64,000 bases of DNA, from the NCBI GenBank assembly GCA_016933155.1, contig JAFGBM010000002.1:1-64000 (forward strand), in the 5' to 3' direction. This document shows positions 1 to 64,000 of the stretch, in pieces (position 1 is the stretch's first letter; the number at the start of each line of letters is the position of its first letter). This stretch comes from Demequinaceae bacterium (GTDB taxonomy: Bacteria > Actinomycetota > Actinomycetes > Actinomycetales > Demequinaceae). The notes under the pieces are model-generated. The model made no database searches and was not told the origin of the DNA. It saw nothing but the letters and a program-made list of their open reading frames with translations. Position numbers and translations under genes: made by a program.

Positions 1-1158
1 CCAGCGGGCCTGGCCGGAACGGACTTCGTGACTGCCACCCGCTTCTACACCTTCGGAGGTGCTTCTGTCGCCGTTCGAGACGGCGCCACCGACACCCTGT
101 CGCTGTTGTTGGGGGACAGTCAAGGCTCAGCACAAGTCATGATGGGAGTCGCCCTCAACCAGGACGGGTCGATGCAAACTGCCTCGACAACTGATCCGGT
201 GACCCGGAACGCCTACCTCCCCTACGGCGCCACCCGAGGAAGCGACCAACTCGACATCGAGCACGGCTGGCTCAACCAAGTCACCGACGAATCGGACACC
301 GGCCTCATCTACCTCAACGCCCGCTACTACGACCCCATCCTCTCCAGATTCCTCAGCCCCGACCCACTCATGAATCCAGGAGACCCTCGCACCCTCGACC
401 CCTACCGCTACGCCGACAACAACCCCATCTTGTTCCAGGACGCATCGGGGTTGTGCTCTGGGCTAGTTGGCACAGCACTCAGCGTTTGCTCACTACATGG
501 CGGATTCGGTTTGAAGTATGCCGAGGAGTATCGCATTGAGCGGGACAGGAAAATGCAGGCAGCCTACCTTGATGCCCGCAATGGGAGGAGCGACCAGGTG
601 GGTAGGGCAAGCCGGTTCACAGCCGATACAATCAATGCGAACCGGAACAGTCTGCCGCAGAAATTGATCGAACTGGGGTCTTTCGATAACGAGGACATTT
701 CTGTCTATGCGCCCAATCGTGGAGTCCCGTTCAATGGGTTGCAGGCCAAAGCTGCGGCGGATATTCCTGCATATCTTGTATATGCGTTCCAGAATCGCTC
801 AGGTGGGCCGTGGGATCTCAAGACTCCGCTCGCAAACGAACTCGACCTTGCAGGGAAGAGCCATTACCTCCAAGACTCTGGGCATCCAGGGGAGTACCTT
901 TTTTATGACACTTTTGGCAACATTGAGTTGGGCTATATGTCAGCCAAGGCAGAAATATCGCTCGACGAAGTGCTCGAGTTGTCTCGTCTGCCTGGAGCAG
1001 GCGATCAATCACCGGCGGATGATCTTGCGACGAAAATGGGTTATGAGCTATTTGTGAGAGTCGAGGGGCGGGAGGTGACCGCAGCCGATATCGATAGTCT
1101 GATTGACGACTACTGGTACCAGCTTCGTGATACTGGAAACGTTCGGAACTATCGATGA
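1..1158 (+). CDS. Rhs-family polymorphic toxin, C-terminal part (5' end outside window)
   Basis: The reading frame is open from base 1, so this is the 3' end of a larger Rhs/YD-repeat gene. The first ~150 codons carry the Rhs-associated core: GLIYLNARYYDP, RFLSPDPL and DPYRYADNNP are its hallmark motifs. After about base 455 the sequence becomes clearly more AT-rich and no longer Rhs-like, as expected for an exchangeable toxin tail. The tail (about 230 residues) has the features WDLK, FGNIELGY and a late acidic DDL...GYELF stretch, which resemble polymorphic toxin type 44 domains. That assignment is from memory of the family and is uncertain. The protein would be exported or surface-displayed and its tail released into competitors. 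The stop codon overlaps the start of the next gene (ATGA), typical of a toxin–immunity pair. Confidence 0.85.
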   Translation, partial: PAGLAGTDFVTATRFYTFGGASVAVRDGATDTLSLLLGDSQGSAQVMMGVALNQDGSMQTASTTDPVTRNAYLPYGATRGSDQLDIEHGWLNQVTDESDTGLIYLNARYYDPILSRFLSPDPLMNPGDPRTLDPYRYADNNPILFQDASGLCSGLVGTALSVCSLHGGFGLKYAEEYRIERDRKMQAAYLDARNGRSDQVGRASRFTADTINANRNSLPQKLIELGSFDNEDISVYAPNRGVPFNGLQAKAAADIPAYLVYAFQNRSGGPWDLKTPLANELDLAGKSHYLQDSGHPGEYLFYDTFGNIELGYMSAKAEISLDEVLELSRLPGAGDQSPADDLATKMGYELFVRVEGREVTAADIDSLIDDYWYQLRDTGNVRNYR

Positions 1159-1640
1159 AGGCCTTCGTTCGGGATAGTGGATTGAGTCTGCTTGCGGGTG
1201 ATGATGTCGCAGCGACTCAAGTTGAGAGACTGGTGCTGGTGCTCTACGGGCTTGTACCTTTTGCGATCCCTGGTTTGATTTGGCCCCTCGCCGTGGCCGT
1301 CATCGGTAGGGTGTTAGGGTTTGAGGGGTCTTCTACTGCAGATCTTGCGGTGTGGGCGATAGCAGGTGCGACGGCAATTCTCGCGGTGATTTCTGTTGCT
1401 ACGCCGTCTCTGCGTGCTTGGCGTCCAGCCGCGGTGCTGATCCGTGGCTCACTTGCGCTATCTCGTGTAACCCTGGCCATTGTGGCCTTCCCCCCTGCGA
1501 CAGTGAGTTTCATTGGTATTGCCATTGCATATTGGCCATCGTCGACGGTCTTCGTTGCATCGGTGACAGCAGGAATCATCGCTTTGGTGCTTGAGTTGAG
1601 GACATCTCGCTCACGGCTGATGCGTCGTGAAGTGTCGTAG
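1155..1640 (+). CDS. Small polytopic membrane protein, candidate immunity to the Rhs tail
   Basis: 161 residues with about four hydrophobic segments (roughly residues 27–50, 63–83, 93–115 and 118–142) and a basic C-terminus (RTSRSRLMRR). I recognise no family. Its ATG overlaps the TGA of the Rhs gene, so the two are translationally coupled. It shares the lower GC of the toxin tail, so both were probably acquired as one unit. By position it is the candidate immunity protein. Membrane immunity proteins usually answer toxins that act at or cross the inner membrane, which does not obviously fit an RNase-like type 44 toxin, so the role stays open. Confidence 0.6.
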   Translation: MKAFVRDSGLSLLAGDDVAATQVERLVLVLYGLVPFAIPGLIWPLAVAVIGRVLGFEGSSTADLAVWAIAGATAILAVISVATPSLRAWRPAAVLIRGSLALSRVTLAIVAFPPATVSFIGIAIAYWPSSTVFVASVTAGIIALVLELRTSRSRLMRREVS

Positions 1641-1686
1641 GTCGGGAGTGTTGGGGGACTGGTGCAGGTTTCGGTGACAGGGTGAG

Positions 1687-1746
1687 TCACGCGGCTCGGC
1701 GAGCCGGTGGGGTCATCATGGTCTCGAATTCGATTGGGGTCAAACG
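1687..1746 (-). pseudogene. IS3-type transposase (OrfB) 3' remnant
   Basis: On the minus strand a short frame reads RLTPIEFETMM and then stops about nine codons later. 'LTP(I/V)EFE' close to the stop is the classic end of IS3-family OrfB proteins. Nothing upstream continues the frame, so only the last ~20 codons remain. Confidence 0.5.
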
Positions 1747-1803
1747 GGCTCTTCGTAATTAGGAGGGTAGGAGTGGTCTGAAGCCGCCGGTTTCGAGTAG
1801 CGA

Positions 1804-1875
1804 TCAGGCGATGTAGTTGGTGAGGCTGCGGAAGCCGAAGGGTCTGCCGCAGGGATAGGTGACAACTTGACCTGC
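1804..1875 (-). pseudogene. Transposase C-terminal remnant (ISL3-like ending)
   Basis: The minus strand encodes a short open stretch ending GRPFGFRSLTNYIA-stop. A 'GFR..(T/E)NY' motif just before the stop is typical of ISL3-type transposases. Only about 23 codons survive. Together with the IS3 tail about 60 bases away it marks this 247-base gap as a graveyard of mobile elements next to the Rhs locus. Confidence 0.4.
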
Positions 1876-1887
1876 TCAATAGGTTGA

Positions 1888-3306
1888 TTACCTTTCGGGG
1901 GAGTCAACGGCGATCATGAGGTCCTGCGGGGTCTCGCCGTTGAATTCCGTCACCGCCAACACGTATAGCCCGGCCGGGAGGATCGTGTCGAGGCGGGGGT
2001 CGTAGTCCTCGAAGACGGTTGCCCACAGGTCGTCGTCGACCCAGGCGAACCGGAACGGTGTTCCGTCGGCCGTGAAGCCGATGACCTCGAGGGTCAGGTC
2101 CTGCCCCGCAAACGAGACGGCCTTCAGCATCAGCCGCTCCGTCTCGGGGACTGTGAGGCAGGCGATCGGCTCGTTCGTGGTGAACACCACCGAGTCGTCG
2201 ATCCCGACCGTCGGGATGTCCCCAGAGGCGCAGTCCACCTCCCTCAGGTCCGTGTGCTCCACCGAGACTTCGCCCATCCGGAAGAACTCGGGATCGGTCG
2301 CGGCATACAGGGCGTAGGCCCCGACCCCGGTATCCGTCAAATCGTCCACCTCGACGAGGTAGGTGCCGACTCCGAGGTCGAGGGACATCTCCGGGTCGAG
2401 CCCGAAGGTGTCGTCGATGGAGCGGACGAATACAGGCCTCCCGGTGTCGTCGAAAGCGTGTACCGCGAGGTTGAGGTCCGCCGGGTTGCCCTCCCCGGTC
2501 TCCGCCCCGACCTTGACGAAGGCGGCCCCGTCGAGCCGGAGGCAGGCAAAAATGACGGTGCCGTCGGAGGCAAGTTCGGCCACGCCGCCCGACAGCACCA
2601 TCAGTGGAGCCCCCGGGCTTCCGCACTCGTCGAGCCCGGGCAGGGCGGGGTCGGGGTCGCCCCAGGGGTCGTCCGGGTCGCTCACCTCGGTGGTCAGGAC
2701 AAAAGACCCCGGGGCCGAGCCGCCCTCGCCCGTGACCGTGACCATGTAGGCGCCGGGAAGGAAGAGGGCCGCCACCTCGGGGTCGACGCCCTCGGCGCCC
2801 CGTCCGGCCGCCCAGAACACCCCGTCAGCCCGCTCGACCTCGATATCGAGCACCTCACCCCCGGACGAGACCGCGTCGATGACCACGACCGACTCCTCGA
2901 CGACGGTGAAGCACGAGACTTGGGGGGCATCCTCCACCTGGGTGCCGAGCGCCATCTCGGTGCCGACGCCCGCGCAGGTCAGGGGGGCGACGACGGGGGA
3001 GGGGGTCGGCGAGGATCCCCCCGTCCCCTCCACCGCGGCGAAGACGAACAGGCCCACCGCACCGGTGATGACGAGGGAGGCCGCCGTGGCGGCGAGGACG
3101 ATGCCCCGCATGTGGGTGCCCGCCTGAGGGCTCCGGCCCACTCCTGACTCTTGGGACGGCTCGAAGGCGGAATCCGTCCAAGCGGAATGGGGAGCCGCGA
3201 CCCGCCGATCCGTCACCTGCGCCCCGCACTCGGCGCAGACGGTCGAACCCGAGAGGACGGGGTGGCCGTTCTCGCAGGCAAACCAATCTCCCTTGGCGGT
3301 GCCCAT
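1888..3306 (-). CDS. Zinc-ribbon, single-pass membrane protein with large extracellular region
   Basis: 472 residues. The N-terminus has a zinc-ribbon pattern (C11, H15, C24, C27: CENGH...CAEC). A linker and one strong transmembrane helix at about residues 69–92 follow. The remaining ~380 residues are acidic, Gly/Val-rich and built from repeated beta-rich units, each starting near a Cys (LTCAGV, DECGSPG, VDCASGD). The units resemble the PPC-type beta-sandwiches found in secreted actinobacterial proteins ('GTYLVEV', 'AGLYVLAV', 'GAYMVTV'). The cytoplasmic zinc ribbon and outer sensory or binding repeats suggest a signalling or envelope-binding role, but no function is known. It is monocistronic and divergent from the gene downstream on the plus strand. 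Confidence 0.75.
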   Translation of the reverse strand: MGTAKGDWFACENGHPVLSGSTVCAECGAQVTDRRVAAPHSAWTDSAFEPSQESGVGRSPQAGTHMRGIVLAATAASLVITGAVGLFVFAAVEGTGGSSPTPSPVVAPLTCAGVGTEMALGTQVEDAPQVSCFTVVEESVVVIDAVSSGGEVLDIEVERADGVFWAAGRGAEGVDPEVAALFLPGAYMVTVTGEGGSAPGSFVLTTEVSDPDDPWGDPDPALPGLDECGSPGAPLMVLSGGVAELASDGTVIFACLRLDGAAFVKVGAETGEGNPADLNLAVHAFDDTGRPVFVRSIDDTFGLDPEMSLDLGVGTYLVEVDDLTDTGVGAYALYAATDPEFFRMGEVSVEHTDLREVDCASGDIPTVGIDDSVVFTTNEPIACLTVPETERLMLKAVSFAGQDLTLEVIGFTADGTPFRFAWVDDDLWATVFEDYDPRLDTILPAGLYVLAVTEFNGETPQDLMIAVDSPER

Positions 3307-3422
3307 AGGGCGACTCTATATCGACGAGGCTTTCCCCATAACTCAAACCCAACCTTTCTCGGGTTGCGAGCGTTGAGAAGGTGGAGGACCATCGAGGTAA
3401 GGATGAACCGGGGAGGGTTCAC

Positions 3423-3644
3423 GTGACTGCACTGACGCAGATGCTGGGGGCAGCGGTAGCGATATCGCTTGCCGTGATCGTGGTGGGGGTGTGCGCGCAA
3501 GGCCGACTCAAGCATTGGATCCTCGTCGCGCTCGGGGCCGTGCCCCGGACGAGCCTACCCACCCCCTTCGGCGAGATCCCCCGGTCCGAACGCGACTGGA
3601 CGATGCTCGCGCCCCTCAAGGGAATGGACGCCCGGAAGCGCTGA
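3423..3644 (+). CDS. Small hypothetical membrane protein
   Basis: 73 residues if translation begins at the GTG at 3423, which is preceded by a good GGGAGG ribosome-binding site. One hydrophobic helix lies near the N-terminus (about residues 7–24: GAAVAISLAVIVVGVC). A short basic stretch and a polar tail ending KGMDARKR follow. An in-frame upstream ATG at 3381 lacks an obvious ribosome-binding site. It lies 30 bases before ftsY and may be co-transcribed. No family recognised. Confidence 0.4.
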   Translation: MTALTQMLGAAVAISLAVIVVGVCAQGRLKHWILVALGAVPRTSLPTPFGEIPRSERDWTMLAPLKGMDARKR

Positions 3645-3674
3645 ATTCTCGCCCGTGGATGCGAGACTAGGCGG

Positions 3675-4598
3675 GTGAGCCCACGATCGTCATCCTCCCG
3701 CGGCTCCCGGTTGCGCGACAGGCTGGGCGGCGTTCTGGGCCGACGCCTCCTCTCCGTCTTCGCGGGGCCGGACGTCGACTGGGACGAGATCGAGGAAACC
3801 CTCCTGGCGGCGGACATCGGGACGGACGCGACCGACGACATCCTCGCAGGGCTAAGAACCGCCCTGAAGACGCTCACGAAAGCCGACATCGAGGCCGACC
3901 CCCTCGCCGCGCTTCGCGATCAACTCCTGACCGTCCTCGACCCCGACATCGACCGCTCCCTCGCCATCGGGGAGCCGGGAGACGGGCAGGCGGCCACGGT
4001 CGTCCTTGTCGGCGTCAACGGCGTGGGCAAGACGACGACGCTGGGGAAGCTGGCCAACCTCCTGGTCGAGGACGGGTATTCAGCCCTCATCGGCGCGGCC
4101 GACACGTTCCGGGCGGCCGCGGCCGACCAGGTCGCCACGTGGGGGTCGCGTATCGGCGTCGAGGTGGTGCGCGCCGACCGCGACGGGGCCGACCCCGCCG
4201 CCGTCGCCTTCGAGGCCGCCGAACGCGCACGGGAGACCCCCGTCGACGTCCTCCTCATCGACACGGCCGGGCGGCTCCAGAACAAGCGAGACCTCATGGA
4301 CGAGCTCGGGAAGATCCTCCGGGTCCTCAGGCGTCGGGCGCCCGTCGCCGAGGTCCTCCTCGTCCTCGACGCGACGACGGGGCAGAACGGCCTCGCCCAG
4401 GCCCGCGTCTTCGCCGAGGCCGCCGCCGTGACGGGCATCGTCCTCGCCAAACTCGACGGCTCGGCCAAGGGGGGCATCGTCGTCCAGGTCCAACGCGAGC
4501 TCGGTGTCCCGGTCAAGTACGTCGGGATGGGGGAGCGGGTCGACGACCTGGCCCCCTTCGACCCCGAGGCCTTCGTCGACGGACTCCTCGGCCCCTAG
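3675..4598 (+). CDS. ftsY: Signal recognition particle receptor FtsY
   Basis: 307-residue SRP GTPase that docks ribosome–Ffh complexes at the membrane for co-translational insertion. The N domain is followed by G1 GVNGVGKT (residues 113–120), then DTADTF-like and DTAGR motifs and the late AKLDGSAKGG specificity loop. It ends in the family-typical FVDGLL. The long acidic A domain of many FtsY proteins is absent; there is only a short Ser/Arg-rich leader before the N domain. In many Actinobacteria ftsY follows smc, but here accessory DNA lies upstream. GTG start chosen because it gives the compact N domain. Confidence 0.95.
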   Translation: MSPRSSSSRGSRLRDRLGGVLGRRLLSVFAGPDVDWDEIEETLLAADIGTDATDDILAGLRTALKTLTKADIEADPLAALRDQLLTVLDPDIDRSLAIGEPGDGQAATVVLVGVNGVGKTTTLGKLANLLVEDGYSALIGAADTFRAAAADQVATWGSRIGVEVVRADRDGADPAAVAFEAAERARETPVDVLLIDTAGRLQNKRDLMDELGKILRVLRRRAPVAEVLLVLDATTGQNGLAQARVFAEAAAVTGIVLAKLDGSAKGGIVVQVQRELGVPVKYVGMGERVDDLAPFDPEAFVDGLLGP

Positions 4599-4613
4599 TC
4601 CTTCCCGCGAAGG

Positions 4614-4651
4614 TTTACACCCCGGAAACACGGCGGTGCTTCGGAGGAAAC
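4614..4651 (+). promoter_or_regulatory. GlnR-type nitrogen-control box upstream of amt
   Basis: The four half-sites TTTAC, GAAAC, GTGCT and GAAAC begin at 4614, 4625, 4636 and 4647. Each is separated from the next by exactly six bases. This matches the Streptomyces GlnR consensus gTnAC-n6-GaAAC repeated twice with 22-bp phasing, apart from small changes in the two T-rich half-sites. It ends 56 bases before the amt start. It predicts activation of amt–glnK(–glnD) under nitrogen limitation by a GlnR-like OmpR-family regulator encoded elsewhere. Confidence 0.82.
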
Positions 4652-4707
4652 CTCCCTGAGAGACGCTTGGCCTACCAGTTCCCTATATGAAAAGGAGAGG
4701 CCAAGCA

Positions 4708-5994
4708 ATGGAGTTCTCGCTCGATACAGGAAACACCGCCTGGATGATCGTGGCGACAGGACTCGTCCTACTCATGACCCCCGCTCTCGCGTTCTTCTAC
4801 GGCGGCATGGTCCGCAAGAAGTCCGTCCTGAACATGATGATGATGTCCTTCGTTAGCATCGGCACCGTCGCCGTCATCTGGGTTGTCTATGGCTATGGGT
4901 TGACGTTCGGATCGGGGGAGAACTCCTACTGGGGCAACCCCAGCGGTCTGATCGGCCTCAACGGAGTGGAGGACAGTGCCAGCCTCGCGGCCGGCTCCGG
5001 TGTTCCCTTCCTCGTCATGGCGGCCTTCCAGGCCACCTTCGCCATCATCACCGTCGCGCTCATCTCGGGCGCCATCGCCGACCGCACCCGGTTCGCCGCC
5101 TGGGTGGTCTTCACGGTCGTCTGGGTCACCTTGGTCTACTCTCCGATCGCCCACGCCGTCTGGGGTGGCGGGATCCTGGGGTGGGACAACAACCTCACGG
5201 CGACCTCGCCCATCGACTTCGCCGGTGGCACGGTCGTCCACATCAACGCGGGAGCCGCGGCCTTCGCCCTCATCCTCGTCCTCGGCAAGAGGAAGGGATT
5301 CGGCAAGGAGCCGATGCGGCCCCACAACCTGCCCTTCGTCATGCTGGGCGCCGCCCTCCTGTGGTTCGGGTGGTTCGGATTCAACGCGGGGTCGGAGTTC
5401 GCTGCCGACTCCACGGCAGGTCGGGCCTTCCTCAACACCATGGTCGCCCCGGCGCTAGCCCTCCTGGGCTGGATCCTGGTCGAGCGGATTCGGGACGGCA
5501 AGCCGACGTCGCTCGGAGCGGCCTCCGGAATCGTCGCGGGACTCGTGGCGATCACCCCGGCGGCGGCCTCGGTCGACACCTGGGGTGCCCTCGCCATCGG
5601 CTTCGTCGCCGGGGCTCTGTGCGCCCTCGCCGTCGGACTCAAGTACCGGTTCGGCTACGACGACTCGCTCGACGTGGTCGGCGTCCACTTCGTCGGCGGA
5701 TGGGTGGGGACCCTGCTCATCGGGTTCTTCGCCAACCTCGACGAGGGCACGACCTGGGCCGGGGCCGGCGAGACGCTCGCACCCCAGAACGGGCTCTTCT
5801 ACGGCGGAGGCCTGACGCAGTTGGGGACGCAGGGAATCGTGGCGCTCGTCGCGACGGTTGCCTCGTTCGTCATCACGCTGATGATCGCCCTGGCGATCAA
5901 GCACACCATCCGCTTCCGGGTCACGGAAGAGGTAGAGATCACCGGCATCGATCTCGCCGAACACGGCGAGACGGCCTACGAGGAGGCTAAGTAG
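4708..5994 (+). CDS. amt: Ammonium transporter Amt
   Basis: 428-residue ammonium channel/transporter with about 11 transmembrane helices. Typical family landmarks are NTAWMIVATGLVLLMTPALA at the N-terminus, FYGGMVRKKSVL, the first pore histidine in GTVVHINAG and the second in VGVHFVGGWVG. The ATG at 4708 is chosen over the in-frame ATG at 4687 because AAAGGAGAGG sits at 4691–4700, ideal spacing for 4708. It lies two bases before glnK, the usual pairing in which PII plugs the channel when ammonium is plentiful. The GlnR-type box upstream indicates nitrogen control. Confidence 0.95.
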   Translation: MEFSLDTGNTAWMIVATGLVLLMTPALAFFYGGMVRKKSVLNMMMMSFVSIGTVAVIWVVYGYGLTFGSGENSYWGNPSGLIGLNGVEDSASLAAGSGVPFLVMAAFQATFAIITVALISGAIADRTRFAAWVVFTVVWVTLVYSPIAHAVWGGGILGWDNNLTATSPIDFAGGTVVHINAGAAAFALILVLGKRKGFGKEPMRPHNLPFVMLGAALLWFGWFGFNAGSEFAADSTAGRAFLNTMVAPALALLGWILVERIRDGKPTSLGAASGIVAGLVAITPAAASVDTWGALAIGFVAGALCALAVGLKYRFGYDDSLDVVGVHFVGGWVGTLLIGFFANLDEGTTWAGAGETLAPQNGLFYGGGLTQLGTQGIVALVATVASFVITLMIALAIKHTIRFRVTEEVEITGIDLAEHGETAYEEAK

Positions 5995-5996
5995 CC

Positions 5997-6335
5997 ATGA
6001 GACTCATCACAGCAATCATTCAGCCCCACCGCATGGAGCAGGTCCGGGCCGCCCTCGAAGGAGTCGGGGTCACGGGCATGACGATTTCGGAGGCGTCCGG
6101 GTACGGCCGCCAGAAGGGCCACTCCGAGGTCTACCGTGGTGCCGAGTACACGACCGACCTTGTTCCCAAGCTCCGCGTCGAGGTTCTTCTCGACGACGCC
6201 GATGTGGAGGGCACCATCGACGCCCTCGTGGCGTCCGCCCAGACGGGCGAGATCGGAGACGGCAAGATCTGGTCGTGCAAGGTCGAGAACGTCGTCCGTG
6301 TCCGCACGGGCGAACGAGGCAAGGACGCGATCTAG
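5997..6335 (+). CDS. glnK: PII nitrogen regulatory protein (GlnK/GlnB)
   Basis: 112-residue PII protein that reports nitrogen and energy status by binding 2-oxoglutarate and ATP/ADP. The T-loop tyrosine Y51 (RGAEYTTD) is present, so covalent modification by the adjacent GlnD homologue is possible. The C-terminal VRTGERGKDAI is the standard nucleotide-binding end. It starts two bases after amt stops and ends four bases before glnD. The glnK name is chosen because of the link to amt; glnB would be equally correct by sequence. Confidence 0.95.
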   Translation: MRLITAIIQPHRMEQVRAALEGVGVTGMTISEASGYGRQKGHSEVYRGAEYTTDLVPKLRVEVLLDDADVEGTIDALVASAQTGEIGDGKIWSCKVENVVRVRTGERGKDAI

Positions 6336-6339
6336 CACC

Positions 6340-8124
6340 ATGTCCCCTACCACCGGTTCTCACCGATCCCGGTCCGCCGAGGTCCCCCACCCGCAAGGGG
6401 TGGGGGGCCTCGGCCAGGAACGACTTGCCCTTGCAGAAGAGTTGACCGCGCGGGGAGTCGCGGGGGCCGACAGGCGAGCGGCCATGAGCGAACTCGTATT
6501 GAAGCGACTCGAGGAACACTGGACGAGCGTGGGCGGGCCCGAATCGGGGGCGGCCCTCGGGGCCGTCGGGAGCCTCGCCAGGCTCACCATCGGACCCGCA
6601 AGCGACCTCGACCTCGTCATCATCCACGACGGCGAAACCCTCTCGGACGACGAGATCGCGGCCCTCGCCCAGAAGCTTTGGTACCCCATCTGGGATGCCA
6701 AGATCCCCCTCGACCATTCGGTCCGCTCCCTCGCCCAGTGCAGGGACGTCGCCTCTCGCGATCCCATCGCGGCCTCCGGTCTCCTCGACCTTCGACACGT
6801 CGCCGGGGACGCCGCACTCATCGAGAAGGCGCGGACCGCGATCCTCGCGGACTGGAGGGTCACAGCCAGGAAGCACCTGCCGGAACTGCTCGCCGGTGCC
6901 CGCACCCGAGCCGAACGGTTCGGGGAACTGGCGTACCTCATCGAGCCGAACCTCAAGGAGTCGAGGGGCGGCATCCGGGACTACACGAACCTGGCCGCCC
7001 TGACCGCGACCTGGCTGGCCGACCGGCCCCACGGCGCCGTCGATGAGGCAGCCGAACACCTCAAGGACGTCCGGGACGCCCTCCAGGTCGTCACCGGTGG
7101 CCCCCAGGTCGTCCTCGGTCGCCACGTGGCCGAAAAGGTCGCCGCCCGGATGGGATACCGCTCACCCGACGACCTGCTCTCCTCCCTCGCAGACACCGGG
7201 CGGCGCATCGCCTACGCCCTGGACGTCACCGAGCGGAAGGCCAGCCGTGTGCTCGCGGGACCCGAGCGGGGCCACCGAATCTTCCTGGCCCGACACCGCC
7301 GTGTCCCCCCGACCCATACCGCCGTCGCCCCCGGGCTCATCGAGATCGGACCCGACCTCGCCCTCGCCTCCGACGCCCGACCCGAGGACGACGCCCTGCT
7401 GCCCCTCCGCGTCGGCGCCTATGCCGCGAAGACGGGCCTCAACCCGACGCCCCGCCTCCTCGAGGCCCTCCCCAAGACCCCGGGCCTTCCCGATCCCTGG
7501 CCGGCTGAGGCCCTCGAACTGTTCCTCAACCTGCTCCGATCCTCGGACCGGCTCTTCGAGGCATGGGAGGCCCTCGACCTCAACGGGGTCATCGTCCGAT
7601 GGATCCCCGAATGGGAGGGGATCCGGAACCGCCCCCAACGCAGCCCCGTGCACATCTTCACGGTCGATCGCCACTCGATCGAAACCGTGATCCAGGCGGG
7701 ACCCCTCGCCTCCACGGTAGAGAATCCGGACCTTCTTCTTCTCGCCGCCCTGTTCCACGACATCGGCAAGCGTCCGGGGGCCGGAGACCACTCGGAGGCC
7801 GGCGCCGCCCTCATCCCAACCATCGCCGCCAGGATGGGCCTCGCCCCCTCCTTCGCCGAGGACCTCGAGACCCTCGTCCGGCACCACCTCCTCCTCGCCG
7901 AACTCGCCTCCTCCCAGGATCCGGCAGCGCCCGAGACCGTCGCGGCACTCCTCGAACCGCTCGAGTACCGCCCCGCCCTCTTCGACACCCTCCGAGCCCT
8001 CACGGAGGCCGATGCCATCGCGGCCGGTCCGAAGACGTGGAAGCCGTGGAGGCAGGCACTGATCGACACCCTGACCCGGTCGGCACGGGCCAGGCTCGCC
8101 TCCCGGAACCCCGCCAGTAGGTAG
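6340..8124 (+). CDS. glnD: GlnD-type PII nucleotidyltransferase lacking ACT domains
   Basis: 594 residues from the ATG at 6340, four bases after glnK. The nucleotidyltransferase core is near residues 77–96: GSLAR...PASDLDLVII with D89 and D91. An NTase-associated helical region (PNLKESRGGIRDYTNLAA) follows, then an HD domain with HD at about residue 473 (LFHDIGKRPG). In Actinobacteria GlnD modifies PII at the T-loop Tyr (adenylylation) and the HD domain reverses it. The protein ends soon after the LTEADAIAAGPKTWKPWR segment, where other GlnD proteins continue into two glutamine-sensing ACT domains. Those are absent, and no frameshifted remainder fits in the 78 bases before ffh. Confidence 0.85.
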   Translation: MSPTTGSHRSRSAEVPHPQGVGGLGQERLALAEELTARGVAGADRRAAMSELVLKRLEEHWTSVGGPESGAALGAVGSLARLTIGPASDLDLVIIHDGETLSDDEIAALAQKLWYPIWDAKIPLDHSVRSLAQCRDVASRDPIAASGLLDLRHVAGDAALIEKARTAILADWRVTARKHLPELLAGARTRAERFGELAYLIEPNLKESRGGIRDYTNLAALTATWLADRPHGAVDEAAEHLKDVRDALQVVTGGPQVVLGRHVAEKVAARMGYRSPDDLLSSLADTGRRIAYALDVTERKASRVLAGPERGHRIFLARHRRVPPTHTAVAPGLIEIGPDLALASDARPEDDALLPLRVGAYAAKTGLNPTPRLLEALPKTPGLPDPWPAEALELFLNLLRSSDRLFEAWEALDLNGVIVRWIPEWEGIRNRPQRSPVHIFTVDRHSIETVIQAGPLASTVENPDLLLLAALFHDIGKRPGAGDHSEAGAALIPTIAARMGLAPSFAEDLETLVRHHLLLAELASSQDPAAPETVAALLEPLEYRPALFDTLRALTEADAIAAGPKTWKPWRQALIDTLTRSARARLASRNPASR

Positions 8125-8202
8125 GCTGGGCGCAAGTCTGGTCGGCGCCCGCTCCTCGGGTGCCGGGCAGGCCGACCTAGGCGCCGAACCGAAAGGACGG
8201 GT

Positions 8203-9804
8203 GTGTTCGCGACCCTCTCCGACCGCCTCGCCGCGACCTTCAAGAACCTCCGCGGCAAGGGGCGTCTCTCCGAAGCGGACATCGATGCGACCATCCGGGA
8301 GATCCGCCGAGCCCTCCTCGACGCCGATGTAGCCGTCACCGCCGTCAAGGCTTTCACGGGCGCCATCCGCGAGCGGGCCCTCGGGGCGGAGGTTTCCGAG
8401 GCCCTCAATCCCGCCCAGCAGGTCGTCAAGATCGTGCACGAGGAACTCGTCACGATGCTCGGGGCCGAGGCGCGGCCGCTTGCGAGGGCCAAGACCGGCC
8501 CCACGGTCATCATGCTCGCCGGGCTCCAGGGCTCCGGAAAGACGACCTTCGCCGCCAAGCTCGCCCTCCACCTCAAATCCAAGGGCGAGACCCCGTTGCT
8601 CGTCGCGGCCGACCTCCAGCGCCCGAACGCCGTCACCCAACTCGAGGTCGTCGGCGAACGCGTCAACGTCCCCGTCTTCGCCCCCCACCGCGGGGTCACG
8701 TCCGAGGAGGACAAGCCGACGGGAAACCCCGTCAAGGTCGCCCAAGCCGGGGTCAAGGAGGCGGTCGCCAAGCAGCATTCCGTCCTCATCGTCGACACCG
8801 CTGGCCGCCTCGGGGTCGACGCCGAACTGATGCGTGAGGCTGCCGACATCAGGAAGGCGATCTCTCCCCACGAGGTGCTGTTCGTCATCGACGCCATGGT
8901 CGGACAGGATGCCGTCGCCACGGCGAAGGCCTTTCAGGACGGAGTGGACACCACCGGCGTTGTCCTGACCAAACTCGACGGGGACGCGCGGGGCGGGGCC
9001 GCGCTGAGTGTCGCCCAGGTGACGGGCCTTCCCATCATGTTCGCCTCCACCGGCGAGAAGCCGACGGACGTCGAGGTCTTCCACCCGGACCGCATGGCTT
9101 CGCGCATCCTCGACATGGGCGACGTTCTCACCCTCATCGAGCGCGCGGAGCAGACCCTCGACGCGGCCGAGGCCGAGCGGATGGCCAAGAAGGTCGCCAA
9201 GGGCGAGGACTTCACGCTCGACGACTTCCTCTCCCAGATGCAGCAACTCAAGAAGATGGGCTCGATGGGGAAGATGCTCCAGATGCTTCCCGGGATGGGC
9301 CAAGCCAGGGAGGCGATCGAGAATCTCGACGAGAGGGAGCTCGTCCGCACCGAGGCGATCATCCAATCCATGACCCCGAAGGAGAGGGAGGATGTCAACC
9401 TCCTCAACGGGTCCAGGCGGAGCAGGATCGCCCGGGGATCGGGGACGACGGTCGTGGCCGTCAATTCGCTCGTCAAACGCTTCACCGAGGCGAAGAAACT
9501 GATGAAGACCATGGCGAAGGGGGGCACGCCCGCCCTGCCCGGAGCTCCGGCGGGCTTCGGGGGGGCCGGATCCCTCGGCGGACCGGCCTTCGGGCCGGGT
9601 GGGGGCTACGGGGGGTCGAAAAAGGGGAAGCAGGCGAAGCGGTCGAAGGCAAAAAGCGGGAATCCGGCGGTGAGGGCGAGGCAGGAGGCGGAGGCGGCCC
9701 GACGCGCGGCTGAGCGGGCGGCGGGGATGCCGAAGACCGCCCCGGGAAGTGCTTTCGGCCTCGGGTCTCAAGCTTCTTCTGGACCTTTCGCCGACGGCGA
9801 GTGA
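8203..9804 (+). CDS. ffh: Signal recognition particle protein Ffh
   Basis: 533-residue SRP54-type GTPase with GTG start behind GAAAGGACG. The N domain opens MFATLSDRLAATFKNLRGKG. G1 is GLQGSGKTT (about residues 107–115), followed by DTAGRLGVD and the TKLDGDARGGAALS loop. The methionine-rich M domain (residues ~320–450) binds signal peptides and 4.5S/6S RNA; it contains FLSQMQQLKKMGSMGKMLQMLPGM and SRRSRIARGSG. The C-terminal ~80 residues are Gly/Ala-rich and basic, an actinobacterial extension. It works with FtsY. Confidence 0.96.
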   Translation: MFATLSDRLAATFKNLRGKGRLSEADIDATIREIRRALLDADVAVTAVKAFTGAIRERALGAEVSEALNPAQQVVKIVHEELVTMLGAEARPLARAKTGPTVIMLAGLQGSGKTTFAAKLALHLKSKGETPLLVAADLQRPNAVTQLEVVGERVNVPVFAPHRGVTSEEDKPTGNPVKVAQAGVKEAVAKQHSVLIVDTAGRLGVDAELMREAADIRKAISPHEVLFVIDAMVGQDAVATAKAFQDGVDTTGVVLTKLDGDARGGAALSVAQVTGLPIMFASTGEKPTDVEVFHPDRMASRILDMGDVLTLIERAEQTLDAAEAERMAKKVAKGEDFTLDDFLSQMQQLKKMGSMGKMLQMLPGMGQAREAIENLDERELVRTEAIIQSMTPKEREDVNLLNGSRRSRIARGSGTTVVAVNSLVKRFTEAKKLMKTMAKGGTPALPGAPAGFGGAGSLGGPAFGPGGGYGGSKKGKQAKRSKAKSGNPAVRARQEAEAARRAAERAAGMPKTAPGSAFGLGSQASSGPFADGE

Positions 9805-9814
9805 CACTTAGCGC

Positions 9815-10417
9815 GTGACGAGGTCGATTCGGTTCGGGGGAGTGGTCCTCCTCGCGGCAGCCCTTCTTTCGGCGTGCGGGGGGACGGAGCCGAGCCCGGG
9901 GCCGAGCACCAGCCCCACCCCCGACGCTTCCCCGACCGCGAGCCCGACGGTCGATCCCTCGCCCTGGCAATTCGAGCCGGGGGACTGCACCATGAGCGGG
10001 CCCGATCACACCGGCCCCTGCGTCCCCGAGATCGACCTGCCCATGAACGCCGACGGCACCGCCGGGTCGGGGTGCACCCCGCCATCCGACGCCACCCTCC
10101 CCGACGGACTGTGGTTCGGCTACCTCGCCGACGCTAGCCCGGACTCCATCGCCTTCGACCTCGCCTGCAGCTACCACTTCGACTCGGAGCAACACCTGGC
10201 CAACCTCGAGGGCTCGGAATTGGAGACCTATACCTGGACGAACGACGAAACCGACATCCGGGTCCTGGGAGTGTCCGACAGTGCCGGGTACTGCGTCGAG
10301 TGGGAGTGGATCCCCTGGATCGAGGCGCCCCTGGCCGACCCGTCCCTCGTGGGTCCCGTCTGGATCGGGGTCAACTCTGGGGTGGTCACCGAGATCGTCG
10401 TACCCCCCTACTCGTAG
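9815..10417 (+). CDS. Secreted lipoprotein, paralogue of the lipoprotein at 13338
   Basis: 200 residues with a lipoprotein signal peptide (lipobox LLSAC) and a Pro/Ser/Thr-rich spacer (SPGPSTSPTPDASPT). A compact domain follows, containing GSGC, LPDGLWFGYL and SIAFDLAC and a C-terminal GPVWIGVNSGVVTEIVV. The same landmarks recur in the lipoprotein at 13338 (GSGC, LPDGIWFG, EIAFDMEC, PIVWLAVNGGVITSF), so the two are paralogues. It directly precedes the ApbE-like gene and may belong to the flavin cassette. Function unknown. Confidence 0.75.
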   Translation: MTRSIRFGGVVLLAAALLSACGGTEPSPGPSTSPTPDASPTASPTVDPSPWQFEPGDCTMSGPDHTGPCVPEIDLPMNADGTAGSGCTPPSDATLPDGLWFGYLADASPDSIAFDLACSYHFDSEQHLANLEGSELETYTWTNDETDIRVLGVSDSAGYCVEWEWIPWIEAPLADPSLVGPVWIGVNSGVVTEIVVPPYS

Positions 10418-10430
10418 GACGGGCGACACG

Positions 10431-11246
10431 ATGCCGGACCAGGGGAGCCACGGGGGCCGCGTCGTCCGGACGGTCGTCGAGGCGATGACGATGCCTTTCG
10501 CCGTCGAGGTCGTCGGGGCGGGGGAGGCGGAGGCCGGGGAGGCGATCCGGGCCTTTCAGGCCGACCTCGAGTGGGCGGAAGCGACCTTCAGCCTGTGGCG
10601 GCCGGATAGCCCCCTGGCGCGGTTCAACAGGGGCGAGGTCAGCCTCGACGAATGCCCACCCGCCGTCGGGGAGGTCGTGGCGGAATGCGAGCGGTATCGC
10701 GAGGAGACGGACGGCTACTTCGATGCCAGGCGACCGGATGGGGTGCTCGACCCGACGGGCATCGTCAAGACCTGGGCCGTCGTGCGGGCCTCGCGGAGGC
10801 TTGACGCGCTCGATGCGGCCGGATGGATGGTCGGCGCTTCCGGGGATGTGGTGGTATCCGGGGTCAGCGAGGCCAGCGGACCGTGGCGCGTCGGCATAGC
10901 GGACCCTCGACTGACGGGGAGCCCCGAGGGGAGGCCCGTCCTGGACGTGATCGCCCTGGGTGGGCGCCACCGGGCGCTCGCCACATCCGGGACGGCCCAG
11001 CATGGGCAGCACATCTGGAATCCCCGGACCGGGGAGGGAGAGGCTGCCCTGGTCCAGGCGAGCGTCGTCGGGGCAGACCTGGTCGAATGCGACGCGTGGG
11101 CGACGGCGATCATCGCCGGGGGAAGGGAGGTGGCGCTTGCCGCCCAGCGCGGGGGGCTAGAGGTGTTGACCATTCCCGATGCCGAATCGACGGGACCCCT
11201 CCGGGGGGAGGCGAGCCCCGGCTGGCCGAGCCTCGGAGCACCCTAG
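10431..11246 (+). CDS. ApbE-like FAD:protein FMN transferase
   Basis: 271 residues. ApbE enzymes transfer FMN from FAD to a Thr of an acceptor protein in the exported electron-transfer chain. Visible family features are FQADLEWAEATFSLWRPDSPLARFN, the DPTGIVKTWAVVRA signature, ASGDVVVSG in place of the usual GGD, and ATSGTAQHGQHIWNPRTG near the C-terminus. No signal peptide or lipobox is seen at the chosen ATG (10431), although most ApbE acts outside the membrane, so the export route is unclear. Two genes downstream is a protein with the flavinylation motif, its likely substrate. Confidence 0.85.
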   Translation: MPDQGSHGGRVVRTVVEAMTMPFAVEVVGAGEAEAGEAIRAFQADLEWAEATFSLWRPDSPLARFNRGEVSLDECPPAVGEVVAECERYREETDGYFDARRPDGVLDPTGIVKTWAVVRASRRLDALDAAGWMVGASGDVVVSGVSEASGPWRVGIADPRLTGSPEGRPVLDVIALGGRHRALATSGTAQHGQHIWNPRTGEGEAALVQASVVGADLVECDAWATAIIAGGREVALAAQRGGLEVLTIPDAESTGPLRGEASPGWPSLGAP

Positions 11247-11301
11247 GCAGGTTCTCGCCACCTGAGAGGGCTCTCAGAATCCTCCGGCGATACTTGAAGG
11301 C

Positions 11302-12705
11302 ATGGCCACCACGGCGATCCCAACCTCGTTGCCCACGGGCACGCACGGGGTTCCCGTCGATCGGGACAGGGCGATCCGCGCCAGGCGGCTGTCCCTCTGG
11401 CGCGACGGCCTCGAGGCCGCGGCCTGGCTCGTGACCGTCGCCGGGATTTCCTTCTTCCTCGCGAGCGGCGCCATGGTGTGGACGGTGCGGGCCGATGTCC
11501 TCAACTCCCTCGGAAGGCTCCTCGGCATCATCGCCACGGTCCTCATCCTCGTGCAGGTCCTGCTCGCTTCGCGGGCGCCCTGGATTGAGCGGGCCCTGGG
11601 CCACGACAAGGCCCTCAAACTCCACGGGGCGATGGGCCAGCCCGTCTTCTTGATCCTCGTCGCCCATGCCGCGTTCCTGACGATCGGATACGGCTCCCCG
11701 ACGGGACGAGACATCGTCGCCCAGACCGCCTACTTCCTGGGCCACACCCGCGACATCGCCCTTTCGATCATCGCTCTGGCCATCCTCCTCGTCGTCGCCG
11801 TCACCTCGATCGCCGCGGCCCGCCGCCGATGGCCGTATGAAACCTGGCACGCCATCCACCTGTTCGCCTATATCGCCATCGCCATCGCCGTGCCCCATCA
11901 GTTCACCGACGGCACGACCTTCAAGTACAACGCCTGGGCCCGGGGGTTCTGGGCATCCCTCTACGCGATCGCTTTCGGCTCGCTGCTCCTGTGGCGGGTT
12001 CTCGTGCCCGCCGTCCGGGCCCTGCGTCATCGACTGGTCATCTCCGGCATCGAGCGGCACGACGATGGCAGCGTCTCCGTCACCATGGTCGGCCGACGCC
12101 TCGACGGGTGGAACGCCCGACCGGGCCAATTCTTCCTCTGGCGTTTCTACACAAAGGAACTCTGGCTGACGGCCCACCCCTATTCCCTCTCCGCCGTCCC
12201 CGACGGCCGAAGCCTTCGGATCACGGTCAAGCCGCTCGGGGACGACTCCGCCGCCGTCGGAAGGCTGAGCCCCGGGACCCGGGTCTCCGCATCGGGCCCC
12301 TACGGCCGCTTCGTCCACGATGCCCGGGTCCGGCCAGGTCTCGTGCTCGTCGGCGCCGGAATCGGCATCGCCCCCGTCAGGGCGATGATCGAGGGCTACC
12401 GGGCGGGCGACGGGCAATGCGACGTCGTCGTGCGGGGCAGCAGCGACAGGGAGGTGCCCCTCCTCGACGAGATGAGGACCCTCGCGGCGGAGCGGGGCGC
12501 ACGCATCCACGAGGTGTTCGGCCACAGGGGTGACGGCTGGTCGACGGTGGACGGCCCGCAAACGCTCGCCCTGCTGGTCCCGGCCCTTCCCGATTGCGAC
12601 GTGTTCGTGTGCGGCCCGGAGGCGTGGGCCGACCTCGTGAGGGAGGACGCCCTCGAATGCGGCGTCGCCCGGGAGGCGATTCACGTCGAGGAGTACGACT
12701 GGTGA
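11302..12705 (+). CDS. Ferric-reductase-like transmembrane flavocytochrome
   Basis: 467 residues. The N-terminal half has about six transmembrane helices with histidines suited to b-haem ligation (LKLHGAMGQ, LVAHAAFL, ETWHAIHLFAY, AVPHQF). The C-terminal half is an FNR-like flavin/NAD(P)H reductase: HPYSLSAVP binds FAD, LVGAGIGIAPVRAMI is the nucleotide loop and VFVCGPEAWAD the terminal CGP motif. It likely moves electrons from cytosolic NAD(P)H across the membrane to the FMN-binding partner encoded next. Gaps of 55 and 10 bases to its neighbours suggest one operon. Confidence 0.9.
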   Translation: MATTAIPTSLPTGTHGVPVDRDRAIRARRLSLWRDGLEAAAWLVTVAGISFFLASGAMVWTVRADVLNSLGRLLGIIATVLILVQVLLASRAPWIERALGHDKALKLHGAMGQPVFLILVAHAAFLTIGYGSPTGRDIVAQTAYFLGHTRDIALSIIALAILLVVAVTSIAAARRRWPYETWHAIHLFAYIAIAIAVPHQFTDGTTFKYNAWARGFWASLYAIAFGSLLLWRVLVPAVRALRHRLVISGIERHDDGSVSVTMVGRRLDGWNARPGQFFLWRFYTKELWLTAHPYSLSAVPDGRSLRITVKPLGDDSAAVGRLSPGTRVSASGPYGRFVHDARVRPGLVLVGAGIGIAPVRAMIEGYRAGDGQCDVVVRGSSDREVPLLDEMRTLAAERGARIHEVFGHRGDGWSTVDGPQTLALLVPALPDCDVFVCGPEAWADLVREDALECGVAREAIHVEEYDW

Positions 12706-12715
12706 GGGGGATCCG

Positions 12716-13201
12716 ATGAAGACGTCACGGTTGGTGATGGTCGCCGGGGCATCGGCGACGATGCTCGCGATCGGGTGGCGGGCGGGGACGGCTCCCTTCC
12801 CCAGCCTCGTGGTCGCCGATGATCCGATTGGGGGCGCCCCCGCCTCCGGTTCCGTCGTCGATCCGTCGCCGTCCGGGCCGGTCCCGACGGGGGAATCCTC
12901 AACCGGATCCAACCCGGCCGGGCCGTCGGGCACCTTCGTCGGAAATGCGGTGGATACCGCATTCGGGACGCTGCAGGTGCAGATTGTCGTCGCCGACGGT
13001 GAAATCGCCGACGTCCAGCCGCTCGCACTCGGGTTCACGGACTCCAAATCCCGCCAGATCAACGCCGCAGCCGTGCCGATCCTCGAGCAACGGGTTCTGA
13101 CCGCACAGTCCGCGGACGTCTCCTATGTTTCGGGGGCGAGCTACACGAGTCAGGGATACCTCGCCTCTGTCGCGAGCGCGATCGTGAAGGCGGGAATCTG
13201 A
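12716..13201 (+). CDS. Exported FMN-binding-domain protein
   Basis: 161 residues. An N-terminal hydrophobic export segment (LVMVAGASATMLAIGW) is followed by a Pro/Ser/Gly linker and an FMN_bind domain from about residue 72 (VGNAVDTAFGTLQVQIVV). The motif SGASYTSQGY at residues 139–148 matches the S/TGA(S/T)xT flavinylation site, with T144 as the predicted FMN acceptor. It completes the set of transferase, membrane electron donor and flavinylated acceptor. A short domain of this type is common beside ferric-reductase-like proteins in Actinobacteria. Confidence 0.87.
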   Translation: MKTSRLVMVAGASATMLAIGWRAGTAPFPSLVVADDPIGGAPASGSVVDPSPSGPVPTGESSTGSNPAGPSGTFVGNAVDTAFGTLQVQIVVADGEIADVQPLALGFTDSKSRQINAAAVPILEQRVLTAQSADVSYVSGASYTSQGYLASVASAIVKAGI

Positions 13202-13337
13202 CCCACCTGCGCTCTCTCCCGCCGGAAGAAATCCGGTCATATCACCCGTGCCTGTCAGGTCCGGGAGTGCTAGCGTCGGGGGTGTGAGAGGAAGGCCCGA
13301 CGCATCGAGGCGCACCGCTTCCCGGAGAGGACACACC

Positions 13338-13958
13338 ATGAGACTCAAGCACCCGACCGCCCTGGCCGTGATCGCCTTTGCGGCGAGCCTGACGGCCTGC
13401 AGCGGGGCGACCCCGGCCACCACCGTGACCGCAACGTCGGGCCCGACCCCGACGGTCACCCCCGTCGTCACCCCCGTCGTCACCCCCGTTGTCACCCCGC
13501 CGAGCCACTTCTACACCCTCGACGAGACGTGGAGCCTCAGCCCCCAGTCGCAGGCCCAGGGCTCGGGTTGCGCCCCCGGCGCCGGCACCCTGCCCGACGG
13601 GATCTGGTTCGGTCAGGTGACCTCATGGTCGTCGACGGAGATCGCCTTCGACATGGAGTGCTGGTGGACGGGGACCGGGGCCGACGCCCAGGCGGCGGCA
13701 CACGGCGACGAGGTCAACAACGACTACTACATCACGAACGACGCGACGACCGTCCGCCTCGTCTCCCTCGACCCCGCGGCCTTCGGGCTCAAAGCCGATG
13801 TCCTCAACCTGTCCAACACCGCTTCGTGGGTGATGTACACCCCGGCCCAGGTCATCGCCGATCCCGGCGGCACGATGCCCGTGGCGAACCCTCCCATCGT
13901 GTGGCTCGCCGTCAACGGAGGAGTGATAACGTCCTTCGCCGTCCAGTACGTCCCCTAG
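13338..13958 (+). CDS. Secreted lipoprotein, paralogue of the lipoprotein at 9815
   Basis: 206 residues from the ATG at 13338 (GGAGAGG upstream). A signal peptide ends in the lipobox SLTAC. A spacer made of repeated VTPV units follows, then a domain sharing GSGC, LPDGIWFG, EIAFDMEC and VWLAVNGGVITSF with the lipoprotein upstream of the ApbE-like gene. The pair brackets the flavin electron-transfer genes. It may anchor or accept electrons in that system, but no cofactor motif is visible. A hairpin follows the stop. Confidence 0.75.
   Translation: MRLKHPTALAVIAFAASLTACSGATPATTVTATSGPTPTVTPVVTPVVTPVVTPPSHFYTLDETWSLSPQSQAQGSGCAPGAGTLPDGIWFGQVTSWSSTEIAFDMECWWTGTGADAQAAAHGDEVNNDYYITNDATTVRLVSLDPAAFGLKADVLNLSNTASWVMYTPAQVIADPGGTMPVANPPIVWLAVNGGVITSFAVQYVP
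13455..13498 (+). repeat. 12-bp in-frame tandem repeat (VTPV spacer)
   Basis: About three and a half copies of GTCACCCCCGTC lie within the lipoprotein gene and encode (VTPV)3-VTPP. They form the extended linker between lipid anchor and folded domain. Copy number could vary by slippage without a frameshift. Confidence 0.85.
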
Positions 13959-13975
13959 GGGCAGCCGTGAGCGGG

Positions 13976-13999
13976 AAGCCTCGTTTGCCGGGGAGGCTT
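13976..13999 (+). terminator. Hairpin after lipoprotein gene, possible terminator
   Basis: AAGCCTC (13976–13982) pairs with GAGGCTT (13993–13999) around a 10-base loop, starting 17 bases after the stop at 13958. There is no long T tract, so intrinsic termination is uncertain. It separates the flavin cassette from the rpsP operon. Confidence 0.45.
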
Positions 14000-14005
14000 T
14001 CCGTC

Positions 14006-14014
14006 TGACACAAT
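14006..14014 (+). promoter_or_regulatory. Possible extended −10 promoter of the rpsP operon
   Basis: TG-A-CACAAT, about 100 bases before rpsP, has the same TG-n-CACAAT form as the site upstream of rplS. No convincing −35 hexamer was found. Confidence 0.3.
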
Positions 14015-14114
14015 GACTCGCCGGCGTTCGCACTTGCGTCCGCTATTCGTCTTGTCGGCCTGGCCATCAGTGGCGCACGGGCTGGCTCATACCGAATACA
14101 AGGAGAACCACAGC

Positions 14115-14690
14115 ATGGCTGTCAAGATACGTTTGAAGCGCTTCGGAAAGAAGCACTCCCCCTTCTACCGCGTCGTCGTCATGGACTCGCGCACCAAGCG
14201 AGACGGACGGGCGATCGAGGAGATCGGGAAATACCACCCCATGGAGAACCCCTCGGTCGTCGAGATCGACTCCGCTCGGGCCCTGTACTGGCTCGGCGTG
14301 GGAGCCCAGCCCTCCGAGCAGGTGACCGCCCTCCTCAAATTGACGGGCGACTGGCAGACCTTCAAGGGTGAGAAGGGCGCGACGAACACCGTCAAGCCTC
14401 AGCAGCCCAAGGTGTCGGCGGAGGACCGCATCAAAGAGGCCGCGAAGTCCGCCGAACGCGCCAAGGCCGCCAAGGCTGCCGAACGCGAGAAGGCCGCGAA
14501 GCAGGCCGCCGACGAGGCGAAGAAGGCCGCGGAAGAGAAGAAGGCCGCCGAGGATGTCGTTGCGGACGAGTCCCGCGAGGTTCCGACCGACGAGGGTGCC
14601 GAGGTTGATGTCGAGATCGCCGAGGGCGACCCGTCCGATGCCGGCGACAAGGTTGAAGGCATCATCGACGAGGCGAAGGCCGAGGGGTAG
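14115..14690 (+). CDS. rpsP: 30S ribosomal protein bS16 with long C-terminal tail
   Basis: 191 residues. Residues 1–~85 are canonical bS16 ([22 protein letters not shown]... IGKYHP). The following ~105 residues form a long Ala/Lys/Glu-rich helix ([19 protein letters not shown]) and then an acidic end. Bacterial S16 is usually 80–100 residues; extended tails are known in Actinobacteria but this one is long. AAGGAG precedes the ATG. It is the first gene of an operon with khpA, rimM and trmD. Confidence 0.95.
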
Positions 14691-14696
14691 CCTCCC

Positions 14697-14933
14697 GTGA
14701 TCGTCGAGGCGCTGGAGTACCTGGTCCGGTCGATCGCCCGGAACCCCGAAGAGGTCCGCATCACCGAACGTTCGGGCCGGAAGGGCCTGACCCTCAACGT
14801 CATCGTGCATCCCGACGACCTCCCCAGGATCATCGGGAGGCGGGGCCGCACGGCGGACGCCATCCGGACCGTCATCGATGCGATTTCCCGCGACGACGTT
14901 CACGTGAACTTCGTGGACGTCGCCCCGCGGTAG
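14697..14933 (+). CDS. khpA: KH-domain RNA-binding protein KhpA
   Basis: 78 residues, GTG start six bases after rpsP. A single KH domain with the GxxG-type loop IIGRRGRTADAIRT. In this position (rpsP–KH–rimM) it is the widespread KhpA, a small RNA-binding protein linked to translation and envelope growth control. Confidence 0.92.
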   Translation: MIVEALEYLVRSIARNPEEVRITERSGRKGLTLNVIVHPDDLPRIIGRRGRTADAIRTVIDAISRDDVHVNFVDVAPR

Positions 14934-14966
14934 GTGCCGCCTCAAGCGTCACCCCAGGGAGGAGCC

Positions 14967-15503
14967 GTGGAACTCGTCGTCGCCCGCATCGGACGCCCTC
15001 ACGGGCTCGCCGGTGAAGTGAGCGTCGAACTCAGGACGGACGTCCCCGAGGAGAGGCTCGCCGTCGGTGCCGCGCTCGCGACCGACCCTCCCTCCGTCGG
15101 CCCCCTGACCGTCACCCGGGCCCGCGAGCAGGCGGGGCGATGGTACCTGAGTTTCGCCGAGGCCACGGATCGCACGGCGGCCGAAGGCCTGCGCGGAGTC
15201 CTGCTCGTCGTGGAGGAGGACGCCTCCGACGAGGCCGACGCCTGGTACCCCCACGAGCTCGCGGGGCTCCGAGCCGAGAGGCCGGACGGCACGGAGATCG
15301 GAACCGTCGTCCGCATCGAGAACCTTCCCGCCCAGGACCTGCTCGTCGTCCGCGAGGGGAATGGTACCGAAAGCCGGATCCCATTCGTTTCCGCGCTCGT
15401 CCCCGTCGTCGACGTCCCCGGGGGGAGAATCGTCGTGGATCCCCCGTACGGGCTGCTTGATGGTGAGACGACCGAGGGCGAGGAGGCGGACGATGCGAAT
15501 TGA
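14967..15503 (+). CDS. rimM: Ribosome maturation factor RimM
   Basis: 178 residues. Begins [24 protein letters not shown], the RimM N-terminal signature, and has the PRC-barrel part [12 protein letters not shown]...[12 protein letters not shown]. It helps assemble the head of the 30S subunit. The GTG at 14967 is preferred over the in-frame GTG at 14934 because GGGAGGAG lies just before it. Its end overlaps trmD by 11 bases. Confidence 0.93.
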
Positions 15504-16194
15504 CGTCGTCACGATCTTCCCCGCCTACTTCGACGCGCTGGAGTTGTCGCTCATCGGGAAGGCGCGGGTGGATGGGCTCGTCGAGGTCGGGGTCCATGAC
15601 CTCCGGGGCTGGACGGAGGACGTGCACCATGCCGTCGACGACTCGCCCTTCGGGGGAGGTGCCGGTATGGTCATGAAGCCCGACGTGTGGGGCAAGGCTT
15701 TGGACGACGTGCTTGGGCCTGTCCCGGCGTCCCCCGAGGAGGGTCCGCGTCTCGTCGTCCCGACCCCGGCCGGGTTGCCCTTCACCCAGGCCATGGCGAG
15801 CGAGTGGGCGCAGGAGGAGCGCCTGGTCTTCGCGTGCGGGAGGTACGAGGGGATCGATGCCAGGGTCCTGGAGCACTACTCCGCGACGGGATTTCGGGTC
15901 AGCGAGGTGTCGATTGGGGACTACGTGCTCAACGGGGGCGAGGTGGCGGCGCTGGCCATGATCGAAGCGGTCGCCAGGCTCCTGCCCGGATTCGTCGGCA
16001 ACGCCGGAAGCCTCGATGACGAGTCCCATGCGGACGGCCTGCTCGAGTACCCGCACTACACCCGGCCGGCGTCCTGGCGGGGCCTCGACGTCCCACCCGT
16101 GCTCCTCAGCGGCAACCACGCCGAGATTGAGAAATGGCGCCGCGCAGAGTCCGAGCGGCTGACCCGCGAGAGGCGGCCGGACCTGCTCGGTTAG
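15493..16194 (+). CDS. trmD: tRNA (guanine-N1)-methyltransferase TrmD
   Basis: 233 residues. SPOUT-class enzyme that makes m1G37 in tRNAs. Visible signatures are [51 protein letters not shown] and LEYPHYTRP. It overlaps rimM by 11 bases, as is common, and ends the rpsP operon. Confidence 0.96.
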
Positions 16195-16263
16195 TCTCTC
16201 GGACGGATGCGGCCACCTTTGGATGGGATGGCATCCCCTCGACTCGGGCGGAATCCCTTTGTG

Positions 16264-16272
16264 TGGCACAAT
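16264..16272 (+). promoter_or_regulatory. Possible extended −10 promoter of rplS
   Basis: TG-G-CACAAT lies about 130 bases before rplS inside a 206-base leader without a gene. It matches the TG-n-CACAAT site before rpsP. No clear −35 was seen. Confidence 0.3.
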
Positions 16273-16400
16273 GGTGCGTCGGCGTGAGCGCCGCGCACCT
16301 CCGCCACAGGGGAGGGCGCACCGGGCGCGTCGCGCGAACATCACGCGGCCCGAAAGGGCGGATACCGCGTCAGACCTGTGGCGGGCGCGAGGAGAGAACG

Positions 16401-16748
16401 ATGGGTAAGTTGGACGAGGTGGCCCAGGGCCAGCTCAAGAGCGACATCCCGGCCTTCCGCGCCGGAGACACCGTCAAGGTTCACGTCAAGGTCGTCGAAG
16501 GGAACCGGTCCCGTATCCAGATCTTCGAGGGGCTGGTCATCGCCCGCAAGGGCGCGGGTATCGCCGAGACGTTTACCGTCCGCAAGGTCTCCTTCGGCAT
16601 CGGCGTTGAGCGCACCTTCCCCCTCCACTCGCCGACGATCGAGAAGATCGAGATCGAGCGCAAGGGCGACGTGCGTCGGGCCAAGCTCTACTACCTCCGC
16701 GGCCTCCGCGGGAAGGCCGCGCGCATCCGAGAAAAGCGCGAGAACTAG
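16401..16748 (+). CDS. rplS: 50S ribosomal protein bL19
   Basis: 115 residues, the normal length. Features [25 protein letters not shown] and [19 protein letters not shown] are diagnostic. bL19 lies at the 30S–50S interface. GGAGAGAAC precedes the ATG. A 206-base leader with its own likely promoter separates it from trmD. Confidence 0.96.
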
Positions 16749-16774
16749 CACCCGCAGGGATACGAGCCGACGAC

Positions 16775-17491
16775 GTGCCGACCCCCAAGCATGGCAAGCC
16801 TCCCGCTCCCTCCCTTTGGAGGATGGTCCTGGGATGGCTCAAGGAGATCGGCATCGTCGTGGGCAGCGCCCTCATCCTGTCGTTCCTCATCAAGACCTTC
16901 CTCTTCCAATCCTTCTGGATCCCGTCGTCCTCCATGGAGCCGACCCTTGACATCGGCGACCGCATCCTCGTGACGAAGTTGAGGCCCGGCCCCATGGACC
17001 TGCGCCGGGGCGACGTGGTCGTCTTCACGGACCCGGACCACTGGCTCGGGTCGCAACCCGTCGTCGCCCGCGAGAACAACTGGCTCGGGGACGTCCTGAC
17101 CTTCGTGGGGCTCAAGCCGGATGACTCCGGCCAACACCTGGTCAAGAGGATCATCGGGTTGCCGGGGGACACCGTCGAGTGCCGATCGCACCAGGGCAAC
17201 GTCATCGTCAACGGGGAGCCGATCGTCGAGCCCTATCTCGACGATGGCGTGCCACCGTGCTCGGGCCCGGGGGCCGACTCCTGGTCGGTGACGGTTCCTG
17301 AGGGTCACGTCTGGCTCATGGGAGACAACCGGCCGAACAGCGCGGACTCGCGCTACCACATGGACGGCCCCGGCCAGGGATTCGTGCCGATCGAGAACAT
17401 CGTCGGCTCGGCCTTCGTCACCGTCTGGCCCCTCGACCATTGGGGCGGCATCGGCAACCCGCTGGCCGGGAACGAAGCGGCGGAAGGCTAG
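16775..17491 (+). CDS. lepB: Signal peptidase I
   Basis: 238 residues. An N-terminal transmembrane anchor (about residues 23–42) precedes the catalytic SSMEPT with Ser53. The general-base lysine is K124 in VKRIIGLPGD, and the late GDNRPNSADSR box is present. It cleaves signal peptides of exported proteins on the outer face of the membrane. It sits between rplS and rnhB as in other Actinobacteria. GTG start. Confidence 0.94.
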   Translation: MPTPKHGKPPAPSLWRMVLGWLKEIGIVVGSALILSFLIKTFLFQSFWIPSSSMEPTLDIGDRILVTKLRPGPMDLRRGDVVVFTDPDHWLGSQPVVARENNWLGDVLTFVGLKPDDSGQHLVKRIIGLPGDTVECRSHQGNVIVNGEPIVEPYLDDGVPPCSGPGADSWSVTVPEGHVWLMGDNRPNSADSRYHMDGPGQGFVPIENIVGSAFVTVWPLDHWGGIGNPLAGNEAAEG

Positions 17492-17494
17492 GAC

Positions 17495-18190
17495 GTGGGG
17501 GTTTCGCTCTCGGCCGAGGCGGCTTTGTGGAGCGCCGGGGTGAGGGTCGTGGCGGGGATGGACGAGGTCGGGCGGGGGGCGCTTGCAGGCCCGGTCTCGG
17601 TGGGGGTGGTGGCGCTTGCGCCGTGTGACGCATGGCCCGACGGGCTGGCGGACTCCAAGAGGCTCAGCCAGGCACGACGGGAGAGGATCGCCTCCGAGCT
17701 CGAAGACTACGCGTTGACCTGGGCGGTCGGGTCCGCGAGCAGCGCCGAGGTGGACGATCGGGGGATCGTGGGAGCCTTGCGATTGGCCGGCTGGAGGGCC
17801 CTCGAGGCCGTCACGCTCGCCGTCTCGATCGACGCCCTCCTGCTCGACGGGCGCCACGACTGGCTGACCCCGCCCCCGACTGCCCTGCTCGGACCCGAAT
17901 CGCTCGACCCCGCGTCGTCTCACCACCCCGTCCCGCCGGGGGTCCCGCCCGTGACGACCGTCGTCAAGGGGGATGGGAACTGTGTCTCGATCGCGGCGGC
18001 GAGCGTCCTGGCCAAGGTCTCGCGCGACGCGGTCATGGTCGAGGCGCACGACCGTCACCCGAGGTATGGATGGAGGCAGAACAAGGGGTACGGCACACCC
18101 GACCATCTTGCTGCCCTGAGGGACTTCGGCCCGACGCCCTGGCACCGGAAGAGTTGGCGGCTACCGGAACTGGGGTCGTCGGCGGACTGA
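17495..18190 (+). CDS. rnhB: Ribonuclease HII
   Basis: 231 residues. Removes ribonucleotides from RNA–DNA hybrids. Acidic metal ligands lie in GMDEVGRG (D and E) and LLLDGRHDW. LADSKRLS and KGDGNCVSIAAASVLAKVSRD are also typical. An insertion of ~25 Pro/Ser-rich residues (LTPPPTALLGPESLDPASS) follows the third acidic motif. Starts with GTG three bases after lepB. Confidence 0.94.
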   Translation: MGVSLSAEAALWSAGVRVVAGMDEVGRGALAGPVSVGVVALAPCDAWPDGLADSKRLSQARRERIASELEDYALTWAVGSASSAEVDDRGIVGALRLAGWRALEAVTLAVSIDALLLDGRHDWLTPPPTALLGPESLDPASSHHPVPPGVPPVTTVVKGDGNCVSIAAASVLAKVSRDAVMVEAHDRHPRYGWRQNKGYGTPDHLAALRDFGPTPWHRKSWRLPELGSSAD

Positions 18191-18286
18191 TGTCCCCAGG
18201 CCGTGCTCGCCGGGCGCCATTCCCCGACGAGTCGTCGTCTCCTGGGGAGACCGCCCAACCACCCCATCCTTAAGTGGGAGGTGGGA

Positions 18287-18640
18287 ATGACCACCAGGGC
18301 TGAACTCGGCCGATTCGGGGAGGAGTGGGCCGTTCGGGTCCTCTCCGATCTCGGGTGGGGAATCCTCGCCCGCAACTGGAGGTGCCCTCACGGAGAGATC
18401 GACATCGTAGCCCTCGACGGCGACGAGGCCGTCATCGTCGAGGTGAAAACCCGAAGAAGCGGCCAGTTCGGGGCACCGGCGGAGGCCGTCACCCCAGCCA
18501 AGTTGTCGCGACTCCGGCGCCTGGCCGCGGCCTGGCTCGCCTCCCAGGAGCGCCGATTCTCGGGGGTGAGGATCGACGTCATGGCGGTGACGATCCGGGC
18601 GGGGGGCATGAGCGTCGAGCATCTGAGGGGGGTCGGATGA
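18287..18640 (+). CDS. yraN: YraN-family (UPF0102) endonuclease-like protein
   Basis: 117 residues with the restriction-endonuclease-like core RFGEEWAVRVL...ILARNWRCPHGEIDIVALDG and IVEVKTRR (E-I-D and E-V-K metal-binding pattern). The exact role of the family is unsettled. GGGAGGTGGG lies before the ATG. Its TGA overlaps the ATG of comM. Confidence 0.93.
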   Translation: MTTRAELGRFGEEWAVRVLSDLGWGILARNWRCPHGEIDIVALDGDEAVIVEVKTRRSGQFGAPAEAVTPAKLSRLRRLAAAWLASQERRFSGVRIDVMAVTIRAGGMSVEHLRGVG

Positions 18641-20163
18641 TCGGGCGGACCAGGTCCATCGCCCTCGCCGGGTTGGATGGACACCTCATCGACGTCGAGG
18701 CCCACCTCGCGGCATCCCTACCGGCCTTCACGATCGTGGGCCTGCCCGATGCCTCGCTCAGCGAGGCGAGGGATCGCGTCAGGGCGGCCGTCTCCTCCAC
18801 GGGCCTTCCCTGGCCGGCGAGGCGCATCACCGTCAACCTCTCCCCGGCATCCCTGCCCAAATCCGGATCGGTCACGGACGTCGCGATCGCCGTCGCGGTC
18901 CTGGCCGCCTCCGGGCTCGTCGTGGCCGGGGAGGCCGCGCGGGCGGTCCACCTGGGGGAACTCGGACTCGATGGAAGGGTGCGCCCCATCCGGGGGGTCC
19001 TTCCCGCGGTGGCCGCCGCCGTCGCGTCCGGGGCGACCCGCGTCGTGGTGCCGCTGGCCAACGTGGACGAGGCCAGGCTCGTCCCGGGGGCGGATGCGGT
19101 CGGGGTGGGAAGCCTCGCCGAACTCGCGGCCCTGTACGGAAACGACAAGGTCCGACCCTCCACCATCCGGCCGATCACGGACTCCCCCCGACACAAATCG
19201 GAGTCGGACATTCTCGACCTCGCCGATGTCCGCGGCCAGGAGGAGGCCAGGTGGGCCCTCGAGGTGGCCGCCGCCGGGGGACACCATCTCCTAATGGTCG
19301 GACCGCCGGGCTCGGGGAAGACCATGCTCGCGGCGCGCCTGCCGGGCATCCTGCCCGATCTCGGCCCGGACGAGGCCGTCGTGGCCACCTCCGTTCATTC
19401 CATCGCGGGGACTTTCGATCCCGGCGCGGGCTTGCTGCGGCGCCCGCCTTTTGAGGCGCCCCACCATTCGGCGTCGGCCGCGGCGATCGTCGGGGGCGGG
19501 AGCCACCTGGCTCGCCCTGGGGCGATCTCCCGCGCCCACGGGGGGGTGCTGTTCCTGGACGAGGCGCCCGAGTTCCCCTCCGTCGTCCTCCAGACCCTCC
19601 GTCAGCCGTTGGAGAAGGGTGAGGTCGTCCTCCACCGCTCGGCGGGAGCCGCCCGCTACCCCGCCCGATTCCAGTTGGTCATGGCGGCGAACCCCTGCCC
19701 CTGCGGTCATTACTCGGGCACCGGTGAGCGGTGCTCGTGCACGCCGATGGCCCGGAGGCGGTACTTCGCGAGGCTCTCCGGGCCCCTGCTCGACCGGGTG
19801 GACCTGCAGGTGGACGTGCGTCCCGTCCGACGGGGGATGGACGAGGCGGGGGAATCGAGCGCCGTCGTCGCCCCCAGGGTTGCGGCGGCGAGGGAGGCCG
19901 CCAGGGAACGGTACCGGGGCCTGGGCTGGGGCACGAACTCGGCGGCGTCGGCCACCTGGCTTCGGGACCGGACGTCGCGGGGATCGCTCTCCGCCCTTTT
20001 CCGGGCACTCGACAGGGGGGCGCTGAGCGCCCGAGGGGTCGATCGGGCGCTTCGGGTGGCGTGGACCCTCGCCGACCTCGGGGGGCGGGAGGCTCCCGGG
20101 CCGGACGAGGTCGCCCAGGCGATGGTGCTCCGGACCCGCGGGATGCCGGGGGTCGCGGCTTGA
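18637..20163 (+). CDS. comM: YifB/ComM-type AAA+ Mg-chelatase-like ATPase
   Basis: 508 residues. A Lon-like N-terminal domain (AFTIVGLPDASLSEARDRVRAA) is followed by an AAA+ module with Walker A GPPGSGKT at residues 222–229 and Walker B LFLDEAPEF. A Cys cluster follows (NPCPCGHYSGTGERCSCTP). ComM helicases promote branch migration during natural transformation. It sits between yraN and dprA, the standard cluster, with ATGA and TTGA overlaps on both sides. Confidence 0.93.
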   Translation: MIGRTRSIALAGLDGHLIDVEAHLAASLPAFTIVGLPDASLSEARDRVRAAVSSTGLPWPARRITVNLSPASLPKSGSVTDVAIAVAVLAASGLVVAGEAARAVHLGELGLDGRVRPIRGVLPAVAAAVASGATRVVVPLANVDEARLVPGADAVGVGSLAELAALYGNDKVRPSTIRPITDSPRHKSESDILDLADVRGQEEARWALEVAAAGGHHLLMVGPPGSGKTMLAARLPGILPDLGPDEAVVATSVHSIAGTFDPGAGLLRRPPFEAPHHSASAAAIVGGGSHLARPGAISRAHGGVLFLDEAPEFPSVVLQTLRQPLEKGEVVLHRSAGAARYPARFQLVMAANPCPCGHYSGTGERCSCTPMARRRYFARLSGPLLDRVDLQVDVRPVRRGMDEAGESSAVVAPRVAAAREAARERYRGLGWGTNSAASATWLRDRTSRGSLSALFRALDRGALSARGVDRALRVAWTLADLGGREAPGPDEVAQAMVLRTRGMPGVAA

Positions 20164-21356
20164 CGGGCGAGCGGGGGGAATGCGGGGCCGAGTCGGCTGT
20201 GTCCGAGTGCGACCGGCGGGCTCTGGTGGCCTGGAGCGCGATCGCCGAACCTGGGGACGCGGTCGCCCACGCCCTCGTCGGGATCCTGGGGCCGGGGGAG
20301 GCGCTTAGCTGGGCGAGGAAGGCCGTCGACGACCCGGTCGGGGCCTCGTTCGACCTGTCCATGCCCCGGCATCTGACGGATCGGGCCGTCGCCTCCGCCG
20401 AGAGATGGGGACGGAGGCGGGAGGCCTGGGACGCGGACCAACACCTCGGACGGGCGGAGAAGGTGGGGGCGAGGGTTGTCGCTAGGGGTGACCCGGAGTG
20501 GCCGGATGAGTTGGACGACCTCGGCGACGCTCAGCCCTACTGCCTGTGGGTCAGGGGGTCGGCCGACATTCGCCAGGCCTGGTCCCGGTCCGTCGCGATC
20601 GTGGGTTCCCGGTCGAGCACGGCGTACGGGGAGCACGTGGCGGCCACCCTCGCGGCCCATCTGGCGGACGAGGGGCATACGGTGGTCTCGGGCGGAGCGT
20701 ATGGGATCGATGCGCGGGCCCATCGGGGGGCGGTCGCGGCAGGCGGGGTGACCGTTGCGGTCATGGCGGGCGGGGTGGACCGCCTGTACCCGGTCGGGAA
20801 CGCCAACCTCTTGGCCTGGGTGCTCGAGTCCGGGGCCATCGTCGGCGAACTCCCTCCCGGGTACGCTCCCCACCGCAGCCGGTTCCTGACGAGGAATCGC
20901 ATCATCGCGGCGGCACACGCGACCGTGGTCGTCGAGGCCGCCCATCGATCGGGAGCCCTGTCGACCGCGTTTCACGCCGCGGGCCTCGGGCGACCGGTGG
21001 CCGCGGTCCCCGGTCCCGTGACGTCGCCCGGCTCCGCTGGATGCCACCGGCTGATCCGCGACGGCGCGATCCTCGTCACGGGGGCCGGGGACGTCCTCGA
21101 TTTGGTGAGGCCCTTGGACGCCGCCCGGGAAGCAGGATCCGACGGGGAGAAGGGGCCGAAAGGTGGGGCAATGACGTTTGCGACGCCGGACCAGCGTCGG
21201 GCATACGACGCCGTTTCGAGGAAGGGCTCGACCGTGGGAGAGGTCGCCGCGGAGGCGGGGTTGGGCATGGCGGAGGCCCGGTCCGCCCTCGGCGGGCTGC
21301 TCCTCGCCGGATCGGTGGTGAGGGACGGGGTCGAGTGGCGTAGGTCCCCAAGGTAA
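20160..21356 (+). CDS. dprA: DNA-processing protein DprA
   Basis: 398 residues from TTG at 20160, which overlaps the comM stop (TTGA). GTG at 20199 is an alternative start. The Rossmann-like core carries VAIVGSRSSTAYG, VVSGGAYGIDARAH, TVAVMAGGVDRLYP and FLTRNRIIAAAHATVVVEA. DprA loads RecA on incoming single-stranded DNA. A winged-helix-like C-terminus follows (STVGEVAAEAGLGMAEARSAL). With comM next door this suggests at least vestigial DNA-uptake handling. Confidence 0.92.
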   Translation: MTGERGECGAESAVSECDRRALVAWSAIAEPGDAVAHALVGILGPGEALSWARKAVDDPVGASFDLSMPRHLTDRAVASAERWGRRREAWDADQHLGRAEKVGARVVARGDPEWPDELDDLGDAQPYCLWVRGSADIRQAWSRSVAIVGSRSSTAYGEHVAATLAAHLADEGHTVVSGGAYGIDARAHRGAVAAGGVTVAVMAGGVDRLYPVGNANLLAWVLESGAIVGELPPGYAPHRSRFLTRNRIIAAAHATVVVEAAHRSGALSTAFHAAGLGRPVAAVPGPVTSPGSAGCHRLIRDGAILVTGAGDVLDLVRPLDAAREAGSDGEKGPKGGAMTFATPDQRRAYDAVSRKGSTVGEVAAEAGLGMAEARSALGGLLLAGSVVRDGVEWRRSPR

Positions 21357-21486
21357 CGATTCGGCGACGTTATCGGCACATGCCACCGCCCAAAAGGGCA
21401 TAAAATACCGCAAATACCTGAGTCTGATGTGATAGATGTGACACAAGGGGTTGATTTGACTCGTGTGACAGTGCACATTTGATCCC

Positions 21487-22404
21487 ATGCCAACGATGGC
21501 GACCGTTCCCCTCGTGGAGGGCTTCCGCGCCCACCTCCGTTTCGGCCGGGGGCTGGCCGACAACACCGTGCACGCGTACTCCTCCGATCTCCTTCATCTC
21601 GCCCACTTCGTCGATCCCGACCAAGAGCCGGGGGCGGTCCTCCGCTCGGTCACCCTCGCTACCCTCAGGGGATGGCTCGCCCACCAGGCGAGATCGGGAC
21701 TGAGCCGGACGACCCTCGCCCGTCGGGGTGCGGCCGTGCGAGCCTTCTACTTCTGGGCGACGGATACGGGGATCATCGAGGAGAATCCGGCCGCACGCCT
21801 CGCCTCCGCCCGCCCGGCGACCACCCTCCCGATCGTCCTCAGCCCCGCCGAGGTCGTCACCATGCTCGAAACCGCCGAGGCCCGATGCACGGGGGGCGAC
21901 CCCCTCGACCTCCGGGACTGGGCCGCCGCCGAGATGCTCTACGCAACCGGGATGAGGGTCGGTGAACTCGCCGGGGTCGACGTCGGGGACGTCGACCTGG
22001 CGGAACGGCTCATCCGAGTCATGGGCAAGGGGGGCAAAGAGCGGGTGATTCCGTTCGGCATCCCGGCCGCCAAGGCCGCCCGAATGTGGCTGGAGCAAGG
22101 CCGCCCTCAACTCGTCACGGACTTCTTCACCCCGGCCTTCCTCCTCGGAAGGAGGGGCCGACGGGTGAATCAGCGGCAGGTCCGCGAGGCCGTCCATCGC
22201 CTCGCCGCCCAGGCCGGGATCGAGGACGTCGCCCCCCATGCTCTTCGCCACTCGGCCGCCACCCACCTCGTCAACGGCGGATCCGACCTCCGGTCGGTCC
22301 AGGAGGTCCTGGGGCACGCCAGCCTGACCACCACCCAGCGCTACACGCACGTGACCGCGGAACGCCTCCGCTCGTCCTACCAACTCGCCCACCCGAGGGC
22401 CTAG
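21487..22404 (+). CDS. xerC: Tyrosine recombinase XerC
   Basis: 305 residues. SAM-like N-terminal domain, then the catalytic domain with R157 (GMRVGEL), K181 (MGKGGKER), H251-x-x-R254 (HALRHSAATH), H277 (LGHASL) and nucleophile Y286 (QRYTHV). All catalytic residues are present at family spacing. It resolves chromosome dimers at dif with a second Xer protein. The position dprA–xerC–sigma factor–rpsB is conserved in Actinobacteria, so this is the housekeeping copy rather than a phage integrase. The 130 bases upstream are AT-rich. Confidence 0.93.
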   Translation: MPTMATVPLVEGFRAHLRFGRGLADNTVHAYSSDLLHLAHFVDPDQEPGAVLRSVTLATLRGWLAHQARSGLSRTTLARRGAAVRAFYFWATDTGIIEENPAARLASARPATTLPIVLSPAEVVTMLETAEARCTGGDPLDLRDWAAAEMLYATGMRVGELAGVDVGDVDLAERLIRVMGKGGKERVIPFGIPAAKAARMWLEQGRPQLVTDFFTPAFLLGRRGRRVNQRQVREAVHRLAAQAGIEDVAPHALRHSAATHLVNGGSDLRSVQEVLGHASLTTTQRYTHVTAERLRSSYQLAHPRA

Positions 22405-22412
22405 GGAGAACC

Positions 22413-23270
22413 ATGTCGCAACTCAACACGATGCTCCATCAACTCGAAACCGAGTTCGAGGCCGATCCGGTCTTCGCCCGGACCGAGTCGGCCCCGACCG
22501 AGATCGACCGCTGGTGGGCCGACCTCGCCTCCTCACCCCGCCGCACCCGAAGGTCCCGCAAGGCCCGCGAGGCGAGGTCCCATCTCATCGTCCACTACGC
22601 GCCCCTCGTCACCATCGTCGCGACCCGCCTCATCGTGCGCCTGCCCGACACTGTCGAGCTGGGCGACCTCGTCTCCTACGGGATGTTCGGCCTCATCGAT
22701 GCCGTCGAGAAGTTCGAGCCCGAGCGGGGATTCAAGTTCGAAACCTACGCGGGGACCCGCATCCGGGGGGCGATCATCGATGAACTCCGGGCCGCCGATT
22801 GGGTTCCGCGTTCCGTGAGGAGCAAGGCGAGGGCGGTGGAAACGGCGACCCGGACCGTCGAACAGGAGATGCTCCACCAGCCCACCGATCAGGATGTCGC
22901 CGCACGGCTCGGGTGGGACGTCTCGGACGTCCGGTCGGTCAGGGCGCAGGTCTCCCTCTCCCATGTGGCCGCCCTCGACGGGATGCCCCTCCTCCACGAC
23001 CGCCCCAGGGAGGTCGTGGCCGAGTCCCTTCGGGTCCCGGGGGCTGGCGCCTCGATCGACAAGCGCGAGACCTTCGCCCTCCTCCGCAACGCGATGGAGG
23101 GAATCAAGGGCCGCGACCAGGAGGTCCTCCGGCTGTACTACTTCGAGGACCTGACCCTCGGCCAGATCGGGAAGATCCTGGGCGTCACGGAATCCCGGGT
23201 GTCGCAGATCCACACGGCCGCGGTCGCCAAGTTGCGTCAGGCCCTAGTGGCGACGGGGGCGTTCACCTAG
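22413..23270 (+). CDS. whiG: FliA/WhiG-type RNA polymerase sigma factor
   Basis: 285 residues. Region 2 is HYAPLVTIVATRL...LGDLVSYGMFGLIDAVEKFEPERGFKFETYAGTRIRGAIIDELR. Region 3 (PTDQDVAARLGW) and the region 4 helix-turn-helix (LTLGQIGKILGVTESRVSQIHTAAVAKLR) follow. It belongs to the sigma-28 group, used for sporulation (WhiG) or flagella (FliA). The position next to xerC and rpsB is that of streptomycete whiG, hence the symbol, but no sporulation or flagellar genes are in view. Its TAG shares the palindrome CTAG with the stop of the convergent M23 gene. Confidence 0.88.
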   Translation: MSQLNTMLHQLETEFEADPVFARTESAPTEIDRWWADLASSPRRTRRSRKAREARSHLIVHYAPLVTIVATRLIVRLPDTVELGDLVSYGMFGLIDAVEKFEPERGFKFETYAGTRIRGAIIDELRAADWVPRSVRSKARAVETATRTVEQEMLHQPTDQDVAARLGWDVSDVRSVRAQVSLSHVAALDGMPLLHDRPREVVAESLRVPGAGASIDKRETFALLRNAMEGIKGRDQEVLRLYYFEDLTLGQIGKILGVTESRVSQIHTAAVAKLRQALVATGAFT

Positions 23271-23803
23271 GCCCCGTCGACGAGCGGCAGCAGCCTGACC
23301 GGACCGAACCCCGAAAGCACGTCGAGCGGGTTGATGTAGCGGCCGTTCCTCCGCACCCCCCAGTGGAGGCAGGTCTCCGTTCCTGAGTGGCCTTTCTCGT
23401 CGGTCACCGTGCCGATCGGATCTCCGGCCGATACCCGATCCCCGACGACGACCGTTGCCGCGACGGGCTCCAGGCTCGAGGCCAGCCCCCCCGCGTGCCC
23501 GATGCTGACCACCCCACGATCGACGACGAACCCCGCGAAGATCACCACCCCGTCGCCCGGGGACAGGACGACGCCGCCGACGTCGGCCTCGATGTCGATT
23601 CCCCGGTGACCCGCCCCCCACGGGGTGTCGGGGCGGTCGAAGAGCCGCAATGCCCGGAAGGGCTCGATGGGGGATTCCAGGACGGGATCGGGGCGCGGCT
23701 CCGCCCCGGCGGGAAGGGGCCCGAGCAGAAAGCCGACGATGAGGGTCGCCATCCCGATGAGGACGACGAGGCGGGTTGCGATCCGGACGGAAGGTATGGT
23801 CAC
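23267..23803 (-). CDS. Exported M23 (LytM-type) metallopeptidase-domain protein
   Basis: 178 residues from the GTG at 23803. An N-terminal hydrophobic segment (LVVLIGMATLIVGFLLG) provides export or anchoring. The domain has HRGIDIEA (zinc ligands H and D) and a terminal CLHWGV in which the first His of the usual HxH is Cys, a change common in actinobacterial relatives. The usual SxYxHL segment is replaced by SIGHAGGLASSLEPV. It may be a cell-wall hydrolase or a non-catalytic activator. It is convergent with the sigma gene and divergent from rpsB. Confidence 0.85.
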   Translation of the reverse strand: MTIPSVRIATRLVVLIGMATLIVGFLLGPLPAGAEPRPDPVLESPIEPFRALRLFDRPDTPWGAGHRGIDIEADVGGVVLSPGDGVVIFAGFVVDRGVVSIGHAGGLASSLEPVAATVVVGDRVSAGDPIGTVTDEKGHSGTETCLHWGVRRNGRYINPLDVLSGFGPVRLLPLVDGA

Positions 23804-24124
23804 GGATCGACCCTGCCCCCAAGGGGATCCCAGCGGGAGAAAAGCCTGGGGAAGGGGGAGAGAGGCCCCCACCGCAGAGACCGGGGACATCGGTCGGGAT
23901 TGGTGGAAGGCGTCCGGTCCGGTACCATGATTCCGCGGTCATAGACCGACATCGCGCATCCAATCGAGCCCAGGGGCGGAATCCCAGGGGAGCGCCGGTG
24001 AGGCAGGGTCCGGGTTTGCCCGGTGCCGAACCGCGTGGATGCCAGGGGCCCGGCCACCCGGCCGGACCGATAACCGAATGCGGGGATGTCCCCGCCCGAG
24101 CGCATCGCGCCGAAAGGATGCACC
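23804..24124 (+). other. Divergent intergenic region and rpsB leader
   Basis: 321 bases without a credible gene between the M23 gene and rpsB. Just before rpsB is a perfect inverted repeat GCGGGGA-TG-TCCCCGC (24080–24095), then GAAAGGATG serving as ribosome-binding site. G/C-rich partial hairpins lie around 24020–24065. The region probably holds the rpsB–tsf promoter and perhaps an S2-responsive leader. No riboswitch class is recognisable. Confidence 0.45.
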
Positions 24125-25114
24125 ATGGCCGTCGTGACCATGCGCCAGATGCTCGACTCCGGGGTCCACTTCGGGCACCAGACGAGCCGCTGGAACCCCA
24201 AGATGAAGCGTTTCATCTTCGCCGAACGCAACGGCATCTACATCATCGACCTCCAGCAGTCGCTCAAGAAGATCGACGAGGCGTACGCCTTCGTCCGGGA
24301 CACGGTCGCCCACGGCGGCACCGTCCTCTTCGTCGGCACCAAGCGGCAGGCTCAGGAGCCCATCGTCGAGCAGGCCTCCCGCGTCGGGATGCCATACGTC
24401 AGCGAGCGGTGGCTCGGCGGTATGCTGACCAACTTCTCCACGGTCTCCAAGCGGGTGACCCACCTCAAGGAACTCGAAGAGATCGACTACGAGGACGTCG
24501 CAGGCTCCGGCCACACCAAGAAGGAACTCCTGGGCCTCAGGAGGAAGAAGGAGAAACTGGAGAAGGTGCTCGGGGGCATTCGGGCGATGAACCGCACCCC
24601 GTCCGTCCTGTGGGTGGTCGACACGAACAAGGAGCACCTCGCCGTCGAGGAGGCGAACAAGTTGGGGATCCCCGTCGTGGGAATCCTGGACTCGAACTGC
24701 GACCCCGACAAGATCACCTACGGCATCCCCGGCAACGACGACGCGATCCGATCCGTCCACCTGCTGACCCGGGTTATCGCCGACGCCGTGGCCGAGGGCC
24801 TGGTCGCCAGGCACGCTGCCCGTGCGGAAGCCGGGGAGGCGCCGATCGAGGAGGAGCCGCTCGCCGAGTGGGAGCGCGAACTCCTGGGCGGCGAGGACGA
24901 GGCGCCCAAGGCCGAGGAGCCCGTCGACGAGGACAAGCCCACCACGGAGAAGGTCGAGGCTGACGAGAAGTCTGCGGCCAAGAAACCCGCGGCCGAGAAG
25001 AAGGCTCCTGCCGAAAAGAAGCCCGCTGCCAAGAAGCCCGCGGCCGAGAAGAAACCGGCCGCCAAGAAACCCGCGGCCAAGAAGCTCGCCGCTGAGAAAG
25101 CAACGAAGGAGTAG
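24125..25114 (+). CDS. rpsB: 30S ribosomal protein uS2 with Lys/Ala-rich tail
   Basis: 329 residues. Canonical uS2 signatures are [43 protein letters not shown] and [13 protein letters not shown]. After residue ~245 it has a low-complexity tail of [11 protein letters not shown]-type repeats, about 80 residues beyond the usual length; it may bind RNA nonspecifically. It is nine bases before tsf in the conserved rpsB–tsf–pyrH–frr unit. Confidence 0.96.
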
Positions 25115-25123
25115 GGGATCCAC

Positions 25124-25963
25124 ATGGCGAATTTCACCGTTGCCGACATCCAGGCGCTACGCGAACGCACCGGCGCCGGCATGCTCGACGTCAAGAAGGC
25201 GCTCGAGGAGGCCTCCGGCGACCTCGACAAGGCCGTCGACATCCTCCGGGTCAAGGGGCTCAAGGGTGTGACCAAGCGTGAAGGCCGGGCCGCATCCGAA
25301 GGGCTGGTCGCCGCAGAGGTGCACGAAGGGGGAGCCGGCCAGATCGGAACCCTCATCGAACTCAACTCCGAGACCGACTTCGTCGCGAAGAACGAATCCT
25401 TCATCTCGCTCGCAGAGAAGGTCCTCACCGCGACCGTCGAGGCGGGGGCTAAGACGGCGGAGGAGGCCCTCGCGGCCCCAGTCGACGGCGACACCGTCCA
25501 CAACCTCATCAACGAGACGGCCGGCGTCCTCGGGGAGAAACTCGTCCTGAGGCGGGTCGCCCGAGTCGAGGCCCCCCAGGTCGCCGTGTACCTCCACAAA
25601 ACCAACAAGGACCTCCCGGCTCAGGTGGGGGTGCTCGTGGGCACCGACATCGCCGCCAAGGACGTCGCGCGCGACATCGCCATGCACATCGCCGCCTACT
25701 CGCCCCTCTACCTCTCCCGCGAGGACATCCCCGCCGACACCGTCGCACACGAGCGTCAGGTGGCGGAGGAGGTCGCCCGGGCCGAGGGCAAGCCCGAGGC
25801 CGCGCTCCCGAAGATCGTCGAGGGTCGGCTGACGGGGTTCTTCAAGGAGAACGTGCTGCTCGACCAGGCGTACGCCAAGGACCCCAAGACCACGGTCGAC
25901 AAGGTTGTTGCCGCAACGGGCGGCGCGGTTTCCGCATTCGCCCGCTTCCGCGTGGGAGCCTAG
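25124..25963 (+). CDS. tsf: Translation elongation factor Ts
   Basis: 279 residues. UBA-like N-terminus ([37 protein letters not shown]) and the TDFVAKNE motif that contacts EF-Tu are clear. [17 protein letters not shown] and a [11 protein letters not shown] segment complete the dimer domains. It exchanges GDP on EF-Tu. Confidence 0.97.
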
Positions 25964-25983
25964 GCACAACAAAGGAGGCGCCG

Positions 25984-26748
25984 ATGCCGAACACCAGCAC
26001 GGATGGGGAAGGCCCTTCTCCCAGGAGAGTGCTTCTCAAACTCTCGGGTGAGACATTCGGCGGAGGCTCGGTCGGCCTGGATGCGGCGACCGTCCACCGG
26101 CTCGCGGCCGAGATCGCCGAGGCGGTTCGCACGGGCGTCCAGGTCGCGATCGTCGTGGGCGGGGGCAACTTCTTCCGGGGTCCCGAGCTGGCCCAGAACG
26201 GCATGAAGCGGGCCCGCGCGGACTACATGGGCATGCTCGGCACCGTGATGAATTCCCTCGCACTCCAGGACTTCCTGGAGCAGTCAGGGGTGGCCACCCG
26301 CGTACAGACGGCCATCACCATGGGGCAGGTCGCCGAGCCGTACATCCCTCTGAGGGCCGTCCGCCACATGGAGAAGGGCCGGGTCGTGATCTTCGCGGCC
26401 GGAGCGGGGATGCCCTACTTCTCGACCGACACCGTATCCGTCCAGCGTGCCCTCGAGACCCACTGCTCCGAGGTGATCATGGGCAAGAACGGGGTCGACG
26501 CCGTCTACACGGCGGATCCCCGGCACGATCCCAAGGCCACGCGCCTCGAGACCGTGACCTACCGGGAGGCCCTTCGTTCCGGGCTGGAGGTCATGGACGC
26601 CGCAGCCTTCAGCCTGGCCATGGAAAACGACCTCCCGATGGTCGTGTTCGGCCTTGAGGAGCCCGGGAATGTGACGCGGGCGCTCCTGGGTGAGAGAATC
26701 GGGACGCTGGTGACGACAGGCCCCGCCGAAAGGAGTCCGAGTGATTGA
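25984..26748 (+). CDS. pyrH: Uridylate kinase
   Basis: 254 residues. Amino-acid-kinase fold enzyme phosphorylating UMP to UDP. Motifs are [34 protein letters not shown] and [16 protein letters not shown] short extension precedes the core. AAAGGAGG lies just before the ATG. Its last eight bases overlap frr. Confidence 0.96.
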
Positions 26749-27298
26749 CGACACCCTCCTCGAAGCAGAGGACAAGATGGACAAGGCCGTCGAGACGGCC
26801 AAGGATGACTTCGCGACGATCCGGACGGGTGCCGCATCGCCGGCCATGTTCGCCAAGCTCCTGGTGGACTACTACGGGGCGCCGACCCCGCTGCAGCAAC
26901 TGGCCTCGATCTCAGCATCGGACGCCCGTACGATCGTGATCTCCCCCTACGATCGGAGCGCCATGGGCAGCATCGAGACAGCTCTCCGGGCCTCGGACCT
27001 GGGGGTCAACCCGACGGACGACGGCACCGTCATCCGGATCAACATGCCTCAACTGACGGAGGAACGCCGCAAGGAGTACATCAAGGTCGCCCGTCACCGG
27101 GCTGAGGAGGCTAGGGTGGCCGTGCGCAACCTCAGAAGGAAAGCCAAGGACACGATCGACATCGCCGTCAAGGAGGGGGACGTCGGCGAAGACGAGGGGG
27201 GACGCGCCGAAAAGGAACTGGAGGGCATGACCAAGAGGCACACGGAGGCGATCGACGCCCTGCTGGCCCACAAGGAGAACGAACTTCTCGAGGTCTGA
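26741..27298 (+). CDS. frr: Ribosome recycling factor
   Basis: 185 residues, normal length, GTG start overlapping pyrH by eight bases. Signatures are [35 protein letters not shown] and [20 protein letters not shown]. It splits terminated ribosomes together with EF-G. The stop overlaps the ATG of cdsA (TGATG). Confidence 0.97.
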
Positions 27299-28125
27299 TG
27301 ACGACGGGCACAACGACCAAAGGCCGCAACATGGGGGCCGCCACCGTCGTCGGGTTGATCCTTTTCGTCGTCGTCGTGGGGACGGCCTACTTCGCCCCCC
27401 TCGCCTTCACCATCATCATCTATCTCATCTGCCTCGCCGCCTTGCCCGAGTGGAAGCGGGCGCTCGCCCGCCAGGGGCGGGTCATCTCCCTCGTCCCCAT
27501 CTCGGCGGCAACCATCGGGATGGGAGTCTCGGTCTGGTTCGACGGGAGGGAGGGCCTGATCATCGCCCTCCTGGTCGGGGCGGGGGGCACGATCGCTTGG
27601 CGGTTGGTCGACGAGTGGGTCGAGGATTCCCTCCACGACGCCCTCGCCGACGTCCTCACCCTGGTGTGGATCCCCTTCTTCGCCTCCTTCGTCGCCCTGC
27701 TCGTTCAATCCGACGACGGGTGGATACGGGTCTTCATCCTCGTCGCGGCCCTGACGGGCAACGACACGGGGGCGCTCTTCGTGGGCATGCTCATCGGACG
27801 GCACAAACTGGCCCCCCGCATCAGCCCCAAGAAGACGTGGGAGGGGGCCATCGGCGGGATCGTCATCGGGACGGGGTTGGCGGCTGTCGTCTCCTACCGC
27901 TTCCTCGAGGAGGACTGGCGGATGGGTGTCGTCGTCGGCTTCGCCGTCACAATCGCAGCCATATTCGGCGACCTCGTGGAGTCCGCGCTCAAGCGCGACA
28001 TCGCGATCAAGGACATGAGCAGCCTTCTTCCCGGCCACGGCGGGGTCCTCGACCGGATGGATTCCGCGCTGTTCGCCGGTCCCGTCGCGTACGTCATCTT
28101 CGCCCTCTTCCTGGGCACCCTGTGA
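27298..28125 (+). CDS. cdsA: Phosphatidate cytidylyltransferase
   Basis: 275 residues with eight or so transmembrane helices. The diagnostic C-terminal block is present: NDTGALFVGMLIGRHKLAPRISPKKTWEG, then GDLVESALKRDIAIKDMSSLLPGHGGVLDRMDS. It makes CDP-diacylglycerol for phospholipid synthesis. It overlaps neighbours at both ends (TGATG with frr, GTGA with rlmN). Confidence 0.95.
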   Translation: MTTGTTTKGRNMGAATVVGLILFVVVVGTAYFAPLAFTIIIYLICLAALPEWKRALARQGRVISLVPISAATIGMGVSVWFDGREGLIIALLVGAGGTIAWRLVDEWVEDSLHDALADVLTLVWIPFFASFVALLVQSDDGWIRVFILVAALTGNDTGALFVGMLIGRHKLAPRISPKKTWEGAIGGIVIGTGLAAVVSYRFLEEDWRMGVVVGFAVTIAAIFGDLVESALKRDIAIKDMSSLLPGHGGVLDRMDSALFAGPVAYVIFALFLGTL

Positions 28126-29225
28126 GCGGGGGACAGCCCATCGAACTGGAGGCGCCGCGTCGGGGACGGCCTCCCCGACATTTCATCGATCTCACGCCCG
28201 ACGAGCGGATGTCCATCCTTGAGGGCCTCGGGCAGCCGGCCTTCCGCGCGGGGCAGCTCCCGACGCACTACTTCACCCACCTGACGACCGACCCGGCCGA
28301 CCTGACCGACATCCCCGCCGAGGCTCGCCTCCCCCTCGTCGAGGCCCTCTTCCCCCCTCTCCTCGAGAAGGTCACGAGGATCGACACGGACGACGGCGCG
28401 ACACAGAAGACCCTCTGGTCGCTTCACGACGGGGCGAGGATCGAGTCCCTCTTCATGGCATATACGGACAGGGCGACCCTATGCGTCACCAGCCAGGTGG
28501 GATGCGGCATGGGCTGCCCCTTCTGCGCGACGGGCCAGATGGGGCTGACCCGCAACCTCGGCGCCGCGGAGATCGTCGAACAGGTCCGGCTGACGGCGAG
28601 GGCCGCGCGGGACGGAGGGGCCCCGCGCCTGTCGCACGTGGTCTTCATGGGGATGGGCGAGCCCCTCGCCAACTACACCGCCGTCCTCGGCGCCATCCGA
28701 ACCCTCATCGCCCCCAACCCGAGGGGCCTCGGACTTTCCGCCCGTCACGTCACCGTCTCGACCGTCGGGCTCGTCCCCGCGATCGATCGCCTGGCCGCCG
28801 AAGGCCTTCCCCTCACCCTCGCCCTGTCCCTTCACGCCCCGGACGACACCCTCCGGGACGAGTTGGTGCCCATCAACTCTCGATGGAAGATCGAGGAGAC
28901 CCTCGACGCCGCCCACCGGTACTTCGAGGCGACCCACCGCAGGGTATCGATCGAATACGCCCTCATGCGGGGGATCAACGACCAGGCGTGGAGGGCGGAA
29001 CTGCTGGCGGAACGTCTCGCGGCCAGGGGGCGCGCCTGGGTGCACGTCAACCCCATTCCGCTCAACCCCACGCCCGGGAGCAAGTGGACGGCCAGCACAC
29101 CGTCCGACCAGGAGACCTTCATCCACACCCTCGAGGAGCATGCCATTCCCGTGACAATCCGGGATACTCGTGGCAGTGACATTGATGGCGCCTGCGGTCA
29201 GCTGGCGACGAAGGAGGCATCGTGA
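28122..29225 (+). CDS. rlmN: Dual-specificity RNA methyltransferase RlmN
   Basis: 367 residues. Radical SAM enzyme that methylates C2 of A2503 in 23S rRNA and A37 in tRNA. The cluster motif CGMGCPFC is CxxxCxxC, and the C-terminal catalytic Cys is in DIDGACGQL. HVVFMGMGEPLANY and ALSLHAPDD are also diagnostic. GTG start chosen for the GTGA overlap with cdsA. It overlaps the next gene by four bases. Confidence 0.95.
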   Translation: MSGGQPIELEAPRRGRPPRHFIDLTPDERMSILEGLGQPAFRAGQLPTHYFTHLTTDPADLTDIPAEARLPLVEALFPPLLEKVTRIDTDDGATQKTLWSLHDGARIESLFMAYTDRATLCVTSQVGCGMGCPFCATGQMGLTRNLGAAEIVEQVRLTARAARDGGAPRLSHVVFMGMGEPLANYTAVLGAIRTLIAPNPRGLGLSARHVTVSTVGLVPAIDRLAAEGLPLTLALSLHAPDDTLRDELVPINSRWKIEETLDAAHRYFEATHRRVSIEYALMRGINDQAWRAELLAERLAARGRAWVHVNPIPLNPTPGSKWTASTPSDQETFIHTLEEHAIPVTIRDTRGSDIDGACGQLATKEAS

Positions 29226-29776
29226 CCGACATGTTCCCCCGGGTGGGGTTTCTACGTCAGGGCTATGACCGGGAGCAGGTGGAGGAGTTCTTCACGAACG
29301 TGAGGGCGGCATACGAGCGTCCCATCGTCGACCCGAACGGGCTCATGCCCATCGACATCCGGCACGCGGCCTTCGACATCCGGGCGAGGGGGTACAAGAC
29401 GGCCGAGGTCGACGCCGCCCTCGACCGGCTCGAGGACGCCTTCGCGGCGCGGCTCAAGGACCAGTTCGTCCACCAGCAGGGCATCGAGGCCTGGCACGCC
29501 CAGTTGGCCGAGCGGGCTCAGGTCCTGTATGAGCGGCTCCGCCGCCCGAAGGGGGCGAGGTTCTCCCACCCGAAACGCCTCCGACGGGGATACCGGGCGA
29601 GCGACGTCGACGCCCTCCTCGATCGGATCACGGCGTTCTTCGACAGGGGCACTCCGCTGACCCCGAACGACCTCAGGTCGGCGATCTTCCCCCGTAAGGC
29701 CAAGTGGCGCTCGTACGATGAGAGCAAGGTCGACGCCTATCTCGCCCGGGCCATCGACATTCTCCAGGGCGTTTAG
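29222..29776 (+). CDS. DivIVA-domain repeat protein
   Basis: 184 residues made almost entirely of four copies of the short DivIVA N-terminal motif. They are FLRQGYDREQVEEFF, DIRARGYKTAEVDAAL, RLRRGYRASDVDALL and AKWRSYDESKVDAYL. No long coiled coil follows, unlike true DivIVA/Wag31. I recall an Actinobacteria-restricted family with up to four such copies and unknown function; this fits it. The motif normally senses curved membranes, so a role at poles or septa is a reasonable guess. GTG start, four-base overlap with rlmN. Confidence 0.82.
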   Translation: MTDMFPRVGFLRQGYDREQVEEFFTNVRAAYERPIVDPNGLMPIDIRHAAFDIRARGYKTAEVDAALDRLEDAFAARLKDQFVHQQGIEAWHAQLAERAQVLYERLRRPKGARFSHPKRLRRGYRASDVDALLDRITAFFDRGTPLTPNDLRSAIFPRKAKWRSYDESKVDAYLARAIDILQGV

Positions 29777-29788
29777 GGGGACGCCGAC

Positions 29789-30976
29789 ATGGGTGCGGCT
29801 CGGACCGTCGTCGTCCTCGGCTCGACCGGCTCGATCGGCTGCCAGGCACTCGACGTCATCCGCCGCAATCCCGATCGGTTCACCGTCCTCGCCCTCGCGG
29901 CCGGGGGAGGGGATCTTTCCCTGCTGACGGGGCAGGTCAGGGAGTTCAAGGTGCGGAAGGTGGCGGTCGCCGACGACGGGGCTGGCGGAGTTCTGGCCGA
30001 GACCCTCCCGGGGGTTGCGGTCGAATCGGGTCCTGACGCGGCCGCCTGGGCCGCAGGGTTGGGGGCGGACGTCGTCCTCAACGCCATGGCGGGCTCGGCG
30101 GGCCTCGGGCCGACTCTGGCCGCCCTCGCATCGGGGTCGACGTTGGCGCTCGCCAACAAGGAGAGCCTCGTGGCCGGTGGGGCCCTGGTGCTCCAGGCGA
30201 AGGAGCGGCCGGATCAGATCGTCCCGGTCGACTCCGAGCATTCCGCGATCGCCCAAGCCCTTCGGGCCGGATCGTTCGGCGAGGTTCGTCGGTTGATCCT
30301 GACCGCTTCGGGTGGGCCCTTCCGGGGCCGGCCTAAGGCCGATCTCGCCGGCGTCACACGGGAGGAGGCCCTTCGGCACCCGACCTGGAGCATGGGTCCG
30401 GTCGTCACCGTCAACTCGGCGACGCTGATGAACAAGGCCCTCGAGGTCATCGAGGCCCACCTCCTCTTCGACATCCCCCTCGACCGGATCGATGTGGTCG
30501 TCCATCCCGAATCCCAGATCCACTCGATGGTGGAGTTCTGCGACGGCTCGACGATCGCCCAGGCCTCCCCACCGGACATGCGTCTCCCCATCGCGCTCGG
30601 GCTCGCCTGGCCGGATCGGGTGCCCGGGGTCACTCCCGGATACGACTGGTCGGAGCGGAGGGAGTGGACCTTCGAGCCCCTCGACGAGGAAGCCTTCCCC
30701 TCCGTCCAACTCGCCCGAGAGGCCGTCGCGGCCTCGCCCCTTCACCCCGCCGTCTTCAACGCCGCGAACGAGGAGGCCGTGGCGGCCTTCCTGGACGGGG
30801 GACTACCGTTCCCGGGAATCGTCGAAACGGTCCAGGGGGTCATGGGGGCGTTCGAACCCGGGAGTGAAGGGCCAGGCCTGTCGCTCGGGGCAGTGCTCGA
30901 CGCCGAGGCGTGGGCCAGGGAGACCGCCCGGAAGGCGATGGGCCACCTGGGAACCGCGGAGGGTTCCGGGACGTAG
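29789..30976 (+). CDS. dxr: 1-deoxy-D-xylulose 5-phosphate reductoisomerase
   Basis: 395 residues. Second step of the non-mevalonate isoprenoid pathway. NADPH loop GSTGSIG (residues 11–17), [21 protein letters not shown] (metal-binding D and E), [10 protein letters not shown] and [14 protein letters not shown] are all present. It clusters with rseP and ispG, another enzyme of the pathway. Confidence 0.96.
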
Positions 30977-30985
30977 GGTACTCAT

Positions 30986-32299
30986 ATGGCTTACGCGATC
31001 GGCGTCATCGTCTTCATCATCGGGATCAGCATCTCGGTTGCCCTCCACGAGCTGGGGCACATGCTGCCCGCCAAGGCGTTCGGGGTGAAGGTGCCTCGAT
31101 ACATGATCGGCTTCGGGCCGACCCTGTGGTCCCGGAAGCGGGGCGAGACCGAGTACGGGGTCAAGGCCTTCCCCCTCGGCGGGTACGTGAAGTTGATGGG
31201 GATGGTCCCACCGGCCAGCGAGGTCAAGCCCGTCCGGGGGCACGGCTGGGCCGCCCGGCTCATCGAGGACACGAGGGCCGCCGCGGTCGAGGAGATCGAG
31301 CAGGGGGAGGAGCATCGCTCGTTCTACCGCCTGGTGTGGTGGAAACGCGTCATCGTCATGGCCGGAGGGACGTTCACCAACCTCTTCCTCGCCATCCTGA
31401 TCTTCACGGGGATCGGGGTCTTCTATGGGGTCGAGACCACCACTCCCCGGGTCGACGAGGTTCTCGGGTGCGTCCTGCCCATCGACGCGGAGCGTGACTG
31501 TACGGCGAAAGACCCGGAGACGGCGGCGTCTCTCGCGGGATTTGAGAACGGGGATCGGATCGTCGCGGTGGATGGCATGGACATCGATGGATGGGAAGGC
31601 CTGACCGAATACATCCGGGTGCATCCCGGGGACGAGGTCGCCTTCACCGTTCAAAGACAAGACGAGGAGATTGTCCTCACGGCGACCCTCGGTTCGAGGG
31701 ACCTTCCGGTCTATAAATCGAACGGGGAGCCCGTTATCGATGGGAAGGGCGATCCCGTGACGATCCCCGTCGGCTTCCTCGGGGTCCAGCCCTCCTGGGA
31801 AATGGTGCGCCAGAGCCCGTGGTGGGGCACGACCATCACATTCGAGTACCTCGGCGAGGTCGGCAAGGCCCTCGCGCACCTGCCCGACTCGCTCTGGAAC
31901 GCCCTCCAGGCATCCTTCGGGTGGGCCGATCGGGACCAGGATGGAATCGTCAGCATCTTCGGAGCGGGACGTTTCGCCGGGGAAATCGCCGCCGTCGACA
32001 GCCCCGACATTGGGCTCTCCGATCAAATCGCCGCGATGCTACAACTCGTCGCCGCCATCAATCTCGCGCTCTTCGCCTTCAACCTCGTCCCCCTCACGCC
32101 CCTCGACGGCGGCCATGTGGCCGGCGGCCTCTGGCAGGGCGTCAAGGACGGGTGGGCGCGCCTGAATAAGCGCCCCAAAGCCGCCCCCGTCGACCTCGCC
32201 AGGATGATGCCCCTGACCTATGTGGTGTTCGTCCTCCTTGTCGTCATGGGCGCCGTCTTCGCCTATGCCGATCTTGTCGTCCCCATCCGGATCGGCTGA
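30986..32299 (+). CDS. rseP: Site-2 protease family zinc metalloprotease RseP
   Basis: 437 residues. M50 intramembrane protease. HELGH at residues 21–25 in the first helix and LTPLDGGH near the C-terminus supply zinc ligands. A PDZ domain lies between (about residues 165–235: AGFENGDRIVAVDGMDIDGWEGL). It cleaves anti-sigma factors or other membrane substrates. The order dxr–rseP–ispG is typical. Confidence 0.94.
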   Translation: MAYAIGVIVFIIGISISVALHELGHMLPAKAFGVKVPRYMIGFGPTLWSRKRGETEYGVKAFPLGGYVKLMGMVPPASEVKPVRGHGWAARLIEDTRAAAVEEIEQGEEHRSFYRLVWWKRVIVMAGGTFTNLFLAILIFTGIGVFYGVETTTPRVDEVLGCVLPIDAERDCTAKDPETAASLAGFENGDRIVAVDGMDIDGWEGLTEYIRVHPGDEVAFTVQRQDEEIVLTATLGSRDLPVYKSNGEPVIDGKGDPVTIPVGFLGVQPSWEMVRQSPWWGTTITFEYLGEVGKALAHLPDSLWNALQASFGWADRDQDGIVSIFGAGRFAGEIAAVDSPDIGLSDQIAAMLQLVAAINLALFAFNLVPLTPLDGGHVAGGLWQGVKDGWARLNKRPKAAPVDLARMMPLTYVVFVLLVVMGAVFAYADLVVPIRIG

Positions 32300-32314
32300 G
32301 GCCGGGACCGGCTC

Positions 32315-33481
32315 ATGAGCGATACTGGACCCGTGACCTCTCTCGGCATGCCCGCGATCCCTCCAGCCCGCCTCGCCCCTCGTCGGACATCACGCCAGAT
32401 CAAGGTGGGCTCCGTCGCCGTCGGCGGCGACGCACCTGTCTCCGTCCAGTCGATGACGACCACCCCGACCGCCGATGTCGACGCCACGCTGATGCAGATC
32501 GCGGAGCTGACAGCCGCGGGGTGCGACATCGTCCGGGTGGCTGTCCCGAGCCAGGACGACGCCGACGCCCTATCCGCCATCGCGAGGAAATCCCAGATCC
32601 CCGTCATCGCGGACATCCACTTCCAGCCGAAGTACGTGTTCGCTGCGATCGATGCGGGGTGTGCTGCGGTCCGGGTCAACCCCGGCAACATCCGCAAGTT
32701 CGACGACCAGGTGGGGGAGATCGCCAAAGCTGCGGCCGACGCCGGGGTGTCGCTCCGCATCGGCGTCAACGCCGGCTCGCTCCACCCGAGCCTCCTGGAG
32801 AAGTACGGGCACGCCACGGCCGAGGCCCTCGTCGAATCGGCCGTGTGGGAGGCATCGCTCTTCGAGGAGCACGACTTCCACGACTTCAAGATCTCCGTCA
32901 AGCACCACGATCCCATCGTCATGATCAGGACCTACCGGATGCTCGCCGAGCGGGGCGACTGGCCCCTCCACCTCGGAGTGACCGAGGCCGGCCCGGCTTT
33001 CCAGGGGACCATCAAGTCGGCGACGGCCTTCGGAGTCCTGCTCGCCGAGGGCATCGGCGACACCATTCGAGTGTCCCTGAGCGCGCCCCCGGTCGAGGAG
33101 GTCAAGGTCGGTTTGGAGATCCTCCAGTGCATGGGGCTCCGGGAACGGAAGCTGGAGATCGTCTCCTGCCCGAGCTGTGGGCGGGCCCAGGTGAACGTGT
33201 ACGAGCTCGCCGAGAAGGTGACGGCCGGGCTAGAGGGGCTGACGGTGCCGCTCCGGGTGGCCGTCATGGGGTGCGTCGTGAACGGGCTCGGGGAGTCGCG
33301 TGAGGCGGACCTCGGGGTCGCCTCCGGAAACGGCAAGGGGCAGATCTTCGTCCGAGGTGAGGTCATCGCCACGGTTCCCGAGGACAAGATCGTCGAGACC
33401 CTGCTGGCGGAGGCGCTCAGGATGGCCGAGGAGATGACACCGATCGAGGGGGTATCCCCCGAGGTGACGGTCACCAGGTGA
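32315..33481 (+). CDS. ispG: 4-hydroxy-3-methylbut-2-enyl diphosphate synthase
   Basis: 388 residues. [4Fe-4S] enzyme of the non-mevalonate pathway. [42 protein letters not shown], the cluster cysteines CPSC and CVVNGLGE are visible. ATG at 32315; an internal in-frame GTG at 32333 would also work. Its stop overlaps the next start (GTGA). Confidence 0.95.
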
Positions 33482-34416
33482 CGGACGCGCTGCTCGGAAA
33501 GGTGCGGCCCAAGGTCGCGCTCACCCCGCTGCAGCGCAAGGACCTCGAGGCGGCCCGCACCCTGTGCGCCCAACGACCGGTGGCCTACGTCATGGCGGCC
33601 ATGCACGTCGATAGGGCGATCGCCCAAACGCCCCCCTCCTCCGGGCACCTATGGGCGCTTCACTCCCGGGCAGGCGGGGGGAGGAAGCTCGTCGGGGTCG
33701 TGTGGGACGGGGTCAACCTCTTCCCGGTGGTACCCGAGCCGACGGAGGAGACCTTGGCCGGGCTGGCCGCCGCGGTGACGGCGCGCCTGACGAGGCCGAG
33801 CGGGATCGTCGGGGAGGCGGAGGTCGTCCTCGACCTCTGGAAGAGGATCCGGCCCAAATGGGGTCCGGCCCGAGCCGTCAGGGAGGAGCAGTGGCTCATG
33901 GCCCTCGACGGCCCGCCGGTCTTCCCCGAGCCGTCCCCGGCCGGCGCCACCGGCCTCGACCTCGGGCCCGTCCAGATCTCCGAGCCGGAGGATTTCGACG
34001 CAGTGCTTCCCGCGGCCGTCCACATGTTCAAGGGAGAGATCGGCTACGACCCGACCCAGAACGGTCGAGGGGTGTACGAGGACCGGCTCCGGCGGCTGAT
34101 CCGGCACGGGCGGTCATTCGTCCAGTTCGAGACGGTCGAAGGCTGCGACGGTGACGCCAGACGGAGGGTCGTCTTCAAACTCGAGGCAGGCGTCGTCGGG
34201 CCCGGAGTGGCGGAGATCCAAGGGGTCTGGGTGGAGCCGACGCTCCGGGGGCGCGGGCTGGGGCGAGAGGGGCTCGCGCTGGTGTGCGAGGCGATTCAGG
34301 CTCACCTCGCACCCACGGTGTCCCTGTATGTGAACTCATTCAATCGAGTGGCGATCGCGGCATACGAGGCGGTGGGGTTCCGTCGGGTCGGGACCTTTGC
34401 CACCGTGATGCTCTAG
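33478..34416 (+). CDS. GNAT-family acetyltransferase with N-terminal DUF4081-like domain
   Basis: 312 residues. The N-terminal half ([16 protein letters not shown]...[14 protein letters not shown]) resembles the DUF4081 module that precedes a GNAT domain in actinobacterial proteins next to ispG. The C-terminal GNAT core has [22 protein letters not shown] (acetyl-CoA loop) and [27 protein letters not shown]. Substrate unknown. GTG start coupled to ispG. Confidence 0.88.
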
Positions 34417-34432
34417 GGCGGAGGGGAAACCA

Positions 34433-35011
34433 CTAGTCCGTGCGGTTCAGGACGGCTTTGGGCTCGTGCGAATCTCCGGTGTAGATGATCGCGAAGTCGA
34501 TCTTTCCGTTGGGTTTGAGGTCGAGGGTGATCTCCACCTCGCCGGTGCAGCGCGTCGTATTCGTGATGACCTCGTGGACGTCGACGTGGTTGGCGCTGCG
34601 GCCGGTCTGAGTCCAGGTGCCCAGGCAGTCCATCTCCTCGTGGGTGGCGTCTCCCGCAAAGGTGTAGTGGACGGATCCCGTGAGCGTCGAGCCGTCGTCG
34701 GCGATGTCGACCGTGGCGTGGTATCCCGGGGTGTAGTCGCCGTAGACGATGCCGATCCAAGTGCCGTCGAACGGCCCGGCGATCGGAGCGGGAGGGGAGT
34801 CCTGCGATGGGTTCGGGCTAGGAGTCTCATAGACTGTCTCGGCCGGAGTCGCGGGATCGTCGTTGGGGCCCAAGTACTTCAGAGCGACGAAGACGATCAG
34901 TCCCACGAGGATCGCGCTCAAGACGATGATGACGACCCCCATGATCGAACCGGCGTCCCGGTCCCTGCCTTCGGTCCTACGGTCGACTACGGCCCGGTCG
35001 AGTGTGTTCAC
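34433..35011 (-). CDS. Single-pass membrane protein with exported beta-rich domain
   Basis: 192 residues from the GTG at 35011, with GGGGA eight bases upstream. The cytoplasmic N-terminus is charged (DRRTEGRDRDAG). One transmembrane helix (VVIIVLSAILVGLIVFVAL) and a Pro/Ser linker follow, then a ~110-residue domain with alternating strands (GTWIGIVYGDYTPGYHATVDIADD, GSVHYTF). Two cysteines (MDCLGTW, RCTGEV) could form an extracellular disulfide. The domain looks like a small antiparallel beta-barrel; family unknown. It is convergent with the GNAT gene and divergent from proS. Confidence 0.7.
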   Translation of the reverse strand: MNTLDRAVVDRRTEGRDRDAGSIMGVVIIVLSAILVGLIVFVALKYLGPNDDPATPAETVYETPSPNPSQDSPPAPIAGPFDGTWIGIVYGDYTPGYHATVDIADDGSTLTGSVHYTFAGDATHEEMDCLGTWTQTGRSANHVDVHEVITNTTRCTGEVEITLDLKPNGKIDFAIIYTGDSHEPKAVLNRTD

Positions 35012-35131
35012 GGAATCCCCATTTCCCGGACAGTCCGAACTTGGGTTTCGGCGCGCGGATGTCCGATCTACTCGTTGACCAAACGCTAGCACCGGACGCG
35101 CGGCGTGTCCCGGTCGCACTAGGCTGTCCCC

Positions 35132-36892
35132 ATGCTGCGCATGTCGACCCTCTTCCTCCGGACCCTCAGGGAGGACCCCGCCGACGCGGAGGTCCCCAGC
35201 CACCGCCTCCTGCTCCGAGCCGGCTACATTCGCCGCTCGTCCCCGGGCGTCTACTCGTGGCTCCCCCTCGGGCTGCGGGTGCTCGCCAAGATCGAGGCGA
35301 TCGTCCGGGAGGAGATGGCCGCGATCGGGGCCCAGGAGGTCCACTTCCCGGCCCTCCAGCCACGGGAGCCCTACGAGGCGACCGGACGGTGGCGCGACTA
35401 CGGCCCCAACCTGTTCCGCCTCAAGGACCGCAAGGACGCCGACTACCTCCTCGCTCCGACCCATGAGGAGGCCTTCACCCTCCTGGTCAAGGACCTCTAT
35501 TCGTCCTACAAGGACCTGCCGATCACGCTGTACCAGATCCAGACGAAGTATCGAGACGAGGCGCGACCCCGCGCCGGGCTCATCCGCGGTCGCGAATTCA
35601 TCATGAAGGACGCCTACTCCTTCGACCTCGATCGCGAGGGCCTCGAGGGTTCCTACCAGGCCCAACGGGACGCCTACAAGAGGCTCTTCGACCGCCTCGG
35701 GCTCGACTACGTGATCGTCTCGGCCCACTCTGGAGCCATGGGGGGGTCGCGCTCCGAGGAGTTCCTCTGCCCCGTGGACATCGGCGAGGACACCTACGTG
35801 CGTTCGGCCGGGGGCTACGCCGCGAACGTCGAGGCCGTCACGACCCCCGCCCCCGACCCGGTCCCCTTCGACGACGCTCCCGCGCCACATGTCGAAGACA
35901 CCCCCGACGCCCCGACGATCGACGCCCTCGTTTCCCTCGCCAACGACCGATACGCCCGTGCCGACCGTCCCTGGACCGCCGCCGACACGCTCAAGAACGT
36001 CGTCCTCGCCATCACCCCGCCGGAAGGCAACCGAGAACTCCTCGTCATCGGTGTGCCCGGCGACCGCGACATCGATCCCCACCGGGTGGAGGCCGCCCTC
36101 TCGCCCGCGACCGTCGAACCCGCCACCGAGGCCGACTTCGCCAAGGAAGCAGCCCTCGTCCCCGGGTACATCGGGCCCGAGGCCCTGGCCGCCGCCAAGA
36201 TCCGCTACCTCCTCGACCCTCGCGTCGCCCCGGGCACCCGCTGGATCACCGGCGCCAATGTCAAGGACAAGCACGTCTTCGACCTTGTCGCGGGACGGGA
36301 TTTCACCTCCGACGGGACGATCGATGTGGCCGAGGTTCGAGCGGGCGACCCCGCCCCGGACGGCTCCGGCCCGCTCGAACTCGCGAGGGGGGTCGAGATC
36401 GGCCACATCTTCCAGCTCGGCACCAAGTACTCCGAGGCCCTCGGGCTCAGCGTCCTCGACGCCGACGGCAAGCAGCGCACGGTCGTCATGGGGAGCTACG
36501 GGATGGGGGTGACCCGCGTCCTTGCCGTCCTCGCCGAACTCAACAACGACGAGCACGGGCTGATATGGCCGGTCCAGGTAGCGCCGTACCACGTCCAGGT
36601 GGTGGCGACCGGCAAGGATGAGGCGATCCTGATCGCGGCAGAGGGGGTGGCCGAGGCGCTCACCGCGCTTGGGGTCGAGGTGTGCTTGGACGACCGTGTG
36701 GGGCCCTCCGCGGGCGTGAAGTTCGCCGACGCCGAACTGCTCGGGGCGCCCTTCATCGTCGTCGTCGGACGGGGCCTCGCGACGGGTGAGGTCGAGGTCA
36801 AGACGCGGGCGACCGGGGCGGTCGAAGACGTCGCCGTCGCCGACGCCCCCGCCAAGGTGGCCGCGATGGTCAAGGCCGCACTCGGGGGCTAG
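35132..36892 (+). CDS. proS: Prolyl-tRNA synthetase (bacterial type)
   Basis: 586 residues. Class II synthetase. Motif 2 is [27 protein letters not shown] and motif 3 is [14 protein letters not shown]. The editing insertion that removes mischarged alanine lies between about residues 215 and 400 ([30 protein letters not shown]). An anticodon-binding domain follows ([21 protein letters not shown]). Confidence 0.96.
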
Positions 36893-36907
36893 ACGCGTCG
36901 AGAGCCG

Positions 36908-37978
36908 CTAGGCGCCGGCGGACGGCGAGGGCGCTGGCTCCCGAGGCGCATACCCCGGGACCGTGACTCCGGGGAACATCGGAGCCTCCCCCGGCTCGAC
37001 GCCATGAACCCATGAGCCCACGAGCGCGTCGAAGGCCGCCGACAGCAGCCACGCCCGCTCCTCAACCGAATCGGCATCTCCCTTGACCACCTCCGCGAAG
37101 GCCGCGACATAGGCATCGGCCAGATCGGCCTCTACCTCGGACATCAAGTCCTCCATGGCCTCGTTCGAGGCCAGCCGGGTGCGATCCGTGACGTATGACG
37201 GCCCCCGCGGGTCGGATCCCACAAGCGAGACCAGCGCGGCGGCCCTCTCCTCAAGGAGCAGTGAGCGCAGGTAGGCGACACCCCTGAGAGGCCCCTCCGC
37301 CCTCGCCGCGACCAGTTGGAAAACGTAGACGGCGTAGTCGGTCAGGAGGATGAGCCCCGTCAGGGTCTCCTCGGAAAGTAAGGTCGCCTCCGGCACCAGA
37401 GCCATCGAGACCGACGGATCGGTGTCGGCGAGGCCCGGAGGCAACGGCAGGAGGCGGTCCGCGCTCACGTCGACCTCGACTCCCGAGGCTCGAGCGTCCT
37501 CCTCCGACTGAAGCCGGAGGGCCGCGGCGTGAGACAGTCCGATCGCCGCCAGGAGGAGGGCGAGGTCGGCGTCCTCCACGGTCAGGGCACCCTCGACGGC
37601 GGCATCCCTGGCAAGGGAGGCGAATCGGGAGAACGACGTCGGGCCGAGCGACGGATCGGACGTCGGCGAGGGATCCGGAGCAGGGTCGGGGTACGGGTCG
37701 TACACCCCGCCGAGGGCATCGAGGTGGACGTCCGAGGCGAGGGACTCGAACTCGTACAGCCATTCGGCTCCCGGGCCCCCGGGATCGGCGTACGGCAGGG
37801 CCTCGACGAGCCTGGCCTCCGCGACGGCGGCGGCGTCCCGCACTGCTTCGGTCGCATCCGGAATGAGGGGTGACGGGTCAGGAGTCTCAAGTCGCCACTC
37901 GCAAGCCGTCGCGGAAAGCGCGAGGCACACCAGGGCGGCCGTCGTCATCGGGCGGCGCGTCTTCATGCGCGCCATCAT
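36908..37978 (-). CDS. Lipoprotein with DUF4439 (ferritin-like)-type helical domain
   Basis: 356 residues. Signal peptide with lipobox LSATAC near residues 21–26, a Pro-rich spacer, and a helical C-terminal ~140 residues (LTDYAVYVFQLVAAR...AYLRSLLLEERAAALVSL...). In Actinobacteria a DUF4439 ferritin-like protein commonly sits between proS and rimP/nusA, so position supports the assignment, but I cannot see a full set of metal ligands. A strong GAGGAGGAGGG site supports the ATG at 37978. Convergent with proS. Confidence 0.6.
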   Translation of the reverse strand: MMARMKTRRPMTTAALVCLALSATACEWRLETPDPSPLIPDATEAVRDAAAVAEARLVEALPYADPGGPGAEWLYEFESLASDVHLDALGGVYDPYPDPAPDPSPTSDPSLGPTSFSRFASLARDAAVEGALTVEDADLALLLAAIGLSHAAALRLQSEEDARASGVEVDVSADRLLPLPPGLADTDPSVSMALVPEATLLSEETLTGLILLTDYAVYVFQLVAARAEGPLRGVAYLRSLLLEERAAALVSLVGSDPRGPSYVTDRTRLASNEAMEDLMSEVEADLADAYVAAFAEVVKGDADSVEERAWLLSAAFDALVGSWVHGVEPGEAPMFPGVTVPGYAPREPAPSPSAGA

Positions 37979-38059
37979 CGCATGGGAGCCCTCCTCCTCG
38001 TAGACTAGGCGAAGGAAATTTCAGCAACGGAGCGCGCGCGATGTGCGGGGAGGCGAGCC

Positions 38060-39055
38060 ATGGACATCGACCTCGCAACACTCCGCGGACTCGAGCGGGA
38101 GCGCGACATTCCGTTCGAGGTCCTCATCGACGCGATCGAACAGGCCCTCCTCTCCGCCTACAGGAAGACCCCGGGCGCCCATCATCACGCCCGCGCCGAG
38201 ATCGATCGCAAGACCGGAGTGGTGAAGATCCTGGCTAGGGAGGACCCACCCGAGGATTCCGACCTCGGCCCCGAGGACATGCCCGAGTTCGACCACACCC
38301 CGGCGGACTTCGGGCGCATCGCGACCGCGACAGCCCGCCAGGTCATCGTCCAACGCCTCAGGCAGGTGGGGGACGACCAAGTCCTCGGGGAGTTCGCCGA
38401 CAAGGAAGGCCACCTCGTCTCGGGGGTCATCCAACAATCGGCCGACACCCGCAGCGTCCGCGTCCAACTCGGGGACATCGAGGCCTTCCTCCCGGTCCAT
38501 GAGCAGGTCCCGACGGAGACCTACACCCACGGCGAACGCCTTCGCGCCTACGTCCTGGAGGTGGGACGCGGCCTCAAGGGGCCGTCCATCACCCTCTCCC
38601 GCACCCACCCGGGCCTCGTCAGGCGCCTCTTCGAACTCGAGGTCCCGGAGATCGCCGACGGATCCGTCGAGATCATGGCCCTCGCGAGGGAATCCGGCCA
38701 TCGCTCCAAAGTGGCCGTCAGGGCCGTCGTCGAGGGTGTCAACGCCAAGGGTGCCTGCATCGGCCCCATGGGGGCCAGGGTTCGGGCGGTCATGGAGGAG
38801 CTCCGGGGGGAGAAAATCGACATCGTCGACTGGGACGAGGACCCGGCGACCTTCGTCGGCCACGCGCTGTCGCCCTCCAAGGTGGTGTCCGTGACCATCG
38901 TCGACGAGGCCGCCAAGGCCGCGCGGGTCGTCGTGCCCGACTATCACCTCTCGCTGGCCATCGGCAAGGAAGGCCAGAACGCCCGGCTCGCCGCCCGGCT
39001 GACCGGTTGGCGCATCGACATCCGCTCCGACGAGGAGCAGCCAGGCGCAGAGTAG
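38060..39055 (+). CDS. nusA: Transcription termination/antitermination factor NusA
   Basis: 331 residues. The N-terminal RNAP-binding domain ([32 protein letters not shown]) is followed by an S1 domain ([28 protein letters not shown]) and two KH domains ([19 protein letters not shown] and [23 protein letters not shown]). The short form without acidic repeats is usual in Actinobacteria. The rimP gene that normally precedes nusA is absent; only 81 bases separate it from the divergent lipoprotein. Confidence 0.96.
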
Positions 39056-39281
39056 GCGCGACTCTGCCCTCTCCACCCGCTACACTGGGGGGGCCGGGAG
39101 ACCTCTCCCGTGCCGCCTCACGTACCGTCAGTCCCCCAGGGCTGGCACGTCTGTAGGCGCCACCCGACAACCATCAAGAACGGGACACGAACCCGATGGG
39201 CACCCGATGAGCACCTCGCAATGAGCACCGCTCGGTAACGATGGTTCGACCCTGCCTCGGTCGAACCGAGACAGGAGAGTT
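39056..39281 (+). other. nusA–infB spacer, no ylxR
   Basis: 226 bases without a gene. ylxR (DUF448), which usually lies here with a CVGCR motif, is not encoded in any frame. A TACACT hexamer at 39081 could be a −10 element. The final AGGAGAG serves infB. Confidence 0.5.
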
Positions 39282-41924
39282 GTGGCAAAGCCTCGCGTCC
39301 ATGAGATCGCCAAAGAGCTCGGAGTCTCGAGCAACGATCTTCTGGTCAAACTGAAAGAACTCGGCGAATACGTCAAGGGTCCGTCGTCGACGGTGGAAGC
39401 CCCCGTCGTCCGCAAACTCCGTGAGGCCTTCCCCGCACCCGTCAAGCCCGTCGAGCAGCCTGCGCCAGCCGCCAAGGCGCCGACCAAGAAGGCCGCGTCC
39501 AAGGAGCCTCCCGCTCCGGAATCCACCGAGGTGTCTCCCCCTCTCGTCGAGGAAGCCCCTCCTGCCGAGGAGCCGTTCAAACCCAACGCGGGTGGCCCCG
39601 AGTTCCAGGCCCCTCCGCCGTCGACACCCAGGCCCCAACCCAAGCCCCAGCCCGGAGGGAACAGCCCCTTCGCCGATCGGGCGACCGCACCCCGTCCACG
39701 TCCGAGGCCGGGAGGGAACAACCCCTTCCAGACTCCTCCCCGTGCCCCGGCTAGGACGGGAGCGGGTCCCGGAGGCCCAGGAGCGGGTCGAGGCCCGGCG
39801 GGAGCCGGCGCGCCCGCACGCGGACCCCGGCCGGCGGGAGCAGGAGCCCCCCGAGGAGCCGGATCACCCGGTGCCGCGAGGGGTGGGGCTGGTCGAGGTT
39901 TCGGACCCGGGGCCGGAAGCCCAGGAGCGGGAGGCCCAGGCGGAGCCCCCGGAGGTCGCCCGGGCAGTGGCGGCCGTGGCCGCGGTGGAACGGCCGGCGC
40001 CTTCGGGCGGGCAGGCGGCAAACCCGCCCGCGGTCGCAAGAGCAAGCGAGCCAAGCGCCAGGAATACGAACAGCAGCAGGCCCCGGTCATCGGCGGGGTG
40101 CAGATTCCCCGGGGCGACGGCTCCACCTTGATCCGACTGAGGCGTGGGGCGACCCTCGCCGACTTCGCCGAGAAGATCGACGTCAACCCGGCCTCTCTCG
40201 TGACGGTCCTCTTCCACCTCGGAGAGATGGCCACCGCCACCCAATCCCTTGATGAGGGCACGCTTGAGGCCCTCGGCGCCGAACTCGGCTACGCCATCGA
40301 AATCGTCTCCCCCGAGGACGAGGACCGCGAGTTGCTCGAGGACTTCAACATCGACCTCGACGCCGAGATCGCTGCAGAGACCGACGAGGACCTCGAGGAC
40401 CGGCCGCCAGTCGTCACCGTGATGGGCCACGTCGACCACGGGAAGACCAAGCTCCTCGACGCGATCAGGAAGACCGACGTCATCTCCGGAGAGTCCGGGG
40501 GCATCACCCAGCACATCGGCGCCTACCAGGTTCACCACGAACACGAGGGTGAGGCTAGGGCCATCACCTTCATCGACACCCCAGGCCATGAGGCTTTCAC
40601 GGCTATGCGTGCCCGTGGGGCAAGGGTCACGGACATCGCCATCCTGGTGGTGGCAGCCGACGACGGCGTCATGCCCCAGACCATCGAGGCCCTCAACCAC
40701 GCCCAATCGGCCAACGTGCCGGTCGTCGTCGCCGTCAACAAGATCGACAAGGACGGCGCCAACCCCGACAAGATCCGCCAGCAGTTGACCGAATACAACC
40801 TCGTGGCCGAGGAGTACGGTGGCGACACGATGTTCGTCAACATCTCCGCCCTCAAGGGGATCGGAGTCGACCAACTCCTCGAGGCCGTCCTCCTGACGGC
40901 CGACGCCGGGCTCGACCTTAGGGCGAATCCGGACAAGGATGCCCGAGGGGTCGCTGTCGAGGCACACCTGGACAAAGGCCGGGGTGCCGTCGCCACCGTC
41001 CTCGTGCAGTCGGGGACGCTCCGGGTGGGCGACGCCATGGTCGTCGGGACCGCCCACGGTCGCGTTCGGGCCATGTTCGATGAGCACGACCAGCCGGTCG
41101 AAGAGGCCCTCCCCGCCCGTCCCGTCCAGGTGCTCGGGCTGGCGTCCGTCCCGAACGCCGGGGATTCCTTCCTGGTGGCCGAGGACGAGCGCACGGCCCG
41201 CCAAATCGGTGAGAAGCGGGAGGCGGCCGAACGCGCCGCCCAACTCGCATCGAGACGGAAGCGGATAAGCCTCGAGGACTTCACCCAGGCACTCGAGGCC
41301 GGCAAGGTCGACACCCTCAACCTCATCATCAAGGGCGACGTCTCCGGCGCCGTCGAAGCCCTGGAGGACGCCCTGCTGGCGATCGACGTGGGTGAGACGG
41401 TAGAACTTCGGGTCATCCACCGCGGGGTCGGCGCCGTCACCCAGAACGACGTCAACCTGGCCACCGTCGACAATGCCATCATCATCGGCTTCAACGTCCG
41501 GCCGGCCGAGCGGGTGCAGGAGATGGCCGATCGCGAGGGCGTCGACATGCGCTTCTACAGCGTCATCTATCGGGCCATCGAGGATATCGAGGCCGCCCTG
41601 ACGGGGATGCTCAAACCCGAGTACGAGGAGAAGCAGACCGGATCGGCCGAGGTCCGGGAGGTGTTCCGTTCCTCGAAGTGGGGAACCATCGCCGGATCGA
41701 TCGTCCGGGACGGCGTCATCCGCCGCGGGGCCAAGGCGCGGATCAGCCGCGACGGGGTCGTGCTCGGCGAGATGGACATCGACACGCTCCGGCGGTTCAA
41801 GGACGACGTCACCGAGGTTCGGGACGGGTTCGAGTGCGGCATTGGGCTGGGCAAGTTCTCCGATATTGCGGAGGGCGACCTCATCGAAACCTTCGAGATG
41901 GTGGAGATTCCGAGGACCAAATGA
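39282..41924 (+). CDS. infB: Translation initiation factor IF-2
   Basis: 880 residues, GTG start after ACAGGAGAG. An IF2N domain ([28 protein letters not shown]) is followed by a ~200-residue Pro/Gly/Ala-rich linker and a second IF2N-like region. The G domain has G1 GHVDHGKT at residues 382–389, DTPGHEAF and NKIDKDGA. The C-terminal domains bind initiator fMet-tRNA. Its stop overlaps rbfA (ATGA). Confidence 0.96.
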
Positions 41925-42361
41925 CGGACAGCCCGCGCGCGCTTCGGCTCGCGGAAACAATCCAGCGCATCATTGCCAACGCACTCGAAACCGAGATCAG
42001 GGACCCGCGCCTGGGTTTTGTGACCGTCACCGGAGTCAGGGTGACGGGCGATCTCCAGAACGCCACGGTGTTCTACACGGTCCTGGGGGACGACGACGCC
42101 AGGAAGCAGACCGCCGATGCCCTTGCCTCGGCCAAGGGGCGTTTGAGATCCCTGGTCGGGGCGGACCTCAACATCCGGCTGACCCCCACCCTGGATTTCA
42201 TCCTCGATGCCCTGCCCGACACGACGGCGATGCTGGATCAGGCCATCCAGGACGCCAAGGCGCTCGACGCCGAGGCGGCTGCCCTCAGGTCCGGCGCCTC
42301 CTTCGCGGGGGACCCCGATCCCTATCGTCATGCGGACGACCCGGATGACGAGCCCCGGTAA
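41921..42361 (+). CDS. rbfA: Ribosome-binding factor A
   Basis: 146 residues. KH-like cold-shock ribosome maturation factor. [48 protein letters not shown] is the family core, and the tail is acidic. ATGA overlap with infB; the end overlaps truB by 17 bases. Confidence 0.95.
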
Positions 42362-43313
42362 ATCGTCTTCCTCCCACCCGGACGCGGGCGTGAGGCCAGG
42401 CCTCCTCGTCGTCGACAAACCTTCGGGCTGGACTTCGCACGATGTCGTCGGGCGGATGCGCAGACTCTCGGGGACCCGTCGGGTGGGTCACGCCGGAACC
42501 CTCGATCCCATGGCCACCGGGGTCCTCGTCGTCGGCATCGGCTCGGCGACCCGGCTGCTCGGGTATGTCGGGGGGGCAGACAAGGATTACGAGGCGACCA
42601 TCCGGCTGGGCGTCACGACGGTGTCGGACGACGCCGAAGGGGAGGCGACGTCGAAGGCCGACGCTTCCGGGGTGACGGAGGCCGCCGTGGACGAGGCGAT
42701 TGCGTCTTTGACGGGGGACATCCTCCAGGTGCCGAGTTCCGTCAGCGCCATCAAGGTCGACGGGCGACGGGCGTATGCCCGGGTGAGGGGCGGGGAGGAG
42801 GTGGGGCTCAAGGCCCGTCCCGTGACCGTGAGCGCCTTCCGGGTGGAATCGATGAGGCGGGGGGAGAGGTGGCTCGACCTGGACGTCGCCGTGAGCGTGT
42901 CCTCCGGGACGTACGTGAGGGCCCTCGCGAGGGACCTCGGCGCGGCGCTTGAGGTCGGGGGCCATCTCACAGTCCTGCGTCGCACCCGGGTTGGAGGCTT
43001 CCGGATCGAGAACGGCCACACCCTGGAGGCCCTTGGCTCCGTCATCGAGGGGGGAGGGCCGCTGCCGATCATCTCTCTCGCGGATGCGGCGTGTGCCGTA
43101 CTGCCGCACCGGACCGTGACTGAGGTGGAGGCCGCCGAGCTGGCCCACGGCCGCCGGGTCGTTGCGATTGAGGCGGACGGCCGGCCGGACATCGAGCATC
43201 CCTTGGCCCTCGTCGCCCCGGGTGGGGGGATCGTCGCCCTGAGCGTCCTGGGTGGATCGGGGGAACTTCGCCCGACCGCAGTGCTCGTCGACACTACGAT
43301 GGGCACACCATGA
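42345..43313 (+). CDS. truB: tRNA pseudouridine-55 synthase
   Basis: 322 residues from the ATG at 42345; a GTG at 42390 would also keep the core. GLLVVDKPSGWTSHDVV and RRVGHAGTLDPMATGVL carry catalytic Asp54. QVPSSVSAIKVDGRRAYARVRGGEEV and SSGTYVRALARDLG follow. It makes pseudouridine 55 in tRNA T-loops. The rbfA–truB–ribF order is conserved. Confidence 0.95.
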   Translation: MTSPGKSSSSHPDAGVRPGLLVVDKPSGWTSHDVVGRMRRLSGTRRVGHAGTLDPMATGVLVVGIGSATRLLGYVGGADKDYEATIRLGVTTVSDDAEGEATSKADASGVTEAAVDEAIASLTGDILQVPSSVSAIKVDGRRAYARVRGGEEVGLKARPVTVSAFRVESMRRGERWLDLDVAVSVSSGTYVRALARDLGAALEVGGHLTVLRRTRVGGFRIENGHTLEALGSVIEGGGPLPIISLADAACAVLPHRTVTEVEAAELAHGRRVVAIEADGRPDIEHPLALVAPGGGIVALSVLGGSGELRPTAVLVDTTMGTP

Positions 43314-43326
43314 CGAAGGGCCTCGC

Positions 43327-44304
43327 GTGACAATGATCTGGCGCTCTCTGGCGGACGTTCCCCGGGATGGGCGTTCCTCCGTCGTCACCCTCGGGAACTT
43401 CGACGGTGTGCATCGGGGTCACCAGGCCGTCCTCGCCCGAGTCGTGGAAGAGGCCCAGGCCAGGGGCGGGCGATCCGTCGCCGTCACCTTCGATCCCCAC
43501 CCCCTGGCTGTGCATCGGCCCGAGGCGCCCCCGACCCTCATCACCGGACTAGAGGATCGCCTGGAGCGGATGGCGGCGATAGGTCTGGATGCCATTCTCG
43601 TCGTCCCCTACAGCCTGGAGTTCGCCCGCCAGACGGGGGAGGAGTTCGTGCGCGCCTACTTTGCCGAGGGGTTGCGGGCCTCTGGGGTGGTCATCGGTCA
43701 TGACACCAAGTTCGGTCACGACGACACGGGGCATGTCGACAAGCTTCGGGAACTCGGCGGGGAGTTGGGCTTCACGGTTGAGGTGCTCGACTGGGTGGGG
43801 ATATCGAACGGGAGCGAGAGGCGGTGGTCCTCGACCTGGGTGAGGGAACTGCTTGAGGCTGGACGCGTGACTGAGGCCGCCGATATCCTCGGCAGGCCCC
43901 ATCGAGTCCGAGGGATCGTCGTCCGCGGTGACTCCCTGGGACACCGGATCGGCTTTCCCACCGCCAACCTCGAAGTCTATGCGGGGATGATCCCCGCCCA
44001 CGGGGTATACGCGGCCTGGATGACGGTTCTATCCGGCGAGGGGAGCCAGGACGGGGGAGGGGTCGTGGGGCACCGGTTCGCGGCGGCCATCAGCCTGGGG
44101 ATGAACCTGACCGTCGGGGGCACGGACCTCAGGGTCGAGGCCCACCTCCCCGACGCCCCCGATTTCGACATCTATGGGGCGAGGGCGGCGCTCGACTTCG
44201 TCGACCGCCGACGGGACATGCTGGACTTCGGCTCGATTGAAGCCCTTCAGGCCGCTCTAGCCGAGGATGTCATATGGCTGAGGGACACCCTGCCCCAGAC
44301 CTGA
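43327..44304 (+). CDS. ribF: Bifunctional riboflavin kinase/FAD synthetase
   Basis: 325 residues. The N-terminal FMN adenylyltransferase has TLGNFDGVHRGHQAVL and VTFDPHPLAV plus SSTWVRELLEAG. The C-terminal riboflavin kinase has GDSLGHRIGFPTANLEV and HGVYAAWM. It makes FMN and FAD, which also feed the ApbE-type flavinylation system 30 kb upstream. ATG at 43333 is an alternative start two codons in. No FMN riboswitch is visible before it. Confidence 0.95.
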   Translation: MTMIWRSLADVPRDGRSSVVTLGNFDGVHRGHQAVLARVVEEAQARGGRSVAVTFDPHPLAVHRPEAPPTLITGLEDRLERMAAIGLDAILVVPYSLEFARQTGEEFVRAYFAEGLRASGVVIGHDTKFGHDDTGHVDKLRELGGELGFTVEVLDWVGISNGSERRWSSTWVRELLEAGRVTEAADILGRPHRVRGIVVRGDSLGHRIGFPTANLEVYAGMIPAHGVYAAWMTVLSGEGSQDGGGVVGHRFAAAISLGMNLTVGGTDLRVEAHLPDAPDFDIYGARAALDFVDRRRDMLDFGSIEALQAALAEDVIWLRDTLPQT

Positions 44305-44314
44305 CGTCAGCATC

Positions 44315-44417
44315 CCCCCGCCGTCCGCCCCCGCCGTCCGCCCCCGCCGTCCGCCCCTGCCGTCCGCCCTGCCGTCCGCCCCCGCCGTCCGCCCCCGCCG
44401 TCCGCCCCCGCCGTCCG
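44315..44417 (+). repeat. 13-bp tandem repeat (VNTR), eight copies
   Basis: Unit CCCCCGCCGTCCG is repeated about eight times starting 10 bases after the ribF stop. One copy is 12 bases and one has a T. The unit length is not a multiple of three and no protein uses it. It should be prone to copy-number change between strains. Confidence 0.92.
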
Positions 44418-44545
44418 CACGGTTCGTGGGACAGGTGGGTCGCAAGTGACGTCCTGATGGCACATTCGCGTCCCACCCTCCCCATCCGTCCCGTCGACCG
44501 TGCGAACGGCAGGAGGCATGCTGGTGTTCTCCATCCTCGAACGTC

Positions 44546-44601
44546 CCTGCAGACGGTGGGTGCTGGTTTTGGGCCGGTTTCCGGCACTGATTGTCTGCAG
44601 G
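44546..44601 (+). repeat. 56-bp palindromic element, locus A copy 1
   Basis: The ends form a perfect 9-bp inverted repeat (CCTGCAGAC / GTCTGCAGG). An inner stem pairs GTGCTGG with CCGGCAC, allowing one wobble. It is identical to copy 2 at 44617. The 561-base ribF–rpsO gap holds the 13-bp repeat, this pair and the rpsO promoter, and no gene I can support. Confidence 0.88.
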
Positions 44602-44616
44602 AGCACTTGAGGTTTG

Positions 44617-44672
44617 CCTGCAGACGGTGGGTGCTGGTTTTGGGCCGGTTTCCGGCACTGATTGTCTGCAGG
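44617..44672 (+). repeat. 56-bp palindromic element, locus A copy 2
   Basis: All 56 bases are identical to the copy at 44546; the copies are separated by a 15-base spacer, so the period is 71 bases. The spacer shares the core TGAGGT with the spacer at locus B near 54320. Confidence 0.88.
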
Positions 44673-44772
44673 GATGCCTCGGATACGGTCGCCATCTCGA
44701 GGCGGCCTACGTCTGCCTCAACCCCGTCCCGCGGCCTCGAGACGGTTGCGTCCCCTCAGCAGACGCCGGGAC

Positions 44773-44781
44773 TGGTACGAT
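44773..44781 (+). promoter_or_regulatory. Possible extended −10 promoter of rpsO
   Basis: TG-G-TACGAT, 84 bases before rpsO, matches an extended −10 element. No −35 at correct spacing was found. Confidence 0.35.
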
Positions 44782-44865
44782 GGTCGCCGCCGTGAAACGG
44801 CCGTGGACAGCAGAGCTCCGGAGAACAGGCCCGGGTGCGCCACGCAACGAATCTAGGGAGTCACA

Positions 44866-45135
44866 GTGCCGCTCGACGCAGCAACCAAGAAGTCCATCAT
44901 GGAGCAGTACGCCACCAGCAAGGGTGACACCGGGTCTCCCGAGGTTCAGGTCGCCTTGCTTTCCAAGCGCATCGCCGATCTCACCGGACACCTGAAGGAG
45001 CACCCGCACGACCACCACTCGCGTCACGGGCTCCTGTTGTTGGTCGGTCAGAGGCGCCGTATCCTCGGGTACCTCCAGAGGATCGACATCGAGCGTTATC
45101 GCTCCCTCATCGAGCGTCTCGGCCTCCGCCGCTAG
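44866..45135 (+). CDS. rpsO: 30S ribosomal protein uS15
   Basis: 89 residues, the exact family length. [28 protein letters not shown] and [20 protein letters not shown] are diagnostic. GTG start with AGGGAG upstream. Followed by its own terminator and then pnp, the usual arrangement. Confidence 0.96.
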
Positions 45136-45164
45136 GCGTCGCCGCAGTCTCTCAAAGGCGTCTC

Positions 45165-45186
45165 GCCCCCGAGGGGGCTCTTTCTT
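45165..45186 (+). terminator. Intrinsic terminator after rpsO
   Basis: GCCCCC (45165–45170) and GGGGGC (45173–45178) form a tight G/C hairpin, followed by TCTTTCTT. It lies 30 bases after the rpsO stop, so pnp likely has its own leader or depends on readthrough. Confidence 0.8.
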
Positions 45187-45371
45187 GCTACCATTCTCTC
45201 GGCCCCCCGGCATTACGGGAGGCCGCCCACACAGGGGTAGCCCGCTTGACCGCTGATCATCGGTGGTGATGGGCAGAGCCGCATGGCTCTGAACGTTTCG
45301 ACTGACGATCAGTGGCAAGGCAGCGGCCTGTGCCGCAGGGCTACTCCGCGACATCAAGGAGTACTAACCCC

Positions 45372-47594
45372 ATGGAGGGTCCAGAAATCCAATCCGCCGA
45401 GGCCGTTATCGATAATGGCAAGTTCGGCAAGCGCACCGTCCGCTTCGAGACGGGCCGCATCGCGCGGCAGGCGAGCGGTTCGGCCGTCGCCTATCTAGAC
45501 GGCGAGACCATGCTTCTCTCGGCCACGACGGCGGGCAAGGAGCCCCGCGAGGGCTTCGACTTCTTCCCCCTGACGGTCGACGTCGAAGAGCGGTCATACG
45601 CCGCGGGCCGGATCCCCGGCTCGTTCTTCAGGCGGGAGGGACGCCCCTCGACGGACGCGATCCTCACCTGCCGACTCATCGACCGTCCGCTCCGCCCGTC
45701 GTTCGTCAGCGGGCTACGCAACGAGATCCAGGTGGTCGTGACCGTCATGGCCCTGAACCCGGACGACCAGTACGACGTCATCGCCATCAACGCAGCGTCC
45801 ATGTCGACCCAACTGGCGGGGCTCCCGTTCAGTGGTCCGATCGGCGGCGTACGCGTCGCCCTCATCGAGGGCCAATGGGTCGCGTTCCCCAGGTATAGCG
45901 AGGCCAAGCAAGCCGTGTTCGACATGGTCGTGGCCGGACGGATCGTCGGGGACGACGTGGCCATCATGATGGTCGAGGCCGAGGCGACGGACGACGTGTT
46001 CGAACTGGTTTCCGAGGGCGCTACCGCGCCGACCGAGGCCGTCGTCGCCGAGGGGCTCGAGGCGGCCAAGCCGTTCATCCGAGCACTATGCGAGGCCCAG
46101 GCCGGGCTTGCCAAGCAGGCAGCCAAGCCGACCGCCGAGTTCCCCATCTTCCTCGACTACAAGGAGGACGTGCTCGAGGCAGTCGCCAAGCAGGCCGAGG
46201 CGGACCTTGCCCAAGCCCTCACCATCGCGGGCAAGCAGGAGCGTGAGACTCGTCTCGATGAGATCAAGGTCGCGACGATCGAGGCTCTCGGCGAAGCGTT
46301 CGAGGGACGCAGGAGCGAGGTGACGGCCGCACTCCGGTCGGTAACCAAGCGACTCGTCCGCGAGCGTATCCTCAAGGACGGCCTCCGCATCGACGGACGC
46401 GGACTCAAAGATATCCGGGCTCTTTCGGCCGAAGTGGCCGTGGTTCCGAGGGTTCACGGTTCCGCGATCTTCGAGCGTGGCGAGACCCAGATCCTCGGGG
46501 TGACGACGCTCAACATGCTCAAGATGGAGCAGCAGATCGACGCCCTCACCCCAGAGACCCGCAAGCGCTACATGCACCATTACAACTTCCCGCCGTTCTC
46601 GGTCGGGGAGACGGGTCGTGTCGGCAGCCCGAAGCGTCGGGAGATCGGACATGGGGCGCTCGCCGAGCGGGCCCTCATCCCGGCCCTTCCGAACCGGGAG
46701 GACTTCCCGTATGCCATCCGGCAGGTGTCCGAGGCGTTCGGGTCTAACGGCTCGACGTCCATGGGTTCTGTGTGTGCCTCGACCCTCTCATTGCTGAACG
46801 CGGGTGTGCCCCTCAAGGCGCCCGTCGCAGGCATCGCGATGGGTCTTGTCTCCGACACCGTCGGCGGCGAGACGAAGTACGCGGCACTGACGGACATCCT
46901 GGGTGCGGAGGATGCCTACGGCGACATGGACTTCAAGGTCGCGGGAACGTCCGAGTTCGTGACGGCCATTCAGTTGGATACCAAGCTCGACGGCATCCCG
47001 GCCTCGGTCCTGGCTGGGGCGCTTGACCAAGCTCACGACGCCCGGCTCCACATCCTCGGGGTCATGAACGCGGTGATCAGCGAACCGGACGAGATGAGTT
47101 CCCTCGCCCCGCGCATCATCGCGATCAAGATCCCGGTGGACAAGATCGGCGAGGTCATCGGCCCGAAGGGCAAGATGATCAACCAGATCCAGGACGACAC
47201 CGGCGCTGACATCTCGATTGAGGACGACGGGACGGTGTACATCGGCGCGACGGAGGGTTCGGCCGCCGAGGCCGCCCGGGCGATGATCAACTCGATCGCC
47301 AACCCGCAGATGCCGGAGGTGGGGGAGCGCTTCGTCGGGACGGTCGTCAAGACCGTTGCGTTCGGCGCGTTCGTCTCCCTGTCCCCGGGTCGCGACGGAC
47401 TCCTGCACATCTCCGAGATCCGGAAGCTTGCCGGCGGCAAGCGCGTCGAGAACGTCGAGGACGTCCTCACGGTGGGTCAGAAGATCCAGGTGGAGCTCAA
47501 GGAGATCGATCCGCGCGGCAAGCTGTCGCTCGGAATCGTCGAGGGCAATGAGGCCGATGCGACCCCTGTCGCTGAGGCGGCATCCGAAGCCTAG
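45372..47594 (+). CDS. pnp: Polyribonucleotide nucleotidyltransferase (PNPase)
   Basis: 740 residues. Two RNase PH-like domains are present; the second holds [12 protein letters not shown]-like, [10 protein letters not shown] and [37 protein letters not shown] domain ([26 protein letters not shown]) and an S1 domain ([30 protein letters not shown]) follow. It degrades RNA 3' to 5' and, in Actinobacteria, adds 3' tails. ATG at 45372 chosen (AAGGAG upstream); the frame stays open to 45312 without a better start. Its leader contains small hairpins such as GCGGC...GCCGC near 45325. Confidence 0.96.
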
Positions 47595-47609
47595 TCTCAA
47601 CATCGAACG

Positions 47610-47644
47610 AAGGGCGGCGGGGTTTCCCCGCCGCCCTTTCGTTT
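47610..47644 (+). terminator. Strong intrinsic terminator after pnp
   Basis: A perfect 13-bp stem (47610–47622 with 47626–47638), loop TTT, is followed by TCGTTT. It starts 16 bases after the pnp stop and marks the end of the core block before the accessory segment. Confidence 0.92.
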
Positions 47645-47690
47645 GGCCTATGGGGTCTGGCCGGATCGACAGGCACATCGGTGTCAGGGC

Positions 47691-47776
47691 CTACCGTGCC
47701 GAGGCCGCAAGCCTGCCCGCGATCGCCACGTACGTCGCCGCGAACGTCAGCCGCATACGCCTGACGGCCCGAAGCG
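47691..47776 (-). pseudogene. LysE-family transporter 3' remnant
   Basis: The minus strand encodes RAVRRMRLTF...GRLAASAR-stop, the last 26 residues of a LysE-type protein. It matches the end of the intact gene at 48981 with one amino-acid change (A for V) despite about 11 base differences in 86. Upstream the frame loses similarity, so the rest of this second copy has been deleted or replaced. The 343-base pnp–47938 gap also contains the pnp terminator and two hairpins. Confidence 0.8.
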
Positions 47777-47818
47777 CTGTATGGGCGGTCAGGAACCCAT
47801 CGCATTCCCAAATTCGAG

Positions 47819-47840
47819 TATCGAGGAGGAGCCCTCGATA
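47819..47840 (+). other. Inverted repeat, 8-bp stem
   Basis: TATCGAGG pairs with CCTCGATA around a six-base loop. It lies between the lysE remnant and the secreted two-gene island. It could be a terminator stem or protein-binding site; no T tract follows. Confidence 0.5.
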
Positions 47841-47892
47841 GTCGTATGGAAGCGATTGAGGCATTCATGCCTTTGTGTTACCGTCGCCGCAA

Positions 47893-47917
47893 ACGCCACC
47901 GTGATCGTCGGTGGCGT
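47893..47917 (+). promoter_or_regulatory. Perfect 9-bp inverted repeat before the secreted-protein island
   Basis: ACGCCACCG and CGGTGGCGT flank a seven-base spacer, ending 20 bases before the first gene and just ahead of its GAGGGAGGG ribosome-binding site. It could be an operator or an mRNA hairpin controlling translation. Confidence 0.5.
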
Positions 47918-47937
47918 CATGAAGAGAGGGAGGGAAA

Positions 47938-48318
47938 ATGAGTATCACTCGTCGGGCGGTGGGGGCCGCGAGCGCGATTGCCATGGCGTTTGCCGCTGTT
48001 GTCATTGTGGTGACTCCAGCAAACGCGATCAATCCGTGTGCTTCGCAGGCTCAGATTCGCTACAGCGTGGATGATGTCCAGTACAGGGATCCATCGCTGG
48101 GTTGTGCTGAGCTTTCTGTTCAGTTCCAGTACCAACCGCCGTCGTCAGGCACCTACTACTTCAATGAAACGCGATACAACCTAGTACAGGGCGTAACGTA
48201 CAACACGCCCAATCGGGCCGAGATTGCCAAGGCTCGGGCGTGCACCGGTCAGTATTGTGCTGCTAACGGATGGTGGTCGGCGTGGTGGACTACCAGCTTG
48301 TGGTACACCTTCGGCTAG
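47938..48318 (+). CDS. Secreted aromatic-rich hypothetical protein
   Basis: 126 residues with a classic signal peptide (basic start, AAVVIVVTPANA cleavage region near residue 30). The mature ~96 residues contain four cysteines (NPCASQ, LGCAEL, RACTGQYCA). They are rich in Tyr and Trp toward the end (NGWWSAWWTTSLWYTFG). No family recognised. Short secreted aromatic-ended peptides with a partner membrane or lipoprotein gene are sometimes bacteriocin-like, but there is no direct evidence. GC is visibly lower than in the core genes. Ten bases separate it from the lipoprotein gene that follows. Confidence 0.75.
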   Translation: MSITRRAVGAASAIAMAFAAVVIVVTPANAINPCASQAQIRYSVDDVQYRDPSLGCAELSVQFQYQPPSSGTYYFNETRYNLVQGVTYNTPNRAEIAKARACTGQYCAANGWWSAWWTTSLWYTFG

Positions 48319-48328
48319 GTGACTCTGC

Positions 48329-48964
48329 ATGAGAACCCCACGGCTATACGCATTCTTCGGAGTGTGTGTAGCCGTGGCACTTATGGCATCGTCTTGCTCG
48401 GAGAACGTACCCGATTCGGAGTATCTCCGTCAGCACTCGCAGGTGGCGTCGATCGCGCTTGAGGAGGCTCGCGCTCAGGGGGTGAATGCTGATCAACTTG
48501 CGGTTATCGAGTCCGTCGCCGAATCCGGACGAGACGTAACCTATACCGAGTATCACGACGCGGCCTTGGCCATGATTGAGTGCCTCGAGGCTGCGGGTTT
48601 CGCAATTGACGGACCGTGGGACCAACGTCACCAGGGTCAGGACTATGTCAGTTTTGGGTACTCGCCCCCCGAAGGCTGGAGTGAGAGGCAAATGGACGAC
48701 GTCTATGGGGGATGCGCGTTCAGGCACTTCGCCTACGTTGACATGCTGTACCAGACCAACACCATCGCAAAAGAGTATGTGGACGACGCATTCACACGGG
48801 CCCTCCCGGAGATCATCACCTGTCTCGCGGAGTACGGATACGAGATTCCCGGAGACGCCCCCATGGACGAAGTCGGCTCAACCGTTGTGGAAGTGGTTGG
48901 CCTATACGGCGACGAAGCTGACTGCTACACCCGAAGCGGGTTCACGGCTGCGCTGAACGGGTAG
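48329..48964 (+). CDS. Lipoprotein, second gene of the secreted island
   Basis: 211 residues. Lipoprotein signal peptide with lipobox MASSC. The mature part is acidic and mostly helical, with cysteine pairs ECLEAAGF, GGCAFRHF, TCLAEYGYEI and DCYTRSGF. The repeated 'CLEAAGF/CLAEYGY' pattern, also seen in other actinobacterial lipoproteins, suggests an internal duplication. It is ten bases after the secreted protein gene, so the two are probably co-transcribed. Function unknown; possible surface partner or immunity for the secreted protein. Confidence 0.75.
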   Translation: MRTPRLYAFFGVCVAVALMASSCSENVPDSEYLRQHSQVASIALEEARAQGVNADQLAVIESVAESGRDVTYTEYHDAALAMIECLEAAGFAIDGPWDQRHQGQDYVSFGYSPPEGWSERQMDDVYGGCAFRHFAYVDMLYQTNTIAKEYVDDAFTRALPEIITCLAEYGYEIPGDAPMDEVGSTVVEVVGLYGDEADCYTRSGFTAALNG

Positions 48965-48980
48965 CGCATCATGATGGTGG

Positions 48981-49592
48981 CTACCGCGCAGAGACGGCAA
49001 GCCTGCCTGCGATGGCCACATACGTCGCCGCGAACGTGAGCCGCATGCGCCTGACCGCCCGAGGCCGGGTGATCACATGGGTGCGCACCGCGCCCGCGAA
49101 CACGCCGTACAGGACGAACACAACGAAGGTCGCGAGCATGAAGACGCCACTGAGCGCCAGCATCTGCCAGATGTAGCCCGGTCGGGATCCATCGACGAAC
49201 TGGGGCAGGAAGGCGAAGAAGAAAACCGTCAACTTGGGGTTGAGCAGGTTCAGGAGGACCGCTTCCCTGATCACCTTGGCTACCGACCCGAGTGTTGATG
49301 TCCCGGCCGCCTCAAGGTCGGAGCGGTCCCGCCATATCTGCCACGCCAGGTACAAGAGGTACGCCACCCCCAGCCACTTGAACGTCTGGAAGGCCAGGGC
49401 GCTCGCGTGCAAGATAGCCGCGGCTCCGGTGATGGCCGCGACCATGTGTGGGACGATTCCCATGGTGCAACCGAAGGCCGCGACGATACCGGCGCGGCTG
49501 CCCCGGGACAGGCCCGTCGAGACAGTGTAGATCACGCCGGCGCCCGGAGCGACGACCACGACCAAGGTGGTGAGGAGGAAGGCGGTGCTCAT
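48981..49592 (-). CDS. LysE/RhtB-family exporter
   Basis: 203 residues with about six transmembrane helices. Family signs are VVVAPGAGVIYTVSTGLSRGSRAGIVAAFGCTMGI near the N-terminus, WLGVAYLLYLAWQIWR, and LNLLNPKLTVFFFAFLPQFVD. These proteins export amino acids or related small molecules. It is transcribed against pnp and convergent with the secreted island. 26 bases separate it from the DUF4914-like gene upstream on the same strand, so they may form an operon. Confidence 0.9.
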   Translation of the reverse strand: MSTAFLLTTLVVVVAPGAGVIYTVSTGLSRGSRAGIVAAFGCTMGIVPHMVAAITGAAAILHASALAFQTFKWLGVAYLLYLAWQIWRDRSDLEAAGTSTLGSVAKVIREAVLLNLLNPKLTVFFFAFLPQFVDGSRPGYIWQMLALSGVFMLATFVVFVLYGVFAGAVRTHVITRPRAVRRMRLTFAATYVAIAGRLAVSAR

Positions 49593-49618
49593 GGTGTCCC
49601 TATCCTCTAGTCGGCCGC

Positions 49619-51535
49619 CTACAGATACATCGGGGTGAGTTTCTCGTAGTCCTCGATGGTCCCGTCGCGCAGGCAGACCTCGATGATTTGCCGCCCCATC
49701 AGGTCCAGGTCCTTGGTGAGGAATTGGCCCAACTCCTCCTTGAAGAAGTCGGTCAGGATCTTCGCCCCCGCGTCGTACGCCTTCTCGCCCACCTGGGACT
49801 GCTCATTGGGCATGAGAAGCGTCCGACGGATCGACTGGCCGTCGAGGGTGATCTCCGTGGGGGCGTAGCCGAACAGCGAGCAGCGCGCCGGGGTTAGGTT
49901 GCTGGCCCTCATCCGTCCCGCACCTCGACGGGCGAGCCACTCGCGGGTCAGCCATTCGGTGCTGAATCCCACCTTGTAGGCGCCGACGTGCTGGTTGGGC
50001 GTCAGGACGTATCGCGTGCGGGGGTGGTCCATGAGTTGCAGGAGCAGCAGATTCGCGGCCTCCACCTTGGTGCCGGTCGAGAAGGGCCAGTAGGAACCGA
50101 CCCCCTCCGCAACGAGGCCACCGTGTTCCAGCTTCTTCACGGCATCCGAACTCTCGCCGATTGACGGGTTCTTGTCGCCGCGTGGGGCGACGAGCCTCCA
50201 CAGCCACGCCACCGCAGGCGGCACAAAATGGGTCATCCCCATGATTCCGTAAGTGGGCTTCTCGCGAGTGCAAGGGGGCATCCGCACCCCGAAGGTCCGG
50301 ACATCCACGGGTTCGGGCTCGTTGATGATGCGTCGGATCATCCGGCGGGGAATGACGATGCGCGGATTCGGGCACGGTTTTCCGTCAGCGTCGAGGGAAT
50401 GTTCCCAGGGGAGAACCGTCGCGTCGGGCACCCCCTCGAGGTTGAAGAACACGAGGGGCTGATCCGGGTGGATGACTGCCCGCTCGAAGTGGAACTCGGC
50501 GCCGTATTCCTTGAGGTTGTCCACCCGCACGAACCAGCCGTCTTCCGCGTCGCTGATGACCATGCGACCGTCACCGGTCTGGACGGTCGGATGACAGAGC
50601 GTCATGTCGTCCGTGACGGGGGCGAGTTCGGAGGTTTCGCTGAGCGTGACGAAGTATGGCTCGCCCGTGACGACGTTCGTCCCCAGGAGTATGCGGCCGT
50701 CGTCCTCGCGTCGGAGGTCTTGGCACATCTCGGACTTGCCGCCGCCCGAGGCGCCCTCGTGCATGATGACGGTTTCGTTGTCGTAGGGGGTGGTCACCCT
50801 GACGGACGAGGCGTGGGCGGTGATCCAGCCCTCCTGCTCGCCGATGTCGAGGAGCACGGAGAAGACGCCCTTCTTGGCGCTCGGGCCCGGGTAGAGGTTG
50901 TACGCCCAGATTTCGTGCAGGGTTTCGCTCCGGTTGTGCACGACGACCTGCTTGCCATTGAAGTGCGTGTGCCGGAACGGAGGGGCGACATACAGAATGG
51001 AGCGGGGAGTGTATTCCCCGAGTTCCTCGAACGTGATCCATCCCGAGAGGTCCCTGAGGGCGAGGGCGAAGAAGGACGAGTTGACCGGCATGATCGCCAG
51101 GGAGGGGGACCCGTACGTCAGGGCCCCCGCCTTGAAGGGCACCACCACCAGTTCCTGCGTCGCGAACCAATCCAGCGTCTCCTGCCTCACCGGGGCGAAG
51201 TCGGAGCCGAAGGCATCCCGGTACCGGGTCTTGTCCGACGGACGATCGTCCGCGATGTGCATGCACTTCGGGTCGCGGCGACGGATGTAGTCCTCGGGGT
51301 AGTTGACGGCGATTCCGTTCCGGCACCGGGTCACGGTCGCCTCGGTGATTACCTTTCCAGCGGCCTCGTAGTCCACGGAGAAGACGGGGCCTCCCTCGGG
51401 GCCCAGGGACAGTCGGTAGAGCTCCTCTCGGGTGCCGGGGAGGTGGACGCGAGGGCTCGCCTCCAGGGCGGCCCTGACTTCTGGTGCCAGGAGGACCGAC
51501 TCCAGGATCGTGGCCTGTTTTGTCCCTTTTTTCAC
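49619..51535 (-). CDS. DUF4914-like protein with PEPCK-like nucleotide-binding loop
   Basis: 638 residues, GTG start behind GAGGAGGT. The centre has HEGASGGGKSE at about residues 259–269, a P-loop resembling the kinase-1 loop of phosphoenolpyruvate carboxykinases. LLGTNVVTGEPYF and FFNLEGVPDATVLPWEHS follow. PNPRIVIPRRMI and the C-terminal PNQHVGAYKVGF recall the DUF4914 family, which I remember as ~620–640 residues with a PEPCK-like fold. The reaction is unknown; ordinary PEPCK motifs and lengths do not match. It is inserted between pnp and the M16 peptidase gene, normally near neighbours, beside a LysE exporter. Confidence 0.65.
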   Translation of the reverse strand: MKKGTKQATILESVLLAPEVRAALEASPRVHLPGTREELYRLSLGPEGGPVFSVDYEAAGKVITEATVTRCRNGIAVNYPEDYIRRRDPKCMHIADDRPSDKTRYRDAFGSDFAPVRQETLDWFATQELVVVPFKAGALTYGSPSLAIMPVNSSFFALALRDLSGWITFEELGEYTPRSILYVAPPFRHTHFNGKQVVVHNRSETLHEIWAYNLYPGPSAKKGVFSVLLDIGEQEGWITAHASSVRVTTPYDNETVIMHEGASGGGKSEMCQDLRREDDGRILLGTNVVTGEPYFVTLSETSELAPVTDDMTLCHPTVQTGDGRMVISDAEDGWFVRVDNLKEYGAEFHFERAVIHPDQPLVFFNLEGVPDATVLPWEHSLDADGKPCPNPRIVIPRRMIRRIINEPEPVDVRTFGVRMPPCTREKPTYGIMGMTHFVPPAVAWLWRLVAPRGDKNPSIGESSDAVKKLEHGGLVAEGVGSYWPFSTGTKVEAANLLLLQLMDHPRTRYVLTPNQHVGAYKVGFSTEWLTREWLARRGAGRMRASNLTPARCSLFGYAPTEITLDGQSIRRTLLMPNEQSQVGEKAYDAGAKILTDFFKEELGQFLTKDLDLMGRQIIEVCLRDGTIEDYEKLTPMYL

Positions 51536-51700
51536 GGTACCTCCTCGGCGCGACGTCTTTGGGGCGGTCCGGCGACGATGTCCGCCGCCCTAAGTCTCAT
51601 GTGAGACTACACGCAAGTTCCGGGACATTCGTCTCGGGCACCGGGGTCCTCGGGGCGCGATTATCCTCCGCCGAGGGCCATCTGCGCCTAGTCTTGGGCC

Positions 51701-53032
51701 ATGCCCGCTCCACTCCCCCTCGTCGCCTCCGGTGACCCTGCCGCCCGCCTGACCCTCGAGTCCGAAGAGGGCGCCGTTGTGCGCCGGAGCGTCCTGCCTG
51801 GAGGGGTGCGTGTCCTGACGGAGCACCTCCCGGGAATGCGTTCCGCGACCGTGGGCGCCTGGGTCGGGGTGGGGTCCCGGGACGAGAACGACATCCACGC
51901 GGGCTCCACTCACTTCCTCGAGCACCTGCTCTTCAAGGGGACGAAGCGGCGCACCTCCCAGGACATCGCGGAGGCGTTCGACCGCGTGGGCGCCGAGCAC
52001 AACGCCCTCACCGGCAAGGAGTACACGTGCTACTACGCCAGGGTGCTCGACGCGGACGTCGGCATGGCCCTCGACGTCACCCTCGACATGGTGACCTCGG
52101 CCAGGATCGACGAGGCCGACCTCGAACTCGAGCGCCAGGTGATCCTCGAGGAACTGGCGATGAACGAGGACGACCCCGGTGACGTCGCGGAGGAGCGATT
52201 CACGGCAGCCCTCTTCGGGGGGCATCCCCTCGGGCGTCCCATCGGCGGCACCCCGGAGATCATCTCCACCGTGCCCCGCGAAGCCGTGTGGGAGCATTAT
52301 CGCGAGCGGTACACCCCGTCCGAACTCGTCATCGCCGCCGCCGGGGCCATCGACCACGAGCAGATCTGCTCCCTCGTCTCCAACGCCCTCTCCCAGGGTG
52401 GCTGGGGCCTCGACCCCGCGGCGTTTCCCGTCCCCCGCCGCGACCCCCTCGCCGTCGTCGACGCGTCCTTCACCCCCCGGGTCGACGTCGAGCACGACGA
52501 CGAGCAGGTGAACCTCATCATCGGGACGCGGGGACTGAGGGTGGCGGACGAGCGTCGGAACGCGTTGGCCGTCTACCTCACGATCCTCGGGATCGGGCCC
52601 TCGTCCCGGCTCTTCCAGGAGATTCGGGAGAAGCGGGGTTTGGCGTACGCCTTGGGGGCCTTCGTGGCGCCCGCGGCCGAGACGGGGGTTCTGGGTCTGC
52701 AGGCGGGTTGTACCCCCGAGCGGGCCGACCTGGTCGTGGACCTGATGGCTGCGGAGTTCGAGCGCATGGCCGACGGGGTGAGCGCGGCCGAATTGGAGCG
52801 GGCACAGGGCCAAATCACGGGTTCGACCGTGCTCCGGCTCGAGGACACGTTCTCCCGGATGTCCCGACTGGCGAGGGCCGAGCTGTTCTTCGGCGAGTGG
52901 TGGACGGTCGAGGAGGCCCTTGCCGAGGTGCGGGCTGTCACGGCTGACGACGTGGCCGAGATCGCGGCCGAGTTGGCGGGGCGCGAGCGATGCACGGTGC
53001 GGGTCGGGCGCGGGTTGGTCAAGAGCGCGTAG
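51701..53032 (+). CDS. M16-family zinc peptidase
   Basis: 443 residues. The inverted zinc motif HFLEH is at residues 71–75 with the distal glutamate in LERQVILEELAMNEDDP. The second half has the inactive-lobe features REKRGLAYALGAF and LRLEDTFSRMSRLARAELFFGEW. Processing-peptidase-like (PepR type) enzymes of this kind lie downstream of pnp in many Actinobacteria. Substrate unknown. Nine bases from dapB. Confidence 0.92.
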   Translation: MPAPLPLVASGDPAARLTLESEEGAVVRRSVLPGGVRVLTEHLPGMRSATVGAWVGVGSRDENDIHAGSTHFLEHLLFKGTKRRTSQDIAEAFDRVGAEHNALTGKEYTCYYARVLDADVGMALDVTLDMVTSARIDEADLELERQVILEELAMNEDDPGDVAEERFTAALFGGHPLGRPIGGTPEIISTVPREAVWEHYRERYTPSELVIAAAGAIDHEQICSLVSNALSQGGWGLDPAAFPVPRRDPLAVVDASFTPRVDVEHDDEQVNLIIGTRGLRVADERRNALAVYLTILGIGPSSRLFQEIREKRGLAYALGAFVAPAAETGVLGLQAGCTPERADLVVDLMAAEFERMADGVSAAELERAQGQITGSTVLRLEDTFSRMSRLARAELFFGEWWTVEEALAEVRAVTADDVAEIAAELAGRERCTVRVGRGLVKSA

Positions 53033-53041
53033 GGTATTCGC

Positions 53042-53785
53042 ATGATCAAGGTGGCGGTTATCGGCGCAGCCGGGCGCATGGGCGCGACGGTTGTGCGTGC
53101 CGTCGAGGACGCGCCTGACCTGGAGTTGGCGGCCGCCCTCGACATGGACGACGACGTCGCCGCGGCGACCGCTGCCGGTGCGACCGTGGCAGTCGAGTTC
53201 ACCGTGCCGTCCTCGACGGAGGCGAACGTCCACGCCCTCCTCGAAGCCGGTCTTCATGTGGTCTCGGGCACGAGCGGCTGGACGGAGGACGCCATCGAGC
53301 GCGTCCGAGACCGGCTTATGTCCGCCCCTGGCTTGGGGGTCCTTATCGCCCCCAACTTCGCCCTCGGTGCTGTGCTCGCGCTCCGCTTCGCGGAGATGGC
53401 CGCCCCGTACTTCGAATCCGCGGAGGTCATCGAACTCCACCACCCGGACAAGATCGACGCCCCCTCGGGAACCGCCCGATCCACCGCGCACCGTATCGCC
53501 TCCTCCCGCACCGCTGTCGGCCTCGGGCCCATGCCCGATGCCACGGCGTCGTCCCTCGAGGGCGCCAGGGGGGCGAGCGTCGACGGAATCCCCGTCCACT
53601 CCGTCCGGCTCCGGGGGCTGGTGGCCCACGAGGAGATCCTCTTCGGCAACCCAGGCGAAATCCTGACCCTCCGGCACGACAGCCTCGACCGCGCGTCGTT
53701 CATGCCTGGGGTCCTCCTGGGTATCCGACGCGTCGCCGAACACCCGGGGCTAGCGGTTGGGCTCGACTCCTACCTCGACCTCTAG
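53042..53785 (+). CDS. dapB: 4-hydroxy-tetrahydrodipicolinate reductase
   Basis: 247 residues. NAD(P)H loop VIGAAGRMG at the N-terminus, VEFTVPSSTEANVHALLEAGLHVVSGTSGW, and the catalytic EVIELHHPDKIDAPSGTA with the HH pair and K. Second committed step of diaminopimelate/lysine synthesis, working with dapA 1.6 kb downstream. Confidence 0.96.
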   Translation: MIKVAVIGAAGRMGATVVRAVEDAPDLELAAALDMDDDVAAATAAGATVAVEFTVPSSTEANVHALLEAGLHVVSGTSGWTEDAIERVRDRLMSAPGLGVLIAPNFALGAVLALRFAEMAAPYFESAEVIELHHPDKIDAPSGTARSTAHRIASSRTAVGLGPMPDATASSLEGARGASVDGIPVHSVRLRGLVAHEEILFGNPGEILTLRHDSLDRASFMPGVLLGIRRVAEHPGLAVGLDSYLDL

Positions 53786-53793
53786 CCATCCCG

Positions 53794-54249
53794 GTGAAGA
53801 CCCTCCGTAACCCGGCCTTCCTCACCGTGACGACGACCCTCGTCGTCCTGCTCCTGTACTACTCGTTGGTGGCCGACCAGACCTACTCCCTGCTCAGGGG
53901 AGACGGGGCCTCCCGTCTGCTCGGGGTCGGGGCCGTCGTGCTTCCCCTGCCCGGGGTGCTGTGGGTGATCCGGAACTGGCGCCTCGGAAGCGCGGTGCAA
54001 TGCATGACGCGTGTTCTGGATCGGGAGGGGCGCCTGCCCATCCACGACGGGGAGACCTTCCCTGATGGGCGACTCACCCACGATGCGGCCGAGGCGGTGT
54101 TCGAGGTTGCGAAGCGGAGCGTCGAGGATCGCCCCGATGACTGGCGGGCCTGGTTCCACGTGGCGTACGCGTATGCGGCGACGGCCGACCGTTCGATGGC
54201 TCGGAAGGCGCTCCGACACGCCGCGCGGCTGTTTCGAACCGAGAATTGA
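53794..54249 (+). CDS. Two-helix membrane protein with TPR-like C-terminus
   Basis: 151 residues, GTG start eight bases after dapB. Transmembrane helices lie at about residues 10–26 and 43–60. The last ~60 residues (RPDDWRAWFHVAYAYAATADRSMARKALRHAARLF) look like a tetratricopeptide pair facing the cytoplasm. Similar proteins of unknown role lie between dapB and thyX in other Actinobacteria. Confidence 0.75.
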   Translation: MKTLRNPAFLTVTTTLVVLLLYYSLVADQTYSLLRGDGASRLLGVGAVVLPLPGVLWVIRNWRLGSAVQCMTRVLDREGRLPIHDGETFPDGRLTHDAAEAVFEVAKRSVEDRPDDWRAWFHVAYAYAATADRSMARKALRHAARLFRTEN

Positions 54250-54260
54250 AGTCAGGTGCG

Positions 54261-54316
54261 CCTGCCGACCGTGGGTGCCGGATTTCGCGCCTTTTACAGC
54301 ACTGGGTGTCTGCAGG
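54261..54316 (+). repeat. 56-bp palindromic element, locus B copy 1
   Basis: Same length as the locus A element and identical at 43 of 56 positions. The right end GTCTGCAGG is unchanged. The left end CCTGCCGAC leaves one mismatch in the 9-bp terminal stem. It starts 12 bases after the preceding stop codon. Confidence 0.85.
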
Positions 54317-54331
54317 GAAGCCTGAGGTGCG

Positions 54332-54387
54332 CCTGCCGACCGTGGGTGCCGGTTTTCGCGTCCATGGCAGCACTGGGTGTCTGCAGG
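54332..54387 (+). repeat. 56-bp palindromic element, locus B copy 2
   Basis: Matches locus B copy 1 at 50 of 56 positions, again with a 15-base spacer and exactly the 71-base period seen at locus A. The differences cluster in the central loop; both ends are conserved. Confidence 0.85.
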
Positions 54388-54513
54388 AACGCCAGTTTCT
54401 CGGTGGAGAGTGAGTGTCGGGCGGTGTCTTCGGGCTGGATCGATCGAACGAGCGATGCCCGAATCGAAGCCGCAGTTCTACGCCATGTCCCTTGGCATGG
54501 CTAGGCTGACCCC

Positions 54514-55269
54514 GTGAGAGTCTCCGATTCCGAAGCCACCGAACCCGCAGCCCCCGAACAGATCCGTTTCCGCTCAGACGTCGACGTCGAACTCATCAGG
54601 GCCAGCGCCCACGACGGAGACGTCCTCTTCGCCGCTCGGGTCTCGACCAAGGGGGAGCAGTCGCTCGAGGGCGTCGGCGACGATGCGGCCGCGGGCGCCG
54701 GGCTCATCAACTACCTCATGCGGGACCGCCACGGCACCCCGTTCGAGCACAATTCCATGACGTTCTACGTGCGCGCCCCCATCTTCGTGTTCCGCGAGTT
54801 CATGCGGCACAGGATTGCCTCCTACAACGAGGAGTCCGGTCGGTACCGCGAACTCCGCCCCGACTTCTACGTCCCCGGCCCCGAGCGGCGGCTCGTCCAG
54901 GTCGGCAAACCCGGCCACTACGAGTTCGAGGAGGGAACCCCGGATCAGCACGCCCTCGTCACGAGGGAAATCGAGGCCAGTTGCACCCAGGCCTACGAGG
55001 CCTACCAGCGCATGCTCGACGCGGGGGTCGCCCGAGAGGTCGCCCGGGCCGTTCTCCCCCTCACTATCTACTCCTCCATGTACGTCACCATGAATGCCCG
55101 CTCTCTCATGAACTTCCTCAGCCTCCGGACCAAGCGGGAGGGCTCCCACTTCCCGTCCTTCCCCCAGCGGGAGATTGAGATGGTCGCGGAGAAGATGGAG
55201 GAGATCTGGGCGGGGCTCATGCCGTTGACGTACGAGGCGTTCAACAAGGCCGGCCGAGTGTCGCCGTAG
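54514..55269 (+). CDS. thyX: FAD-dependent thymidylate synthase ThyX
   Basis: 251 residues. The ThyX signature RHRxxSxNEESxRY is present as RHRIASYNEESGRY, with MNFLSLRTKREGSHFPSFPQREIEM toward the C-terminus. It makes dTMP from dUMP using reduced FAD. GTG start. No thyA is in view, so it may be the main route. Confidence 0.95.
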   Translation: MRVSDSEATEPAAPEQIRFRSDVDVELIRASAHDGDVLFAARVSTKGEQSLEGVGDDAAAGAGLINYLMRDRHGTPFEHNSMTFYVRAPIFVFREFMRHRIASYNEESGRYRELRPDFYVPGPERRLVQVGKPGHYEFEEGTPDQHALVTREIEASCTQAYEAYQRMLDAGVAREVARAVLPLTIYSSMYVTMNARSLMNFLSLRTKREGSHFPSFPQREIEMVAEKMEEIWAGLMPLTYEAFNKAGRVSP

Positions 55270-55391
55270 GGGGCAGCCCGAGGGCTGGGTGTCGCCGATG
55301 TGCTCGGTCCCGGCGTGGCCGACGGCGGGCGTGGTCGAACCGTGACCGTCCGGCATCGTCGAGGAAGGTCCTCTCGCGGTAGGTTTATCCC

Positions 55392-56294
55392 ATGGTTCAG
55401 CAGACTCCACCCTTCCGGCCGTTCGGCACGGTCCTCACCGCCATGGTGACGCCGATGTTCGATGATGGCACGATCGACTACGCCTCGGTGGGTCAGCTGG
55501 CGAAGCACTTGGTGGCCAACGGAAGCGACGGCCTGGTCGTCTCGGGCACCACGGGGGAGTCCCCGACGACCCACTCCCCGGAGAAGATCGAACTCATCAA
55601 GGCGGTCAGGGAGGCCGTGGGCGCTGGGGTGACGATCGTCGCGGGTGCGGGATCGAATGACACGGCCCATGCCGTCCGGATGGCCGAGCAGGCCGCCGAT
55701 GCGGGGGCCGACGGGCTGCTGTCCGTCGTCCCGTACTACTCCAAACCTTCCCAGCGGGGGATCATCGCCCACTTCCAGGAGATCGCCGAGGCCACCGACC
55801 TGCCCCTCATGGTGTACGACATTCCGGGCCGGTGCGGGATCAAGCTCGCGCCCTCGACCCTCGACGCCATCGGCCAGATCGACACGATCGTGGCGGTCAA
55901 GGACGCGACGGGAAACGTTCCGGCGGCCAAGGATTCCATGGCCCGGACGGGGATGGCCTGGTACTCGGGGGATGACGCCCTCAACCTGGACTTCATCCTC
56001 GCGGGAGCGGCGGGCGTCGTGAGCGTGGCGTCCCACGTGGTGGGAAAGACCATCGCCCGGATGATTGCCGCCTTCGACGCGGGTGACGTCGATGCCGCCA
56101 GGAAAGCCCAGGAGGAGGCCGATCCGGCCATCGACGCCCTCATGGGGACCGGCCTCGGTGCCGTCACGGCCAAGGCCGCGATGGAGATGCTCGGAGTCAT
56201 CCCCTCCAGGGCCCTGAGGCTTCCGCACGTCCCACTGGATGAAGAAGAGTACGAGGCCCTCTGCGCTGCGCTCGCGGTCGCGGGGGTGAAGTAG
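55392..56294 (+). CDS. dapA: 4-hydroxy-tetrahydrodipicolinate synthase
   Basis: 300 residues. TIM-barrel aldolase that condenses pyruvate with aspartate semialdehyde. Schiff-base K170 (IVAVKDATGN), Y142 and R147 (VYDIPGRCGI), and GTTGESPT are all present. Its stop shares a base with the GTG of rnj. Confidence 0.96.
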   Translation: MVQQTPPFRPFGTVLTAMVTPMFDDGTIDYASVGQLAKHLVANGSDGLVVSGTTGESPTTHSPEKIELIKAVREAVGAGVTIVAGAGSNDTAHAVRMAEQAADAGADGLLSVVPYYSKPSQRGIIAHFQEIAEATDLPLMVYDIPGRCGIKLAPSTLDAIGQIDTIVAVKDATGNVPAAKDSMARTGMAWYSGDDALNLDFILAGAAGVVSVASHVVGKTIARMIAAFDAGDVDAARKAQEEADPAIDALMGTGLGAVTAKAAMEMLGVIPSRALRLPHVPLDEEEYEALCAALAVAGVK

Positions 56295-57976
56295 TGCATT
56301 TTCACCCCGAGCTAGGCCCGCCGCCCCCCGTCGACCCGAAGGCCCTCCGCATCGTCCCCCTGGGAGGGCTCGGGGAGATCGGGCGGAACATGACGGTCTT
56401 CGAGCACCAGGGGCGGCTTCTTATCATCGACTGTGGGGTGCTCTTCCCCGAGGAGACTCAGCCGGGCGTCGACCTTATTCTCCCGGATTTCGGCTACATC
56501 GAGGAACGGCTGGACGATGTTGAGGCGCTCGTCCTCACCCACGGGCACGAGGATCACATCGGAGCCGTCCCCTATCTCCTCCGGATGCGCCAGGACATCC
56601 CCATCATCGGCTCCCGTCTGACCCTCGCCTTCCTCGAACCCAAGCTCAAGCAAGCGCGAGTCACCCCGGTGTCGACGGAGGTGGCGGAGGGTAGCCGGAC
56701 CAAGGTTGGGGACTTTGACCTCGAGTTTGTCGCCGTCACCCACTCCATCCCCGACGCCCTGGCCGTGTTCGTCCGCACGCCGGCGGGGAGCTTCCTCCAT
56801 ACGGGGGACTTCAAGATGGAGCAGCTCCCCCTCGACGGGCGCATCACCGACCTTAGGGCATTCGGCAGGTTCGGCGAGGAGGGGGTCGACCTCTTCATGG
56901 TGGACTCGACGGCGGCGACCGTCCCCGGGTTCACGATGCCGGAGAAGGAGATCGGCGTGACCCTGGACCGGCTCTTCTCCCAGTGCGAGGGCCGGATCAT
57001 CGTCGCGTCGTTCGCCAGCCACGTCCACCGGGTCCAGCAGGTGGTGGACGCCACCGTCGCCCACGGCAGGAGGATCGCCTTCGCCGGAAAGACGATGGTC
57101 AGGAACATGGGGATCGCCCAAGAACTGGGGTTTCTCAAGATTCCGGACGGGGTCGTCGTCGAAGCCAAGGCCGCGGATAGCCTCCCCCGGGACAAGGTCG
57201 TCTTCATGTGCACGGGCTCGCAGGGGGAGCCCATGGCCGCGCTCAGCCGCATCGCCAACCGCGACTACAAGGTCGACGCCAAGAGCGGCGACCTCGTCAT
57301 CCTGGCGTCGTCCCTTATCCCCGGGAACGAGAACGCCGTCTTCCGGGTGGTCAACGGCCTGACGAGGCTCGGGGCGAAGGTGGTGCACCAGGGGACGGAC
57401 CGGATCCACGCGTCCGGCCACGCCAGCGCGGGCGAACTCATCTACTGCTACAACGTCATCCAGCCGAAGAACGTCATGCCCATCCACGGCGAGTCCCGTC
57501 ACCTGATGGCGAACGGGAGGCTCGCGGTCGAGACGGGGGTCGATCCGGAGCGCGTCATGTTGGCCGACGACGGGGTCGTCATCGACCTGGCCAACGGCGT
57601 GGCGAAGATCGTGGGGGAGGTTCCTTGCCACTACGTCTACGTCGACGGGGCGAGTATCGGGGAGCTGACCGACGCCGAGCTCAAGGATCGGCTGATATTG
57701 GCGGAGGAGGGGTTCGTCTCGGTTTTCGCCGTGGTCGATTCGACGACGGGCAAGGTGGTGAACGGCCCGACGATCCACGCCCGTGGGGTCGCGGAGGACG
57801 ACAGCGTGTTCGACGCGATCCTTCCCGACATCACCAAGGCCCTCGAGGATGCGACGGCCGGGGGTGCCGTCGACGCGCAGCAACTTCAGCAGGTGATGCG
57901 GCGGACGCTTGGTCACTGGGTCGGGACCAAGCTGCGCCGTCGCCCGATGATCATCCCGGTCGTCGTCGAGGCGTAG
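56294..57976 (+). CDS. rnj: Ribonuclease J
   Basis: 560 residues. Metallo-beta-lactamase/beta-CASP nuclease. PLGGLGEIGRNM, the zinc motif HGHEDHIG with H83, H85, D87 and H88, SIPDALAVFVRTPAG, FASHVHRVQQV and HASGHASAGEL are diagnostic. It has 5'–3' exo- and endonuclease activity in RNA turnover. Start GTG overlaps the dapA stop by one base. Confidence 0.96.
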   Translation: MHFHPELGPPPPVDPKALRIVPLGGLGEIGRNMTVFEHQGRLLIIDCGVLFPEETQPGVDLILPDFGYIEERLDDVEALVLTHGHEDHIGAVPYLLRMRQDIPIIGSRLTLAFLEPKLKQARVTPVSTEVAEGSRTKVGDFDLEFVAVTHSIPDALAVFVRTPAGSFLHTGDFKMEQLPLDGRITDLRAFGRFGEEGVDLFMVDSTAATVPGFTMPEKEIGVTLDRLFSQCEGRIIVASFASHVHRVQQVVDATVAHGRRIAFAGKTMVRNMGIAQELGFLKIPDGVVVEAKAADSLPRDKVVFMCTGSQGEPMAALSRIANRDYKVDAKSGDLVILASSLIPGNENAVFRVVNGLTRLGAKVVHQGTDRIHASGHASAGELIYCYNVIQPKNVMPIHGESRHLMANGRLAVETGVDPERVMLADDGVVIDLANGVAKIVGEVPCHYVYVDGASIGELTDAELKDRLILAEEGFVSVFAVVDSTTGKVVNGPTIHARGVAEDDSVFDAILPDITKALEDATAGGAVDAQQLQQVMRRTLGHWVGTKLRRRPMIIPVVVEA

Positions 57977-57980
57977 GCCG

Positions 57981-58964
57981 ATGCGGACCGTGGGAAGGGC
58001 CGTCGCTGGGATTGTCGCGTTTGGAGTCGCGGTGTTCGGAGTATTCCTCGCGGTGGTGTTCTACGCCCACGAGTTTGGTGAGTCGACTGGATGCACTGAC
58101 CTACCACTGGGCCCGGTGTGTACGCATATCCCCGATTCCTGTTGCATGTATTGGGGGCCGCCATCGGGTCTTGGTGAGTGGGCGCCGTTGGTCGTCGCCC
58201 AGGCAGCGATCCTTGCCGTCATAGTGCTCGCCGCGGCCTCGGGTCGGCGGTGTCTATGTCGTCATGTGATCACGAAATCGCGAAGGGTCACGTCGTCGGC
58301 CCACTTCCTTGTCGCCGTGTGGCTGGTTCTCATCGGGGTGGCGCTCCTCATTGATCTTGCCGTCTACATCCACTTCTGGTCCGACTGGAATGGCCTGCCG
58401 TCGGACTATCGAGCGGACTCGAACGCCACCTTTGGGAGGGCCTTGGTGGAAGGCGTCTCGGTTGTGGTACTTCTCGTCGGGGCCGCAACTTGGGGAGTCT
58501 CCTCCCTTTTCATCCGTCCCGCCTATCGAGAGTATGTCAGGACCCACAAGGGCCAGCCCTTGAGCGCGAAGACGATGCGCCGGATCGCAGGGGCGTTGGT
58601 GATGACCGCAGTGTTCGGTGCAGCCTACTTCGGTTCATTCGCCTTCCTGGGCCGCCTCGGCTATGACTCCAGAAGCGTACCTTGTCTCGATTTCGATTCG
58701 TGGGGCTGCTACGAATACTCCCCTCCGTCGGATGGGGGAGCCTGGTTGTGGGTGGCGATTGCGCAGGTTATTGCCCTAACGGGGATGCTGGTGTTCCTCG
58801 GGCTTGCCTGCGCACCCCTCCGGGGGCGTGAGCCCCGGTTGAGGGTACTCAGCGCTTTGGGGCCTCGCGCGATGAAGACCGCCTGGATGAGTGGGGCCGC
58901 AGTGACGGTGATAGTGGACTTGGCGGTCTACATTTGGCAACGAATCGAATGGGCCGGACTGTAG
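57981..58964 (+). CDS. Polytopic membrane protein with internal duplication
   Basis: 327 residues, four bases after rnj. About seven transmembrane helices. Two similar halves are visible. Each has an extracytoplasmic Cys-containing loop (GCTDLPLGPVCTHIPDSCC and VPCLDFDSWGCYEYSPP), then W-A-x-L-V-V-A-Q-type helices, and the motif DLAVYIHFW or DLAVYIWQRIEW. The DLxxYIxxW motif recurs in the next two membrane proteins. No family recognised. Its GC is lower than that of rnj. Confidence 0.75.
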   Translation: MRTVGRAVAGIVAFGVAVFGVFLAVVFYAHEFGESTGCTDLPLGPVCTHIPDSCCMYWGPPSGLGEWAPLVVAQAAILAVIVLAAASGRRCLCRHVITKSRRVTSSAHFLVAVWLVLIGVALLIDLAVYIHFWSDWNGLPSDYRADSNATFGRALVEGVSVVVLLVGAATWGVSSLFIRPAYREYVRTHKGQPLSAKTMRRIAGALVMTAVFGAAYFGSFAFLGRLGYDSRSVPCLDFDSWGCYEYSPPSDGGAWLWVAIAQVIALTGMLVFLGLACAPLRGREPRLRVLSALGPRAMKTAWMSGAAVTVIVDLAVYIWQRIEWAGL

Positions 58965-58987
58965 TCATGACCCGCTTTGTGTGCGGC

Positions 58988-59038
58988 ATGGGGCGTTTGG
59001 ACTCGATTCGGCACCGAAACCGAGGCGAATCGCCCCAT
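58988..59038 (+). repeat. 50-bp hairpin element copy 1 (ATGGGGCG...CGCCCCAT)
   Basis: An 8-bp perfect inverted repeat closes a 51-base element in the gap between two membrane-protein genes. A second copy at 62821 matches at 41 of the first 50 positions without gaps. Confidence 0.75.
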
Positions 59039-59148
59039 TCGGAGCCAGCGGCGCACGACCTCGGGAACCTCCTCCGCCCGCGAAGCGTAGGAATGAGCGT
59101 GAGGGGTCTGTCTCGGGATATTCGCATGGTGGCGCTTGGGGTCGAGGG

Positions 59149-59778
59149 GTGACGCCGCGGCTCCGCCTGGCGGCACATCACGCGGTACGCGCCGTGATCG
59201 GGCTCGGTGCCGGGATCGTCGCTATTTACACGGGGGCGATTGTCCTCTTCGCTGTGCTCTTCGCCCGAATAGGGTCGATGTGGGAGAAGATCTACGTGTA
59301 CGAATACGGCGACACGGATCTCTGGGACTCGCGTTCAGAACTGATTGATATCTACGCACGGCCACCGCTGGGTATTTGGGGATGGTTAGCGTTGTCGGCC
59401 ATCGTCTTCGTCGGGTGGGCGATCGTAGTGTGGGGGCTCTGGCTCATCGCGTGGGCGATCGTGGGCATACTCGGTATCGGCGGCTCCGCGAATTCGTGGT
59501 TGAGGCCCGGCCGGATCGCGGCACCCGCCATTCTCTGGGGGATCGCCATCCTGAGCGCCTACGCGCTCGCGATCTTCCTGTGGGACTGGATCGAGTGGAA
59601 GCATGAGCTCGACGTCGGCCTGAACCTCGTGGGGGATCCGAAGCCCGGACCCGATCCAGCGTTCGATCCGACACAGATACCGCTGGGGATCGTCGCGTTC
59701 GGTGCGATCGCCGCGCTGGCCGTGGTCGCGCGGACGACGTTGCGCAGGCGGGGAGGCCCAAGCGTGGCGGACTCGTGA
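59149..59778 (+). CDS. Polytopic membrane protein, second of the rnj–ftsK set
   Basis: 209 residues from the GTG at 59149. About four transmembrane helices, including AIFLWDWIEWKHEL, which parallels the DLxxYIxxW(IE)W motif of its neighbours. The extracytoplasmic loop is Asp/Pro-rich (DPKPGPDPAFDPTQIP). Longer in-frame starts upstream run through the hairpin element and are unlikely. GTGA overlap with the next gene. Function unknown. Confidence 0.7.
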   Translation: MTPRLRLAAHHAVRAVIGLGAGIVAIYTGAIVLFAVLFARIGSMWEKIYVYEYGDTDLWDSRSELIDIYARPPLGIWGWLALSAIVFVGWAIVVWGLWLIAWAIVGILGIGGSANSWLRPGRIAAPAILWGIAILSAYALAIFLWDWIEWKHELDVGLNLVGDPKPGPDPAFDPTQIPLGIVAFGAIAALAVVARTTLRRRGGPSVADS

Positions 59779-60368
59779 AGCGCACGCTGTGGTGGCCTGC
59801 CACTCTCGCGCTCTGGGTGGTGTGCTCGGCAGTCGGTCTGCTTGCTGCAGCTGCGGTGATCTGGGCGACGATTCTGCTCAGTGAACCCGATGGTTTCTTC
59901 CGAACACCGTTCTGCCTTCTCAATCCGAACTGCCCACTCGTTGTCCCGTGTGGATGGGGGGAGGGCTGCGAGGTCATCAATTTCATCTTCGGTGGGGTGG
60001 CTCAAATGGTAGGTCTCGCCATTGTGCTTGCCGCAATACTCTTCGTGACACGGTTGACGTGGCAAGAGGATGATCCGTCTCTGGAGAATTGGCGCGAGGG
60101 AGTCCGACGCAACGCGATCATTTGGGCTTTCGGAGTGGCGATCATTGCCCTCGTCGACCTCGTGATCTACATCGTGGTCTGGGTGCGGTGGGCGCATTGT
60201 CGGGTCGAGCACTACCAGGAGCAGTCTGTCTTCCCAACAAGACAGGTTTGGGAGGGGGCGATTATGGCGGTGGTTGTAGCGGGGGCCGCGATCGCACTCG
60301 CGCAGTTCCTCCGGCGGCGAGAACGTCGCGACCGGGCCTCAAGCCCCGCTTCGGCGGCCGAGGTCTAG
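59775..60368 (+). CDS. Polytopic membrane protein, third of the rnj–ftsK set
   Basis: 197 residues, GTG start overlapping the previous stop. Four transmembrane helices. A Cys-rich loop (FCLLNPNCPLVVPCGWGEGC) resembles those in the protein at 57981, and the helix IALVDLVIYIVVWVRW carries the shared motif. The C-terminus is basic (RRRERRDRASS). Probably a paralogue of the other two; function unknown. Confidence 0.72.
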   Translation: MKRTLWWPATLALWVVCSAVGLLAAAAVIWATILLSEPDGFFRTPFCLLNPNCPLVVPCGWGEGCEVINFIFGGVAQMVGLAIVLAAILFVTRLTWQEDDPSLENWREGVRRNAIIWAFGVAIIALVDLVIYIVVWVRWAHCRVEHYQEQSVFPTRQVWEGAIMAVVVAGAAIALAQFLRRRERRDRASSPASAAEV

Positions 60369-60422
60369 CCCGCGGGCTTGTGGAGAGTGTCGATCACCGG
60401 AGGCGCTTGACTCGGATCGAAC

Positions 60423-60428
60423 TATAAT
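60423..60428 (+). promoter_or_regulatory. Possible −10 box of the lectin-like lipoprotein gene
   Basis: A perfect TATAAT, rare in this GC-rich window, lies 88 bases before the lipoprotein start at 60517. A TTGACT lies only ten bases upstream of it, too close to be the matching −35. Confidence 0.4.
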
Positions 60429-60516
60429 CGCTTTCAGGACAATGTGGACCTCTACCGTTCCACCAGAAATCTGCTTGCGCGATTGATGGGATTCGAGAAG
60501 CAAGGGGAGGCGGACC

Positions 60517-61881
60517 ATGGGTAACCCCAGATCGAAGAACCTGATGGCCATTTCCGTGCTCGCGTTGGTGTGCGCGTGCAGTCCTGGAGCCGATCCGACC
60601 GGGGCCACCGCATCGATTACGCCCGGACCCACCCAAGCGGAAGAATCGACGTTGCCCATCACCGTTCCCGGGACCACTCTGGGGTGGAGCAGTACAGGGG
60701 TCTGGCTACAGGCAGGCGAGTCGTACATCCTGGAAGCCTCAGGAGAGGTGAACACTTGGCCCAACTGCGAGGACACCAAGGTTGAGGCCGGTTATGCCGA
60801 ACTTGACTGCGCGCAGGTGCCCGCGGGGCCAGAGGGCACAGACGCATTCGCCGTTGCGGCCGAGGGCGAGGGATACCCGTATCCCGGTGGTCCGATTGCC
60901 GCCCTCGTCGTCCGCGTCGGGGAAGGTGAAGCCATCCTCGTCGGCATGGGCGGTACCTTCGTCGCCGATGCGACGGGTTTCCTGCAATTCGCCATCAATG
61001 ACGTCACGACGGTCTGGGACAACGAAGGAGAGTTCGTCGTCAGCGTGGTCGTTCACTTAGTCACCTACCCGGAGATCACCAAGGGCTCATGGTCGGACAC
61101 GAACTTCGTGCTCAAGGCGGGCGACGAGTTCGCCATCTCCGCCACGGGTGCGATCAACATGTGGCCGAACTGCGAGGAGACCAAGGAAGAACAGGGCTTC
61201 CCGGGTTTCGATTGTTCCCTGACCTCGGCGGTTGGCCCGACAGGGACCGATGCCTTCGCCCCCGGCAGGGAGGACTATCCCCTTCCTGGTGAGAACACCC
61301 TGGCCCTCGTCGCGCGCGTGGGGAACGGGCCGGTGTTCTTGGTGGGCGAAGGAGGAGCCTTCACCACCGACGTCGGCGGACCCCTCCTCCTGGCGACCAA
61401 CGACACGGGGTACTGGAAGCAGGACGACCAGGGCACTTTCGTCGTCGTGATCAGCAAAGAAGAAACGGGAGACGGGGTCTACCTTCCCGGAACCTACGAT
61501 GGCTGGATCGAGACCGGAATCTCCGTCGACAGCGGAGACAGTGTGGGGATCACGGCCACCGGCATCGTCGACGTCTGGCCGCTCTGCGAGATCGAGAAGG
61601 AAGGGGTTGGCGTCCCCGATATCGACTGCAGCATGATGCGCACGGGGCCAAGCGGGTTCACCGGCGGGAATCCGCCGCCCGACGACCATCCGCTACCGCT
61701 GCCCGATGCACCGACGGGGGCGTTGCTGGGGCGCTGGGGCGACGAGGCACCGTTTGTGATCGGCGAGGGCGGGGAATATGTGGCCGAGGCAGACGGAATC
61801 TTGCGCTTACGGATCAACGACTCCTATGGGATCGGGGACAACGAAGGCGGCTATCTGGCGATCATCACGATCGAGGAATGA
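60517..61881 (+). CDS. Lipoprotein with three tandem LecA (PA-IL)-like domains
   Basis: 454 residues. Signal peptide ending at C21, a Thr/Pro spacer, then three repeats at about residues 56–177, 190–312 and 329–452. Each repeat has AGESYILEASG-type strand, WPNC or WPLC, a second Cys (LDC/FDC/IDC), GPxGxxAF/GF, an ALxxRxG strand, FLVGEGG and a final ND...DNEGxF/Y. The last elements match the order in Pseudomonas LecA, where the ND...NN..G loop binds calcium and galactose. The paired cysteines suggest a disulfide per repeat. It is likely a surface carbohydrate-binding protein; sugar specificity cannot be read. GGGGAGG precedes the ATG. Confidence 0.72.
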   Translation: MGNPRSKNLMAISVLALVCACSPGADPTGATASITPGPTQAEESTLPITVPGTTLGWSSTGVWLQAGESYILEASGEVNTWPNCEDTKVEAGYAELDCAQVPAGPEGTDAFAVAAEGEGYPYPGGPIAALVVRVGEGEAILVGMGGTFVADATGFLQFAINDVTTVWDNEGEFVVSVVVHLVTYPEITKGSWSDTNFVLKAGDEFAISATGAINMWPNCEETKEEQGFPGFDCSLTSAVGPTGTDAFAPGREDYPLPGENTLALVARVGNGPVFLVGEGGAFTTDVGGPLLLATNDTGYWKQDDQGTFVVVISKEETGDGVYLPGTYDGWIETGISVDSGDSVGITATGIVDVWPLCEIEKEGVGVPDIDCSMMRTGPSGFTGGNPPPDDHPLPLPDAPTGALLGRWGDEAPFVIGEGGEYVAEADGILRLRINDSYGIGDNEGGYLAIITIEE

Positions 61882-61914
61882 CGCTTCCCCGGTCGGAGTC
61901 AGCCGAAAGGGCGC

Positions 61915-62658
61915 CTACCCGGTGGGCTTGTAGAGGACGAGGATCGTCGTGGCCGCCATGACGAGGTTGAACGCCGAGTGACAGAGGACGGCTGGCCAGA
62001 TGGATCCGCCCTTGACCCGGCACAGGGTGAAGAGCCCGACGATTCCGGCGATGAGCGTCACCCAGATCAGTCCCGAGACCAAGTGGAAGTGCCCCGGCTG
62101 AAACCCGTGATGTAGACCGTGGACGGCGGCGAATCCGATGGCGCTCGCAGCCACACCGATCCTGAGCCCCCAGCGCTCCTTGAACGACTCGTGCACGAAC
62201 CCTCGGAAGAACATCTCCTCGCCGATGGGGGAGAAGATCATGGACGGGATGGCGTACATCGCGAAGAGGGCCGCGGTGGAGAACCCGAGGGAGTCATCGA
62301 TCGCCCAGGACCTGAGGATGCTCATGTACCAGTTGTCGGGACCGGTCCCATAGAGCCCGTACCCGATGGCGAAGATGAGGAATCCGGCGGCCGCGCCCAT
62401 GAGGGGGGCCCAGAGCAGCCAGATGGGCTTCTTGACGGTCGTGATGCCGGTCCGTACCCGCCCGGCCTTCGAAAGGAACACGATCGGCACAAACCACATG
62501 AGGAGGAACCCGGCCATGATCCACATGCGCATCGACTCCGGCCCGAAGAGCCCGAAGGCCCGGATGCCGGCGAGGACGACGAAGAGGACGGCGGCGACGA
62601 TCCAGGCCTGCTTGGCGATTCGCGCCCAGGCGGGGCGCAGGAGGGATGACGTTTCCAC
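61915..62658 (-). CDS. CPBP-family intramembrane metalloprotease
   Basis: 247 residues from the GTG at 62658 (AAGGAG upstream). Seven or eight transmembrane helices. The CPBP/Rce1-like motifs are EEMFFRGF (motif 1), FAAVHGLHHGF (motif 2) and HSAFN (motif 4). Bacterial members act in peptide processing, immunity to bacteriocins or regulation. It is convergent with the lectin-like lipoprotein. The 280 bases on to ftsK contain the second 50-bp hairpin element. Confidence 0.88.
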   Translation of the reverse strand: METSSLLRPAWARIAKQAWIVAAVLFVVLAGIRAFGLFGPESMRMWIMAGFLLMWFVPIVFLSKAGRVRTGITTVKKPIWLLWAPLMGAAAGFLIFAIGYGLYGTGPDNWYMSILRSWAIDDSLGFSTAALFAMYAIPSMIFSPIGEEMFFRGFVHESFKERWGLRIGVAASAIGFAAVHGLHHGFQPGHFHLVSGLIWVTLIAGIVGLFTLCRVKGGSIWPAVLCHSAFNLVMAATTILVLYKPTG

Positions 62659-62820
62659 GGGGGACTCCTTCTGTGGCCATGGGGTCGCGATCACGGTACA
62701 CACCTGCGCCCAACCGTGTCTGTGGGGAATCGCCCCCACCCGACCCCGGTCTTCGGTGCCCGGGATAAGAGGAGCCCCTTCCCCCGAAAGGGGTACGTGC
62801 CGGCTCATCTCGAAGGAGGT

Positions 62821-62870
62821 ATGGGGCGTTCGGCCTCGATTCGGTACCAGGGCCCAGGCGTATCGCCCCA
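62821..62870 (+). repeat. 50-bp hairpin element copy 2
   Basis: ATGGGGCG...CGCCCCA, ungapped match to the element at 58988 (41 of 50). The terminal stem is 7 bp here. GAAGGAGGT lies just before it, but no reading frame of useful length starts at its ATG. Confidence 0.7.
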
Positions 62871-62938
62871 CAGGGGGTTGCAGCGGGCGCGGGGTGCCTG
62901 TCCACACGCGTCGCCGAGCCAGGGTAGCGTGGCGGATC

Positions 62939-64000
62939 ATGGCTCAACGCAAGCCCAACCGATCGCGGAGCGCCCCCCAGAGGTCGCGCCCCGCATCGTC
63001 GCGCACCCGCACTCGAAGGAAGAAGCGCGCCCCTTGGCCCCTCCGCGCCATCCGAGGGGTCGGCATCGGGATGTCCCGGCTCATGGGAGGGGGCGCGCGC
63101 AAGGTGGGGAATGGTGTCCGCGGTGTCGACCCCTCCGTCCGCCAGAGTGTCGCCGCATTGATGTGGCTGTTCCTCGCGGTCCTGGTCGCCGCGCGCGAGT
63201 GGTTCGGCTGGGAGAGCATGGTCGGCGACTTCGTCCATTGGCTCGTCGCCGGCACCTTTGGCATCGCGACCTACGCTCTTCCCGTTTTCCTGGCCCTCCT
63301 CGTCGTCCGGATGCTCCGCCATCCCGAAGCGGCGAGCGAGACGACCGGGATCGCCCTCGGCGTCTTCCTCATGGTGTGGGCGTGGTCCGGCATCGTTCAC
63401 ATCGCGCTCGGCCAGCCCAACCCCGACGACGGGCTCGAGGGCGTCCAGGAGGCGGGCGGCATCCTGGGATTCATCATCGGCGGGGGAATGTCCCGGCTCG
63501 TCACCTCCCCCTTCGCCATCGTCTTCCTCTCCCTCATCATCCTCTCGGGGCTGCTGGTCGCCACCCGCACCCCCGTCCGGGAGGTCTGGCCGCGCTTCAG
63601 GGGGCTATTCGCACACGACACGCCCGAGGGTGAGTTCGACCTGCCGGAGCACAAGACCCTCGAGACCCGGCGCCGATGGCTCGGCCGAGGGCGTGACGAC
63701 CCGCGTCACGGGAAGGGGGCCAAACTCAAGGAGTACTCCGGGGACGAGGCCTTCGCCGGGGCCAGTTTGCGCGACGAGTTCGACGGGATCGTCTACCCGG
63801 ACGGAGCTCCAGAGCTCGACGACGGACAGGACGACGGGACGAGTCTGGCCCGGTCCAGCCTCTTCCCCGAATTGGAGGGAGCGGGCTTGGCCGGGGGAGT
63901 CGCCCAACGCGTCGTCAAGCCCGGCAACGATCCCGACGCCACCGAGGTGCTTCCCGTTGCGGATGGAGGTCCCGACACCCAGCCGGACGCCCCTGCCGGG
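62939..64000 (+). CDS. ftsK: DNA translocase FtsK, N-terminal part (runs off window)
   Basis: Open from the ATG at 62939 to the window end (354 codons) without a stop. A basic Arg/Ser/Lys-rich start is followed by four or five transmembrane helices (about residues 75–210: VAALMWLFLAVLVAAREW, GTFGIATYALPVFLALLVVRML and others) and an acidic linker. This is the membrane anchor of FtsK/SpoIIIE; the ATPase motor lies beyond the window. Position after rnj is standard for Actinobacteria. It pumps terminal chromosome DNA through the septum and activates Xer recombination, for which xerC is in this window. Confidence 0.88.
   Translation, partial: MAQRKPNRSRSAPQRSRPASSRTRTRRKKRAPWPLRAIRGVGIGMSRLMGGGARKVGNGVRGVDPSVRQSVAALMWLFLAVLVAAREWFGWESMVGDFVHWLVAGTFGIATYALPVFLALLVVRMLRHPEAASETTGIALGVFLMVWAWSGIVHIALGQPNPDDGLEGVQEAGGILGFIIGGGMSRLVTSPFAIVFLSLIILSGLLVATRTPVREVWPRFRGLFAHDTPEGEFDLPEHKTLETRRRWLGRGRDDPRHGKGAKLKEYSGDEAFAGASLRDEFDGIVYPDGAPELDDGQDDGTSLARSSLFPELEGAGLAGGVAQRVVKPGNDPDATEVLPVADGGPDTQPDAPAG

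Follow-up and report, generated by a model that had tools for sequence, protein, structure and literature searches.

The GlnD protein encoded in the amtB-glnK-glnD operon of the window (the whole stretch of DNA analysed, 64 kb) ends directly after its catalytic core, and the two C-terminal ACT domains are absent. Judged from its sequence, the known part of this protein would be an orthologous GlnD with three of the four defining domains, and the new part would be the absence of the sensor pair. In textbooks, GlnD is the protein through which bacterial nitrogen control senses glutamine. A clade that keeps the enzyme and loses the sensor represents a natural deletion experiment, which allows one to ask whether a glutamine input at this enzyme is necessary, which of the two activities becomes unregulated and whether 2-oxoglutarate and ADP acting on PII are enough. 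No description of an ACT-less GlnD was found in titles and abstracts of the open-licence literature; it may be in print elsewhere.

Domains, end point and operon of the short GlnD

The glnD frame was translated into 594 residues and contained no internal stop. Pfam matches were obtained for GlnD_UR_UTase (44.2 bits, cut-off 21) and for the HD domain (42.8 bits), and NTP_transf_2 scored 20.8 bits, just below its cut-off of 21. In a Pfam scan of the 594-residue protein no ACT family appeared at E values up to 1, and with the same Pfam library the full-length relatives L004, L005, L011 and L032, used as a control, gave ACT matches over the cut-off. The best NCBIfam model, PRK03381.1, matched over positions 20 to 570 of 782 with 571.3 bits, and some 210 C-terminal positions of its alignment are absent from GlnD. 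The claim of the earlier note that the nucleotidyltransferase (NTase) and HD domains are kept while the ACT domains are missing is thus confirmed by both libraries. All curated NCBIfam cut-offs were missed (571.3 against 631 for PRK03381.1, 384.4 against 519.4 for TIGR01693.1 and 368 against 799 for PRK00227.1), so that annotation may give short GlnD proteins a wrong label or treat them as regulated by glutamine. Compared to a four-domain GlnD, the protein has the N-terminal nucleotidyltransferase, GlnD_UR_UTase and the HD domain with its metal ligands, together with a Tyr51-bearing PII partner encoded in the same operon, and it lacks the two C-terminal ACT domains and scores that reach the curated cut-offs.

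The HD motif is formed by residues 473 and 474, which leaves 120 residues to the C-terminus, in line with the distance of about 120 residues given previously. An AlphaFold2 model of the protein (P0001) reached a mean pLDDT of 91.9 and a pTM of 0.89 and finishes with a helix at residues 569 to 589. For L004, a full-length relative, the model (pLDDT 83.1, pTM 0.76) showed the core elements in the same order; its last core helix, residues 562 to 580, is equivalent to the final helix of P0001 and is followed by a low-confidence stretch at 583 to 591 and then by the ACT region, where two alpha/beta folds with ACT strands and helices were seen at about 608 to 684 and 715 to 797. In these predicted structures GlnD ends where its catalytic core ends; in the full-length relative, the linker leading to both ACT domains starts at this point. 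The gap between the glnD stop and ffh cannot hold a remnant of the lost region, as had been stated before, because named relatives have roughly 160 to 250 residues past the same point.

A Foldseek search with the GlnD model returned an archaeal CCA-adding enzyme and GlnE domains; no solved GlnD structure for comparison was found by sequence search. GlnE has the NTase and GlnD_UR_UTase folds in common with the short GlnD (structural matches 1v4a and 3k7d). It differs in having two NTase modules and no HD domain, whereas the short GlnD has one NTase, one GlnD_UR_UTase and one HD domain. The single NTase module and the HD domain therefore speak against the frame being GlnE, and the genome contains a separate frame of 1006 codons with two GlnD_UR_UTase matches.

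The features of the locus are collected in Table 1. The block order ftsY-amtB-glnK-glnD-ffh is conserved and was seen in relatives with short as well as with long GlnD.

Table 1. Features of the glnD locus, with positions in the window.
Feature	Position	Strand	Evidence and remarks
ftsY, syntenic neighbour	3675..4598	+	TIGR00064 311 bits
GlnR box, a-b-a-b half sites	4614..4651	+	36 bases 5' of amtB; 15/18 fixed positions
amtB, ammonium transporter	4687..5994	+	Pfam Ammonium_transp 403 bits; TIGR00836 434.8 bits
glnK, PII protein	5997..6335	+	Pfam P-II 98.6 bits; Tyr51 codon 6147-6149
glnD, predicted ACT-less PII nucleotidyltransferase / nucleotidyl-removing enzyme, 594 residues	6340..8124	+	Pfam, NCBIfam, AlphaFold2, gene order, homologues
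Nucleotidyltransferase core of GlnD, residues 66-135	6535..6744	+	motif GS-x10-D-x-D (G77, S78, D89, D91); Pfam NTP_transf_2
HD domain of GlnD, residues 438-562	7651..8025	+	Pfam HD 42.8 bits; H438, H445, H473, D474, H516, D558
Last helix of GlnD catalytic core, residues 569-589	8044..8106	+	stop directly after; model secondary structure (P0001, L004)
Gap between glnD stop and ffh, 78 bases	8125..8202		sequence; too small for domain remnant
ffh, syntenic neighbour	8203..9804	+	TIGR00959 566 bits

The GlnR consensus quoted in a passage of PMC10704036 is gTnAc-n6-GaAAc-n6-GtnAC-n6-GAAAc. Upstream of amtB we found TTTAC-n6-GAAAC-n6-GTGCT-n6-GAAAC, which agrees at 15 of the 18 fixed positions and is the sole site in the window, on either strand, with a score of at least 15. 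When the 400-base upstream stretch was shuffled 2000 times by mononucleotide, a score of 14 was never reached, and the GlnR box that had been proposed for this operon is real. Boxes upstream of amtB in eight other loci of the family scored 14 to 16 in seven cases, at 69 to 97 bases before amtB, and 12 in the eighth (L158). The GlnR gene itself is present as a frame at 115.5 kb of contig C12 (genome G000), with the actinobacterial GlnR structures 8hih and 8hig as best structural matches.

Spread and age of the ACT loss

A GlnD match was found in 46 of the 47 genomes of the GTDB family, the sole exception being G046 (1.1 Mb, 89% completeness). In five genomes (G011, G023, G038, G041 and G042) GlnD was fragmentary or split; in two genomes of family f1, G038 and G011, the gene is interrupted and lies in at least two frames, by sequencing error or decay. 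All 29 other family loci that were read had a GlnD ending 0 to 19 residues past the matched region. An assembly error, a frameshift or a pseudogene is hardly credible as the origin of the short form: the genome is a 15-contig assembly, which would leave room for errors, but the same end point recurs in independent genomes, both within the family and in six others, and the frame is intact with a fold predicted at high confidence.

For the order, a profile built from 12 full-length GlnD proteins was run against 198 genomes, and the matches were counted by hand. This gave 59 short GlnD, defined by a match ending near profile position 571 to 620, 64 with an ACT region, three unreadable fragments (G167, G203 and G219) and 72 genomes without a GlnD match. 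In the ACT-bearing class, 61 matches extend at least to position 775, with core and ACT region on one contig and strand, and the class also takes in G084 and G094, where the match is split over contigs, and G099, with an ACT-region fragment only. The short form is common to the family of the window (the own family in what follows) and six further families: it was counted 14 times in f1, 4 in f3, 7 in f4, 14 in f9, 2 in f12, 12 in f13 and 6 in f20. ACT-bearing GlnD was counted once in f2, 4 times in f5, 10 in f8, 11 in f11, 12 in f14, 12 in f15, 11 in f17 and 3 in f18, and no family among the 198 genomes had both forms. Twenty short loci read from families other than the own one end 0 to 34 residues past the match. 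The nearest full-length relatives within the order share 47 to 50% identity with the short GlnD. In some of the short-form families glnD has often been lost completely, the gene being absent from 10 of 14 sampled genomes in f3, 7 of 14 in f4 and 6 of 13 in f20.

Across the class 98 genomes were searched, 92 of them outside the order. There, 77 matches extend into the ACT region, 70 of them unbroken and seven split or partial, two are cut by contig ends (G246 and G252) and 13 genomes have no GlnD; short GlnD was accordingly seen in none of the 77 readable cases outside the order. Among 61 named GlnD loci, 57 carry tails of 159 to 253 residues and three (L052, L055 and L059) are truncated at the end of a contig. 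The one remaining locus, L006, encodes a short GlnD and is labelled a Bifidobacteriaceae MAG; in the GlnD tree it is placed with f20.

In a tree of 65 GlnD catalytic cores (580 columns, ACT region left out) all 30 short rows formed a single clade, supported at 99/99, and the ACT trait changed once on this tree in 100% of 200 bootstrap trees. In a tree of FtsY and Ffh (60 rows, 751 columns) three changes of the trait were required: 26 of the 29 short rows came together weakly (62/71), and three f20 rows, which have under half of their columns filled and one of which sits on a long branch, fell outside. An AU test on the FtsY and Ffh data did not reject a single short clade (p-AU 0.271). The single short clade in the GlnD tree points to one old loss of the ACT pair, and for GlnD a single loss appears well supported by these alignments. 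Repeated independent losses find no support in the GlnD tree with its one change, and a recent loss within the genus is ruled out by the family and order surveys. We judge the loss to be old because the short form is common to the own family and six others and forms one GlnD clade; the short GlnD is a stable variant kept through much later divergence, as opposed to a product of decay.

Conserved residues and control of GlnK modification

The NTase residues G77, S78, R81, D89 and D91 and the six HD residues listed in Table 1 are invariant in 59 of 59 short GlnD proteins, a set of 30 tree rows and 29 further family loci that partly repeat the tree genomes. The catalytic roles of these residues are presumed from the folds. 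In GlnK, Tyr51, Gln39, Lys58, Gly87, Lys90, Arg101 and Arg103 are invariant in all 30 short-GlnD rows and also in the 33 full-length-GlnD rows with a readable glnK, so that Tyr51, said before to be kept in this PII, is kept throughout. Positions 39, 58, 87, 90, 101 and 103 are those we take to bind ATP or 2-oxoglutarate; Gln39 and Lys58 of PII are named in a passage of PMC4285133. The conserved residues suggest that the short GlnD is most likely a working nucleotidyltransferase and nucleotidyl-removing enzyme for GlnK. A separate observation concerns GlnK residue 9, which is Gln (in the motif IIQPH) in 30 of 30 short-GlnD rows; with full-length GlnD it is Gln in two of 33 rows, both of family f11, and Lys in the other 31. 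This distribution probably reflects shared ancestry.

Retention of glutamine sensing, either through a separate protein acting on GlnD or through a new site in the core, seems improbable to us. Other ACT proteins are encoded in the genome, which gave eleven Pfam ACT matches, eight of them over the cut-off. Nine of the eleven are clear and belong to named enzymes: IlvN, homoserine dehydrogenase, Rel, PurU, aspartate kinase (two domains), prephenate dehydratase, prephenate dehydrogenase and phosphoglycerate dehydrogenase, the last one below the Pfam cut-off. The two others are weak, with E about 0.25. A profile of the GlnD ACT pair found no match spanning both domains in the 47 family genomes; its best match scored 33 bits, and Rel and IlvN, its matches in the own genome, were hit weakly, a point in favour of a sensor acting in trans. 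An ACT pair encoded as a separate gene, raised earlier as a way in which the proposal could fail, was thus found neither with Pfam ACT in the own genome nor with the ACT-pair profile in the 47 genomes. As for a new glutamine site, the alignment of short and full GlnD contained no meaningful column conserved differently between the two in the core. Residue 313 was considered as a clade-specific replacement for the ACT input and discarded, as it lies in a poorly aligned, low-confidence loop and is filled in a single full-length row.

From the absent ACT domains, the lack of a two-ACT gene and the kept catalytic and ligand residues we infer, in agreement with the earlier note, that glutamine sensing by GlnD has very probably been lost or replaced. 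What has to be revised is the scale and date of this event, since the loss extends over the whole family and six more. The reading we lean towards, with modest confidence, is that the ACT pair was removed once at a domain border and that the enzyme still works in both directions, switched by the ligand state of GlnK and regulated in its amount by GlnR. It builds on what was read from the sequence, namely the missing ACT pair, the intact core, the operon, the clade and the lack of a two-ACT gene in the searched family genomes; the mechanism itself we infer. An ancestor of several families within one actinobacterial order would have lost both glutamine-binding C-terminal ACT domains in a single event. 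The N-terminal domain would attach a nucleotide to Tyr51 of GlnK, AMP being expected by analogy to other actinobacteria, and the HD domain would take it off again. The balance between transfer and removal would follow the ligands of GlnK, 2-oxoglutarate with ATP as opposed to ADP, and GlnR would set the amounts of AmtB, GlnK and GlnD. Nitrogen status would thereby enter through 2-oxoglutarate, energy and transcription and not through glutamine at GlnD.

This ligand-based switching is suggested because, with the glutamine site gone, the state of the GlnK T-loop is left as the switch; that the PII T-loop changes with 2-oxoglutarate, ATP and ADP is described in parts of PMC4285133. For other actinobacteria, sections of PMC4285133 and PMC3612183 describe adenylylation of GlnK at Tyr51 by GlnD, and the signal for this adenylylation is presented as not verified in a section of the latter. 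PII tagging in the families with short GlnD probably runs without a direct glutamine signal. It is an evenly balanced question for us whether this clade of actinobacterial families, more specifically, modifies PII reversibly without glutamine acting on GlnD, by means of a one-signal switch for 2-oxoglutarate and energy that has been stable since the single loss.

In 2010 Zhang et al. reportedly observed that deletion of the ACT domains from E. coli or R. rubrum GlnD left removal unregulated and strongly lowered net transferase activity, and a balanced two-way cycle without ACT domains is therefore not assured. Doubtful in our view, but to be taken seriously, is a one-sided short GlnD, in which removal or transfer would run constantly and the state of GlnK would be set mainly by the amount of GlnD under GlnR. 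The reported ACT deletions in proteobacterial GlnD would suggest unregulated removal, the conserved GlnR box on the operon would allow the amount of enzyme to track nitrogen, and the disappearance of glnD from many genomes of f3, f4 and f20 looks as if its role had weakened. However, in a one-sided enzyme one of the two active sites would be expected to drift, and both are invariant in all 59 proteins; Tyr51 and the ligand sites of GlnK are unchanged as well. Nitrogen signals could also be carried by GlnE and GlnR, in which case GlnK modification would be unimportant.

Other GlnD types and neighbouring genes

The two-ACT GlnD of actinobacteria, represented by PRK03381.1 (782 positions; the Streptomyces GlnK adenylyltransferase), occupies the same place in the operon and has the same NTase, GlnD_UR_UTase and HD domains; the short GlnD differs by lacking its roughly 210 C-terminal positions with both ACT domains. 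The proteobacterial enzyme, with E. coli GlnD as example, resembles the short GlnD in its two catalytic domains and in having Tyr51 of PII as its target. Parts of PMC4285133 describe UMP transfer by its first domain and removal by the HD domain, switched by glutamine. In contrast, the short GlnD has no ACT domains, and by analogy to other actinobacteria transfer of AMP would be expected.

Corynebacterium GlnD (PRK00227.1, 693 positions) lies in the same type of gene neighbourhood as the short GlnD, and GlnK adenylylation has been demonstrated in Corynebacterium according to a passage of PMC4285133. No ACT domain was detected by Pfam in the two loci scanned. None of the 14 Corynebacterium loci scored above 12 bits with the ACT-pair profile, whereas all 43 other named loci with a tail scored 137 bits or more; 15 of these 43 had served to build the profile. 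Unlike the short GlnD, the Corynebacterium protein keeps a C-terminal region, though a shortened one, of 159 to 189 residues (for example L034:7510-7992 and L039:7522-7998) and forms a separate lineage in the GlnD tree. Profile alignment of this region with the ACT pair by hhalign gave a probability of 65% and an E value of 5.9e-5, which marks it as a distant relative of the pair. By sequence, one actinobacterial lineage has thus lost the ACT pair of GlnD, and in Corynebacterium the pair has been remodelled; the remodelled C-terminus is relevant to the question of glutamine sensing by the actinobacterial GlnD that has been studied best.

Some further genes of the window were noted. At 28-1640 the window, and with it contig C13, begins inside a frame that resembles the last part of an RHS-type repeat protein and gives a weak Ntox44 match below the Pfam cut-off; the frame that follows at 1155-1640 has no Pfam match and appears to be membrane-embedded, and the two are possibly a toxin/immunity pair. 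Downstream of ffh, small secreted-looking proteins without a Pfam match are encoded at 9815-10417 and 13248-13958. They flank consecutive genes at 10281-13201 for ApbE, a ferric-reductase-like membrane oxidoreductase and an FMN_bind protein, which are likely a cluster for flavin-based electron transfer.
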